The notes beneath the pieces are model-generated. The model was not told where the DNA came from, did no database searches, and saw only the letters and a program-made list of their open reading frames with translations. A stretch of DNA of 49,583 nt from Dehalococcoidia bacterium (GTDB lineage Bacteria; Chloroflexota; Dehalococcoidia; Dehalococcoidales; UBA3254). Shown here one piece after another: positions 1 through 49,583 of this stretch (the stretch's first letter is position 1; each line of letters opens with the position of its first letter). The position numbers and the translations under genes were made by a program. The DNA lies in assembly GCA_025361145.1 (NCBI GenBank), contig JANYAV010000020.1, positions 1-49,583 of the forward strand, in the 5' to 3' direction.

Positions 1-537
1 TCTGGTGCCCACAGTAATTGAATTAGCATCCTGGGCTAGGGTGGGGAGCCCCTCTAGGGTGTTGGTTTTCTCATCGTAGATAAAACCCATGGCGAAACTA
101 TCAGCTGGCACCTTGACCGGTATGGTCACTTCCATTATTTCGTTCGAGAGCCCCCCGCCGTTATCCACTTTAATCAGCGGAGTTAGAGGATTAAAAGCTT
201 CACCGAAAGTATGCTTCTGGATAGGCGCATAAGAAATCTTGAAATTACGGTTATCTGTGTAGGAACCAGGAGATACATCTATAACAATGCCTTTTAACGG
301 ACTATCCGGCTGGTCGAGGGTAAAACTTCCTCCCTCTGGTGTGACCAAGATGGGACTGGACTCAATGCTTGCACCGGTTGAGATTGTGCCGGTGATGCCC
401 CTTGGTGGAGCAGGGATAATAGCTGTGGCTTTGGTGGTGATGCTTTTATTCCCGGTATTACTGCCTCCGCAAGCACTCAGAAGAATAGTCATAGCAACTA
501 AAATGGTCATAGCCAGGAAAGCGATTTTACGAGCCAT
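1..537 (-). CDS. lipoprotein, N-terminal part (gene continues past the window start)
   Basis: An open frame of 179 codons starts at ATG 537 and is still open at base 1, so the C-terminus lies outside the window. The start is supported by a GGAG ribosome site about 6 bases upstream. The protein begins with a basic n-region and a hydrophobic stretch ending in the lipobox LSAC (Cys about residue 23), so it should be exported and lipid-anchored. After a short Thr/Ser linker comes a beta-rich region with segments such as GTISTGASIESSP and EVTIPVKVP, which resemble extracellular beta-sandwich domains of Chloroflexota surface proteins. I recognise no enzymatic motif. Function unknown; the lipoprotein call is solid. 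Confidence 0.75.
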   Translation of the reverse strand, partial: MARKIAFLAMTILVAMTILLSACGGSNTGNKSITTKATAIIPAPPRGITGTISTGASIESSPILVTPEGGSFTLDQPDSPLKGIVIDVSPGSYTDNRNFKISYAPIQKHTFGEAFNPLTPLIKVDNGGGLSNEIMEVTIPVKVPADSFAMGFIYDEKTNTLEGLPTLAQDANSITVGTR

Positions 538-920
538 ATTAATCTCCTGCAATAATAGTTTGACTTGTAAAATATTATACCAGAACTCCATTTACAAAAA
601 CGGAGAATAAATAGGAACCAGGCGACAACAATTCTTTAAAAATAATAAAGCAAAGACGAGCCAAAATACTCTCCTAAATATTTTCAAAGTTAAATTTAGC
701 CCGTTAAATCATAAATATCAACCGTTAAATCACCAAGGTTAACCAGGAAAGGACTTTCAACCTGAAGAACTAAGTTGACTCGCCGGAGCGATTCAAGATA
801 GCGGATATAACCTTACAAGGTGGGGACGATATTTCACACTGCTTGACCCCTGCCAACCAGATTCTCCATGCCTGCGGGACTCCAGAATGACAGCTTATGC
901 GTAATATAATTGATGAATTA
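538..920. other. intergenic region without a recognisable gene
   Basis: About 380 bases between the kinase gene end and the lipoprotein start. It must hold the promoter of the minus-strand lipoprotein gene, but I could not pick out a convincing -35/-10 pair. The 11-mer CCGTTAAATCA occurs at about 701 and again at 722. No terminator with a clear U-tract, no RNA gene and no small ORF with a good ribosome site was seen. Confidence 0.5.
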
Positions 921-3509
921 TTAGGCTAATTGCTGATTGACAGGAAGACTGAAGCTGAATTTGGAGCCTTGAACCGGCTGGCTTTCCACCCAGATTTTAC
1001 CACCGTGGGCTTCCACGACACCCTTGCTGATAGCCAGTCCCAGCCCTGTGCCTTTACTCTTGCCCTCCACCACCTGCCGTGCCTGGTAGAACCGGTTGAA
1101 CAGATTGGAAATTACCTCCGGCGGCATGCCGATGCCGTGGTCCTGCACGCTGAATACCACGCTACTACCTTTGAGTAAGGCTTCTATTTCAATCTGGCTA
1201 CCTTCGGGAGAGAATTTAACGGCATTCTCCACCAGGTTGATGATAACCTGGCCTATTCTGACTTTGTCTGCTTGAAGCGGAGGCAAATCAGGCAATATTG
1301 TTTTCTTCAACTTGTGTTTCGCGGTTATAGTAGAGAGGAAAAACTCGGCGGAATCCAGAATTTCCTTGACGCTGTAAAGACTTTTATCCAGTACCATTTT
1401 GCCTGAATCAATTATGGACATATCCAGCAACTCTTTGATCAGCACGGTCAAATGATCAGTCTCTATGTTGGCCGATTTCAGGAAATCCAGCTGCTGTTCT
1501 TTGCTCCATTCGACGTCCGGCTCGATCAGGGTTTCAATAAAGCCTTTAATGATGGCTAAAGGGGTCCTCAATTCGTGAGAGACATTGGCCAGCAGAGCGC
1601 TCTTGGCCTGATTGGTGCGCTGCAAAGCTTCTATTTCTATTGTTTTGGCTTCGGATAGTTTGCGCTCGGTGATGTCCTCCGAGATACCCAAGAGGTATTT
1701 CGTGACCCCATCAGCACCCCGGATGCAGATCTTCTGGGTATGAAGCAGCCGTTGGCCTTTCCTGGCAGTCAGGATAGTTTCTTCCGGGATGTCCAATATG
1801 CCAGCTTTGCTATCAAGCACTGCCCTATCTTTAGCCATAAAGTTCGCTGCTTGTTCGGGGGGAAAAAGGTCCAGATTATTCTTGCCGAGCAAGGCCTGAC
1901 GGTCATAACCTAAAAGCTCTTCGCCCGCACGATTAAATAAGACAAAACGGAGATCAGTTGCTTCCTTAAGGAAAATCATGAGCGGAATATTTTCAATGAT
2001 CGACTCGACTAGTCGCTTCGATTCCTGCAGTTCCTGTTCCGCCTTCTTACGCTTGGTAAAATCATGGAAAGTGTGCGCTAAGGCCACCATTTTACCGTCA
2101 CCATCCAGTACGGGTGACGAGGTCAGGATATAATGTCTGCCATTTTCGTATATTTCACCTCTGCCTGGCATACCTGTACTTAGCGTCTCCACACAGGGGC
2201 AACCGCAAATGGGAGCAGTCAGCCCATGAATCACCTCATAACATTTCTTACCGATTAGTTCTTTTTCTGTTTTACCGGCGGCCCGGCAACCTGCCGCGTT
2301 AACTCTTAGAAACTTATGCTCGGGGGATATGAGAGTTACAATATCTGTCACCGCGTCAAAAGTGCTCTGCCATTCCCGAGCCGTCGTTTTGGCTTCTTCA
2401 AGCAAGACTTTGATCTCATGCTCGGTCTTTTTTAGTTCTGTGATATCTTCAAAGGTGGTATAAACCTGGTAGGGCAATGCTTCACCCGGCTTGAATTGGG
2501 GAACGGCGTTGATATCAAGCCAGGTATATTCATTATCGGCAGGATGCAATACGCCCAGTCTGGCATTTCGCACCTCTTTCCCTGTTCTTAAGGCCACCAT
2601 AGCCGGATGATTATCTTCGGAATAAGGCGAACCGTCTTCATGAATAGCTTTCAATTCTTGATTGAAAGAGATCTTTCCTAGCATGTGATTGCGGGTCAAG
2701 CCCAAAATTCGTTCAGCGGCGGGGTTGGTGGATATGATGTAACCGGCGGCATCATGATACACTACCCCCTGCAACATAGTTTCAAACAATGTCCGGTATT
2801 TTGCTTCATTCTCACGCAGCGCTTGCCCGGCCTGCCTGGTTTCTAAAGACAGGCGCCGGTTGACCATCAGTATAAGGCTAATGGCGAGAAAGATGATAGC
2901 CACGTTGTACAACATCACCATTGAGGTGTCAAATAAACCATCTTTAAAATAGTCATTGCTGGTTGGGGGAAAAGTAATGAATCCCATGATTCTGGCCAGG
3001 CAGATCACCAGAATTATAATAAAGGCGATACCCGGGACCATCGCGATAGAGCGGATTTCCCGGCTCGCTCCTCTGAACAGCAGCCAGATGCTTAAACAGG
3101 AAGCCAGCGCAAGACCAATCGATATGTTAAAATTTCTGGCTAGCAATTCATTATTGACATAGGTAAAATACAGGTGGACCAGGATGAAAGCAGCCATATA
3201 GGCCGGTATGATAAAGTTTAGCCAAACCGGGCTTTTCTTGCCAGTAAAAAGGACCAGGCCATAATAAAGCACCAGGGTTCCGCCGACGATGAGGCTGTTG
3301 CTCAGCACCATCGAGGCCCAATCGGGTATGACCCCGCGTAATGCAATCAATATAGTCCCGCTTACCAGCATGGCAAAATCTAAAGCCCAAAATTGCAGAC
3401 CCTTGTATTTATTATGATTCAGCTGCCACAACCGCAGTAGTTCGATCAGGCAGACAATATTGAGCAGAACATTGGTTATCATCACTGTTTTCATATCAAG
3501 AGCGATCAT
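921..3509 (-). CDS. 7TM-PAS sensor histidine kinase
   Basis: Membrane histidine kinase of about 862 residues. Residues 1-215 contain about seven hydrophobic segments, an integral membrane sensor rather than a periplasmic one. Three PAS domains follow (about 240-360, 375-490 and 500-620), then a HisKA dimerisation domain with the phospho-acceptor motif NVSHELRTPL and a HATPase_c domain with N box NLVENAVKFSP, DHGIGMPP and GTGLGLAI. ATG 3509 is preferred over TTG 3512 because GGAGGG lies 5 bases upstream; it overlaps the upstream kinase's stop as TGATG, implying translational coupling. Its kinase core is a close paralog of the upstream kinase (shared KGFIETLIE and LLDMS.IDSGK). No response regulator is encoded nearby, so the partner is unknown. 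Confidence 0.9.
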   Translation of the reverse strand: MIALDMKTVMITNVLLNIVCLIELLRLWQLNHNKYKGLQFWALDFAMLVSGTILIALRGVIPDWASMVLSNSLIVGGTLVLYYGLVLFTGKKSPVWLNFIIPAYMAAFILVHLYFTYVNNELLARNFNISIGLALASCLSIWLLFRGASREIRSIAMVPGIAFIIILVICLARIMGFITFPPTSNDYFKDGLFDTSMVMLYNVAIIFLAISLILMVNRRLSLETRQAGQALRENEAKYRTLFETMLQGVVYHDAAGYIISTNPAAERILGLTRNHMLGKISFNQELKAIHEDGSPYSEDNHPAMVALRTGKEVRNARLGVLHPADNEYTWLDINAVPQFKPGEALPYQVYTTFEDITELKKTEHEIKVLLEEAKTTAREWQSTFDAVTDIVTLISPEHKFLRVNAAGCRAAGKTEKELIGKKCYEVIHGLTAPICGCPCVETLSTGMPGRGEIYENGRHYILTSSPVLDGDGKMVALAHTFHDFTKRKKAEQELQESKRLVESIIENIPLMIFLKEATDLRFVLFNRAGEELLGYDRQALLGKNNLDLFPPEQAANFMAKDRAVLDSKAGILDIPEETILTARKGQRLLHTQKICIRGADGVTKYLLGISEDITERKLSEAKTIEIEALQRTNQAKSALLANVSHELRTPLAIIKGFIETLIEPDVEWSKEQQLDFLKSANIETDHLTVLIKELLDMSIIDSGKMVLDKSLYSVKEILDSAEFFLSTITAKHKLKKTILPDLPPLQADKVRIGQVIINLVENAVKFSPEGSQIEIEALLKGSSVVFSVQDHGIGMPPEVISNLFNRFYQARQVVEGKSKGTGLGLAISKGVVEAHGGKIWVESQPVQGSKFSFSLPVNQQLA

Positions 3510-6500
3510 CAAAGCCCTCCTGAGCCTGGCATTATTTTACCGGAATTCTCAGCAGTACTTAGAGGTATGTTGAAACTGAACCTGGAACCCTGGCCTTCCT
3601 GGCTTTCCACCCAGATTTTACCGCCGTGGGCTTCTACTATGCCTTTACAGATAGTCAGTCCCAAACCGCTGCCACTGCTCTGGCCAGAAACCACCTGTCG
3701 AGCTTGATAGAAGCGATTGAATAAACTGTTTAGCACTTCCGGCGGCATGCCTATGCCGTAATCCTGAACACTGAAGACCAGAGCATCATCGGCAGCTTTA
3801 ACCGCAACGCCAATCTGGCTGTCTGCAGGTGAAAATTTAGTAGCGTTCTCCACCAGGTTGGTGATGACCTGGCCTATCCTGCCTTTATCCCCGAACAGCG
3901 GCGGCAAATCAGGGGCAAGGCTGACCTCCAGTTTGTGTTTAGCCGCGATCACCGAAAGAACACCGGAGACCGACTCTAAAATTTCACTCACTTCATAAGA
4001 ACGCTTGTCCAGTACCAGTTTACCTGAATCAATACGCGACATATCCAGTAAATCTTTGATGAGCAAGGTTAAACGGTCAGTTTCTTTATTGGCTGCTTGC
4101 AGAAATTCCAACTGCTGTTTTTTAGTCCACTTAACGTCGGTTTCGATCAGGGTTTCAATAAAGCCCTTGATGGAGGTTAGCGGGGTCCTCAGCTCATGAG
4201 AAACGTTGGCCAGCAAATCACTCTTAATTTGGTCAGTTTTTTTCAAGGTTTCAATTTCTATCCTTTGGATTTCAGAATTCTTTAAATCTTGGATGTCAGT
4301 GCAAGTGCCAAACCATTTAAGAATTTCTCCGTCAGCGTTTAATATGGGAATACCGCGAATTAACCACCAATGGTAGGTGCCATCAAAGCGCCGTAATCGG
4401 CAGTTTAGTGAGTACTTTTCGTGGTGTTGTGTCGCACGTTGCCAGGCCTCCCAGGCGCGCTGCTTATCTTCGGGGTGGAAAGGTTTGATCCAACCCTCTC
4501 CGTAACTTTCTTCAAGTGTCAACCCCGTGTAATCAACCCATCGCTGATTGAAATAAATATTCCATCCATCCGGCCGTGTAATCCAGACGATTTGCGGTAT
4601 TAACTCAACCAAAGAGCGAAAGTCTGCCTCACTCTTACGCAGCGCATCTTCCGCCTGCTTGCGCTCAGTGATGTTTTCAACTATTGTAGCGAAGTAGCCC
4701 TTTTGGGGAGCATAGGTTGTCACAGAATACCATTGTTTTAGGGCTGCTGAGTATTGTTCAAGTCTGGTTTCCTGTCCCGTGTTTGCTACTGTCCCATATA
4801 TTTTAATCCAATTAGCATCGTCTCTCGTGATTCCAGGGATAACATCTGTAACTTTCTTTCCAATAATGTTCGCGGCTTCTAACCCCGTCATACTCTCGAA
4901 AACTTTATTTACTTCAAGGAAGATATAATCCACCGGTTCTCCTGTTTTATTATTAACAATACGATGCAGCGCGAATCCATTGGTCATGTTATCAAAAAGA
5001 GAATGATACTTTTGCTCGGATTCCTTCAGGTCGTCTACCGCCTGCTTGCGCTTAGTGATATCCTGATAAACCACCTGGTATTGTGGTTGGCCTCCCCAAA
5101 GTACTTCTTTACGCAAAACCTGGAGCCGGCGAATCGTGCCGTCTTTACGCACAATACTGATTTCATATTTATCATCTACCGGCTCACCGATTTTGCGTTT
5201 TTGTCTTCTCTCCTGGAATTCTGCATAGCTCTGGGGGGTATAGTGTTTTTTTACATTAGTAAAATCCAGTTCCTTCAGATTTTCGTAACCGTAAATATCC
5301 AGTAAAGCCCGGTTGGCATATAACGTCTTACCGTCTTTAGTGGCAATACGGATGCCCAATGGGGAGTTGTCCATTGAGTTGCGGAGGTTCTCCTCGGATT
5401 CAATCAAAGCTTGTTCAATGTTTTTGCGTTCGGTAATATCCTGAAAAATTCCTTGATTTTGCAGTTTATTTCCCCAAAGAGTTTCCTTAAAAATAACCTG
5501 ACAATAACCGACTGAGCCGTCTTTGCGTACAATGCTGATTTCCATTTTATCAGGTACCGGCTCGCCACGGAGGGTCCGGTCTTTTCGTAGCTGGTATTCG
5601 GCCTGGGTCGCGGGGGTATAGCGGTTTTTACCCGGTGCATCAAACTCTGCCAGAGTATCATAGCCCCAGATATCCAGTAAAGACCGGTTGGCATATAATG
5701 TCTTACCGTCTTTACTGCTAATACGCATGCCCAATGGGGAGTTGTCGATTGAGTTGCGGAAGTTTTCTTCTGAAACTCTTAAGGCTTCCTCCGCCTGCTT
5801 GCGTTCGGTAATGTCCTGATACAATGCCATGTGTTGTTTTTTGTTTGCCCACATCACTTCCCGGTTAATATCGAGGAGATGGGTTATGGCGCCGTCTTTG
5901 CGCACAATGCTGACTTCAAAGCAATCAGGTACTGCCTCACCGCGCTGGCGCATCTCCTTGCGGATCCGGAATTTAGCCTGGCTTTCGGCTGTAAAGCGGC
6001 TGCCCAAAGGTTTGGTCTGAAACTCTGCCAGACTTTCGCAGCCACATAAATCTAGCAAAGCACGGTTCACATATAGTGTCTCACGGTCTTCAGTCGCAAC
6101 ACGGATGCCTAAAGGGGAGTTGTCCATTGAGTTGCGGAAGTTCTCCTCGGATTCAATCAAAGCTTGTTCAATGTTTTTGCGTTCGGTGATGTCCTGCACC
6201 GTTCCGACAATTTTTATTACGCGGCCTTGCTCATTCTTATCAGGGTGCAGTACCGTATGATACCAGACCATTTTTCCGCTGGGTAGGACAATCTTAAAAT
6301 CGTTAGATAAAGTCTGCCCATACTCGATCACCTGGGCTGCTTGATTCCTTAATAAACTGTTCTGTTCGGGTGAATAGTAAGCGGCTTCTTCTTCCGGAGA
6401 AGGAGGGCCGAGCCCGGGGTCACGCTCATATAAAATATAGGTTTCTTTGGACCAAAATAAAGAATTGTTTTCAATATCAAATTCCCAACCGCCGATGCGG

Positions 6501-6586
6501 CCTAATATTTGGGATTGCTTGAGACGCTCTTCGCTTTTCATCAGGTCGTCCTCAGCTATTTTGCACTTTTTTACCTCTTCAGCCAA
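3509..6586 (-). CDS. multi-PAS histidine kinase, probably the C-terminal part of a split gene
   Basis: This frame encodes six PAS domains in series, then HisKA (NVSHELRTPLTSIKG) and HATPase_c (NLVENATKFSP, DYGIGMPP, GSGLGLTI). PAS 2-4 (about residues 145-520) are tandem paralogs sharing NSPLGIR, ANRALLDI and EISIVRKDG. The nominal start at 6586 is a TTG with no good ribosome site. It lies inside a coiled linker whose sequence LVSRDELAEEVKK mirrors LVSRDKLAQEVAE at the end of the upstream Cache-HAMP frame. A -1 shift at the A6 tract (6607-6612) joins the two frames seamlessly, so the real product is probably a ~1440-residue membrane kinase with an extracytoplasmic Cache sensor. As annotated, it would be a soluble kinase without its input domain. 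Confidence 0.85.
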   Translation of the reverse strand: MAEEVKKCKIAEDDLMKSEERLKQSQILGRIGGWEFDIENNSLFWSKETYILYERDPGLGPPSPEEEAAYYSPEQNSLLRNQAAQVIEYGQTLSNDFKIVLPSGKMVWYHTVLHPDKNEQGRVIKIVGTVQDITERKNIEQALIESEENFRNSMDNSPLGIRVATEDRETLYVNRALLDLCGCESLAEFQTKPLGSRFTAESQAKFRIRKEMRQRGEAVPDCFEVSIVRKDGAITHLLDINREVMWANKKQHMALYQDITERKQAEEALRVSEENFRNSIDNSPLGMRISSKDGKTLYANRSLLDIWGYDTLAEFDAPGKNRYTPATQAEYQLRKDRTLRGEPVPDKMEISIVRKDGSVGYCQVIFKETLWGNKLQNQGIFQDITERKNIEQALIESEENLRNSMDNSPLGIRIATKDGKTLYANRALLDIYGYENLKELDFTNVKKHYTPQSYAEFQERRQKRKIGEPVDDKYEISIVRKDGTIRRLQVLRKEVLWGGQPQYQVVYQDITKRKQAVDDLKESEQKYHSLFDNMTNGFALHRIVNNKTGEPVDYIFLEVNKVFESMTGLEAANIIGKKVTDVIPGITRDDANWIKIYGTVANTGQETRLEQYSAALKQWYSVTTYAPQKGYFATIVENITERKQAEDALRKSEADFRSLVELIPQIVWITRPDGWNIYFNQRWVDYTGLTLEESYGEGWIKPFHPEDKQRAWEAWQRATQHHEKYSLNCRLRRFDGTYHWWLIRGIPILNADGEILKWFGTCTDIQDLKNSEIQRIEIETLKKTDQIKSDLLANVSHELRTPLTSIKGFIETLIETDVKWTKKQQLEFLQAANKETDRLTLLIKDLLDMSRIDSGKLVLDKRSYEVSEILESVSGVLSVIAAKHKLEVSLAPDLPPLFGDKGRIGQVITNLVENATKFSPADSQIGVAVKAADDALVFSVQDYGIGMPPEVLNSLFNRFYQARQVVSGQSSGSGLGLTICKGIVEAHGGKIWVESQEGQGSRFSFNIPLSTAENSGKIMPGSGGL
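5363..5443. repeat. DNA repeat, copy 1, within the PAS array
   Basis: A stretch of about 80 bases here is nearly identical to 6115-6196. Both encode the junction DITERKNIEQALIESEEN plus the start of the next PAS domain. Identity at DNA level, including synonymous positions, exceeds that of the rest of the PAS paralogs, which suggests recent duplication or gene conversion inside the kinase gene. Confidence 0.7.
6115..6196. repeat. DNA repeat, copy 2, within the PAS array
   Basis: Partner of the repeat at 5363-5443, differing at only a few bases. Recombination between the copies would delete or add whole PAS domains (about 750 bases) in frame. Confidence 0.7.
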
Positions 6587-7815
6587 TTCATCCCTGGAGA
6601 CCAGTGTTTTTTCAAAGTTTCTTCGGCTTTCAGACGCTCGGCAACCTCTTGAGCTAACTTATCACGGGAAACCAGGGTATTCTTCAGCGTTGCGGTCATG
6701 CTGCTGAAGGCACGAGATAAATCACCAATTTCATCATGGTCTTTAACGGCGATCTTAAAGTCCAGGTTGCCCCGCCCGATTTCCTGAGTTCCTTTAACCA
6801 GGCGGCGAATCGGCACCGTGATGCCGAGTACCAGGATAATGCCGAGAAGGGCTGCCAGCAGCGAAATAAAGACGGTAGAGAGAGTCGCTTGAGAGGTCAG
6901 TGATCTAATAATGGCTAAAGCTGAAGCGCTGGGGGTAACAATCATAATGCTCCAGGGTAAATCAGGCACCGGGGCGAAACCGATCAACTGCGATTCTCCG
7001 CTGCTGCCGGTGGTTTCGATCATACCTCTTTCACCAGCTAACAGACGGCCGGTGAATCTTTTATCCCCGGTTAACGGCTGGACATCAAGCTGATGATCAC
7101 GATCTGCCAGTATGATGCCGCCATCGCGGATATCCACCAGGGTAGCCCGGCTGTTAGTGCCGTAATTGATATTCACAATTACATCGGACAATGCATCGGG
7201 ATAGATTGAGCCGGTTATCACACCTATGACCTGTCCCTGGTCGTCCAATATCGGCACAGCGTATGGTGATGAGGGTTTATTACCTGCCCTTGATATTATC
7301 GGCACACTCTGGAAGGGCCGCCCCGTAGCTACTGCCTGTTGAAACCATTCACGGTCGGCAAAGGATTGACCGATTCCAGCGGACTCTGCCAGGCTGCTAA
7401 CTCTTTGTATTCCTTTAAAATCAAAGATAGCGCAGGCTTGAAGAACTGTCTGAGTTTGGACGAACTCCGCCAGAGTTGAATGCAGCTTCTCCGGATTGTC
7501 AGCCAGAACAGCCTCCCGAATATCCGCTCTGGCGGCTAATACCTGTACCGGTAATTGAGCACTTTTCATACAGTGTGACGTCAAGTCGGCGGCCAAATTA
7601 GCCTCGGCTAGATTATCCTGGAGGACTTGCTTACGCAGCTCGTCACGGCTGGTTTTAATCGTTACCATTCCAACAATCCCGCCAGCTAGCAGAGCTACCA
7701 GGACTACCAGGCTCAGAAATTTAACGCCAATAGTCATACGCGGAGTCATTCTACGGCGGATAACTTTAACCATCGTGCGTCGCTTTGAAGATGAACTTTG
7801 AGTATTTTCAACCAT
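6571..7815 (-). CDS. Cache-HAMP sensor, probably the N-terminal part of a split kinase
   Basis: 414 residues from ATG 7815 (GGAGCAA upstream). A transmembrane helix near residues 30-52 is followed by a double-Cache type extracytoplasmic domain (about 55-300; motifs GIGQSFADREWFQQAV and PIISRAGNKPSSPYAVPI), a second transmembrane helix (about 310-335), a HAMP domain (VPIRRLVKGTQEIGRGNLDFK) and the start of a signalling coiled coil. The last 13 residues after the repeated linker (HWSPGMNWLKR) do not look like coiled coil. They appear only because the frame runs on after an A6 tract. It has neither a kinase nor a methyl-accepting domain of its own. It overlaps the next frame by 16 bases. First gene of the sensor operon; the promoter should lie in 7816-8184. 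Confidence 0.85.
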   Translation of the reverse strand: MVENTQSSSSKRRTMVKVIRRRMTPRMTIGVKFLSLVVLVALLAGGIVGMVTIKTSRDELRKQVLQDNLAEANLAADLTSHCMKSAQLPVQVLAARADIREAVLADNPEKLHSTLAEFVQTQTVLQACAIFDFKGIQRVSSLAESAGIGQSFADREWFQQAVATGRPFQSVPIISRAGNKPSSPYAVPILDDQGQVIGVITGSIYPDALSDVIVNINYGTNSRATLVDIRDGGIILADRDHQLDVQPLTGDKRFTGRLLAGERGMIETTGSSGESQLIGFAPVPDLPWSIMIVTPSASALAIIRSLTSQATLSTVFISLLAALLGIILVLGITVPIRRLVKGTQEIGRGNLDFKIAVKDHDEIGDLSRAFSSMTATLKNTLVSRDKLAQEVAERLKAEETLKKHWSPGMNWLKR

Positions 7816-8184
7816 CAATTGCTCCTGGATTAACCTCCCGGACGACTTATCTTTGTGCCTTTACACTATATGGCAGAAAAAAGCCTGGCGCATTCTCTCT
7901 TTTATGCTTAAAGTCGTGAATGGCAATCCTGGAACTGTGATTCTATATACATATGGGATAATAGGCTTAGTCTAGCTCTCCACCCCCAGGTTGTCAACTG
8001 GGACAGATACGGTGATCTGCCCCCCCCCAAAGGGGGCTATTTGCGGGCTAAAATGGTATATTGGAGGGGAAGACTTGAGCTGCGAGCTTCCAGTTGCCAG
8101 CTGCGAGCTTCAATTTCCAATAACCAGGATACAATAACCAAATAAATTCCAAATTACAAATAAGATAAACAATTAGCGAGAGAC
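7816..8184. other. divergent intergenic region with a short direct repeat
   Basis: About 370 bases between the minus-strand sensor operon and the plus-strand MYG1-like gene. It holds the 13-base direct repeat AGCTGCGAGCTTC at 8078-8090 and 8099-8111, a C9 run near 8020-8030, and an A/T-rich stretch of CAAAT/CCAAAT words near 8115-8165. Promoters for both directions must lie here, but no hexamer pair stands out. Confidence 0.45.
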
Positions 8185-9000
8185 ATGAAAAACGAGTTAA
8201 TAATTACTCATCCGGGGAGTGCGCATTTTGACGATCTGACGGCGGTGAGCCTGATATTAGCCGGACACCCGGACACGGAATTCAAGATTGAGCGGCGTGA
8301 ACCGACTCTGTCAGAACTGGACAACCCGGAAATCTGGGTGGTAGACGTGGGCGACAGGCATGAACCAGATAAACGCAACTTCGATCATCACCAGTCGCTG
8401 GATTGCCCGGCCGGATTCGTGCTGGTAGCAGACTACCTGGGTCTACTAGACACACTATCCGTGCTGTCCTGGTGGCAGTTCAAAGACAGCGTAGACCGCT
8501 TCGGCCCCGTTAAAAGCTCACTGAAGTTTAAAGCGGGCGATGACCTGGTAAACCGCAGTCCGACAGAAGAATGGCTGGTAGATAGATTCGCCTCCGAGCC
8601 GCAGGCCATGCTGCCGCTGTTGAAGTCGTTCGGGGCCAATATCATCAAAAACGCCAGAGGGCTTAAAAAACAGGTGGATTTCTGGAAGAACGCCCAGAGA
8701 CTGATCATCGCAGGGGTGCCTGCCGTAATAGGCGAGACCAGAGAGAGTTTTGGCTTAGAGGAATTCCGCCGATTGGAGAAGAACCCTCCGGATATCGTGA
8801 TTTCAATGGACAGGCGCAGCGAAGGCTGGCGGCTGTACCGCTATGAGGGTACGCCGGTAAATTTTTACCTTCTGGCAGACCGACCCGAAATTGAATTCGC
8901 CCATAAAAGCGGGTTTATGGCCAAGACGAAGGAAAAATTGCCCATTAATGACCTAATCGAGTTGGTGAGTAAAGCGGTCATTACAAATCCCAAATCATAA
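8185..9000 (+). CDS. MYG1/UPF0160-like DHH-type putative metal-dependent hydrolase
   Basis: 271 residues. The N-terminus THPGSAHFDDLTAV resembles the TH.G.FHCDE motif of MYG1 proteins. It is followed by VVDVGDRHEPDKRNFDHHQS, matching the family's VVDVGG.YD...R.DHHQ element. The His and Asp residues there are expected metal ligands of a DHH-phosphoesterase-like fold; eukaryotic MYG1 is reported to be a 3'-5' RNA exonuclease. The protein is somewhat shorter than the usual 300-350 residues. The ribosome site (GCGAGAG) is weak. Followed 59 bases later, on the same strand, by a DUF3820 gene, probably one transcript. Family assignment is good; substrate unknown. Confidence 0.7.
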   Translation: MKNELIITHPGSAHFDDLTAVSLILAGHPDTEFKIERREPTLSELDNPEIWVVDVGDRHEPDKRNFDHHQSLDCPAGFVLVADYLGLLDTLSVLSWWQFKDSVDRFGPVKSSLKFKAGDDLVNRSPTEEWLVDRFASEPQAMLPLLKSFGANIIKNARGLKKQVDFWKNAQRLIIAGVPAVIGETRESFGLEEFRRLEKNPPDIVISMDRRSEGWRLYRYEGTPVNFYLLADRPEIEFAHKSGFMAKTKEKLPINDLIELVSKAVITNPKS

Positions 9001-9059
9001 GCTACAAATCTCAAATAACGTCTAAATCTCAAATTTCAAACAAAAGATCGAGAACGTAA

Positions 9060-9299
9060 GTGGAACAGAAACCGAGACCGATGAATAATGCAAAAGTGTT
9101 GCTGGAGTTAACGACTACCAAAATGCCGTTTGGGAAATACAAAAATAGGCTGCTGTGCGATCTGCCGGTGAATTACCTGGAGTGGTTCAATCGCAAGGGC
9201 TTCCCGCCGGCAGAATTGGGTATTCAGCTAGCCGCGATTTATGAGATAAAGGCCAATGGACTAGAATACTTGCTGAAGCCGTTAAGAGGAAATGGATAA
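9060..9299 (+). CDS. DUF3820 family small protein
   Basis: 79 residues from GTG 9060; ATG 9081 is an equally possible start, and neither has a strong ribosome site. The core KMPFGKYKNRLLCDLPVNYL and WFNRKGFPPAELG is the DUF3820 signature (PFGKYKG..L.DLP..YL.WF..KGFP.GELG). The family is of unknown biochemical function; some members are described as putative quorum-sensing-regulated proteins. It follows the MYG1-like gene on the same strand and is probably cotranscribed with it. The gap before it is rich in CAAAT-type words. Confidence 0.75.
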   Translation: MEQKPRPMNNAKVLLELTTTKMPFGKYKNRLLCDLPVNYLEWFNRKGFPPAELGIQLAAIYEIKANGLEYLLKPLRGNG

Positions 9300-9356
9300 G
9301 TTAAAGTAAAAAGTAACAAAGTCCCCAGACTGACAAAGAAGCTCTGTTTCAAAAGG

Positions 9357-9396
9357 TGACACCTTACTATAAAGGCGATAGGACCGCAAGGTGTCA
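9357..9396. terminator. inverted repeat between convergent genes
   Basis: TGACACCTT (9357-9365) and AAGGTGTCA (9388-9396) form a 9-bp stem with a 22-base loop, between the convergent DUF3820 and PFK genes. No U-tract follows, so termination is only a guess from its position. Confidence 0.35.
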
Positions 9397-9427
9397 GCTT
9401 GGGCCAGGAATGACCAAGAAAGACTCT

Positions 9428-10540
9428 TTAAAATACGCTGAGAACACTGCGACGGCCGCCGTAGCGTTCAACATCATAAAGGGTCGAGACATCCACCCGC
9501 CGCACTTTACCCTGGATTTCTTGTAACGGAGAGGTAGTAATACGGCCGTCCCGGAAACAAACCATCTTGCCGTAGTCCTGCTTTACTACCAATTCGACGG
9601 CGGCTATGCCAAAATGGCGGCCCATGCGGCGGTCATGAGCCGAAGGCGAACCGCCTCTTTGCAGATGACTGAGCACGATGCTGCGAGTTTCAAGCCCGGT
9701 GATGCGCTGAATCTCATCCGCCACAAAAGCCCCGATACCGCCAAGGTCTTTATGCCCGAAGGAATCAACAGCTTCTCGCTGGACTATTTCAGTGCCGCCA
9801 ACAGGTTTAGCGCCCTCTGCCACCAGAATTATTTCATAGCGGGCGCCCTTTTTCTTGCCCTCGAGCAGCAGTTCATTGACCCTGGCAAAGGAAAAATCGT
9901 ATTCAGGAATCAGGGTGATATAAGCGCCGCAGGCTTCGCCGCCCTCCAATGCCAGCCAGCCAGCGGTGCGCCCCATAGTTTCCACCACGAAGATGCGTCT
10001 ATGGGAGCCGGCGGTAGTCCTTAAGCGGTCAACTTCCTCAGTAATAACGTTGAGCGCGGTATCAAAGCCCAGGGTATATTCGGTTTGCGCCAAATCTTTA
10101 TCAATAGTCTTGGGAATACCAATCACATTGACACCGGACTGAGCCAATCTGGATGCGATAGACAGTGTGCCGTCACCGCCGAGTACGATCAAGGCTTCCA
10201 AACCCAGTTCGCGGATGTTCTTAATCACCAAATCGACAGTATTGCATTGAGGATCGTAAGGGCTGTAGCGGGAAGTACCCAGCATAGTGCCGCCATAGCG
10301 GTCCCAGGTGCGCACGGTTTCCTCATCAAGATAGGTTATATGCTCTTCCGCGCTGATATTCCAGGGTTCAGGCACACTCAGGCCTTTGAAACCTTCGCGG
10401 ATGCCCAGCACTTCATAACGAATGCCTCTTTCTTTGACCAGGCGCGAATCCATGGCGGTCTTGACCACCCATTTGAGGGCAGGATTCAGACCGGCGCAAT
10501 CGCCACCACCCGTCAGGACAGCAATCTTACTAACTTTCAA
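9428..10540 (-). CDS. 6-phosphofructokinase, GGDGT/PKTID type
   Basis: 370 residues, start TTG 10540 with GGGG 5 bases upstream. N-terminal TGGGDCAGLN, nucleotide/PPi site GGDGTLSIA, catalytic PKTIDKD and MGRTAGW place it in the phosphofructokinase A family: phosphorylation of fructose-6-phosphate to the 1,6-bisphosphate, cytosolic. The motif pair is mixed. GGDG (Gly) is typical of ATP enzymes, whereas the Lys in PKTID is typical of PPi enzymes; this combination is found in the long group III enzymes. The phosphoryl donor therefore cannot be read with certainty. It lies 53 bases downstream of PPDK on the same strand, and PPDK makes or uses PPi, so a linked PPi economy is plausible. Confidence 0.85.
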   Translation of the reverse strand: MKVSKIAVLTGGGDCAGLNPALKWVVKTAMDSRLVKERGIRYEVLGIREGFKGLSVPEPWNISAEEHITYLDEETVRTWDRYGGTMLGTSRYSPYDPQCNTVDLVIKNIRELGLEALIVLGGDGTLSIASRLAQSGVNVIGIPKTIDKDLAQTEYTLGFDTALNVITEEVDRLRTTAGSHRRIFVVETMGRTAGWLALEGGEACGAYITLIPEYDFSFARVNELLLEGKKKGARYEIILVAEGAKPVGGTEIVQREAVDSFGHKDLGGIGAFVADEIQRITGLETRSIVLSHLQRGGSPSAHDRRMGRHFGIAAVELVVKQDYGKMVCFRDGRITTSPLQEIQGKVRRVDVSTLYDVERYGGRRSVLSVF

Positions 10541-10593
10541 AGTGTTCCCCTTTTGTAGTCCAGTATAGCATGCCAGGCTTAAAACAGTAACAA

Positions 10594-12852
10594 CTAGACC
10601 GGATTTGCTGCCCTAGCGGCGATGGCAGCCTGAGCCGCCACCAGTTTAGCCACGGGAATACGGAAGGGGCTGCAGCTCACGTAATTCACGCCGATGCCGT
10701 GCAGATAACGGATCGAATTTGGTTCACCGGCCTGTTCGCCACAAACACCGATTTCAATGTCTTTTTTAGTGCGCCTGGCCCAGAAGACGGCAGTCTCCAT
10801 CAAACGGCCCACGCCTTTGATATCCAGGACAGAGAAGGGATTATCTTTTAAAATCCCCTTCTCAATATAGATCGTGAGAAATTTCTTTTCCGCGTCTTCA
10901 CGGCTGAATGAAAAAACCGCCTGGGTTAAATCATTGGTGCCGAAGGAGAAAAAGTCGCACTCCTCGGCCAGGTGTCCAGCCCGCAGACAGGCACGTACCG
11001 TCTCCATCATGACACCGAATTTCAGGTTTGAACCTGCCAGCATTTTCTTGACTGTCTGGGCTTCCTGGGTGGTAATGACCTGGGGAACCATGACAGAGAC
11101 TTTAGCCGGGACTTCGGTCATGGCGGCCTGGATAGCCTGGATTTGCATTTGATAGAGCTCAGGTGTGGTGACTGCCAGCCTTACGCCTCGATGCCCCAGC
11201 ATAGGATTGGTTTCCTTTAATTCAGCGATCTTATTTCTAACTATTGGATCAGTGACATCCTCGAGACGGGGTAAAAATTCGTGCAGAGGGATATCCAGCA
11301 AGCGGATGATTACGGGCAGGCCATCCAGGGCCCTGAAAAGATCTTTAAAATCGCTGGTCTGCAGAACACACAGGCGTTCGATTGCCGCGGTCTTCTGAAC
11401 GGCGTCCTCAGCCAGAATAAACTGTCGTATGGCCGTTAACCTCTCGGCGGCGTTGAACATACGCTCAGTGCGGGCCAAACCGATGCCCTCGGCGCCAAAA
11501 GCTTTAGCCTGGGCGATCATATCCGGGGTTTCGGCGTTAGCGCGCACACCCAGCCGTTTGAAGCCATCCGCAATTTTGATCAGCTCCGTGAGTTCAACAT
11601 TAACCTTGGATTCAACTAGAGGGAGAACACCTTTGTAGATGTTACCGGTAGAGCCATCAATGGTTATCTCATCACCCTCTTTGATGGTAAATCCGCCGGC
11701 GCTAAAGCATTTCAAATTCATGTCAACGTTAATGCCTTCCGCACCGCAAATACAGGCCTTGCCCATGGCCCGGGTGACTACCGCGGCATGAGAGGTCAAA
11801 CCACCCTTCTGGGTCAAAACACCGACCGAACTGGCGATACCAATAATATCATCGGGACTGGTTTCTTCACGCACCAGGATGACATCTACCCCTTTACGGA
11901 ACTGGATTTGCGCATCAGGGGAAGTGAAATAAACTTTGCCGCAGGCAGCGCCAGGCGCAGCGCTAAGGCCGGTGGCGATAGGTTTAGCCGTGCCAATATC
12001 GCCCAATTGCTTGTGCAGCATGCCCCTGATATCATCCACAGTCACTCGCATCACGGCCTCTGCAGGAGTTAAAAGGACCTCATTAACCATATCAACGGCA
12101 ATTTTCACCGCCGCACGGCCGGTCCTCTTGCCATTGCGGGTCTGCAACATGTAAAGCTTACCCGATTCAACGGTAAACTCAATGTCCTGCATATCCGCGA
12201 AATGCTTTTCCAGCCTATCAGCGATGGCTGCCAGTTCAGTATAAATTTCAGGCATGACGGTGCGCAATTTGGCAATAGTTTCAGGGGTCCTGGCACCGGA
12301 AACCAGGTCCTCGCCCTGGGCTTGCATCATATACTCACCATAAAGGCCTTTTTCGCCGGTCCCGGGATCGCGGGAGAAGACGACGCCAGTACCAGAACGC
12401 TGGTCCAGATTACCGAAAACCATGGCCTGTATAATAGCAGCGGTGCCCATTGACGGAGAGATGTTGTTCAAACGTCTATACTCAATCGCCCGAAGATTAG
12501 CCCAGGACTCAAAAATACGTTTGACAGAGCTCAACATAAAGGCGGTATCTTTAACATTGAGAATCGTGTCCATCATACCCGGCATAGAGGCAGCTGCGGA
12601 GGAACGCACAGAAACCTGCAAACCCTGTCCCAACTTCTTACCCATTTTTAATTCCAGCGCAGCCAGGGCTTTTAAAATATCCTCTTCAGGAATGACGCCG
12701 GTCTCCTGCCAGCGCTTAAAGGCACTGACAGCAATGACGAAACCGGGGGGCACTGGCAACTTTAGACGAGTCATCGCCACCAGATTTTTACCCTTATTCC
12801 CCAACTCGGCTTTATCCATACATTCACCGGTAAAAGCATAAACGTTAGCCAT
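10594..12852 (-). CDS. ppdK: pyruvate, phosphate dikinase (compact form)
   Basis: 752 residues against about 870-890 for typical PPDK. It interconverts pyruvate + ATP + Pi and PEP + AMP + PPi. The ATP-grasp domain (1-240) has SVRSSAAASMPGMMDTILN and the LQTRNGKRT end motif. The swivelling domain carries the catalytic His in GGLTSHAAVV (about 355). The PEP/pyruvate TIM barrel holds RLLDIPLHEFLP, FFSFGTNDLTQ and the catalytic Cys in VCGEQAGEP (about 704). The size difference is explained by loss of about 110 residues between TILN and the RIFESWANLRA segment, where the usual helical insertion sits. Start ATG 12852 has GGAG 7-8 bases upstream. The PFK gene follows in the same direction. Confidence 0.93.
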   Translation of the reverse strand: MANVYAFTGECMDKAELGNKGKNLVAMTRLKLPVPPGFVIAVSAFKRWQETGVIPEEDILKALAALELKMGKKLGQGLQVSVRSSAAASMPGMMDTILNVKDTAFMLSSVKRIFESWANLRAIEYRRLNNISPSMGTAAIIQAMVFGNLDQRSGTGVVFSRDPGTGEKGLYGEYMMQAQGEDLVSGARTPETIAKLRTVMPEIYTELAAIADRLEKHFADMQDIEFTVESGKLYMLQTRNGKRTGRAAVKIAVDMVNEVLLTPAEAVMRVTVDDIRGMLHKQLGDIGTAKPIATGLSAAPGAACGKVYFTSPDAQIQFRKGVDVILVREETSPDDIIGIASSVGVLTQKGGLTSHAAVVTRAMGKACICGAEGINVDMNLKCFSAGGFTIKEGDEITIDGSTGNIYKGVLPLVESKVNVELTELIKIADGFKRLGVRANAETPDMIAQAKAFGAEGIGLARTERMFNAAERLTAIRQFILAEDAVQKTAAIERLCVLQTSDFKDLFRALDGLPVIIRLLDIPLHEFLPRLEDVTDPIVRNKIAELKETNPMLGHRGVRLAVTTPELYQMQIQAIQAAMTEVPAKVSVMVPQVITTQEAQTVKKMLAGSNLKFGVMMETVRACLRAGHLAEECDFFSFGTNDLTQAVFSFSREDAEKKFLTIYIEKGILKDNPFSVLDIKGVGRLMETAVFWARRTKKDIEIGVCGEQAGEPNSIRYLHGIGVNYVSCSPFRIPVAKLVAAQAAIAARAANPV

Positions 12853-13006
12853 TGAGATCGCTCCTTACTCAAATAATAAATTGTGGTATAAGTTTCATTA
12901 TATTCTACATTAGGAGGCAGAATCTTATCAACAAAACCCTGGCCGGTAAGAGATCTTTAAACCAGTATAAATATATTACATAGCTTCTATCTAAAGAGTG
13001 GCATAA

Positions 13007-13044
13007 ATAAGCCCCCGGATCCTTACACGGATGCGGGGGCTTAT
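13007..13044 (-). terminator. intrinsic terminator after ftsZ
   Basis: Perfect 11-bp arms ATAAGCCCCCG and CGGGGGCTTAT, with an inner ATCC/GGAT pairing, 33 bases past the ftsZ stop. On the minus strand the hairpin runs into TTATTTAT. The symmetric arms also carry a partial T-tract for the other strand. Confidence 0.8.
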
Positions 13045-13077
13045 ACTAGACCTAATTAATCGAGCTATGTACTAGAT

Positions 13078-14148
13078 TTAGCGTTTGTAATTGCCTTTAT
13101 ATCTCATGTAGGCTGGGACAGAGAAGTCACCTTCTGCCTTCATGCTCTTAAGAGTCTTGGTGATTGCCTGATCTCTGGCATTTCCAGACATCTGGTCTCT
13201 GGTCTCAAAACCGGTAGCGATCAAGGTCAATTTAACTTCGTTGCCCATGTTGGGATTAATGTTGACGCCGAAAATGATGTTAGCTTCAGGATCAACTGCT
13301 TCACCAATAATCTTGGCAGCATCGCTGACCTCGAAAAGGGTCAAATTACTGCTACCTACCACGTTGAACATAACGCCCTTGGCGCCCCTGACGCTGGTAT
13401 CCAGGAGGGGGCTGGCCAATGCTTCTCTAGCGGCAGTGACCGTTCTGTTCTGCCCCGAGCCACGGCCGACTGACATCCAGGCTGGTCCGGCATCTTTCAT
13501 GATAGCCCTGACATCAGCAAAATCCAGATTGACCAGACCGGGGACGGTAATGACTTCAGCGATAGCCTGAACGGCGTTGCACAGGACTTCATCGGCGATC
13601 TTGAAGGCGCCATCGACGCCGGTCTTATTATCAGAAAGCTCCAGCAATTTGTCATTGGGCACGATAATCACGGTATCAAGTTTGGAAATCAGCTGTCTGA
13701 TCCCTTCTTCAGCGACCTGCATACGGCGGTTGCCTTCAAAAGTAAAAGGCTTGGTCACGCAAGCGACAGTTAAAGCGCCTGAATTTTTGGCTAATTCAGC
13801 CACTACTGATATTGATCCGGTACCGGTACCGCCACCCATGCCGGCGGCCAGGAAGACCATATCTGCGCCAGCTAGAGCAGACTTGATTTCGTCACGGGTT
13901 TCCTCAGCTGAACGACGGCCAATATTCTGGTCACCGCCCGCGCCATGACCCTTGGTGAGTCCCTCACCGATCAGAATACGAACTGGAGCTTCAGTAATCT
14001 CCAGATGAGCGGCATCAGTATTCATAGCGATGAATTCGACGCCACGGATATTTTCACGCACCATTCTGGTAATAGCGTTGCAACCTGCTCCGCCCATACC
14101 AACAACTTTTATCTTGGCTCCACTTGGAACATAACTTGTTTTTGACAT
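13078..14148 (-). CDS. ftsZ: cell division GTPase FtsZ
   Basis: 356 residues. N-terminal GMGGAGCNAI and the tubulin signature GGGTGTGS (about 103-110), followed by the T7 loop segment NLDFADVRAIMKDAG, define FtsZ, which polymerises at midcell with GTP into the Z ring. The C-terminus FSVPAYMRYKGNYKR fits a divergent conserved C-terminal peptide (D.PAFLR type), the expected docking site for FtsA. The linker between core and tail is short. AAGGAGAG lies 6 bases before ATG 14148. It lies 37 bases downstream of ftsA. No mur or ddl genes accompany it, in contrast to the dcw cluster of most bacteria. Confidence 0.97.
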   Translation of the reverse strand: MSKTSYVPSGAKIKVVGMGGAGCNAITRMVRENIRGVEFIAMNTDAAHLEITEAPVRILIGEGLTKGHGAGGDQNIGRRSAEETRDEIKSALAGADMVFLAAGMGGGTGTGSISVVAELAKNSGALTVACVTKPFTFEGNRRMQVAEEGIRQLISKLDTVIIVPNDKLLELSDNKTGVDGAFKIADEVLCNAVQAIAEVITVPGLVNLDFADVRAIMKDAGPAWMSVGRGSGQNRTVTAAREALASPLLDTSVRGAKGVMFNVVGSSNLTLFEVSDAAKIIGEAVDPEANIIFGVNINPNMGNEVKLTLIATGFETRDQMSGNARDQAITKTLKSMKAEGDFSVPAYMRYKGNYKR

Positions 14149-14185
14149 ACTATCTCTCCTTCAACTCTTAAGCTTTACTAATAAT

Positions 14186-15382
14186 TTACCGGAATGCCGA
14201 AAAAAGTCTTCTGAATCCAGAGGGTTGATTTTGCATACCTTTCTGGCTGCCAACTCCGGCGTTCTTCATGCTCCAAAGCAGAAGACCAACAGTAGTGGCA
14301 TAAGACGGATCATTTAATTGGGCGCTGGAAACACCGCTCAGCGCAGACGGGATACCGATTCTTACCGGTAAGCGAGTGACTCCTTGAGCCATCTCCACTA
14401 TTCCGGGAACGTTGGCGCAGCCGCCGGTGATAACTATGCCGGCAGGAATTAAGCTGGCAGTATTAGAATGGGGCAGTTCCATGATTATCAAGCGCATTAG
14501 TTCTTCCAAGCGGGCGCGCATGATGTCACACAGGTCGGCATAGGCAATACTGTGTCCGTTCTCGCCTACGACTTTATCGCCTTCCTTCTCTTGAATGGGT
14601 TGGAGACTGCCGTACTTCTTCTTCATTTCTTCGGCCAGTTCAATCGGAATCCCCAGACCGGTGGCAATATCCTGGGTCACATGCTGTCCGGCTACGGATA
14701 AAACGCCAGTGTGGTAAATGCAGCCATCTCTCATGACAGCAATATTAGTGATGCCACCGCCGATATCTGCCACCAGAACACCGACCTGCTTCTCTTCTGC
14801 GGTTAGAACGGCTTCGGCGCAGGCTAAAGGTTCCAGGATAAATTCGTCAATACCAATACCCACACCATTAATACATTGGGTCAAATTCTGGACTGAGGCT
14901 GAGGACCCGGTAATAACGTGGGCTTCGATCCCTAATTCATTGCCATGCATGCCTAACGGATTCTGGACTTCGTGACCGTCCAGAATATAAGTCCTGGGAA
15001 TAACATGTAATATTTTTCGTTCACCAGGAGCTTCGGAATTCAAAGCCACATCCAGGACTCTCTTCAGGTCATCCTGACGCACTAATTGGTCATTATTAGT
15101 AATAGCGATGGTGCCTTTTTTATTCGCTGAATGGATGGAATTTCCGGTGACGCCGATATAGGCGGAAGTTAACTTAGTGCCGGCCATCATTTCAGCCTTA
15201 CTGATGGACTGGCGGATAGAGTCCTTAACCTGAGTAACATTAGCTACGATGGCTTTTTCGATTCCATGTGATGGGACAACACCTATTCCCTGAATCCTCA
15301 AGCCATATTTATCATCCTGAACCCCCATGATTGTACAGACCTTGGTCGTACCGATATCAATTGCTGCTATTTTCTTTGTCAT
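14186..15382 (-). CDS. ftsA: cell division protein FtsA
   Basis: 398 residues of the actin-like ATPase family: phosphate-1 motif AAIDIGTTKVCTIMG at the N-terminus, phosphate-2 motif VADIGGGITNIAVM (about 205) and adenosine motif IVITGGCANVPGI (about 315). The C-terminus NQPSGFRRLFSAFR is a basic amphipathic tail, as expected for the FtsA membrane-targeting helix, which anchors FtsZ filaments to the membrane. It starts 8 bases after the stop of the small ORF at 15391-15603, so the small protein, FtsA and FtsZ are very probably cotranscribed. Confidence 0.95.
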   Translation of the reverse strand: MTKKIAAIDIGTTKVCTIMGVQDDKYGLRIQGIGVVPSHGIEKAIVANVTQVKDSIRQSISKAEMMAGTKLTSAYIGVTGNSIHSANKKGTIAITNNDQLVRQDDLKRVLDVALNSEAPGERKILHVIPRTYILDGHEVQNPLGMHGNELGIEAHVITGSSASVQNLTQCINGVGIGIDEFILEPLACAEAVLTAEEKQVGVLVADIGGGITNIAVMRDGCIYHTGVLSVAGQHVTQDIATGLGIPIELAEEMKKKYGSLQPIQEKEGDKVVGENGHSIAYADLCDIMRARLEELMRLIIMELPHSNTASLIPAGIVITGGCANVPGIVEMAQGVTRLPVRIGIPSALSGVSSAQLNDPSYATTVGLLLWSMKNAGVGSQKGMQNQPSGFRRLFSAFR

Positions 15383-15390
15383 TAAAAATA

Positions 15391-15603
15391 CTATCCTCTA
15401 TATTCTCTATAGTGAACATTCCACTTCAAACAAAGAGAATTGACAAAGTTCCTGGTCTCGGCATCAGGAGCTCTGTAAAGTTCTGCCAGGAATCCATGCA
15501 GCAGTTCACCACCGCTCATTCCTACGGTTGGTTCAGCTGGTCCTGGAAGATTGACGTACACAATCTCCGTCATTAGTTTCTGATACTCAATAGATGTTCC
15601 CAT
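15391..15603 (-). CDS. small protein sharing the C-terminal domain of the adjacent MerR-like regulator
   Basis: 70 residues, ATG 15603 with a strong AGGAGG site 5 bases upstream. It has no DNA-binding part. Its C-terminal half, ELLHGFLAELYR...ET...V..LC.KWNVHYRE, aligns without gaps to the last 40 residues of the MerR-like protein just upstream (ELLHGFLTDLYR...ET...V..LC.KWNVRFQE), with about half the positions identical. The similarity extends weakly into the Pro-rich segment before it. I do not recognise the domain. Predicted helical, cytosolic. It lies 8 bases before ftsA, suggesting a division-related or regulatory role, perhaps competing with or binding to the regulator. Real gene: likely. 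Function: unknown. Confidence 0.75.
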   Translation of the reverse strand: MGTSIEYQKLMTEIVYVNLPGPAEPTVGMSGGELLHGFLAELYRAPDAETRNFVNSLCLKWNVHYREYRG

Positions 15604-15624
15604 GATTTCCTCCTAATATTTTTT

Positions 15625-15652
15625 ACTATATTGATTTTTATTTGCTCGCCAA
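15625..15652 (-). promoter_or_regulatory. putative promoter of the small ORF-ftsA-ftsZ unit
   Basis: On the minus strand TTGGCG (15652-15647), 16 bases, then TATAGT (15630-15625), followed by the AGGAGG of the small ORF. It would let the division genes be transcribed independently of the MerR-like gene. Confidence 0.45.
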
Positions 15653-15673
15653 TTCAAAGGGACACGCAGATCC

Positions 15674-16078
15674 CTAATCACCTGGTTCTTGAAAACGGAC
15701 ATTCCATTTCCGGCATAAAGCCTCGACGTCCGCCTTGGTTTCGGGAGTAGCCTTCCGGTAAAGATCAGTTAAAAAGCCGTGCAATAATTCCTGATCGTTC
15801 ATGTCAGGCGCTGGTTCCTGGGGTTCAGATACAGTAATAACATTGCTCTGTTCTTTCGAAAAAATCTGGCTGATCTGGGTAAGAGAGAAGCCCTGTCCGC
15901 GTTTTTCTTTAATAACGGAGCAGCGTCTGACCACATCGGCTTTATCATATAGATCAGTATTGCCTCTTTTGGCAGCTACTACTATGAGACCGCGTTTTCG
16001 GTAGTCCCTGAGAGAGGGAAGAGATATTTGTAAAATTTCAGCGACTTCGCGCGCCTCAATCAATTCCGGATTGGTCAT
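15674..16078 (-). CDS. MerR-like transcriptional regulator with a novel C-terminal domain
   Basis: 134 residues from ATG 16078. The longer frame (to 16120) would start inside the promoter palindrome, and its codons contain the AGGAG that fits ATG 16078 at 9 bases. Residues about 8-75 form a winged-helix HTH of the MerR/excisionase type: EAREVAEILQISLPSLRDYRKRG and then DLYDKADVVRRCSVIKEKRGQGFSLTQI. There is no Cys-based metal site. The C-terminal 40 residues (ELLHGFLTDLYR to KWNVRFQE) match the next small protein. The promoter overlaps a perfect 24-bp palindrome, so autoregulation is likely. First gene of the ftsA-ftsZ neighbourhood; ligand unknown. Confidence 0.8.
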   Translation of the reverse strand: MTNPELIEAREVAEILQISLPSLRDYRKRGLIVVAAKRGNTDLYDKADVVRRCSVIKEKRGQGFSLTQISQIFSKEQSNVITVSEPQEPAPDMNDQELLHGFLTDLYRKATPETKADVEALCRKWNVRFQEPGD

Positions 16079-16098
16079 TACCATCAGCTCCTGATAGT

Positions 16099-16130
16099 GT
16101 ATGATATCATGTGATATCATACGATGTCAA
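16099..16130 (-). promoter_or_regulatory. promoter with overlapping perfect palindromic operator
   Basis: Minus strand: TTGACA (16130-16125), an 18-base spacer, then TATCAT (16106-16101). A perfect dyad with 11-base arms GTATGATATCA/TGATATCATAC and a 2-base centre occupies 16099-16122, covering the spacer and the -10 box. A long spacer filled by a dyad is the classical layout of MerR-controlled promoters. The transcript would begin close to the ribosome site of the regulator gene. Confidence 0.75.
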
Positions 16131-16189
16131 TAGGTAATTTTAGATTGAAAGAGGCTTGTCAGGAGGAAGAATCTGAAAAGCAATAAAAA

Positions 16190-16221
16190 GAGGGTGTTAT
16201 CCATTTAAAGACAACACCCTC
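16190..16221 (-). terminator. intrinsic terminator after the GNAT gene
   Basis: 9-bp stem GAGGGTGTT (16190-16198) / AACACCCTC (16213-16221). On the minus strand the hairpin is followed by CTTTTTATTGCTTTT, a good U-tract. Confidence 0.8.
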
Positions 16222-16260
16222 GTAGTTACTATTAGCTTCAAATAAGCCTGGGTTGATATG

Positions 16261-16284
16261 ATTTACATTTACATTTACATTTAC
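16261..16284. repeat. hexanucleotide tandem repeat (ATTTAC)x4
   Basis: Four perfect copies of ATTTAC in the 3' region of the GNAT transcript. They are followed by an imperfect 22-base direct repeat beginning AGTTGAGCCT (16289-16310 and 16326-16347). Confidence 0.85.
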
Positions 16285-16351
16285 CTTTAGTTGAGCCTAC
16301 GTCTGCCTGAGTTACATTCAACTTCAGTTGAGCCTGCGTTTGATTGAATTG

Positions 16352-16852
16352 CTAAGATTTTTTTTCAAGCGTGATAAATTCCGGTGCGGCGAATCCATTT
16401 TTATGGAAATAATTGACAGTTTTCTTGTCATCATTTTTCAGGATGATTCTCATCGTAGCATTGTTGGCCTTGCACTCGTCCTCGAAGGCTTTAATTAAAA
16501 GCGTGCCTATGCCCTTATGCCAGACTTCTGGTTTGACGCCCATGACTTCTATCCAGCCAATCTTCCGATCCTGCTTAATATAACCGCCTTCATGCGGCCG
16601 CACAACAAGAGACTTGCTGCGTTCTTCCTGTTTTATAGTTCCTGCCAGAAAACCGGCCACCTGGCCATCAAGTTCAGCAACGTAGCCTATAATGCTCGAC
16701 TTGTAGTTTTCCCAGTAAATATCAAAGGGGAAATGCCAACTGGTAACGCGCCTTTCATCATTTAATGGTATTGAGCTATCCACAGCATTCACAAATGCGA
16801 GGTCGTCCTTAACCATTTTCCTAATCTTGATGTTGTTCTGATTTTCCCTCAT
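16352..16852 (-). CDS. GNAT family N-acetyltransferase
   Basis: 166 residues, ATG 16852 with GGAGG about 8 bases upstream. It shows the acetyl-CoA binding motif A, VKPEVWHKGIGTLLIKAF (about 107-124), preceded by the beta-4 strand IGWIEVMGV and followed by the C-terminal NDDKKTVNYFHKNGF typical of the family. It transfers an acetyl group from acetyl-CoA to an amine; the substrate cannot be read. Its upstream region carries an ATGATATCACAT sequence identical to part of the operator of the MerR-like gene, so the two may be co-regulated. Own terminator at 16190-16221. Confidence 0.88.
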   Translation of the reverse strand: MRENQNNIKIRKMVKDDLAFVNAVDSSIPLNDERRVTSWHFPFDIYWENYKSSIIGYVAELDGQVAGFLAGTIKQEERSKSLVVRPHEGGYIKQDRKIGWIEVMGVKPEVWHKGIGTLLIKAFEDECKANNATMRIILKNDDKKTVNYFHKNGFAAPEFITLEKKS

Positions 16853-16902
16853 GTTTTCTTCCTCCGATCGCTATTCTAAATTTTTAATGTAATTATAATA
16901 AC

Positions 16903-16914
16903 ATGATATCACAT
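16903..16914. promoter_or_regulatory. operator-like 12-mer upstream of the GNAT gene
   Basis: ATGATATCACAT here is identical to 12 bases of the palindrome at 16099-16122. On the minus strand it lies just before TTATTATAAT, a good -10 box of the GNAT gene. Likely a second binding site for the MerR-like regulator. Confidence 0.5.
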
Positions 16915-17011
16915 TTCTTTTGCTGAAAAGACTAAGCTTATAAATAATTATATTGGTCCTGGTTCACTTCACTAACGCTCAAAAAATAATTCCCAAGCAG
17001 GCAATCTGCCC

Positions 17012-17896
17012 TTAAAGCCCGGCGGCTTCAATGATCTGGGGCACTTTCTTTTCCCAGCCGATAGCCATGATATGCACGCCCTGGCAGAGAGGCTTCAACT
17101 GCTTAATCAGGTCGGAGCACATCTCGAGGCCGGTTTTAGTTTTATCTTCGGCCTGGCTGATCTTATCGATCATGTCCTGCGGCACATTCACCCCGGCCAC
17201 ATTTTTATTCATAAATTTAGCCATTCCGGCGGATTTCAAAGGAATTACACCGGCGAGTACCGGCACTTTATATTGCTCCGCACGTTTCATAAATTTCTCA
17301 AAAAGCCCGGGGTCATAAATAGCCTGGGTTTGAAAATATTTAGCTCCAGCGGCGATTTTCTTCTCCATCTTCAAGATCTGCAACTCATAGGCGGCTTCAG
17401 TATCCGCTCCCGGATTGACCACCGCCCCGGCAAAGAAATCGGTCTTACCCACCAGCGGATTGCCCATCATATCCTTGCCCTCATTCAAGCCTTGAATGAC
17501 CGAAAGCAGCGAAACCGAGTCCAGATCATAGACCGGTTTGGCCTGAGGATGATCGCCTGAGGAAGGCAAATCTCCGGTCAGAGACAGCACATTTTGAATG
17601 CCCAGCACCGCCGCGCTCAATAAATCGGACTGAAGAGCGATGCGGTTCCTGTCCCGGCAGGTGACCTGATAAATCGGTTCAATGCCCCACCCGACCAGTA
17701 AGTGACTGACCGCCAGAGAACCCAGCCTCATTACCGAGCTTTGCTGATCGGTGACATTCACCGCGTCCACTTTATCTTTCAGCAGTTTGGCGACCAATTC
17801 CAGTTCAGTGATGTCAGTGCCTTTTAGCGGACCAGCCTCGGCAGTGACCACGAATTTCTTTGATTCAAAGGCCTGTTTGAGCTTGCTATTGGGCAC
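17012..17896 (-). CDS. metF: methylenetetrahydrofolate reductase, catalytic subunit MetF
   Basis: 294 residues with the MetF TIM-barrel pattern: FVVTAEAGPLKG at the N-terminus, DAVNVTDQQ, VTCRDRNRIALQSDLL (flavin/folate region), LSLTGD and GAKYFQTQAIYD. It reduces methylene-tetrahydrofolate to methyl-tetrahydrofolate in the methyl branch of the Wood-Ljungdahl pathway. Last gene of the hdr-mvh-met operon; its start overlaps metV by 11 bases, typical of an obligate MetV-MetF complex. In acetogens such as Moorella, MetFV associates with HdrABC-MvhD, and the same gene set is present here. The alternative role in methionine synthesis only is less likely in this context. Confidence 0.92.
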   Translation of the reverse strand: MPNSKLKQAFESKKFVVTAEAGPLKGTDITELELVAKLLKDKVDAVNVTDQQSSVMRLGSLAVSHLLVGWGIEPIYQVTCRDRNRIALQSDLLSAAVLGIQNVLSLTGDLPSSGDHPQAKPVYDLDSVSLLSVIQGLNEGKDMMGNPLVGKTDFFAGAVVNPGADTEAAYELQILKMEKKIAAGAKYFQTQAIYDPGLFEKFMKRAEQYKVPVLAGVIPLKSAGMAKFMNKNVAGVNVPQDMIDKISQAEDKTKTGLEMCSDLIKQLKPLCQGVHIMAIGWEKKVPQIIEAAGL

Positions 17897-18575
17897 TTTT
17901 CTCCTCCATCCTGGGTTTCAGGTAGACCTCGTTAATATAACGACCTGGGTGGGTCTGCTTGCTGTAATCCTTGACCGTTAATACCTTATTCAGGTCAACC
18001 AGGCGATTCTGTTTTTTCAGCCGGTTATAGATCAGCACCCAGGCACAGTCCTTTTCCTGGCTGGCCTCACATTTGCCGTTCTTGCTGCCGCCGCAGGGCC
18101 CGTTCACCAGGCTCTTGGCACAGATAGTCATAGGACAAATCCCGCCGTAATCGGCCAGCACACAATTACCGCAGGCACGGCAGCGCTCCGCCCAGTTGCC
18201 CTGGGCTTCGGTGACACCGATAAAACGGGTATCCAGGGCAGGAATCGAGCGCATAGGTTCCAATACCTCAGCGCAATACTGCACGCCGGCGCCGCAGGCC
18301 ATCGAGAGAATGGCCTCATATTCTTTAGCTTTATCTTTTATCGCATCGAAGAATTCACGGTCGCACTGCCTTTCGATCGTGGCCTCGCCGATCTTGATAG
18401 TTACACCGGCTAACTGACTTTTCATGCGCAGTTCGGCAGCCAGCAAGCCGACCTCTTTCTCCCCGCCGGCCTGACAGACCGCCACACAGGTGCCGCAGCC
18501 CAGCACCAGAACGCTTTTCAGGTCTTTGATGCTATCCCAGATTTGCTCAAAGGTCTTTCTTTCACCGACAATCAT
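17886..18575 (-). CDS. metV: MetV, iron-sulfur/zinc partner of MetF
   Basis: 229 residues, cysteine-rich: GCGTCVAVCQAGG near the N-terminus, ACGAGVQYC in the middle and CRACGNCVLADYGGICPMTICAKSLVNGPCGGSKNGKCE in the C-terminal half. The last is the MetV (MTHFR C-terminal) signature with its NGPCGG loop. MetV carries an Fe-S cluster and a Zn site and passes electrons to the FAD of MetF. It overlaps metF by 11 bases and follows mvhD after a 91-base gap containing a GAGAGAG/CTCTCT weak inverted repeat. Confidence 0.92.
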   Translation of the reverse strand: MIVGERKTFEQIWDSIKDLKSVLVLGCGTCVAVCQAGGEKEVGLLAAELRMKSQLAGVTIKIGEATIERQCDREFFDAIKDKAKEYEAILSMACGAGVQYCAEVLEPMRSIPALDTRFIGVTEAQGNWAERCRACGNCVLADYGGICPMTICAKSLVNGPCGGSKNGKCEASQEKDCAWVLIYNRLKKQNRLVDLNKVLTVKDYSKQTHPGRYINEVYLKPRMEEKSAQ

Positions 18576-18666
18576 TTAACACCTCGAAAAAGTAATTAGT
18601 ATTTAGCAACGAGTTTTGAGAGAGGGAGGGAACTATTAACTAACAACTAATTACTCTCTCTTTCTC

Positions 18667-19095
18667 CTATATACTCTTTCCTTGCGTCTTCAAAGGATTT
18701 GGCCCTAACTTATGCGCCCGTTCGGTCATCTCATCGGCTGCTTTAGCGAATAAGACGGAATTAGAAGCCGCGATATGATACATCTCCAGGCGTTCGGGTT
18801 CAATCCCCACTTCCTTTAAAAGTTTTTTAGCCTCAATTACCTTCTGCCTGGCAAACAGATTACCCTCCTGAAAATGGCAGCTCCCCTCCTCACAACCAGC
18901 CACAAAAACCGCATCGGCACCGTCTTCAAAGGCCTTTAAAAGATGCAATGTATCCACCTTGCCAGTACACATCAGGCGGACGATACGCACATTGGGGGAA
19001 TATTCCAGGCGCATCGATCCTGCCAGATCAGCGGCAGAATAAGCGCAGTAATGACAGCAGAAGGCCACTACTTTAGGTTCAAAGGTGTTTTCCAT
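18667..19095 (-). CDS. mvhD: MvhD-type [2Fe-2S] electron-transfer subunit
   Basis: 142 residues with the MvhD/FlpD cysteine pattern: FCCHYCAYSAADLAGS at the N-terminus, RLMCTGKVD, and AGCEEGSCHFQEGN with the NxxAR context that follows. In methanogens MvhD links hydrogenase or formate dehydrogenase to HdrA. In the MetFV-HdrABC-MvhD complex of acetogens it joins the Hdr module to the reductase. The start shares one base with the hdrA stop, so the two are translationally coupled. No hydrogenase genes are present, consistent with the NAD(P)H-linked type. Confidence 0.92.
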   Translation of the reverse strand: MENTFEPKVVAFCCHYCAYSAADLAGSMRLEYSPNVRIVRLMCTGKVDTLHLLKAFEDGADAVFVAGCEEGSCHFQEGNLFARQKVIEAKKLLKEVGIEPERLEMYHIAASNSVLFAKAADEMTERAHKLGPNPLKTQGKSI

Positions 19096-22000
19096 TATTT
19101 CCTCTCCGCTTCTACCAGCACTCTGGTCTTAGCCAAGACCTGTTCGTCGGAGTAGTTATGTAAGGTGATGGCTTTACGCGGGCAAACACTCGCGCAAATG
19201 CCGCAGCCCTGACAGGCGGCAGGTTCGATATAAGAAACGCCCTTGTCGTTGATGCGCGGGACATCGTAGGGACAGGCACGAACGCAGGTCAGGCAGGCCA
19301 CGCATTTGTCGGGATCTACCACTGAAATCATACCGCCCACCATCAGATAAGGCTGGGAAAGTACAGTTAAAGCCCGCGAAACCGCCCCCCTGGCCTGAAG
19401 GATAGACTCGGCCACCTTTTTAGGCCCATGAACCAGACCGCAAACGTACATGCCTTCATTGACCAGGTCCAGCGGGCGCAACTTCATATGAGCTTCCATC
19501 ACAAATTTGTCCTGAGTTAGCGAAAGTTTTAATAGGTTTGCGAATTCTTCAGCATCCGGCTGAGGCCGGATTGCTGTACTTAATACCAGCAAATCGGCCA
19601 AAAGGGCTAGCTCTCTATGCAAAGTTTTGTCCAGCACCTTAATCTGCAAGCCGCATTTCTCCAGTGCAACTTCAGGCTTATGATCGACATCAAAACGGAT
19701 AAAAGTAACCCCTAGCTCGCGCGCTTTGCGATATTTTATCTCACTCATACCATAAGTCCGTATATCGCGATACAGCACGTAAACGTTCATTTCAGGGTTA
19801 GCTTCTTTTAAACGGATAGCATTATTGACCGCCTGACTGCAACAAACCCGGCTGCAATATTGATGCTCCGGTTCACGCGAGCCGACGCATTGTATCATCA
19901 CCACCGATTTGATTTTCTGGAAATCCAACTGCTTCCTATAAAGCTCCGTTTCCAGTTCCAACTGGGTCATAATCTGGGGAGAGCGCCCGTATAGATATTC
20001 CACAGGTTTATACGCAACACCACCGGTGGCAATAATCACTACTCCGTTTTGAACGGTCTGAGAATCGCCACTTTCCGTGCTGATTTCAGTAGTATAATTG
20101 CCCAGAAAACCGGAGATCTTTTTTACTCTTGCCCCTGTGTAAATCGTGATCCGCGGGTTATTTTCAACCGTTTGCCTTAAGGCTTTTAGCAAATCCCTGG
20201 GATCTTTGTGGCTGAGGAAATAGATTTGCCTCAGGTTGCCTCCCAGTTCCTTTTCTCTTTCGACCAGTACAGCTTGATAACCCTGGGCTGCAATCTCACG
20301 CGCAGCGATCATGCCGGAAACCCCTCCCCCGATAATCAGCGCCCGGCGGGTCACTTCAGCGCGCTGCTGATGCAAGGGCAGAAGGGTAATTGAGCGTGCT
20401 ACGGCCATCCGCACCAAATCCTTGGCTTTCTCCGTAGACTCCGGCAGATGGGTGGCGTGCACCCAGGAACACTGGTCTCGAATGTTGGCCATTTCAAATA
20501 AATATTTATTCAATCCGCCCTCACGGATGGTGTCCTGGAAAAGCGGTTCATGGGTACGGGGACTGCAGGAGGCCACCACAACGCGGTTCAGGTTATTATC
20601 TTTAATAGCTTTAATCATTTTATCCTGCGTATCAGTCGCACAGGTGTAAAGGTTTTCTTCCGCATGAACCACGCTGGGAATAGTGGCTGCGTACCTGACT
20701 ACTTCAGGGACGTTGACCACCCGGGCGATGTTAGTACCGCAGCGGCAGACAAAAACTCCCACTCTGGGCTCGCCGTCTACTTCAGTTTCAGGCGGGTAGA
20801 CCTTTTCAGTGACCAGTGTGCCGCGTTCTTCATGGATGATCTCACCGGCCAGGCAGGCCGCCCCACTGGCGCTCATTACTGATTCAGGTATATCGATCGG
20901 CGCGGTGAAAGCTCCCGCCACAAAAACGCCCGGACGAGAGGTAGTACCGGGATTCAGCCGGTCAGTATCACAGAAGCCAAAATGGTCGAGCTGTATGCCG
21001 ACCTTCTCAGCCAGCTCTTTAGTCCCCGCGGCGGGCACCAGGCCAACCGAGAGTACCACCAGGTCAAATTCCTCCTGGACCTTCTTGCCGTCATCACCGC
21101 TGTATTCCAACAATAAATTGTGGTTCTTTTGCAGTTCTTTCACGCCGGAGGGGATGCTATTGATATAACGCACACCAAATTTATCTCGCGCGGATTCGTA
21201 ATATCGTTCAAAACCTTTGCCGAAGGCCCGGAGGTCATTATAGAAAATGGTGGGGCGAATTGTCCCCTCATGCTCTCTGGCTATCACGGCTTCCTTGGTA
21301 GCATACATGCAGCAGACCGAGGAACAATAATCGCGTCCGCAGCTTGGATCGCGCGAACCCACGCACTGAATCCAGCCGATTTTGACCGGATGCTTACCAT
21401 CCGAGGGCCGTTTGACCTGCCCCTGATAAGGACCTGATGCGGAGAGAATACGTTCAAACTCCAGGCTGGTCACCACATTGGGCAGGCGGCCGTAACCGTA
21501 TTCGCTTTTAATCTTAGCATCGAAAGGATCGAAACCCGGCGCCAGCACTACCGAACCTATCTTAATTTCCAGCTGTTCGGCTTTCTGGGAGTGGTCCACG
21601 GCTTTAGGCTGACAAACCGCGACGCATTGCAGGCACTCACTGCACAAACCGCAATTTAAACAGCGCTCCGCCTCACGTTTGGCTTCATCTTCAGAATACA
21701 TGAGGTTCATTTCGTCGAAGCTGGATAATCGGCGTGCCATTTCGATCTTGCGCAGCGGCACCCGTTTCTGTTTGGCGTGTTTATCTTCCGGCAAGGGTGC
21801 AGGCGTTTCGACAGTTTTTTCCCGGCCTTGCTTCAAGTCCTGCCCGTTCAAATAGCGTTCGATGGAAACGGCAGCCTCATGGCCATGGGCGATGGCTTCT
21901 ACAGCTGATTTGGGACCACTAACAGCGTCACCTCCCGCGAAAATACCTGTCTCATCAGTAGCCAGTGTCAAAGAATCGGCAATGATCCAGCCACCCCGAG

Positions 22001-23543
22001 AAACTTTTACCATTGTGTTTTGAGATAGCACAGACAAATCGGTCGCCTGGCCGATGGCCACGATCAAAGAATCGCAATCAATCTGATTAGTGACGTTCTT
22101 ATCGTATTGGGGGTTGAATTTCTTCTCACTATTAAAGACTGATATACACCTGATAAATTCAATCGCGGCGACCTGGCCGTCTTTGCCTTTAAATTGCTGC
22201 GGTCCCCAGGAATTATGTATCTGAATGCCCTCTTCTTCGGCCTCCTCGATTTCCCATGTATGAGCAGGCATTTCGTTTCTGGCTTCCAGGCAGAAGACAT
22301 GGGCTTCGGCAGCTCCCAAACGCCGGGCGCTGCGGGCAGCATCCATAGCCACGTTGCCGCCGCCGATGATTACCACTTTTTGCCCCAGTTTAACCGGCTG
22401 GTCCTGATTGACCGCTTTTAGAAATTCCAGGGCAGGGATAACGCCCTTTAATTCCGCGCCGGGGATGGTTAGGTTACGACTATGCTGAGCGCCAATGGCC
22501 AGATAGACAGCCTGATAACCCTGTGCCTTTAAATAGGCCAGATTAAAATTATCTTTTATCGGGGTATTCAATTTAAGATCGATGCCCAGATCGATAATCT
22601 CTTTAATATCGGCGGCTAACACTTCACGCGGCAGGCGGTATTGGGGGATGGCCCACTGCAATTGTCCGCCCGGTTTGGAAGCAGCTTCATAAATAGTTAC
22701 CGGGTAGCCATGTTTAGCCAGGTCGGCGGCACAGGTCAAACCGGAAGGACCGGCGCCTACCACCGCGATTCTAGGCTTGGATGGATCGATTTTGTTTTCA
22801 ACTGCGGGGGCCAGCGTGCCCTCTTTGCGCTTCTGACGCACAATATCGGCAACGAAAGCCTTGATGGGCGCGATGCCCAGAGGCTCATCCACCTGTCCGC
22901 GGTTGCAATTCTGCTCGCAGGGATGGTGACAGATACGGCCGACCGAGGCCGGTAGAGGAATCCACTGTTTAATATGATCGAAGGCCTCCAGATACTTACC
23001 AGTACCTGTCAAAGCGATGTAACCCTGCCCGTTGCAGCCTGCAGGACAGGACAGTTTACAGGGAGGCCGGTCGCCTTTAGTAATGGCAAAAGCACCCGGA
23101 ATGGCCTGGGGATATCGCCTTGAGGTGGCCTTGCGCTGACTCAGTTCCTCTTCAAATTCATTTTTCAGTTCCACCGGGCAGGCGGTCACACAATCTCCGC
23201 AGCCGGTACATTTTACCAGGTCAATATAACGGGGTTTCTTTAATATTTTGGCGTTGAAATTGCCGGCTTCGCCTTCCAGGGATTCCAGATCAGCGTTGGT
23301 GATAATCTCGATATTGCGGTGCTTGGCCACTTCGATCAGTTTGGGGGAGATCATGCACATTGAGCAATCATTGGTGGGAAAGGTCTTGTCCAATTGCGCC
23401 ATGCGTCCGCCGATGGAGGATGTCCTCTCCACCAGGTAAACTTTAAAACCGGAATTGGCCAGGTCGAGGGCTGATTGCATCCCGGCGATGCCGCCGCCCA
23501 CCACCATGGCCGCTCCGACTTTTTTCTTTGACTGTTCAGTCAT
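19095..23543 (-). CDS. hdrA: HdrA-like flavoprotein fused to a GltD-type domain and a second HdrA module
   Basis: 1482 residues, about twice a standard HdrA. Order: HdrA FAD domain (VGGGIAGMQ at 15-23, DCSMCMISPKL at 59-69, cluster CTGCGDCVTACP at 112-123); an inserted GltD-like NAD(P)H/FAD unit (Cys-rich CKLSCPAGCNGQG at 162, CHHPCEQNCNRG at 205, VVGAGPSGL at 261, VVIIGGGNVAMDAARSARR at about 390); the rest of the first HdrA (Cys group CLNCGLCSECLQCVAVCQ at 628, CVGSRDPS and YCSSVCCMYA at 727-746); a second HdrA module with its FVCRCGTNIA start (931), third Rossmann motif IIGGGVSGM (1070) and CVGSREPE (1219); then two [4Fe-4S] motifs (1414, 1444). It should be the bifurcating core accepting electrons from NAD(P)H. 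Confidence 0.9.
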   Translation of the reverse strand: MTEQSKKKVGAAMVVGGGIAGMQSALDLANSGFKVYLVERTSSIGGRMAQLDKTFPTNDCSMCMISPKLIEVAKHRNIEIITNADLESLEGEAGNFNAKILKKPRYIDLVKCTGCGDCVTACPVELKNEFEEELSQRKATSRRYPQAIPGAFAITKGDRPPCKLSCPAGCNGQGYIALTGTGKYLEAFDHIKQWIPLPASVGRICHHPCEQNCNRGQVDEPLGIAPIKAFVADIVRQKRKEGTLAPAVENKIDPSKPRIAVVGAGPSGLTCAADLAKHGYPVTIYEAASKPGGQLQWAIPQYRLPREVLAADIKEIIDLGIDLKLNTPIKDNFNLAYLKAQGYQAVYLAIGAQHSRNLTIPGAELKGVIPALEFLKAVNQDQPVKLGQKVVIIGGGNVAMDAARSARRLGAAEAHVFCLEARNEMPAHTWEIEEAEEEGIQIHNSWGPQQFKGKDGQVAAIEFIRCISVFNSEKKFNPQYDKNVTNQIDCDSLIVAIGQATDLSVLSQNTMVKVSRGGWIIADSLTLATDETGIFAGGDAVSGPKSAVEAIAHGHEAAVSIERYLNGQDLKQGREKTVETPAPLPEDKHAKQKRVPLRKIEMARRLSSFDEMNLMYSEDEAKREAERCLNCGLCSECLQCVAVCQPKAVDHSQKAEQLEIKIGSVVLAPGFDPFDAKIKSEYGYGRLPNVVTSLEFERILSASGPYQGQVKRPSDGKHPVKIGWIQCVGSRDPSCGRDYCSSVCCMYATKEAVIAREHEGTIRPTIFYNDLRAFGKGFERYYESARDKFGVRYINSIPSGVKELQKNHNLLLEYSGDDGKKVQEEFDLVVLSVGLVPAAGTKELAEKVGIQLDHFGFCDTDRLNPGTTSRPGVFVAGAFTAPIDIPESVMSASGAACLAGEIIHEERGTLVTEKVYPPETEVDGEPRVGVFVCRCGTNIARVVNVPEVVRYAATIPSVVHAEENLYTCATDTQDKMIKAIKDNNLNRVVVASCSPRTHEPLFQDTIREGGLNKYLFEMANIRDQCSWVHATHLPESTEKAKDLVRMAVARSITLLPLHQQRAEVTRRALIIGGGVSGMIAAREIAAQGYQAVLVEREKELGGNLRQIYFLSHKDPRDLLKALRQTVENNPRITIYTGARVKKISGFLGNYTTEISTESGDSQTVQNGVVIIATGGVAYKPVEYLYGRSPQIMTQLELETELYRKQLDFQKIKSVVMIQCVGSREPEHQYCSRVCCSQAVNNAIRLKEANPEMNVYVLYRDIRTYGMSEIKYRKARELGVTFIRFDVDHKPEVALEKCGLQIKVLDKTLHRELALLADLLVLSTAIRPQPDAEEFANLLKLSLTQDKFVMEAHMKLRPLDLVNEGMYVCGLVHGPKKVAESILQARGAVSRALTVLSQPYLMVGGMISVVDPDKCVACLTCVRACPYDVPRINDKGVSYIEPAACQGCGICASVCPRKAITLHNYSDEQVLAKTRVLVEAERK

Positions 23544-23553
23544 AACGAACCCT

Positions 23554-24408
23554 CTATAATAAGTCCTTTTGTTTTAATAAGGTTTTAGCCTCGGTAAAAT
23601 GTTTATTCAAATAGTTTTCAACCTGGGGATCGCCATAGGCCAGCCCCATCAACTCAGTAAAATAATAAACCGGAATGTGATAAGGCTGACCGTTTTCATC
23701 CATGATTTCTCTTTGGCGGGTATCGAGATTGGACTGGCACAGCGGGCAGCCAGCGACGATACAGTCAGCTCCGGCTTCCAGCGCCATATCCAGCAGTTTC
23801 TTCACCATTTTCTTGGCCAGTTCGGGATGGGTCAGCATGATGTTGCCCCCGCAGCAATCGGCCTTGAACGACCAGTTTTTGACCTCGGCACCCAGCGTCC
23901 GCATAATCTCATCCATAGCCATGGGATTTTCAGGGTCCGGGGCATCGGTGATCTTGGGGGGACGGACGGTCAAGCAGCCGTAATAACAGACCGGATGCAA
24001 ACCGGCAAGAGGCTTTTTGATTTTAGCCGCCAGCGCTCTCTCACCGATATTCTCCCAGATCAAATCGGCCCCGCTCTTAATTTTAAAGTGGCCCTGATAT
24101 TTTTGCTCTAAACCCTGCAGCGAACCCCCGGCTTTCAGAGCTTTATCGGCCGACTTTAACCTGTGGAAACAGGCCGCGCAAGGGACCATCAGGTCCATGC
24201 CCATTTTATCGGCAATCAGCAAATTCCTTCCAGCTAAGGAAACCGCCAGCTTGTCATCGGTTACATGAGCGGATGAAGCGCCGCAGCAGGTCCAGTCCGG
24301 CAATTCCTGCAATTCCAGTCCCAGGCACCGGGCCGTGGATTGTAGCGATTTATTATATTCAATGGCGGTACCATCCAGCGAACAGCCGGGATAGTAAGAT
24401 ACTTTCAT
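23554..24408 (-). CDS. hdrB: HdrB, heterodisulfide-reductase-like CCG-domain subunit
   Basis: 284 residues. Two CCG domains: CSLDG..., CCGASSAHVTDDK and CAACFHRLK in the first; CYYGCLTVR, CCGGNIMLTHPE and CPLCQSNLD in the second. These bind the noncubane clusters that in methanogens cleave the CoM-S-S-CoB disulfide. In an acetogen-type operon there is no such substrate known, and the subunit is assumed to pass electrons towards MetVF or act on another disulfide. It overlaps hdrC by one base and is 10 bases from hdrA. Confidence 0.93.
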   Translation of the reverse strand: MKVSYYPGCSLDGTAIEYNKSLQSTARCLGLELQELPDWTCCGASSAHVTDDKLAVSLAGRNLLIADKMGMDLMVPCAACFHRLKSADKALKAGGSLQGLEQKYQGHFKIKSGADLIWENIGERALAAKIKKPLAGLHPVCYYGCLTVRPPKITDAPDPENPMAMDEIMRTLGAEVKNWSFKADCCGGNIMLTHPELAKKMVKKLLDMALEAGADCIVAGCPLCQSNLDTRQREIMDENGQPYHIPVYYFTELMGLAYGDPQVENYLNKHFTEAKTLLKQKDLL

Positions 24409-24980
24409 TATTTTTTATTCTCCGCTTCACGGAAGATATTATCTATTTCTTTTCCACCCCTAAATCGTTCAGGAATCAGCTTCATCTTACCTTTGCTTAG
24501 CATTTTTAGTCCAAAGCCTGATTGCTTGAGCAGCCCTCTGATGCCGCCAGCTTTCAAGGCAAATTCAGCCACCATAGAGAGCTCGTGCATTCTGCCCAGC
24601 TTTTTGACGTTGCTCAGAAAGACCTTATGAAAAATAGGGGACTTCCGCTGTGAAGCTTTAACTCCTCTTTGGGTTGAAAGCTGCCGCAAAGTATCCATCA
24701 CATGCGCTATATCAATTTGGTTCGGGCAGCGGGTCGTGCAGGTTTCGCAGGAAGCGCAGACCCAGATAGTGTCGCTATTGATAACTTCATCAGTCAGGCC
24801 CAGTTGAATGGCATGCAACACCTGATGAGGCGCTATATCCATGGCAAAAGTCATGGGACAGCCGTTAGAACATTTCTCGCACTGGTAGCAAGTGGAAATC
24901 TGTTCTCCACTTAAGTTTTCAATTGTTTGGCGAGTCACCGGAGCGGGAGAACCGCCTTTTAACCTTTTGTTTACGGCCAT
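24408..24980 (-). CDS. hdrC: HdrC, two-cluster ferredoxin-like subunit
   Basis: 190 residues with two [4Fe-4S] motifs, CYQCEKCSNGCPM (about 36-48) and CASCETCTTRCPN (about 75-87), followed by a helical C-terminal region ending in a Lys/Glu-rich tail. It shuttles electrons between HdrA and HdrB. First gene of the operon; ATG 24980 has GGAAG about 8 bases upstream. The 520 bases before it hold a separate RNA unit ending in a terminator and then a possible TATAAT of its own. Confidence 0.93.
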   Translation of the reverse strand: MAVNKRLKGGSPAPVTRQTIENLSGEQISTCYQCEKCSNGCPMTFAMDIAPHQVLHAIQLGLTDEVINSDTIWVCASCETCTTRCPNQIDIAHVMDTLRQLSTQRGVKASQRKSPIFHKVFLSNVKKLGRMHELSMVAEFALKAGGIRGLLKQSGFGLKMLSKGKMKLIPERFRGGKEIDNIFREAENKK

Positions 24981-25060
24981 ATTTTAACTTCCTTGGTAAA
25001 CTCACCGGGGAATCATAATCATGGTTAGTCCAGTTAGAATCGTCATAACCCTCTTTTATA

Positions 25061-25066
25061 ATTATA
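25061..25066 (-). promoter_or_regulatory. possible -10 box of the hdr-met operon
   Basis: TATAAT on the minus strand about 80 bases before hdrC, downstream of the terminator at 25126-25164. The -35 position (TTACTG) is poor, so this is only a candidate. Confidence 0.35.
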
Positions 25067-25125
25067 CAGTTAAGTGCCCATTACAGTAATAATTATTTGA
25101 ATGGCGTAACTAAAAAGTGATTGGC

Positions 25126-25164
25126 AAAAAACTGAGGGGAAGAAATTATTTCATCCTTCCCCCC
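25126..25164 (-). terminator. intrinsic terminator ending the 25.1-25.4 kb RNA unit
   Basis: Minus strand: 9-bp stem GGGGGGAAG/CTTCCCCTC (one G-U) with a 13-base loop, then AG and six T (25131-25126). It ends the small transcript or, if conditional, controls read-through into hdrC 145 bases further on. Confidence 0.8.
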
Positions 25165-25263
25165 TTAACTATATTATTCTATTTTCAATTACCTCGAACC
25201 CAGTTCACTGAGTAGAACACTCAAAAGTTTAGACCGATTCTAATAAGACCGGTCGCTAAAACA

Positions 25264-25350
25264 CTAACACGAACCAGGTCCGAGTTGCTGTCCGCCCCAC
25301 CTTAACAGCAGGGCATAACTAGTCAGTTTGGCGCACTCCCAATTTTTCAT
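25264..25350 (-). CDS. 28-residue peptide with two Cys and two Trp (candidate)
   Basis: Too short for automatic calling. The frame from ATG 25350 to TAG reads MKNWECAK, then a hydrophobic middle LTSYALLLRW, and ends GGQQLGPGSC. Cys at positions 6 and 28 (the very last residue), Trp at 4 and 18. It is the longest sensible frame in a transcript with promoter and terminator, and faces a radical SAM gene on the other strand. Against it: the strong GGAGGTG (25376-25370) is 19 bases away and better placed for an overlapping 13-codon frame starting at 25360; only a GAG is near this ATG. It could be a modified peptide precursor, a leader peptide or a chance frame. Confidence 0.4.
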   Translation of the reverse strand: MKNWECAKLTSYALLLRWGGQQLGPGSC

Positions 25351-25360
25351 TCGGTCTCAT
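25319..25360 (-). CDS. 13-codon ORF with ideal ribosome site (possible leader)
   Basis: ATG 25360 is exactly 9 bases after GGAGGTG. The frame reads MRPNEKLGVRQTD and stops at TAG, overlapping the 28-codon frame in another register. It may serve to load ribosomes for re-initiation on the longer frame or to alter folding of the RNA. Very short, so only tentative. Confidence 0.25.
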   Translation of the reverse strand: MRPNEKLGVRQTD

Positions 25361-25418
25361 TTGTTTATGCACCTCCAGAAGCGCTAGCATACTCGTATTT
25401 AGCAACTTCCCTATATTC

Positions 25419-25447
25419 AATTTATCACGAGCGCATGCGATTGTCAA
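25419..25447 (-). promoter_or_regulatory. sigma-70 type promoter of the RNA/peptide unit
   Basis: Minus strand TTGACA (25447-25442), 17-base spacer, TAAATT (25424-25419). The spacer contains GCATGC within TCGCATGCGC. Start of transcription expected near 25412. Confidence 0.7.
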
Positions 25448-25506
25448 GTGCGTATTAGTACGTTACTTACCTATTAAAGCAGACGAGATTACTGCTCAAG
25501 GCAGTG

Positions 25507-25512
25507 TATAAT
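25507..25512 (+). promoter_or_regulatory. -10 box of the radical SAM gene
   Basis: TATAAT 40 bases before ATG 25552. It lies over the upstream GTG (25504) of the longer frame, which argues that the protein starts at 25552. No good -35 hexamer is seen. Confidence 0.45.
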
Positions 25513-25551
25513 AGAAATGCATCAGAATTTATAAAAGGTTCTTGTAAGATA

Positions 25552-26634
25552 ATGAAACAATTAAGTGCACATTCCTTTGAAATCGGGGCAATCAGGCCGC
25601 CCAGCGAAGGCGGCAGTAATTCTCTGCTGCTGCGGATAACACGTAATTGCCCCTGGAACCGTTGCAAGTTTTGTTACGGCACTTTCTACAACCGTGAGAA
25701 GTTTCAGTTGAGGCCCATCGAGGAAATCAAGCAGGATATCCGGGCAGTCAAAGCCATCAGCGATGAAATCCTTGAGGTCTCCAGGGAACTTGGCTATGCT
25801 GGACAGATCAATCACCTGGTCGGCTCAACTATCATCGAGAGAGAGCCTGAACTCAACCAGAGCTATTGTTTTATCACCGTCTTCAATTGGCTCGCCTCCG
25901 GCGGACGCACGGTCTTCCTGCAAGATGCAGACTCTCTGATTATGCGGACTACTGAGTTGATTCAAGTGATCAATTACTTAAAAGAGATCTTCCCCAGTAT
26001 AGAAAGGATTACTTCGTATGCCAGGTCTTTAACCATTTGCCATAAAACCCCGGCAGAATTAAAAGAAATCAGGGCCGTCGGTTTGAACAGACTGCATGTT
26101 GGCTTGGAGACAGGTGATGACGAATTATTAAAATATATCGATAAGGGTGTAACTGCCGAACAGCACATTATGGCCGGTAGGAAGGCTAAAGAAGCTGGGT
26201 TTGAGTATTCGGCCTATGTCATGCCCGGCCTGGGAGGGCGTGCCTTCTCAGAACAACACGCTAAAAACAGCGCACGGGTGCTTAATGAAATCGATCCCCA
26301 CTATATCAGATTGCGTCCCTACCTTCCCGGCCAGGGGACACCGTTATTCGAGGAATGTAAAAATGGGAACTTTCAGGTCACCTCACCCCATGAGCGCTTG
26401 AGAGAGATTAAAACGATGGTTGAAACATTGAAGGTTACTTCACACCTCTGTTTTGACCATATTATGAATGGCTGGCGTAAAGAATCCGGTGCACTGCTGT
26501 TCACCCAGGACTATGAAGGCTATAAATTACCGGACGAGAAGGGCAGGGTTTTAGAACTAATCGAAGAAGGCCTACGAGTCAGAGAATCGCTGCACATAGA
26601 TGCCCGCAAAAAGGGGGCCATGCGGCACTTGTAA
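25552..26634 (+). CDS. radical SAM protein with CX4CX2C cluster motif
   Basis: 360 residues from ATG 25552. The longer frame from GTG 25504 overlaps a TATAAT box. The cluster motif NCPWNRCKFCYG has spacing C-x4-C-x2-C instead of the usual CX3CX2C, followed by the radical SAM barrel with GLNRLHVGLETGDDELLKYIDKG (SAM-ribose region) and an AGFEYSAYVMPGLGG segment. No B12-binding, SPASM or methylthiotransferase TRAM domain is visible. It resembles COG1032-type Fe-S oxidoreductases of unknown reaction. A short Cys-containing ORF diverges from it at 25350, so peptide modification is one possibility; a stand-alone enzyme on a small molecule is the alternative. Confidence 0.85.
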   Translation: MKQLSAHSFEIGAIRPPSEGGSNSLLLRITRNCPWNRCKFCYGTFYNREKFQLRPIEEIKQDIRAVKAISDEILEVSRELGYAGQINHLVGSTIIEREPELNQSYCFITVFNWLASGGRTVFLQDADSLIMRTTELIQVINYLKEIFPSIERITSYARSLTICHKTPAELKEIRAVGLNRLHVGLETGDDELLKYIDKGVTAEQHIMAGRKAKEAGFEYSAYVMPGLGGRAFSEQHAKNSARVLNEIDPHYIRLRPYLPGQGTPLFEECKNGNFQVTSPHERLREIKTMVETLKVTSHLCFDHIMNGWRKESGALLFTQDYEGYKLPDEKGRVLELIEEGLRVRESLHIDARKKGAMRHL

Positions 26635-26666
26635 CCTTCCCCTGTGGCAGAGGTGAATATTTAATA

Positions 26667-27227
26667 TTACAAATCTACCATAATTTCGTCGTGCCTGAAG
26701 GGGCCTGGGATCCAGGGTGGATTGTACTGGGCAAAGATGAAACCAGATTTGGGTTGTAGATTCTTTGCCTTTAACAATTGGCTCAACTCCTGAGCTTCTA
26801 TGTCAGCTAACTTGCGATTCAGACTGCCTGAGAAGCGTAATACGGCGACTTTATGCTTGTTAACTTTCCTGATTTTAATTTCTTTATTATTAGGTTGAGG
26901 AAGGGTTTCTAAATTATATTTGGATGGCATTGAAAATGCTACCCGATATTTTTTCCCTGTGCTCACTTCTGTTACGGCAACCGGGGCTGTCATGTCGATT
27001 TTTTCACTGCTGACCTTCTGCTCGGTAACAGGTGCCGTCATCTTAATATGGGCACGGGCAACATTGTTACCGAAAATATAATCAGCCAGAATGGCAAAAC
27101 CTTTGTTGATTGCAGAATCAAATTCAGCGTCAAATTCAATTTCAGCAACCAGATATTCCGCATATTCACGGATTTCGAACTTCCCGTCTTTACTCACTAA
27201 TTCATATTGGGGAGACTCGATAGCCAT
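26667..27227 (-). CDS. SOUL family heme-binding protein
   Basis: 186 residues with the SOUL/HBP pattern: QYELVSKDGKFEIREYAEYLVAE at the start, MTAPVTEQ followed later by IDMTAPVAV, FSMPSKYNLETLPQPNN, and C-terminal YNPPWIPGPFRHDEIMV. SOUL proteins bind heme or other tetrapyrroles; bacterial members are cytosolic with no signal peptide, as here. ATG 27227 follows a GGAGG-like site. It converges with the radical SAM gene (32 bases apart), and no other heme gene is adjacent except the HbpS/GlcG protein at 42.5 kb. Confidence 0.93.
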   Translation of the reverse strand: MAIESPQYELVSKDGKFEIREYAEYLVAEIEFDAEFDSAINKGFAILADYIFGNNVARAHIKMTAPVTEQKVSSEKIDMTAPVAVTEVSTGKKYRVAFSMPSKYNLETLPQPNNKEIKIRKVNKHKVAVLRFSGSLNRKLADIEAQELSQLLKAKNLQPKSGFIFAQYNPPWIPGPFRHDEIMVDL

Positions 27228-27369
27228 TTTTATCCTCCATTAAAATAGTCCTATTATTATCCTATAACATAAATGCCTTGTTAACGGGATCAACCCTTGG
27301 CTCAATTAAGAAACTATACGCCAATGTGTTACAATTATAAGGATATACATGATATAAGGAGACACAACG

Positions 27370-27462
27370 ATGGCAAAGAAGAATGAAACCACCAAGAAAA
27401 CTGGCAAAGCAGCTCAAAGAAGCGCGGCCGAATACCTGCGCAAGGGACCCAAAAAGAAATAA
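27370..27462 (+). CDS. 30-residue Lys/Arg-rich small protein
   Basis: ATG 27370 follows AAGGAG at an ideal 8 bases, and the frame reads MAKKNETTKKTGKAAQRSAA and ends EYLRKGPKKK. Twelve of 30 residues are Lys or Arg, and it is predicted unstructured or helical. A perfect terminator palindrome begins 33 bases after the stop, so this is a self-contained gene. Basic composition suggests nucleic acid or ribosome binding, but no family is recognised. Confidence 0.7.
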   Translation: MAKKNETTKKTGKAAQRSAAEYLRKGPKKK

Positions 27463-27494
27463 TAGGACTGCTTAAAGAAACCCTATCCAGTACA

Positions 27495-27528
27495 AAAACA
27501 GGCTTGATTTTAAAATCAAGCCTGTTTT
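27495..27528 (+). terminator. perfect 17-bp palindromic terminator
   Basis: Arms of 17 bases (first arm AAAACAGGCTTGATTTT) with no unpaired centre except what the loop needs. The A4/T4 ends make it work in either direction. Confidence 0.85.
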
Positions 27529-27860
27529 GTTGCCGATTAATTGATATAATTCACTTCGCCACACAAAGGGGCGATATGTTTTAAAAACAAGTTGATAAAA
27601 AGTGACTGCCCATACGTTTAACCTCTAATATGAAAGGGGAAAGCAATGCCAGCGTTTTTCAACTAAGAATGCTATATTTTTAGTGGGTAGCATTACATGC
27701 TTTAAAACCTCTTTGGAATTACCCAGGTGTTGATGCGGCCAGAAGATCTTTCAAGTGTTTAATTTTTAAGAAAAGTTTAATTAACTGGAATTGATTTTAG
27801 CAGTTTTACCTTATTGATTCTTCCTACTAGGTACGGCTAGGAGTTAAGGTGATAAAAATA
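27529..27860. other. A/T-rich intergenic region, no gene seen
   Basis: About 330 bases between the small basic protein's terminator and that of the propeller lipoprotein. No ORF above 30 codons with a ribosome site was seen. AAAGGGG before ATG about 27646 opens a frame of only six codons. No repeat or RNA recognised. Confidence 0.5.
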
Positions 27861-27894
27861 GTTTCGCCACGGGGTTAGCCGCCCGTGGCGAAAC
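27861..27894 (-). terminator. intrinsic terminator after the propeller lipoprotein gene
   Basis: 13-bp stem GTTTCGCCACGGG/CCCGTGGCGAAAC with an 8-base loop. On the minus strand it is followed by TATTTTTATC. It ends the 27.9-35.4 kb lipoprotein cluster. Confidence 0.85.
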
Positions 27895-27969
27895 TAAGGA
27901 GAAAAGAACCAGTCAACTAGCTGGCATTAAACCTTTTAGGATAATTGGTATCCGGCATAGATTTTACCT

Positions 27970-29112
27970 TTATTTGGTGAAATTAGGAAGCTGGAATGAA
28001 TTCAAGGTTAGATGACCGGTACTTAAGTCCACACAATATACTAGCTTATTAGTTTGATCGAAGGCTGCAAAATTACTTTTGTTTCCTGCTTTCACATAGG
28101 TCAGGAAATTGCAATTCCCATCAAAGAAGGCTATAGCAGAACCAGGGTCAAATACTGATGATCCCATCATAAAAAGATCTGCAACTGGATCATATATCAC
28201 GCCATCACCCCCACCAAAATCATTAATGACGCGGACAACTCTATTTGCTGAGAAGTCATAGACAACGGTATGCTGGGGGGAACCATGATGGGCGGCTATC
28301 ATGCCCAAATTAGATCCAGGTTTAAACGCGATGTGACCAGGGTCGCACGGGTCAACTATATCCGTCTTCGATACCAAAACATCAGTTTTAGGATCGAATT
28401 TGTAAAGCAGATTCTGGCTGGTGCTGCCTGAATAAACCATCTTGTCATTCGGATTGTAAGTGGGTGGTTCAAGTTGAGTGCCCAAACCATCGATTTTACC
28501 AGCAATTGTATTAGTAGCAGCATCTATCACTGAAATATACCCTTTCTGACCGCAGTTAGCGTAGATTTTATTGAGCCCAGGTATATATTCAGCCCCGTCA
28601 GCCGCACTCCCTACATTTATGGTACCAACAATGGTATTCAAAGTTTTTGAAGCTGGGTCGATATCTATAACAGCCACGCTCCCATCGTCTTCGGTTGCAT
28701 AGAGCTTTTTTAGTCCATTAACTACTAACACACCGGTGCAATTCGAAGTCGTGATTATTGATTTAACAAAGACTGCTTTTGGGGTGGAAATGTCAAAAAC
28801 TTCCACTTCGGGAGCCTTGTTGTTTGCTAAATAGACTTTATGGTTTACCTGGTCAAGTGTCATCCCATCTGTTCCCAACTTTAGGTTATTGGGGTTAGGA
28901 ACGTCGACTCGGGTAATGGTCATCGTTGTTTCAGGTGAAGTCTTAGTCGGAGGAGTCACAATCTGGTAAGGAGTAACCGAAGCTGTGGTGGTCACTGGAA
29001 CACTTGAGGTAGGTGCTTTCGATGTAGTTGCCGGCGCAGCACAGGCAGCGATCAGAGCAATTAGTAACAGCACAATTACCATTGTCAAGATTGGCATCTT
29101 TCTTCTAGACAT
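27970..29112 (-). CDS. beta-propeller (YVTN-type) lipoprotein
   Basis: 380 residues. Signal peptide with lipobox LIAACAAP (Cys about 24), then a Thr/Ser/Pro linker (about 25-65). The rest is a repeat domain with blades of the type NHKVYLANNKAPEVEVFDIS, LKKLYATEDDGSVAVIDID, LNKIYANCGQKGYISVIDAAT, as in YVTN/SMP-30-like seven-bladed propellers. No catalytic residues identified, so probably a binding or scaffold protein on the outer face of the membrane. Paralog of the middle part of the 31686-33662 protein (shared pattern PNP..L..D.M..DQ..H..Y). It has no OB-like module. ATG 29112 follows GGAG. Last gene of the cluster. Confidence 0.85.
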   Translation of the reverse strand: MSRRKMPILTMVIVLLLIALIAACAAPATTSKAPTSSVPVTTTASVTPYQIVTPPTKTSPETTMTITRVDVPNPNNLKLGTDGMTLDQVNHKVYLANNKAPEVEVFDISTPKAVFVKSIITTSNCTGVLVVNGLKKLYATEDDGSVAVIDIDPASKTLNTIVGTINVGSAADGAEYIPGLNKIYANCGQKGYISVIDAATNTIAGKIDGLGTQLEPPTYNPNDKMVYSGSTSQNLLYKFDPKTDVLVSKTDIVDPCDPGHIAFKPGSNLGMIAAHHGSPQHTVVYDFSANRVVRVINDFGGGDGVIYDPVADLFMMGSSVFDPGSAIAFFDGNCNFLTYVKAGNKSNFAAFDQTNKLVYCVDLSTGHLTLNSFQLPNFTK

Positions 29113-29189
29113 TTTTCATCTCCTTTTTTATATAACTATCCATAAATTTGTCCGTAGCTGAATCTTAATGATTAAACAACTATATTTGA

Positions 29190-29267
29190 TTATATTTTTA
29201 TTATATATAAAATAGTACAATATTCTTTTAAACTTGGAGTAATCTTTTCACTTGATATGTTTCTCAT
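29190..29267 (-). pseudogene. decayed 5' end of a third solute-binding-protein gene
   Basis: The 25-codon frame from ATG 29267 reads MRNISSEKITPSLKEYCTIL and then diverges to a stop. It aligns with the start of the 731-codon binding-protein gene at 31568 (RKISRKKIIPGLKGYGTLL). The DNA on its 5' side (29270-29375) also matches the spacer 31569-31690. The body of the gene is gone, leaving a footprint of a tandem duplication. Confidence 0.65.
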
Positions 29268-29372
29268 CCTCATTGCCGTTTGTTACCGGGAAAGTGACGT
29301 TTTCTGCTCTCCCTGTAATCCGAAACACTGGAATAATCGGGGAACCCCCATTCAAAATTACTTGCCAGCTTG

Positions 29373-31568
29373 TTACGGCAGTACCACGATTTGTGAAGGA
29401 TCCTTGATAGGCATTTGAATCATCCCTTTATTTGCTAAAAAGGTGCCTTTGATGATTTGACCGGTCACGGCCAGATTCTTCCCTACAAACGACTGAAGGG
29501 TCGGATCAGGGAACTGAGTCGGATCAAAAATCTCAGCATCAAACCCTTCCCCTAGCGGCTTCCCCAAAGCCAACGTCAAGTGGGAACCCCAGACGCCCGG
29601 TCTTACCTCAACACAGAGACCAGTGACAGTAAAGGTTTTGTTCAAATTTTCGGGTAAAACCTTTTGTATCTGAGCTTGTTCCCAGGTCATGGTTAGCGCT
29701 ACCGCCGCTGATGTTGTGGGCGCCGATGTAGCTGTAGGCGCAACCGTCATTGTGGAGGCAACTGTCGTTGTTGGTACAGCAGTTGCTGTTGACGCAACAC
29801 TCGTTGTGGGCAAAGAAATATGTCCTCTACCTGGCCATGGGTTGAATAACCAGAAGGTATTGAGCGGCTTGGCATGACGGACATACTCCAGGTAGAGCGG
29901 TCTAGCTCCATCTACGTGAGGAAAGGGAGAGACTTTGTCTGAATTCCAAGCGTAACAATAAGCACTTCTGAAAAGGGGTATTGTGCTGATATTATCATAG
30001 AAGTATTGATTTAACTTATCCATCACCGAGTTGCGCTCTTCAAATCCAGCATTCTTTGGCATCGCTTGATATATGGCATAAGAGCCTTCATCCTGATAAG
30101 CGACCACCTGCACATTAGGCAGAAAATACAATTCAACTTTACTGAGCTGATCTGCTAGTGAACTAATGGAAGTAAAGTATACATCCCCCGCCGTTTTGCG
30201 TAGCAACTTATGTGTATTAAGATATGTGCTAGAGTCGATAACAATAATTTTAGGATCTAGCCCTATTGCTTGCCAGTAACCGGTAAGCACCTCGGCTACA
30301 CGCTGTCCTCCCGAGAACGACGAATTAGTCTCAGATATAATTTTGAAACTGAACCCATTCGGGTAACCGGCGTCTTTTAACAGCTGTTTGGCGGCAGCTG
30401 GGTCATAAGGATACTGGTATTTATCGGCGCTGGCGGTTATTATGGGAACTCCTGCAGGATCCGCATAACCGGCATATATTGTCTTACAAATGGCCGCGCG
30501 GTCAATGGCTAGAGCCATGGCTTTCCTTACCCTTGAGTCCACCCAGGGGTCCTTGTTGTCAAGGGCCGCGTCATAGTATTTGTCCTCAGGGATGACTAAT
30601 CCGCCCAGGCAGGCATTTAAAATGCTCCCGCCTATAGGACTAGCTTCGATGGCTACCCCGACCTTTTGCAATTCCGCTAGTTGCTCCGGGGGAAACTGAG
30701 ACAAGTCTATCTCATGGGTCTTGAGGGCAGCCACCAGAGTACTTACCTCCGGAATAAGACGAACTGTGAGTGTCTTGAATTCAGGAACCACCCGCCAATG
30801 GCTGTCCTTGGCCTCAAACTTGTAGTAATCACCGAGATGGCTATCGACCAATCTATAAGGGCCAGTACCTATGGGTTTCTGTGCGGCTACGGTTTCACCG
30901 ACAGTCTCCATGTATTTTTTGCAAACGATCCCCTGAGAAACGCCGGAGTTAGCCATAGATAATTCCACAAAGAAAGTGGGGAATGGCGTTTTCATATGAC
31001 AAATCACCGTATAAGGGTCTGGCGTCTCCACACTTGCAACTCGCCTGTGTATTTCCGCCTTACCTGTGGCTTCCGGCGATCTGTGCATGGCGAAATCGTA
31101 AGCTACATCCGCCGAGGTTAGTTCCCCCCAACCGTCTGAGAACTGGACACCTTTCCGTAGGTGATAGGTGGTAGTAAGACCATCCTCTGATACTTCCCAA
31201 CTGGTGGCGAGCCCCGGCAAAAACTTGTGATTGATGTGGTCCCAATATATTAACATGTCATAAACAAGCTGGTAGCAGGACGAGAACATGGGATCTAGCC
31301 ATGGCAAGAAATTTTCATTGCCGAAGGTTTGCAGAGCTGCAACCAGTTCTCCCTGCGGTTTGTCCGTGGCCTCCGTGGCAGTCACTGCCGCCGTTGGAGT
31401 CGCCAGAGTACTTGAACTCGGTGTTTTTTGAGTAGTCCCAGCTGGTGCCGCACAGGCAGCCAGGACGGAAATCAGTAATAGGCCAAGCGCTATTGTGAAG
31501 ATGGGTTTAAGCAAAGTACCGTATCCTTTAAGACCTGGTATAATCTTTTTTCTTGATATTTTTCTCAA
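29373..31568 (-). CDS. family-5 solute-binding lipoprotein with C-terminal OB-like module
   Basis: 731 residues from TTG 31568, where AAGGAGG directly abuts the codon. TTG 31514, with AAAGGA 9 bases upstream, gives a neater signal peptide and may be the real start. Lipobox SVLAACAAP, Thr-rich linker, then an SBP_bac_5 (DppA/OppA-like) domain (about 80-590): LVYDMLIYWDHINHKFLPGLATSWEVS, YHLRKGVQFSDGW and GTGPYRLV. A Thr/Val/Ala-rich linker (about 600-625) joins an ~105-residue module starting LTMTWEQAQ and ending DPSQIVVLP, also present twice in the next upstream gene. It should capture a peptide or other nutrient outside the cell, but no permease or ATPase gene is near. Confidence 0.88.
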   Translation of the reverse strand: MRKISRKKIIPGLKGYGTLLKPIFTIALGLLLISVLAACAAPAGTTQKTPSSSTLATPTAAVTATEATDKPQGELVAALQTFGNENFLPWLDPMFSSCYQLVYDMLIYWDHINHKFLPGLATSWEVSEDGLTTTYHLRKGVQFSDGWGELTSADVAYDFAMHRSPEATGKAEIHRRVASVETPDPYTVICHMKTPFPTFFVELSMANSGVSQGIVCKKYMETVGETVAAQKPIGTGPYRLVDSHLGDYYKFEAKDSHWRVVPEFKTLTVRLIPEVSTLVAALKTHEIDLSQFPPEQLAELQKVGVAIEASPIGGSILNACLGGLVIPEDKYYDAALDNKDPWVDSRVRKAMALAIDRAAICKTIYAGYADPAGVPIITASADKYQYPYDPAAAKQLLKDAGYPNGFSFKIISETNSSFSGGQRVAEVLTGYWQAIGLDPKIIVIDSSTYLNTHKLLRKTAGDVYFTSISSLADQLSKVELYFLPNVQVVAYQDEGSYAIYQAMPKNAGFEERNSVMDKLNQYFYDNISTIPLFRSAYCYAWNSDKVSPFPHVDGARPLYLEYVRHAKPLNTFWLFNPWPGRGHISLPTTSVASTATAVPTTTVASTMTVAPTATSAPTTSAAVALTMTWEQAQIQKVLPENLNKTFTVTGLCVEVRPGVWGSHLTLALGKPLGEGFDAEIFDPTQFPDPTLQSFVGKNLAVTGQIIKGTFLANKGMIQMPIKDPSQIVVLP

Positions 31569-31685
31569 CCTCCTTATCGTTCGTAACGGGGAGAGTAGTG
31601 CTATCTACTCGCCCCGCATTCCGAAACTACTTTGATAATAGGTAAAACCAAATCTAAAGGCGACTAATAGTTACTTACTGGCGTG

Positions 31686-33662
31686 TTACGGCACTATCTT
31701 GATAAATTTAATATCCCTTATAGAAAGCTCAAGGTATCCCCTAAAGGCGTTGTTCTCGAGTACACCGGTTACGGCCACTTTCTTACCTACATACGTTTGA
31801 AGTGAGGCAAGGTCAGGCCAGAATGTTGCACTGGCCATCCCCACCAAGAAATAACCTGGCCCTACATTTCCTGGATCAAGTGTTGAATCATACGGGCCGG
31901 CCGGCATTGTAGTCCCCAAAACCAAAGAAATGTCATGTGCAGCATAAGTCCCGATAACCGGACCAGTCAAAGTTACAGTTTTATTAAAGTACTTCGGATC
32001 TGTGGCCTGGTCCCAGGTAATCGAAATAGCACCACCTGCTGCCGTAGTCGTTGTAGCCGCTGGGGTTGTCGTGGTGGCTGCTGGAGTCGTGCCAAACTTA
32101 GTGGGAAGTGGGAATGAACACACTTGAAGCGGGGTAGTTGGGGCAGCATCCTGATCAGTTGTGTAAACTATTTTATTTGTCTCATCGAAGGCTACGGAGT
32201 GACCTCCCTTTATCCCCGTGGGCACGTTCGTCAGGAACTTCCCGTTTCCATCCAGGATAGCTATACAAGTTCCGCGGGTGAACTTGGTCGAAGCTGTAAA
32301 AAAGAGATCTACCACCGGATCGTATATTATGAAATCGCATTGACCCACATTAGGAATAACAGAGGCAACCTTCATAGATTTGAAGTCCCAGGTCACGATA
32401 TGTTCAGACTTGAAGTTCTCTCCGGTAAATACCGCGATATCAGATCCAGTCTTGATTGCAAAATGAGCAGGATTGAGCGGGTCAACAATATCCGTCTTTG
32501 ATATCTGGGTATCGGTTGTCGGGTCGTATTTGTAGACCACATTAGTGTCCTGATTGGGCAGGTAAACCATTTTGTCATTCTGGTTATAAGTCGCCGGTTC
32601 AAGCCCAGAACCCAAACCAGTGATTGTTTGGATAACCGTTTTAGTGCTTAGGTTTACCACAGCGATGGTACCTTTCGAACTGCTGGTACAGTAGAGTTTA
32701 TTGACCCCGGGTATGTACGTAGCCTTATCTAGAGGTTTATTGGCAGTATCGAAAGTATCGATAACGGTATTAAAGGTAGCTGAGGTCGGGTTAATATCGA
32801 TGACTTCGACCTTCCCGCTGTTCTCAGCGGCGAACATCTTTTTGAGATCCTTTGCTATATCAACGCAAGGGGCTCCTGCCGCTAAAGCTATTTCTTTAAC
32901 GAAGATAGCCGTCGGTTTCGAAACATCAAAAACTTCAAGTGCTGGAACATTTAAAGCGGTTACATAGAGTAAATGAGTAGCCTGATCAATTACCATATCG
33001 TCTACAGTTATGGAAGCCAGGCCTTTGGGGTTAGGAACATCAACGTGGGTAAGGGTAACTACTGTTGTATCAGCGGCAACGGGGGTCGTTGATGCAGCTG
33101 TTGTGGTTGGCGCAGCCGTCGTTGGTGTCACAGTCCCCGGCAATATCACGACTTGTGAAACAGCATTGACCTCACACATAAGTAGTCCCTTATTATTCAA
33201 AAATTGGCCTATATAGAGTTTACCAGTTATAGCCAAATTATGACCTATCAAGGACTTTAAGGTCGGATTCGGAGCTTTCCAGTCCGCTACAGCCCTGGCC
33301 TCTGCCATAAAGGCTCCGTTCACTCCCGTTCCCAAAGCGATCTGCTGGTGATCTCCCCAGGTGCCCGGGATTATATCAAAACACGGGCCCGTGACAGTGA
33401 CGACTTTGTTCAACCACTCAGGATCATGGGCGTGGTCCCAGGTAATGGTAGCTACAGGTATTAATGGTGTAGCCGTTGGCGACGCAGGTGGCGTTGATGG
33501 CGCAGCTGTCGTTGTTGGCGCAACCGTAGTTGTCGGTGCAACCGTCGTGGATGGAGCCACTGAAGTGGTTGGAATCTTGGAAGTGGTTACAGCACTGGAA
33601 CAACCGGTAATGATGAGGATACTGATTAAGAGGATGGATAAAACGATAACCGATGTCTTCAT
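31686..33662 (-). CDS. lipoprotein: OB-like module, beta-propeller, OB-like module
   Basis: 658 residues, ATG 33662 with GGAG upstream. Lipobox IITGCSSA (Cys about 21), then a repetitive linker of VAPTTT units. First module about 70-175 (ATITWDHAHDPEWLNKVVTV through QVVILP). A Thr-rich linker leads to a YVTN-type propeller (about 205-525; TTHLLYVTALNVPALEVFDVS, NKLYCTSSSKGTIAVVNLST). A second Thr linker precedes the last module (about 550-658; ISITWDQATDPKYFNKTVTL through IKFIKIVP). The module pattern (N-K-x-V-T-V-T-G ... GK.VAVTG) resembles small OB-fold domains. No enzymatic motif. The architecture looks like a surface-bound binding protein. Confidence 0.85.
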   Translation of the reverse strand: MKTSVIVLSILLISILIITGCSSAVTTSKIPTTSVAPSTTVAPTTTVAPTTTAAPSTPPASPTATPLIPVATITWDHAHDPEWLNKVVTVTGPCFDIIPGTWGDHQQIALGTGVNGAFMAEARAVADWKAPNPTLKSLIGHNLAITGKLYIGQFLNNKGLLMCEVNAVSQVVILPGTVTPTTAAPTTTAASTTPVAADTTVVTLTHVDVPNPKGLASITVDDMVIDQATHLLYVTALNVPALEVFDVSKPTAIFVKEIALAAGAPCVDIAKDLKKMFAAENSGKVEVIDINPTSATFNTVIDTFDTANKPLDKATYIPGVNKLYCTSSSKGTIAVVNLSTKTVIQTITGLGSGLEPATYNQNDKMVYLPNQDTNVVYKYDPTTDTQISKTDIVDPLNPAHFAIKTGSDIAVFTGENFKSEHIVTWDFKSMKVASVIPNVGQCDFIIYDPVVDLFFTASTKFTRGTCIAILDGNGKFLTNVPTGIKGGHSVAFDETNKIVYTTDQDAAPTTPLQVCSFPLPTKFGTTPAATTTTPAATTTTAAGGAISITWDQATDPKYFNKTVTLTGPVIGTYAAHDISLVLGTTMPAGPYDSTLDPGNVGPGYFLVGMASATFWPDLASLQTYVGKKVAVTGVLENNAFRGYLELSIRDIKFIKIVP

Positions 33663-33759
33663 TCCCTTCTCCTTTTTTTATTCGACTATTTAAAACGTTG
33701 TAGCAAATTTCACTTAAGCGGTCTGGTTTACCCCCAGCCGATTCAGGTTAAAAACACTC

Positions 33760-35442
33760 TTATCTCCCTGGCCAAACGTCATACAACCGGAACGTGTTAA
33801 GGGGCTTAGCATGACGGACATATTCCAAATATAGTGGTTGAGCCGATTCTACGTGTGGCCATGGCAAAACTGTGGCTGGGTTCCAGGCAAAACAATGAGA
33901 AGTTCTAACCACGGGTATTGGGCCGACATTATCATAGAAATACTGGTTTAATTTATCCGTAACCGCTAAACGTTCTTCGAGGGTTGCCTTGGAGCTGGTA
34001 TTCCATATGTCGTAGGCGCCTTGATCCTCATAGGTAACGGTCGCCGCAATAGGTAGAAACGACTGTTCGAATTTTGTCAGCTGATCTGCGATGGAATTAA
34101 TTGGGGTTATGTATACTTGCCCTGCGGTTTTTCGCATGACTATATTATTATTATAATAGTAATTATAATCGATATTTGTGATCTTTGGCTTTAGTCCTAT
34201 CTGCTCCCAAAAACCGCAAACAGCCTCCATAACTTGCGGTGCTTCTGCCGACAAAGGGTTAACCGAGGAGACAGCCGTGAAACTGAACCCATCAGGGTAA
34301 CCGGCATCTTTAAGCAATTGTTTGGCGGTAGCCGGGTCATAAGGATATTGGTATTTCTCAGAGGTCAAGGTAAGCAGAGGGGCTCCTGCAGGTTTAGTTA
34401 AACCGGCATATATCGAATTGCATATGGCCTGCCGGTCGATGGCTAGGGCCATGGCTTTTCGTACCCTCTGGTCTGCCCATGGGTCCTTGTTGTCGATGGC
34501 TGCGTTATAGCGTTCATCCAGGGGAATGATCATTCCCCCTAATGACATTAGGACAATGCTACCACCCACGGGATTCACCTCCACTCCCAGGCCCGCATTT
34601 TTCAAATCCGCCAGTTGGGAAGCAGCGACTTCCGATAGGTCTATCTCGTGATTTTTAAGCGCAGCTATAATAGAGCTTTGTTCCTGCATCTGGCGCACAG
34701 TGATAGTCTTGAATTCAGGGACCACCCGCCAGTTGGTGTCATTGGCCTCAAACTTGTAATAATCCCCTAGACGGCTGTCCACCAACCGATAGGATCCCGT
34801 GCCTATGGGTTGTTTCCTGGCTACATCAAGACCAACTGTCTCCAGGTATTTCTTGCAAATTATCCCCTGTGAGACGCCAGAATTAGCCATAGACAAATCC
34901 ACATATAAAGTGGGATATGAATCTGTTGTATGAACGATCACCGTGTAGGGATCTGGGGCATCTACACTAGCAAACCGGTGGTAAACTGAAGGCTTACCTG
35001 TGGAATTTGGTCCTCTAAATGTGTCGAAAGTATACTTTACATCCGCTGAGGTTAAATCCCCCCACCCATCTGAGAACGTGACTCCCTTCCTGATATGATA
35101 AGTGGTGGTAAGTCCATCGGCTGAAACCTCCCAGCTCTCAGCGAGCCCTGGTAAAAACTTGTGATTTAGATGATCCCAATAAATTAACATGTCATAAACT
35201 AACATTTGGCAATCGGAGAACTTTGGATCTTGAAATACTAGAAAATTTTCACTGCCGAAGCTTTGGAGAGCGGCTATAAGATCTCCCTGGGGTTTGACCG
35301 CCGCTGTGGTAGTGGCGGGAGCCGTCGCACTTGGGAAAGTGGACGGTGTCTTGTTTGCCGACGCAGCACAGCCAGCCAGTAGAGAAATAATTGGGAACAA
35401 GGCAAGCACCAAAGTAAAAAGCAGACCTTTTGTTCTTAACAT
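33760..35442 (-). CDS. family-5 solute-binding lipoprotein
   Basis: 560 residues. ATG 35442 has AAGGAGG 7 bases upstream and is preferred over TTG 35445. Lipobox SLLAGCAAS (Cys about 25), short Thr/Ala linker, and an SBP_bac_5 domain to the C-terminus: MLVYDMLIYWDHLNHKFLPG, YHIRKGVTFSDGWGDLTSADV, ANSGVSQGIICKKYLETVG, GTGSYRLVDSRLGDYYKFEA. It is a close paralog of the 29373-31568 protein over its whole length but lacks the C-terminal module. First gene of the lipoprotein cluster. No transporter genes are adjacent, so it either uses permeases encoded elsewhere or is a sensor or scavenger. Confidence 0.92.
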   Translation of the reverse strand: MLRTKGLLFTLVLALFPIISLLAGCAASANKTPSTFPSATAPATTTAAVKPQGDLIAALQSFGSENFLVFQDPKFSDCQMLVYDMLIYWDHLNHKFLPGLAESWEVSADGLTTTYHIRKGVTFSDGWGDLTSADVKYTFDTFRGPNSTGKPSVYHRFASVDAPDPYTVIVHTTDSYPTLYVDLSMANSGVSQGIICKKYLETVGLDVARKQPIGTGSYRLVDSRLGDYYKFEANDTNWRVVPEFKTITVRQMQEQSSIIAALKNHEIDLSEVAASQLADLKNAGLGVEVNPVGGSIVLMSLGGMIIPLDERYNAAIDNKDPWADQRVRKAMALAIDRQAICNSIYAGLTKPAGAPLLTLTSEKYQYPYDPATAKQLLKDAGYPDGFSFTAVSSVNPLSAEAPQVMEAVCGFWEQIGLKPKITNIDYNYYYNNNIVMRKTAGQVYITPINSIADQLTKFEQSFLPIAATVTYEDQGAYDIWNTSSKATLEERLAVTDKLNQYFYDNVGPIPVVRTSHCFAWNPATVLPWPHVESAQPLYLEYVRHAKPLNTFRLYDVWPGR

Positions 35443-35572
35443 CAATCATCCTCCTTCCTTATTTAAACTCTAATTTGTGTATACAAATTAATGCTTTCTT
35501 TTATGATTGTCAATTAGGATTATCTATAACATTATATATGTTCTTCGATTACCGAATACACAAAGAGTCACT

Positions 35573-36568
35573 TCAAATCCTCAAAAGCCGCTCTGCATTG
35601 CCATGGGCGATTAGCTCTTTATCGTTAGGGCTAACCGGAAGTTGATCCAGGAATTTACGTCCAGATTCCATAGATGAATAAGGATAATCGGTCGAGAACA
35701 TTATCCTATCGATGCCGACCTGGAGTAAAAGCGTAAGAAATGGAGCGAGAAAATTAAAACCGCTGAATGTGTAAGAAAAGTTCTGGCGTAAACAGTCTCC
35801 AAAAGATCGTTTCAGATAAGCGCTTTCCTTGCTGAGACGATTATCTATTCTCGACATCATAAAGGGGAGAGTTTCCCCCAGGTGTCCGATTATTATCTGG
35901 AGATCAGGGTAACGGTCAAAAACCCCGCTGGCTATAAGACGCAGGCAGTGTATTGCAGTTTCAATATGCCAGCCCCAGGCTGCAGTCGATAACCTTGCTG
36001 CCACATTTGGCGGATAGTTTCCTTTATAATAAGCCTCAACGACCTTTTCGGGTGGTGGGGTTGGATGAATATATATCGGAACCCGGAGTGCAGCGGCAGC
36101 TTCCAGGATTGGCCAGAAAAAATCATCATCCAAATAACGTTCCCTGGTGTGCCCCATTATTGCTGCACCTTTGAAGCCGAGCTTATTTACTGCACGATCC
36201 AACTCCCTGACTGCTTCGTCTGGAGCAGAGGTGGGTAAAGCCGCGAATCCAGCAAACCGTGCGGGATTATTTTTCACGGCATTGGCCAGATAATCATTTT
36301 GTTCACGAGCGATAATCACTGCTTCAGATGCATCCATTTGCTGCACACCAGGATGGACAAGTGATAAAACCTGCAGATCAATACCTGCCGCGTCCATCTC
36401 TCCGATTCTTAAATCACCAAGGTCACAAAGCCTGTCAGTGACGGTTGGACCTGATGTGCTGACCGGCCGCCTTTCCGTCGTATGTTTCAAGACTTTCAGG
36501 AAAGCCGAAGTTGCGTAATGCTCTTCAAGCGCGATCGTACGTATCTTCTTCAGGTTTATATTCTCCAT
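35573..36568 (-). CDS. amidohydrolase-family decarboxylase-like enzyme (ACMSD/gamma-resorcylate type)
   Basis: 331 residues from ATG 36568 (CAGGAG 9 bases before); TTG 36577 is less suitable. The fold is Amidohydrolase_2. Likely metal ligands are visible: ALEEHY at the N-terminus (Glu/His), the His in VPIYIHPTPP, the His in IIIGHLGETLPF, and the Asp in MFSTDYPYS. This set matches gamma-resorcylate (2,6-dihydroxybenzoate) decarboxylase and relatives, which non-oxidatively decarboxylate aromatic or related acids with Mn or Zn. The exact substrate cannot be read. It lies on the same strand as the exporter and oxidoreductase genes upstream and may belong to the same catabolic set. Confidence 0.88.
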   Translation of the reverse strand: MENINLKKIRTIALEEHYATSAFLKVLKHTTERRPVSTSGPTVTDRLCDLGDLRIGEMDAAGIDLQVLSLVHPGVQQMDASEAVIIAREQNDYLANAVKNNPARFAGFAALPTSAPDEAVRELDRAVNKLGFKGAAIMGHTRERYLDDDFFWPILEAAAALRVPIYIHPTPPPEKVVEAYYKGNYPPNVAARLSTAAWGWHIETAIHCLRLIASGVFDRYPDLQIIIGHLGETLPFMMSRIDNRLSKESAYLKRSFGDCLRQNFSYTFSGFNFLAPFLTLLLQVGIDRIMFSTDYPYSSMESGRKFLDQLPVSPNDKELIAHGNAERLLRI

Positions 36569-36718
36569 TTTGTACAACTCCTGATCTGCTTAAAGTTTTG
36601 CTCAATGCCTTATATTTCTTAATAGTTCCTTATTTTAACTCTCAATAAGTCTCTTACCCATTCTTAAAATTAAATCCATATATTTTAATATCCTCCTAAA
36701 AAGGGTTTTAGGCTACTC

Positions 36719-37816
36719 TTAAAGCTGAAACGGCATCCAGAAAAATTTTACTAATAGAAGAGAGGATACGCCGGCAAGAGCAGCTATGGTTATACCTCCT
36801 AAAAAGGCTTTTAAACCTATCGCCCTAATCGAAGATAGTTTAACTTTGAAGCCTATTGCGGCAAAGGCCCAGGCTAGAAGGAAGGTCACAACAGGGGCAA
36901 TATAATTACTACTTAGAGCTATCCAGCTATTTTTCAATGACGTAGACTCAATTGCAAAGTAAACCAGACTAAATATAATAAAGAATACGGCAAACCAGGG
37001 AATCGTCATTTTAAACTTCCCTTGTTCTGTATTCTTCGAAAATCGATGAAAGATATAGAGACTGATAAAGACCATTGGGCCAATCATGAAGATACGAATA
37101 AATTTGGCTGAGGTTGCTATTGATAAGGCATCATTGATCTGGCTGGCGGCCGCAATCACTTGAGCTGTCTCATGAATGCCCATTCCAACCCACATTCCGA
37201 AAGCTTGAGGACTATTATTCAGCCAGCCCGCTAGAGGCCCCGCAAATAGTATGGGATAGACTAACATGGCAATTAGTCCAAATAGGGTAATCACGGCCAC
37301 TGAGAGTCCCATTTTTTCGGCTTTAGCCCGTAAAGCTGGGCCGACGGCAGCAATAGCGGAAGCTCCGCATATACAGGTTCCGGCCGTAATAAGAATCGCT
37401 AAATCAATATCTAGTTTCAGGATATACTTACAAAATAACAATCCCAGTAAAAAAACGATAACCAAATTGATGAGAACTACTGCTACTCCTTCCCCACCCA
37501 TCCTAACCCAAACTGAGGCGCTAAAAGTTAAACCCAGAAGAGCGATAGATATTTTAAGTAACCTGGTTGAAGCAAATTCTATCCCAGGTAGAAACCTTTC
37601 TTTGGTTAACGCCGGAAGGGAATTGACAGCAATAATCGAGTAGATAAATGCCCATAGAAGTGCGCTGAATTTCAGCCATGTGCCTTTCAGTAACCACCAG
37701 GTTAGGAAGGAAATAGCCGCAAAGACCAGGGTAATTAAGAGGCCTGGTAGTAAACCAATTAAGGTTTTTCTCCTGCCCATGGTGGGAGAGTTGGCGGCTT
37801 CGCTAATCTGATTCAT
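36719..37816 (-). CDS. YeiH/UPF0324 family membrane exporter
   Basis: About 365 residues from ATG 37816 with a G-rich ribosome site (AAGGCAGGG); GTG 37822 is the alternative. Ten or so hydrophobic segments with the family signature ILITAGTCICGASAIAAVGP and MWVGMGIHETAQVIAA. Members (TIGR00698) are called putative sulfate exporters; relatives near sulfonate-degradation genes are assigned to sulfite or sulfate export. Here it lies just downstream of a reductase resembling APS/fumarate-reductase partners, so an oxyanion leaving group such as sulfite would make sense. Transport substrate not proven for the family. Confidence 0.88.
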   Translation of the reverse strand: MNQISEAANSPTMGRRKTLIGLLPGLLITLVFAAISFLTWWLLKGTWLKFSALLWAFIYSIIAVNSLPALTKERFLPGIEFASTRLLKISIALLGLTFSASVWVRMGGEGVAVVLINLVIVFLLGLLFCKYILKLDIDLAILITAGTCICGASAIAAVGPALRAKAEKMGLSVAVITLFGLIAMLVYPILFAGPLAGWLNNSPQAFGMWVGMGIHETAQVIAAASQINDALSIATSAKFIRIFMIGPMVFISLYIFHRFSKNTEQGKFKMTIPWFAVFFIIFSLVYFAIESTSLKNSWIALSSNYIAPVVTFLLAWAFAAIGFKVKLSSIRAIGLKAFLGGITIAALAGVSSLLLVKFFWMPFQL

Positions 37817-37870
37817 TAACACCCTGCCTTTTCATATAGATTAAACTTTTAACCAAATCGAGCTAATCTG

Positions 37871-39574
37871 CTATACTAGCATTGTTAAGGGGAATTCATA
37901 TTCCACTGCTCCACAAGGACAACTGATTCTGCAATTTCCGCAATGCCAGCATTCATCAGGATAGTTTATTTCAGGCCCACTCTCACCCAGCGAAAGAACA
38001 TAACCCGGACAATCATCCACACAACTTCCACAAGAAAAGCATTGCCCACAATGGAAACATCTTCCTGACTCTTCAATCGCCTGATCCCTGGAATATCCTT
38101 GATTCAGTTCTATGAATGAGGTACTTGCTATATTTATGGGCAATTCAGGTTGGTTTATGCGTTGTTTTTTTGCGAAATAGTCGACGTGAAGCAATTCTTC
38201 GTAAGCGACAATATGCTGGGGGACAATGTTCTGTTTTTCTTCTAAGGTTTCAACAATAACGTTACCTTGCGATGATGTAAAAACATCGAAAGTATTCTTC
38301 TTAGTTAAATAGCTATGAATCGAAAGTGCTGCCCTGCGCCCGCTTCCTATGGATTCGGCAACGCAAGAAGCTCCTGAAATTACGTCACCTGCGGCAAATA
38401 CGCCTTCAATAGATGTGGCTTTTGTATCACAGTTTATATCCAGAGTGCCACGTGGAGTATATGTAAATCGTTTATCTTCTTTCAAATAGCCAAAATCGGG
38501 ACTTTGTCCCGCAGCAATAATAAGGGTGTCGATCTCAATTTTATACTGAGAGTCTTTTCTGACAGATATATTTGGTTTACCATATTCATCAAACGTAAAT
38601 GACTCTATTTCGCTGACTACAATTCCCGTAATTTTACCGCTTGTATCTATAATCTTAGCAACTGTGGAGGAGTTGTGGATATTAATACCTTCTTCGTTGC
38701 TCAAACAAATATCTTCTGTGGTCGCCCGCATTTTATCGGCAGATTCTAGGCAGACAACGTGAATCTCCGATGCACCGAGGTACATTGCCGTAAATGCGCA
38801 GTCGAAAGCAACACCTCCACCCCCGACAATCGCCACCCGCTTCCCTATCGAAGGTGCATGTCCAGCTTTCACCTGTCTTAAGAATGATAAACCGGAAATG
38901 CCGGAATCACTATCAGTGAAACTCAGTTTTCTTTCTTTCCATGCTCCTGTAGAAATAAGGCAAGCATCGTACTTCTGCATTATTTCTGTCATAGAAATAT
39001 CTTTACCTACCGTCATGCTAGTTTGAACATGTATACCGAGATCAAGAATATAGCCTATCTCCTTTTCAACGATGGCTTTGGGTAAGCGAAAGTCCGGTAT
39101 TCCACTTCGGAGCATCCCTCCCAGAAAAGGCAAGGATTCAAAAATAGTAACTTCATGTCCTAACAACCTGAGGAAATAGGCACAGGTTAGCCCGGCTGGT
39201 CCTGCTCCAATAACTGCAGCATTCTTCCCTGTATTTGCCATCGGCTGTGGTTTATGAACGGCAGATATGTTAGTTTTATCAGCAACAGCTCTTTCTAATG
39301 CTCTTATTGATATACCATCGTCATAATTACTTCTATTGCATTTAGATTCACAGGGATGAGGGCAAACGCGACCGCATACCCCAGGAAAAGGATTTCTAGC
39401 CCTGATATATCCCAATGCTTCGTCGAACCGGCCGTCTTTTACCAGTCCGGTTATTCTTTGTATTGGGTTGCCGGCTGGACAGTGAAACTCACATGGAGAA
39501 TTACGAGTTTGATGTACTAGTTTATTAAAATGGATCGTGTGTTGTTTCAGCGCTCTGCTAAATTTCGGAGGCAT
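37871..39574 (-). CDS. GltD-like NAD(P)-linked FAD oxidoreductase with C-terminal ferredoxin
   Basis: 567 residues. The N-terminal Fer4_20 type region has CEFHCPAGNPIQ and GVCGRVCPHPCESKCNRSNYDDG. It is followed by FAD motif VIGAGPAGLTCAYFLRLLGHEV (about 117) and NAD(P) motif VAIVGGGGVAFDCAFTAMYLG (about 245), then GVFAAGDVISG. The C-terminus carries Cys-rich CFHCGQCFSCGSCVDDCPG and CWHCGNCRISCPCGAVEYEFPLTML, i.e. a fused two-cluster ferredoxin. It should pass electrons from NAD(P)H to the flavoprotein encoded just upstream (34-base gap), or the reverse. ATG 39574 has GGAG 7 bases upstream. Same domain type as the insert in HdrA at 19.1-23.5 kb. Confidence 0.9.
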   Translation of the reverse strand: MPPKFSRALKQHTIHFNKLVHQTRNSPCEFHCPAGNPIQRITGLVKDGRFDEALGYIRARNPFPGVCGRVCPHPCESKCNRSNYDDGISIRALERAVADKTNISAVHKPQPMANTGKNAAVIGAGPAGLTCAYFLRLLGHEVTIFESLPFLGGMLRSGIPDFRLPKAIVEKEIGYILDLGIHVQTSMTVGKDISMTEIMQKYDACLISTGAWKERKLSFTDSDSGISGLSFLRQVKAGHAPSIGKRVAIVGGGGVAFDCAFTAMYLGASEIHVVCLESADKMRATTEDICLSNEEGINIHNSSTVAKIIDTSGKITGIVVSEIESFTFDEYGKPNISVRKDSQYKIEIDTLIIAAGQSPDFGYLKEDKRFTYTPRGTLDINCDTKATSIEGVFAAGDVISGASCVAESIGSGRRAALSIHSYLTKKNTFDVFTSSQGNVIVETLEEKQNIVPQHIVAYEELLHVDYFAKKQRINQPELPINIASTSFIELNQGYSRDQAIEESGRCFHCGQCFSCGSCVDDCPGYVLSLGESGPEINYPDECWHCGNCRISCPCGAVEYEFPLTMLV

Positions 39575-39608
39575 GGATTATCTCCAAACTGTAAATTTTA
39601 CTAATACG

Positions 39609-41273
39609 TTACGGCGCAGGCATAAAGGCTAGTTTGTGTTCTCCAGACTCTTGCCATAAAGCCAAACACTTGCCGTTATACTCCGGGTTGAGGTTAGGGT
39701 AATCACTTCTTTTATAAGTAGTCCTCCCGGATTCTCGACGTTCTTTAACAGCTCTAGCCGTGAGCTGACATTGTTTCAGCAGAAAACATGCTTCATTGGC
39801 TCTCATTAACTCATGCATATTGCGAGCCCGAATCTTATCTTGATATTTTTCTATCAGATTTAACCTTTCAATCGCTAATTCAATGCCCTTTTCATTTTTT
39901 ATAAATCCCATATAATAATCCATGACCTGCCGAATAGCCCGTTCAAACACTATTGGAGTAATACCTTCTTCTACCTGAAGAAACTTAAAAATCTCGCTTT
40001 GTTCCGCCTCTACTTCACTTTCACTAATCATATTTATCGATAAAACATTAGAGGCTGATTTCGCCGCTTGTATTCCAGCACCATACCCGCCGCAGAGAGC
40101 ACCGGAAAAAGAAAAAAAATTACAGCCGGAAAATAGACCGCTGATTGTGGTTTCAAAATTATCCTGGCATAGTACGCGGCCTCCGATTAAGGTCTCGGAA
40201 ATTTCGACTTCTAGTGGATGACTAGCAAAGGTCTGTCCCTTTTGCGCCATATAATCATTAAAAGTGGCTTTGTCACCCGGCATAAGAGTATATTGGAGTA
40301 AGGAAAGATCATCCGGGGATAAGTGTCTCATATCCATATAAAAAGGAGGTCCCTTCCCTTCTATTGTCTCCTGATAAGTGCCCATAACTAGATTTTGCCG
40401 CTTGCCGTGCTCACCCATGGCATCATATTTATCCATGAACCTCTCGCAAAAAGCATTCAGCGCGCGTCCGCCCAAATTGGTCAAGCCATTCATTCCACCA
40501 CAACCAAATCCTTTGGGTAATAAGGACACTGAGATATCGGTATCCAAATTAATGAGTTTAGCTCCAGCTTCATAGGCTAATACACAATAACATCCGCTGT
40601 TGTACGGATACCGCCAGGTATTGAAGGGGATATGGGTAGAATTGGATGTAGCCCGGGGAGTTTGGGAACCCAGAGCTAACACAACTGATTTTGCTCTAAG
40701 AATATAGATTGAACCATCCAGAACATCGAAGCCTATAGCTCCGATCACTCTGTTTTGGCTTTTAAGTAATCTGGTGATCATTACACGTTCAAGGACTTCT
40801 ATTCCTCTGGCTCTGATTTTTTTTGCCAGCAACCTTTTGGCAAACTGTCCATTTCGTATATTTAGCCACAAAGTGTTGGGATTCCCTAAGCCAGAACTCC
40901 TGTAATATGAACCGTCTCCATTTTTCACGAACTCAAGGCCAATCTGTTCCAGCATCTTAATCATCCTGGGTAATACCTTAACCCAGGATTGAATTACACC
41001 ATGAGGCACTCCCCTGTTCCCTTTACTGAAGTGCTTTATCAAGGCTTCATCGGAGTCCCACTCTGGCCCACTGTTCAAATTAGCTATGAAGTGATCGTTA
41101 CCAGCACCTATGGATCCTGAACTCTCCAGCTTTCCTTTTTCCACAAGAAGTGCTTTTGAACCCATTTCAGATGCACCAATGGCAGCGCCACACCCGGCTG
41201 CACCAGCACCTAATACAAGAACTTCTGTTTCCATGCTTTTGATAACTCTTTTATATCCCGATTCATTGGACAT
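39609..41273 (-). CDS. fumarate/APS reductase-superfamily flavoprotein
   Basis: 554 residues. The N-terminal FAD motif VLVLGAGAAGCGAAIGASEMG is followed by LLVEKGKLESSGSIGAGNDHF, where Ser-Gly-Ser-Ile replaces the usual S-x-x-A/T-xGG loop. The second FAD contact ISGLFSGCNFFSFSGALCGGYGAGIQAAKSA is near 385-415. The C-terminal helical domain holds NMHELMRANEACFLLKQCQLTARAVKERRESR-like residues, as in the AprA/SdhA/FrdA family. No signal peptide, so cytosolic. With the NAD(P)H:ferredoxin partner downstream it forms a two-gene reductase; closest by feel to AprA-like or anaerobic fumarate reductases, substrate unknown. Divergent from the Lrp regulator. Confidence 0.85.
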   Translation of the reverse strand: MSNESGYKRVIKSMETEVLVLGAGAAGCGAAIGASEMGSKALLVEKGKLESSGSIGAGNDHFIANLNSGPEWDSDEALIKHFSKGNRGVPHGVIQSWVKVLPRMIKMLEQIGLEFVKNGDGSYYRSSGLGNPNTLWLNIRNGQFAKRLLAKKIRARGIEVLERVMITRLLKSQNRVIGAIGFDVLDGSIYILRAKSVVLALGSQTPRATSNSTHIPFNTWRYPYNSGCYCVLAYEAGAKLINLDTDISVSLLPKGFGCGGMNGLTNLGGRALNAFCERFMDKYDAMGEHGKRQNLVMGTYQETIEGKGPPFYMDMRHLSPDDLSLLQYTLMPGDKATFNDYMAQKGQTFASHPLEVEISETLIGGRVLCQDNFETTISGLFSGCNFFSFSGALCGGYGAGIQAAKSASNVLSINMISESEVEAEQSEIFKFLQVEEGITPIVFERAIRQVMDYYMGFIKNEKGIELAIERLNLIEKYQDKIRARNMHELMRANEACFLLKQCQLTARAVKERRESGRTTYKRSDYPNLNPEYNGKCLALWQESGEHKLAFMPAP

Positions 41274-41492
41274 GTCTTTCTTTGACCTTTTTAATAATTT
41301 TCAATTTATTGCAGAGTAAAAAGATGTACAGTAATTCGGGTGTTGGTATTGCAGTAATCAATGGTCCATTTATCAAGAAGTTTATCTTATATGTTTATTG
41401 AGACAAGTATATCACTTGAAGTGTAATTGTCAATGTTTTTTATCTGGTTATGATTGCTATTTTGTTACATATATTTGTATAATTTGCATAAT

Positions 41493-42419
41493 ATGGATGA
41501 AATTAACAGAAAGATTTTATCGGCCCTATACCAGGACGGGCGCCTAAGTAACATGCAACTGTCGCTTGATTTAGGCATTAACCAGGCAACTGTTGCCAGA
41601 AGAAAAGAGAGGATGCTCTCCGAAAATCTCTTTGTAATAAAAGCTGTATACAATCCGTTTAAAATCGTCTTTAAGGCGCGCGCTTTTATCATTTTGTCTG
41701 TCGATTTAACCAGGGTCAACAGTGTTTGCTCCAGCCTGGTGCACAATCCACGGATAAGTTGGATGTTGACTGCCTTTGGCAACTTCAATGTCCTTTTTAA
41801 TATCGAATTCAATGATTGGGATTTATTGATTGATTATGTTAAAAAAGATATCGCAAGCCTGGAAGGAATAAAAGATATTGAAATTCATTTGATTTCAGAA
41901 ATAAAAAAGAGGAACTGGCACTACTTTACACCCAATAAAGAAACTGATTCTGAACCTCTAGAACTGGATGCTATCGATTACAGGCTGATTGAAGAACTTG
42001 GGGAAAGCGGCGACATAAAGTACCCCTATTTGGTAGAGAAATTAGGCATAAGCTCCGCCACTGTCTCAAGAAGAATTGCTTACCTGCTGAACAAGAACAT
42101 TATCAAGATTGTTGCTGTTCCCAACCCTGCGAAATTAGAGCCGCATATTACTGCCATTATCCATATTCGGTTGCAGAAAGATAAACTCGATGATATTTGT
42201 GCCGAACTCTCCAGCTATCCTCAGGTACATACCATTACCACCCTGATAACTAACCTCGATGTCATAATCCGCGTCGGTTTTCCGACTTCTGAAATGCTGC
42301 ACAACTTTATCTCGGAGAAAATCGCCCGTATCGATGGGGTTGTAACTATTAAGACTTATGTCAGAGCTGAAATTAAAAAAATCTTCTACTCAGTTAGCTC
42401 ATACCGATACAATCCATAA
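41493..42419 (+). CDS. duplicated Lrp/AsnC-type regulator
   Basis: 308 residues from ATG 41493. The longer TTG frame (41454) adds an unlikely CYIYLYNLHN extension. Two Lrp/AsnC units in tandem: HTH 1 (EINRKILSALYQDGRLSNMQ, ATVARRKERM) with its RAM-like domain to about 140, then HTH 2 (LDAIDYRLIEELGESGDIKY, SATVSRRIAYLL) with a second RAM domain to the end. Most Lrp proteins have one unit of about 150 residues. It is divergent from the flavoprotein/oxidoreductase genes, whose control region (41274-41492) it shares, so it probably regulates them in response to an amino acid or related metabolite. Confidence 0.88.
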   Translation: MDEINRKILSALYQDGRLSNMQLSLDLGINQATVARRKERMLSENLFVIKAVYNPFKIVFKARAFIILSVDLTRVNSVCSSLVHNPRISWMLTAFGNFNVLFNIEFNDWDLLIDYVKKDIASLEGIKDIEIHLISEIKKRNWHYFTPNKETDSEPLELDAIDYRLIEELGESGDIKYPYLVEKLGISSATVSRRIAYLLNKNIIKIVAVPNPAKLEPHITAIIHIRLQKDKLDDICAELSSYPQVHTITTLITNLDVIIRVGFPTSEMLHNFISEKIARIDGVVTIKTYVRAEIKKIFYSVSSYRYNP

Positions 42420-42483
42420 AATCCAATCAGGTAACACTCTCTCTTCCTTAAACGATACATATCGTAAAATGACTGACTGGAAT

Positions 42484-42538
42484 GTATTTTAGCTTTCGTC
42501 ATAACGCTGTCTCATGACAGCGAACTAGGCTAAAATAC
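42484..42538. terminator. nested hairpin between convergent genes
   Basis: Outer arms GTATTTTAGC (42484-42493) / GCTAAAATAC (42529-42538) and inner arms CGCTGTC (42505-42511) / GACAGCG (42516-42522) with loop TCAT. Symmetric position between the Lrp regulator and the HbpS/GlcG gene suggests bidirectional termination. Confidence 0.65.
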
Positions 42539-42978
42539 TAACAGCCTAGTGCAGCTTTGGCCCCAATAGCGGCCAATTCAGTATCTTTAATAGTATCTTT
42601 CCCATCCTCGCCTCTTTTCCCGCTTACACCGATAGCCCCCACCACGATACCGTCTGCGGTCTTTATAGGAGCACCCCCGGGAAGAACCGTCTCCCGCTGA
42701 GGATCGCCTCCATACCAGGCAAAATCCCTGCCTCTCCGTTTAAGCATCTCTAATAAATCACCCGTAAAGGATTTCCAAATGGCTGCGGTGTAAGCTTTAT
42801 TGATAGCACCGCGAGTTTCAACGGTGGCCGCTCCATTCTGACGAATAAAATAAATCAATTCCCCGGTTAGGCTAACCACCGCCACTGCGATGGGTCTTTC
42901 ACCCAGCGGATTGGCCTTGATGGCGGCATCGGCAGCTGCCTTTGCCTCCTCCAAGCCAATAGTTTTCATCTCTAGCAT
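42538..42978 (-). CDS. GlcG/HbpS family protein
   Basis: 146 residues, start ATG 42978 with AAGGAG 5-6 bases upstream. Pattern LEEAKAAADAAIKANPLG, IAVAVVSLTGELIYFIRQNGA, INKAYTAAIWKS, LPGGAPIKTADGIVVGAIGVSG and a C-terminal Ala-rich helix define the GlcG/HbpS (DUF336) family. HbpS of Streptomyces binds heme; GlcG sits in glycolate loci and PduO-C is related. No signal peptide. It lies 52 bases downstream of a flavoprotein gene on the same strand and is probably cotranscribed with it, as often seen for DUF336 proteins beside oxidoreductases. Confidence 0.92.
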   Translation of the reverse strand: MLEMKTIGLEEAKAAADAAIKANPLGERPIAVAVVSLTGELIYFIRQNGAATVETRGAINKAYTAAIWKSFTGDLLEMLKRRGRDFAWYGGDPQRETVLPGGAPIKTADGIVVGAIGVSGKRGEDGKDTIKDTELAAIGAKAALGC

Positions 42979-43030
42979 TTAATTCTCCTTTTCCCAATGA
43001 ATAACTTTGTGACAATAGAAAGTACCCTGT

Positions 43031-44458
43031 TTAAGTCACTGCTGATGCCGCATTTTCACCAGCAATTCGACCCCAGACAACACAATTCGTTAAGCCTGTC
43101 CCATTCAGCCACTTCATTCCGTCGAATTTAACACAGTCCATGGATGATCCTGCGACATAAAGACCTGGAATAGGATTTTTATGTTGATCAAGTACCCGTG
43201 CTTGGTGGTCCGCAACAATGCCGCCTCTGGTATTGCCAACTTTGATACCTGAGCGAATCGCAAAATACGGAGGAGTATTAATGGCATGCGCCCCTTTGCG
43301 CTTTAGATCTCGGCCAAGATCGAGGTCTTTCTCCAGTCCCTGTTCGAAGTACCTATTATAGCGTGAAATCGCCAGGTGCAATTGATCTACGGAAACTTTC
43401 ATTTCAGCGGCCAGCCCTTCCAGAGTATCGCTGGTCAATATGAAACCCTCTTCAATCAATCCCTGCTCGATCGCCTGCCGAATACGGTAGGTATTGTTTT
43501 TACTTTGCAAATCCAGAATATTCCAAAACCATTTTTCGTGTCTGTTAACTAACTCACTGGCGATGCCATCGGTCAAACTTTCTTTGGCAAAACAAAGGTC
43601 CTCATTAACAAATCGTTGCAAATTTTGATTCAGGATAATAGCAGCGCCATCCGACCATAGTGAACCTGATCCCACCTTATTGCATAACCTGCCTTTGGCG
43701 TCCACATACTGTTGAGAAACATAGGTCAGTACGTCCATATCCTCGATGCTGGCTCCTGCCGCCTGGGCCATCCTGGCGCCATCCCCGGCGCCACCCTCGT
43801 AAAAATAGCCTTCATCCAAGATAACTACCTCTTTTAAATGTGCGGGAATATTATTGGTAAAAGCTCCTTTGCCAGCGCCCCAGAAACCGCCATCACACAA
43901 TATGACAGCTTCAGCCGCTAAAGACACCTTTTCCCCATCTTTTTCCAGTGCTTCAAGTCCAACGATCTTTCCTTCCTTTTGGACCAGGCTGATAGCCCTG
44001 GTTTCATATCTAAAACGCACACCCAACCTTATCGCTTTATTATGTAAAACTATGGTCAGGCCACTTCCACCGGGAACCCCTTTGCCCTCTGGCACAATTT
44101 GATGCCTGAAATCAGAAAGCCAGACCAGACGGCAGCCTAAAGATTGCAGCCATTCGATAGCCCTGGGGCTTTGTTCCAGGTAAGTCTGCAGCATAGCCAA
44201 ATCCTGACGCCCCGGGGTGATATCCAGATACTGGAGCAGTGAATCTGCCAAAGTGACCCCAGCCAGAGCTTGCGCTTTCTGTAAGGAGGTCTCACAAGCC
44301 CGCAAAGTACCGGTGGAGATAGCCGTAACGCCACCAAAGGAGCAGTTCCTTTCTACAATAGTGACCTCAATATCCGGCCGCGATTGCAAAGCAGCCACTG
44401 CGGCCGCCATCCCTGATCCCCCCGCCCCTACTATCACCAATCGTTTGTTGGAGCTCAC
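43031..44458 (-). CDS. FAD-dependent fumarate reductase/dehydrogenase-like flavoprotein
   Basis: 475 residues from GTG 44458 (GAGGAGG 6 bases before; TTG 44461 would be too close). FAD_binding_2 family: LVIVGAGGSGMAAAVAALQ, VERNCSFGGVTAISTG, then EAVILCDGGFWG, EGGAGDGARMAQAAGAS, and C-terminal GNTRGGIVADHQARVLDQ, IPGLYVAGSSMDC, GTGLTNCVVWGRIAGENAA. Such proteins reduce or dehydrogenate C=C bonds (fumarate, acrylate, ketosteroids). It has no heme or FMN domain, so it needs an external electron partner, possibly the adjacent DUF336 protein or the GltD-like reductase nearby. Different subfamily from the 39609-41273 flavoprotein. Confidence 0.88.
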   Translation of the reverse strand: MSSNKRLVIVGAGGSGMAAAVAALQSRPDIEVTIVERNCSFGGVTAISTGTLRACETSLQKAQALAGVTLADSLLQYLDITPGRQDLAMLQTYLEQSPRAIEWLQSLGCRLVWLSDFRHQIVPEGKGVPGGSGLTIVLHNKAIRLGVRFRYETRAISLVQKEGKIVGLEALEKDGEKVSLAAEAVILCDGGFWGAGKGAFTNNIPAHLKEVVILDEGYFYEGGAGDGARMAQAAGASIEDMDVLTYVSQQYVDAKGRLCNKVGSGSLWSDGAAIILNQNLQRFVNEDLCFAKESLTDGIASELVNRHEKWFWNILDLQSKNNTYRIRQAIEQGLIEEGFILTSDTLEGLAAEMKVSVDQLHLAISRYNRYFEQGLEKDLDLGRDLKRKGAHAINTPPYFAIRSGIKVGNTRGGIVADHQARVLDQHKNPIPGLYVAGSSMDCVKFDGMKWLNGTGLTNCVVWGRIAGENAASAVT

Positions 44459-44684
44459 CAACTACCTCCTCAGACCAGGTTAATAATCCAGGGATTTAAC
44501 AACTCTGCTCGGAGTGTTTATACATAGAGGTATAATGACCCACCTTCTTAATGGGTTGCTAAAGTTTAAATAAAGTCCTTATATTTATGATATTCTACAC
44601 CCGCCTTCTCTCGGAAACAACACATTTTTCATGTATAAACTTTTCGGGTAAATCAGGACGAGGACTTAATTACGCCTAACAAAA
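44459..44684. other. intergenic region, promoter side of the flavoprotein gene
   Basis: About 225 A/T-rich bases before the flavoprotein gene. A minus-strand promoter is expected here, but none is clear. No ORF or RNA was recognised. Confidence 0.4.
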
Positions 44685-44712
44685 GCCCCTGCTTCCAAAC
44701 GGAAGCAGGGGC
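44685..44712 (-). terminator. intrinsic terminator after the surface-protein genes
   Basis: 12-bp perfect stem GCCCCTGCTTCC/GGAAGCAGGGGC with an AAAC loop. The minus strand continues TTTTGTTAGG. It lies 40 bases after the stop at 44752. Confidence 0.88.
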
Positions 44713-44751
44713 CGTCTAAAACCTAAAATCTGACAACTGACCGGGTGATGA

Positions 44752-46221
44752 TTACTCTTTTTTCGGTTTCGGGACCCTCCGTCTGACGAATATCACGCCT
44801 AATACGCCTATAATAACAACGACTACAATTATCCCTATAATCACCCAGGGAGTCGACGTAGCTGGTGCCGTTTTCGTTATGGGAGTGGAACTAGTTGCCA
44901 CAGATTGAACTGCGGTGGCCGGAATCGACGTAGTAGCTTGGACGGCAAGCGTCGTGGCTATGGGTGTAATTGTGGGACTAGCTGTTGGTGACGGAGTAGC
45001 CGTGGATATCGGGGTCGGAGTAGGTGTCTTGATTGCAGCCGGGGCCATCGCGGTAAACACCGTAAAGTGGCTTACCGGTACCGTAATAGTATGATTAACA
45101 GTATCAACTACTCCACCCTGAAGTGTGATCCATTGACCGGTAATATTATCATAAAATGCTAGCACCAGACTTGTTTCTGCAACTCCAGCAAGTATATCAG
45201 CCGGGTTGTAGCTGATGGTCATTGATATAGGGGGATTGAACGACGCACCATTGGGGCCAAAGTCATAAGCAACACCAATTACATTAGAAGTGGTGGGAGG
45301 TGGAGGCGGCGTAGCCTGTGGCGCGACAGTGATTGTGCTCAGCGGCACACCGTTCAGAGTTCCCGTAGTTCCAGCTGCGATACTGATACTGGCAATGCCA
45401 CTTGAAGACTGTAAAGTTGCTGGCTGAGTAAAGACACCCGTGCTATTGATAATCCCTCCCACATAGGCGGTATCAGTACCGCTAACCGGGGTAGGTGTAG
45501 GTGTAGGCGTTGGTGTCGGAGTTGGTTTTGTTGTGGTTGTTGGTGATGGTGGTACACCTCCGCCCCCGCCAGGGCCGCCACTGCTTTGAACCACATAGGT
45601 GAATCCACCAGCCAAAGTTGCAGAGCCACCAGGGGTTGTGACTACCACGTCCTTCGCCCCTGCCGTACCGGCCGGGGTGACTGCTGTGATAGAGGTTGAA
45701 CCGACAACAGTGACACTTGTTGCCGCAATCCCGCCTATGGTCACTGTTGAGCCGCTAATAAAGTCCGTCCCTGTAATTGTAACTGCAGTTCCTCCCGCTG
45801 TCGGGCCAGAAGAAGGTAAAATAGTGACAACCGTTGGAGTTGGTATCGTAACGGCAAGGTCCAACTGCAAGGTTAGACCGGAGTGCCAGAACGCTGTTTG
45901 CACGGTAGCTACACCATTCACATAGAATTGTATTGCTGCGCCATCAGCAATATTTCCTTGTACAAGGAGCTTTACACCTAAAGGGTCAGAACTGCCATAG
46001 TATCCAGATACGGTTGTGACTATGGGATTACCCTCAATGCTAGTTCTTACATCCGTTCCATTAGCTTCAATTATTGTACCGACTGGTGCAGGATTTCCGT
46101 TTATAGTAACACTACCAAAAAACGCTTCGGGCAACGCTGGAATACCATCTGCGTAAACCGGGGTACTAAAGACCGTTATTACCAAAGCGATTGTAATCAC
46201 AATAAAGAATTTCATTTTCAT
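44752..46221 (-). CDS. membrane-anchored surface protein with IPT/TIG domain
   Basis: 489 residues from ATG 46221. The longer frame to 46419 overlaps the upstream gene and lacks a signal peptide, whereas MKMKFFIVITIALVITVF...VYADG is a clear signal sequence. Then a small beta domain, an IPT/TIG domain (about 125-210; SSGPTAGGTAVTITG, TVTIGGIAATSVTVVG, KDVVVTTPGGSATL), a Gly-rich and PTPTP-repeat linker, a beta-sandwich domain common in Chloroflexota surface proteins (SMTISYNPADI, SLVLAFYDNITGQW, HTITVPVSHFTVF), a second Pro/Thr/Ser linker, and a C-terminal membrane helix with basic tail RRRVPKPKKE. Thus anchored in the membrane with the bulk outside. Follows the BNR protein by 55 bases. Confidence 0.88.
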   Translation of the reverse strand: MKMKFFIVITIALVITVFSTPVYADGIPALPEAFFGSVTINGNPAPVGTIIEANGTDVRTSIEGNPIVTTVSGYYGSSDPLGVKLLVQGNIADGAAIQFYVNGVATVQTAFWHSGLTLQLDLAVTIPTPTVVTILPSSGPTAGGTAVTITGTDFISGSTVTIGGIAATSVTVVGSTSITAVTPAGTAGAKDVVVTTPGGSATLAGGFTYVVQSSGGPGGGGGVPPSPTTTTKPTPTPTPTPTPTPVSGTDTAYVGGIINSTGVFTQPATLQSSSGIASISIAAGTTGTLNGVPLSTITVAPQATPPPPPTTSNVIGVAYDFGPNGASFNPPISMTISYNPADILAGVAETSLVLAFYDNITGQWITLQGGVVDTVNHTITVPVSHFTVFTAMAPAAIKTPTPTPISTATPSPTASPTITPIATTLAVQATTSIPATAVQSVATSSTPITKTAPATSTPWVIIGIIVVVVIIGVLGVIFVRRRVPKPKKE

Positions 46222-46276
46222 ATATTTAGGAATTTCCTTATGATCGATCCTTACGCCATATTTTAAATATTGATAT

Positions 46277-49237
46277 TTATGGCGTAGTGGTAAAACCAGC
46301 GAGAGTGCCAGCATTGACCATAAACACCCAATACCCTTCTGCCGGTTGCATCCAACCATTCGTTCCTGTATCAGCAATCGTTTGCCCTGTAACGTAGGTC
46401 CAACCCGTCTGATTGCCAATCGCAGGACTTAATACTTGAGTGTATCCTGCCAATCCTCCGGTTACCTGGTAAACTGAAGCCAACGCCTCATTGGCTTTCA
46501 TTTCACTCAAATATGCAAGACTGATCAGATTCCAACCGGAGAATAAACTCCTGGTTGGAGGAAATGTAAGGGCTTGATTAACAACAAGGGAAATAGTGCC
46601 AGCCGAAGTCATGTGTATATAAATGGCATCGCAGGGTTTAAGCTCATAACTGCCGGTCAAAGTTCTCCAGGACTGGGTTGAGGAATCAAAGCCATAAACC
46701 TGATCATAACTGAGACCAGCTAAAATAGTACTTAGAGTATTATGACTTGAGTCAAGTGAAATCGGGGTTGAAAAGATATTCCAGCCCACCTTTAATGGGA
46801 TTGAGTTCAGGTCGGTGATATAGGTAAAACCATTCTGGAGTGTCGCTAAGCCACCCGGAGTAGTAACAACCACATCTTTAACTCCTGCTGTGCCAGCCGG
46901 AGTTGTTGCGGTAATAGAAGTATTATTAACTACTACCACGTTCGTAGCAGCAATTCCGCCGATAGTAACCGTTGTAATGCCGTTAAAGTAACCAGTTCCA
47001 GTGATAGTTACATGAGTCCCTCCGGCTTCAGGACCGGAAGAAGGCGAAATATTAGCAATGGTGAAGCGATTGGGGTAGATATCATGGTAAACCTTGATTT
47101 TGTTGCCATCGCCGATAGCATAAACAGAATTACCGGTCAGGTTAATATTTCTCAATACCACTTCAGAAGCTGCATAATACCGATCGTTTCCTTTTAGTGA
47201 CGGATTCAAAATGCGAATGAAACCACCATCTTCCAATAGATTGAAATCAATCTCACCATAACTCGTTACGCCAATAGAGCTAACATTGTTTTCAGCGTAA
47301 ATATTTACCCATCTGGCATTGGCAACATCCAGCATATAAAGACCCCTGGTATCGGTCGCATCTGCGGAGGTAGCATAAACTATCCCGGAAGTGAGGTAAT
47401 CAGAAGCCAAAGCTACCTGGGTATTAGCACCTGCAACCCCGGCTGTGGTGGTTGCACTTAATTTGTTAAAGGTAATAGCATTATCCGTTGATTTGTAAAC
47501 ATTGCCATCGGTAGTACCGACAATAACATCACCATTGGGAGCAACAACCATAGAACAAGGCGCGGCAGATAGAAGGTTAGAACTGGTAGCTCTATTAACT
47601 CTGTAAACTTGATTACTAGCATAACCTACATAGAAAGTGCTGCCATCTATAGCAACGAACGATGTCATTACTACAGGGTTTGTGAAAGGACCGGCAGCAG
47701 TGATCTGGGAGAAAGTATTGCCGCCATTGGTAGATTTCTGGATTTTTTTATCTGCCATGGGAAGGAACAGGGTTTGGTCAGTAGCATAAGCAGGTGAGGC
47801 ATAAACTCCCAGGATGTTAACAGTACCAACCATAACCTTGTTAAAAACGACAGACCAGGTCGTGCCGGCATCAGCGGTGGCAAATAGCATATAATGATCA
47901 CCTGCAACCGGAACAGCACCACCATCTCTAGCCAACAAGAACATGGTAACATAATCAATAACTGCCAGGTCATCATACTTTAGGGCGGCACTGATGCTAA
48001 TCAATCCAGTACCTTTGAAAGTTACACCCGAGTCAGCACTGATGTAAACGCCACCGGTATTCCCCTGAGTAGCTGCAATTATGGAATTACCGGAGCCAAT
48101 AACTACCAGAGCTTTACCAGGTCCAGGAACAGCAGCGGTATTAGGGAACGGCTTAGTGGTCGCATTGGTCCAGGTTGCGGGACTTGAAATATAGGCACTG
48201 GTGGTTGACCTAACTTCGCCAGTGAATAAACCAGCGAAGACTTTACCATTGCTATCTATAGCAATACTGGTAACACCAGAACTATATATTGTAGTAAAAG
48301 TATTGCCGGTGAAATCAACCTTGTAAACGCCTCCAACCCCAGCGGCACTGGACACACCAACTAGAAGAACGTTATTAGAAGTAAAAACAAAGTCTGAGTT
48401 GAACGCAAAAGACCCACTGATCGCAACTGTCGCAGCGAGAGTTTGCTTATTAGCGGGTAGAAAAACATTGATACCGCTCAGCTGATTAGTAATTACACCC
48501 ATCGACACGAAGGTGTTGGAATCATTAGCTGAGACAACATAGATAGCTTGATCGTTGGCATAATTTGGAGAAAAACCAATTGCACTGACATTGGCGCCAG
48601 TAGCTGCTACAACAAAGCCGGAAGCAGCGGTAAAAACGTAAGTGTTAGTGGTCCAGATGTAGACAGCACCAAAAGGAGTTCCTGTAGTATCTGAGGTACC
48701 TACCAGACAGATATTATCAGTACCATTATATTCCAGGCCATAGGCCATGGCAGTAACGGTTAAAGTACCAGAGGTAGCAAAGTTGGTACCAGGAGCTAAT
48801 TTCTGGAAGCTTGAACCGCCATTAGTAGAACGATAGACATAATTACCAGCGGGAGAAGTAGTAGTAACCCCTACCACGATCGTGGAATCACTGGCATAGT
48901 TGGCGGAGACCGCGAGGGCAGTAACTAAATAGCCTGTGCTATTGACGCCGTTATTAATGGGGGTAGCTGACCAGGTATTTCCACTATCAACAGATTTGTA
49001 TAATTTCTTATTGGCTGCAGTCGTATTGTTATCATAAGCAAACTGAGTCATCCGATCCGGGGATTGAGCAAATAAGCTAATATTGCCTCCGATGAGAAGG
49101 CAGTTGGTAGTAGTTGATGGGGTAGGTACGTCTGAGAAGGTGTTAGTATCCGCAGCCACGGTTACAACCGTGAACAAACAACCAGCTGTGATTGCCAGTG
49201 TTAAGATAATGCTCAAAATATTATTGATATTTTTCAT
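46277..49237 (-). CDS. large exported BNR/Asp-box protein with IPT/TIG domain (S-layer-like)
   Basis: 986 residues from ATG 49237. The extra 50 residues of the longer frame (to 49387) are not a signal peptide, while MKNINNILSIILTLAITAG...VAADT is. The body (about 40-740) is a beta-propeller with repeated Asp-box/BNR motifs: SVDSGNTW, STNGGSSF, SADSGVTF, TADAGTTW, STNGGNTF, STDNAITF. Then an IPT/TIG domain (about 755-840; PSSGPEAGGTHVTITG, TVTIGGIAATNVVVV) and a C-terminal region with two GWN segments (LKVGWNIFSTP, SGWNLISLAYL). Overall build resembles the BNR/Asp-box putative S-layer protein of Dehalococcoides. Rich in Thr, Ser, Asn and Ala, poor in Cys. Probably the main surface-layer component or a close relative. 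Confidence 0.85.
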   Translation of the reverse strand: MKNINNILSIILTLAITAGCLFTVVTVAADTNTFSDVPTPSTTTNCLLIGGNISLFAQSPDRMTQFAYDNNTTAANKKLYKSVDSGNTWSATPINNGVNSTGYLVTALAVSANYASDSTIVVGVTTTSPAGNYVYRSTNGGSSFQKLAPGTNFATSGTLTVTAMAYGLEYNGTDNICLVGTSDTTGTPFGAVYIWTTNTYVFTAASGFVVAATGANVSAIGFSPNYANDQAIYVVSANDSNTFVSMGVITNQLSGINVFLPANKQTLAATVAISGSFAFNSDFVFTSNNVLLVGVSSAAGVGGVYKVDFTGNTFTTIYSSGVTSIAIDSNGKVFAGLFTGEVRSTTSAYISSPATWTNATTKPFPNTAAVPGPGKALVVIGSGNSIIAATQGNTGGVYISADSGVTFKGTGLISISAALKYDDLAVIDYVTMFLLARDGGAVPVAGDHYMLFATADAGTTWSVVFNKVMVGTVNILGVYASPAYATDQTLFLPMADKKIQKSTNGGNTFSQITAAGPFTNPVVMTSFVAIDGSTFYVGYASNQVYRVNRATSSNLLSAAPCSMVVAPNGDVIVGTTDGNVYKSTDNAITFNKLSATTTAGVAGANTQVALASDYLTSGIVYATSADATDTRGLYMLDVANARWVNIYAENNVSSIGVTSYGEIDFNLLEDGGFIRILNPSLKGNDRYYAASEVVLRNINLTGNSVYAIGDGNKIKVYHDIYPNRFTIANISPSSGPEAGGTHVTITGTGYFNGITTVTIGGIAATNVVVVNNTSITATTPAGTAGVKDVVVTTPGGLATLQNGFTYITDLNSIPLKVGWNIFSTPISLDSSHNTLSTILAGLSYDQVYGFDSSTQSWRTLTGSYELKPCDAIYIHMTSAGTISLVVNQALTFPPTRSLFSGWNLISLAYLSEMKANEALASVYQVTGGLAGYTQVLSPAIGNQTGWTYVTGQTIADTGTNGWMQPAEGYWVFMVNAGTLAGFTTTP

Positions 49238-49583
49238 TTGTCTTAATATGCGATAAAGAGTCTTTTTGAATATACAAATTATACACCTAACTATAGCTGT
49301 ATAACAATACTTTTTTCTATATATCAAGATATATTTGTATCTAAATGTACTTTCTATCGAATATATACCGAAAGGTTTGTAAGCCAATGTGCACTTACGC
49401 TAGAACATAAAATAATATTATTTCTACAAAATTATCCACATCAACGAAACTGGCATTTAAAGACTGATCTAATTCTCCATCAGCTACTCTAATCTATTAA
49501 TCAGGTATTACTTTCCAATTTCTTGTTAAATTCAGAAGGTGGGAATGACACCTAATAGAAACGGGGAGAGCAGTGTTACCTGC
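49238..49583. other. upstream region of the surface-protein operon
   Basis: About 345 A/T-rich bases to the window end. They should contain the promoter of a highly expressed surface protein if the S-layer idea holds. Sequence near 49300-49360 is almost pure A/T. No other gene recognised. Confidence 0.4.

Follow-up and report, generated by a model that had tools for sequence, protein, structure and literature searches.

A candidate dual-function RNA family with a conserved short reading frame in Chloroflexota

The gap between a radical SAM gene and hdrC in a Dehalococcoidia bacterium is occupied by a minus-strand unit (25447-25126) with a promoter, a strongly folded transcript predicted at ~287 nt and an intrinsic terminator. 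We consider it, with a probability of roughly 0.6, to be a diverged member of an undescribed family of autonomous RNAs in Chloroflexota that would act both through an encoded peptide and as a structured RNA. Comparison of homologous sequences establishes the family, its conserved fold, peptide-level selection on its short open reading frame (ORF) and its autonomy as a unit; that the RNA has a dual function is what we infer from these properties. For the largely uncultured Chloroflexota this is a new family of RNA genes, in which a conserved peptide of 14 residues, probably translated, is joined to a covarying fold.

Anatomy of the unit

The window (the whole stretch of 49,583 nt that was analysed, from a genome of the order Dehalococcoidales) contains the features listed in table 1. 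The predicted transcript spans ~25412 to 25126, and folding of 25412-25120 gives -95.2 kcal/mol (z = -3.74), with none of 200 shuffled sequences equally stable, in agreement with the ~290-nt transcript with stable helices proposed in a preliminary description made from the sequence alone. The promoter and the intrinsic terminator named there are likewise present in the sequence, the terminator hairpin being followed by AGTTTTTT. The multibranch domain is closed by a 15-bp basal helix (25284-25270 with 25207-25193) and encloses three hairpins in the window, two of which belong to the family consensus.

Table 1. Features of the minus-strand unit, in positions of the window.
Feature	Positions	Strand	Details or basis
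Promoter	25419-25447	-	TTGACA 25447-25442, 17-nt spacer, TAAATT 25424-25419
5' hairpin, precedes Shine-Dalgarno	25377-25410	-	Single-sequence folds only
Shine-Dalgarno GGAGGTG	25370-25376	-	Sequence; kept in homologues
Conserved short ORF, 13 codons + TAG, MRPNEKLGVRQTD	25319-25360	-	Codon pattern across homologues
28-codon frame (two Cys)	25350-25264	-	Present in window
Hairpin H1 GCCC...GGGC	25294-25314	-	Covariation; no indels
Multibranch domain	25193-25284	-	Fold and covariation
Intrinsic terminator	25126-25164	-	11-bp stem 25164-25134, U-run 25133-25126
Stretch matched by covariance models	25191-25360	-	R3: 75.5 bits, E = 3e-21

A scan of the window for promoter and terminator consensus sequences returned nothing significant (3 promoters vs. 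2.1 expected), and its single terminator-like site is other than the terminator of the unit. The significance of the unit therefore derives from conservation, namely the placement of TTGAC, the terminators and the compensatory changes described below, and not from the consensus scan. A repeated operator (CARTTAAGTGCNCATT) between the hdrC promoter and the radical SAM start was also considered and rejected, with 3 matches in the window (at most 3 mismatches) against 3.0 expected. Elsewhere in the window, positions 19095-23543 of the minus strand encode a 1482-aa protein with a glutamate-synthase-like NAD(P)-binding part and HdrA-like parts.

Homologues in the order and class

A blastn search against 100 relatives, phages and plasmids yielded nothing above chance, and ARAGORN found neither a tRNA nor a tmRNA in the unit. 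No family of Rfam 15 reaches its gathering score, permissive thresholds giving chance-level matches only, and the earlier impression that no known RNA class is present was thus sound.

Covariance-model searches, which the preliminary description had proposed as a way to relatives, uncovered the family. The initial single-sequence model (R1), covering a 139-nt core of the unit, was searched against 156 genomes of the order and gives full-length matches there (best E = 6.2e-6). When aligned with their flanks, 18 of 19 R1 matches agree well beyond the core: they share TTGAC and a Shine-Dalgarno sequence upstream of a start codon and short ORF, followed by a hairpin, a long basal helix and a terminator. 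One locus (L110) was a false positive of R1 and was removed. A refined model (R2) detects homologues in 82 of the 156 genomes, mostly in single copy, and, of 294 genomes sampled from the class, in 68; about half of the order's genomes, including all of one family (f8), gave no match. As an independent test, R3 was built from 23 members, leaving out both the window sequence and the second copy in the same genome, and it still finds the window copy, with a score of 75.5 bits (E = 3e-21).

In the genome of the window R3 finds only one further place (G000:C3:91276-91440). This second copy occurs in both genomes of the genus (L137:5277-5441, minus strand; L138:3214-3376, plus strand) in the same context, upstream of a LemA-like gene, and carries a variant peptide (MQLSKFIGVWLFP).

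A conserved, covarying RNA fold

In an alignment of 36 distinct members fitted to the covariance model, both partners have changed in 29 of 38 pairs, and pairing is kept in 91% of cells; none of 500 shuffles reaches these values, and partners slid out of register are only 33-45% paired. A MAFFT alignment of 19 members, which is independent of the model, gives the same picture of covariation. H1 has 96% of its cells paired and double changes in five of eight pairs. All homologues in the covariance-model alignment have it beginning 7 nt past the Asp codon, because the interval from ATG to hairpin is free of insertions and deletions among the members.

Upstream, single-sequence folding predicts a different pairing for many homologues, in which codons 1-4 (AUGAGGCUUC) can instead be the partner of the 5' strand (GAAGC...), so that the Shine-Dalgarno sequence and start codon would be covered; codon 3, for Leu, is CTT with few exceptions. 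The ORF, H1 and terminator persist outside the order, and RNAalifold, applied to five groups there, finds no common 3' fold; a single fold for all classes was accordingly dropped, the 3' domain outside the order being not recognizably the same. As a separate observation, the terminator arms (L096, L100, L109 and others) depart little from GGAGGGCAC/GTGCCCTCC although their contexts are unrelated, a degree of conservation beyond what a terminator needs.

A short reading frame under peptide-level selection

Both short frames named in the preliminary description exist in the window, and only one of them is conserved: the 13-codon frame, 13-14 residues in the family, has the better ribosome site, as had been noted, and keeps its Shine-Dalgarno sequence in homologues, whereas the 28-codon frame has its ATG in just 14 of 36 homologues and is interrupted by stops. 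The family consensus is MRLHxxxGVWQVDx (MRLHGLYGVWQVDS is a consensus member), with the ORF ending in GVWQVD. Across codons 8-13 (GVWQVD, counted from the ATG) the first two positions are nearly invariant and the third carries 0.6-1.9 bits; Val 9, for example, is written GTG in 12 members, GTA in 10, GTT in 10 and GTC in four. The members were gathered by models built on the RNA and were not picked for their peptide. Contrasting peptide with RNA through their substitution patterns, a test put forward in the preliminary description, returns both signals at once: free third positions in GVWQVD and compensatory changes in the paired regions.

The N-terminus of the peptide is variable in length and sequence, its N-terminal half varying freely between classes, and the stop codon is not fixed in position, some members reading into H1. 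The window peptide has itself diverged (GVRQTD), as has that of the genome's second copy (GVWLFP, MQLSKFIGVWLFPS); both depart from the consensus and both keep the fold. The peptide function of the window copy may therefore be weakened and its RNA kept. At one locus (L250:837-1132, plus strand) a related short ORF (...YRVWEVDS) is present as three copies in tandem.

Two rival readings each take up one half of this evidence. The transcript could be a mini-mRNA for a functional peptide (a signal or regulator), its folded 3' region doing nothing but stabilize the message; this would account for the peptide-level selection and for an ORF that is kept phylum-wide while the 3' domain varies. We nevertheless regard it as unlikely, since within the order compensatory selection on the 3' domain is clear and exceeds what stability would need, and since a receptor ligand would hardly leave its N-terminal half free to vary between classes. 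Alternatively, the RNA could be purely regulatory, with translation of the ORF only protecting or pacing it and the peptide irrelevant. The retention of the fold as the peptide drifts in the window and second copies fits this reading, and pairing of the RNA gives the better account of the near-invariant CTT codon; it is nonetheless rather improbable, given that within the order GVWQVD is maintained while its third codon positions are free, and that it turns up again in distant classes. We favor an RNA in which peptide and fold both matter.

An autonomous unit without a fixed partner gene

The homologues resemble independent genes. In 34 of 36 homologues TTGAC lies 76-87 nt upstream of the ATG (about one would be expected by chance), and 33 of the 36 have a terminator, for which shuffled sequences give an expectation of 0.05. 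The genes beside them change from family to family and may be on either strand, the next gene often being on the opposite strand or unrelated.

This bears on the two roles that had been suggested for the unit from its position, that of an RNA-controlled leader of hdrC and that of a modified-peptide precursor. As a cis-acting leader or attenuator of hdrC, the unit would profit from lying on the same strand, its terminator ending 146 nt upstream of hdrC. Yet a TATAAT box (25066-25061) sits past that terminator, and a genome of the same genus (G001) has an hdrC that is 72% identical with no RNA upstream (447 nt before the contig end). As a precursor of a ribosomally synthesized and modified peptide (RiPP), the 28-codon frame could draw on its two Cys and on the adjacency of the radical SAM enzyme, whose CX4CX2C motif had been called unusual; that motif (CPWNRCxFC and close variants) is, however, common to all 13 relatives from which it could be extracted (29 relatives in all), and the frame itself is unconserved. 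When 59 loci around hdrC-like and radical SAM homologues were scanned, the RNA appeared only at the window's own locus (0/29 other hdrC-like and 0/29 other radical SAM loci), so that conservation beside either gene failed to appear at the 58 other loci. The absence of the RNA there, together with the variable neighbors, argues that the unit is neither an hdrC leader, which we deem very improbable, nor a RiPP precursor, to which we attach next to no weight.

Direct repeats of 25 bp, imperfect (84%), lie on both sides of the unit at 25058-25082 and 25549-25573, the latter overlapping the radical SAM gene start, as might be expected of a degenerate mobile element. Such an origin, or a chance fold, is scarcely credible for a family with this conservation and covariation; moreover, the ORF-hairpin module has no match in viral contigs, and the window DNA is unmatched in phages and plasmids. 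Two members have molybdenum cofactor (Moco) and cobalamin riboswitches no more than a few hundred bases away (L095:1787-1907 and L109:1829-1975), probably by coincidence.

Distribution across Chloroflexota and short forms

Relatives of the family are spread over the phylum Chloroflexota, usually with one or two copies in a genome. An exact pattern (GVWQVD, seven bases, GCCC) has 81 matches among 84,980 species represented by one genome each, loci that overlap those of the genome searches, so that the counts are not additive. Eighty of the 81 records are labelled Chloroflexota (Dehalococcoidia, Thermomicrobiales, Thermoflexaceae and unnamed lineages), and the single other record is a Deltaproteobacteria metagenome-assembled genome that may be misbinned. 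A slightly looser pattern matched 26 of 400 genomes of the phylum, and its reversed control matched none.

Several genomes also contain short forms, in which the ORF and hairpin stand without the 3' domain ~100-140 nt ahead of another gene. A signal-peptide-like N-terminus is encoded by the gene after 14 of 18 short forms, compared with 20% of 437 background genes, on a crude test and with short forms gathered by model score rather than at random. Some short forms occur in series, as in L139 (272-369, 3615-3720, 7154-7245 and 9082-9164) and L140, and others are found in L142-L148, L254 and L255.

A proposed mechanism

We hypothesize that the long form is an autonomous transcript of ~270-290 nt with its own promoter and terminator, a 5' ORF of 13-14 codons, a hairpin at fixed distance and a structured 3' domain. 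The 5' hairpin would gate translation initiation, and the nascent ...GVWQVD would slow or stall the ribosome against H1, such that ribosome occupancy could set the state or lifetime of the RNA. The ORF resembles a stalling element because its C-terminus is fixed, its N-terminus is variable and H1 lies where it would meet the leading edge of a ribosome positioned on the Asp codon; the conserved final six residues and the constant 7-nt spacing are suggestive of nascent-chain stalling. The 3' domain may be the trans-acting part, because it is conserved and has no fixed downstream gene; no trans target for the RNA was found, and it is the conserved fold that the analysis shows. Ahead of genes for exported proteins, the ORF-hairpin module would act in cis.

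Taken further, the phylum-specific module of a GVWQVD ORF and a hairpin 7 nt downstream could be a nascent-chain sensor, working in cis ahead of genes for exported proteins and, in roughly half of the order's genomes, heading a stand-alone structured RNA through which the same state is signaled in trans, which we offer as a tentative possibility. If the peptide does arrest ribosomes, it would constitute a very short arrest motif, reused as a cis leader of genes for exported proteins and inside an autonomous RNA.

Relation to known systems

The family is unmatched to known RNA or peptide families in the libraries searched, and by analogy may work like a dual-function small RNA (sRNA) or a leader peptide. 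RNAIII and SgrS/SgrT are dual-function sRNAs. A further example, SR1/SR1P of Bacillus subtilis, is likewise an autonomous promoter-terminator transcript that combines a small protein with an RNA part (PMC8501984), whereas the present family, for which no sequence relation to such RNAs was found, has an ORF of only 13-14 codons with a fixed end motif and a hairpin at fixed spacing. What it has in common with them, as read from sequence, is a transcript with its own promoter and terminator and a conserved small ORF whose codon pattern points to translation.

TnaC is a ribosome-arresting leader peptide. Leader peptides of the arrest type (SecM, MifM, VemP; PMC7897499, PMC10987492) likewise have a short upstream ORF, a near-invariant C-terminus and a variable N-terminus, and the short forms of the family resemble them in preceding exported-protein genes. 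In contrast to those leaders, the peptide here is too short for an export signal, the long form lacks a fixed, cis-regulated downstream gene and the arrest is putative. The main text of PMC10987492 has no mention of Chloroflexi, and neither an arrest-peptide survey nor an inventory of RNAs from 50 genomes mentions the family in the sections searched. No paper on GVWQVD was found in the open-access literature, an earlier description elsewhere being possible; the single match to VWQVDR is an immunoinformatics paper with an unrelated title and abstract.

From the same class, the rdhA motif of Dehalococcoides (PMC11109978) is likewise a candidate RNA motif; it is a cis-element upstream of rdhA, whereas the genes downstream of the present family vary. 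Like 6S RNA, the family is housekeeping-like, with about one copy per genome, but it has a multibranch fold and an ORF instead of a rod with a central bubble. The Rfam 6S model matched none of 41 genomes of the order, for which the family would be a candidate housekeeping regulatory RNA. It shares with tmRNA a short reading frame within an RNA but has its own AUG and Shine-Dalgarno sequence, with no tRNA-like domain detected and no match to RF00023; a separate tmRNA scores above the Rfam cut-off in 30 of the 41 genomes, that of the window's genome lying at G000:C21.
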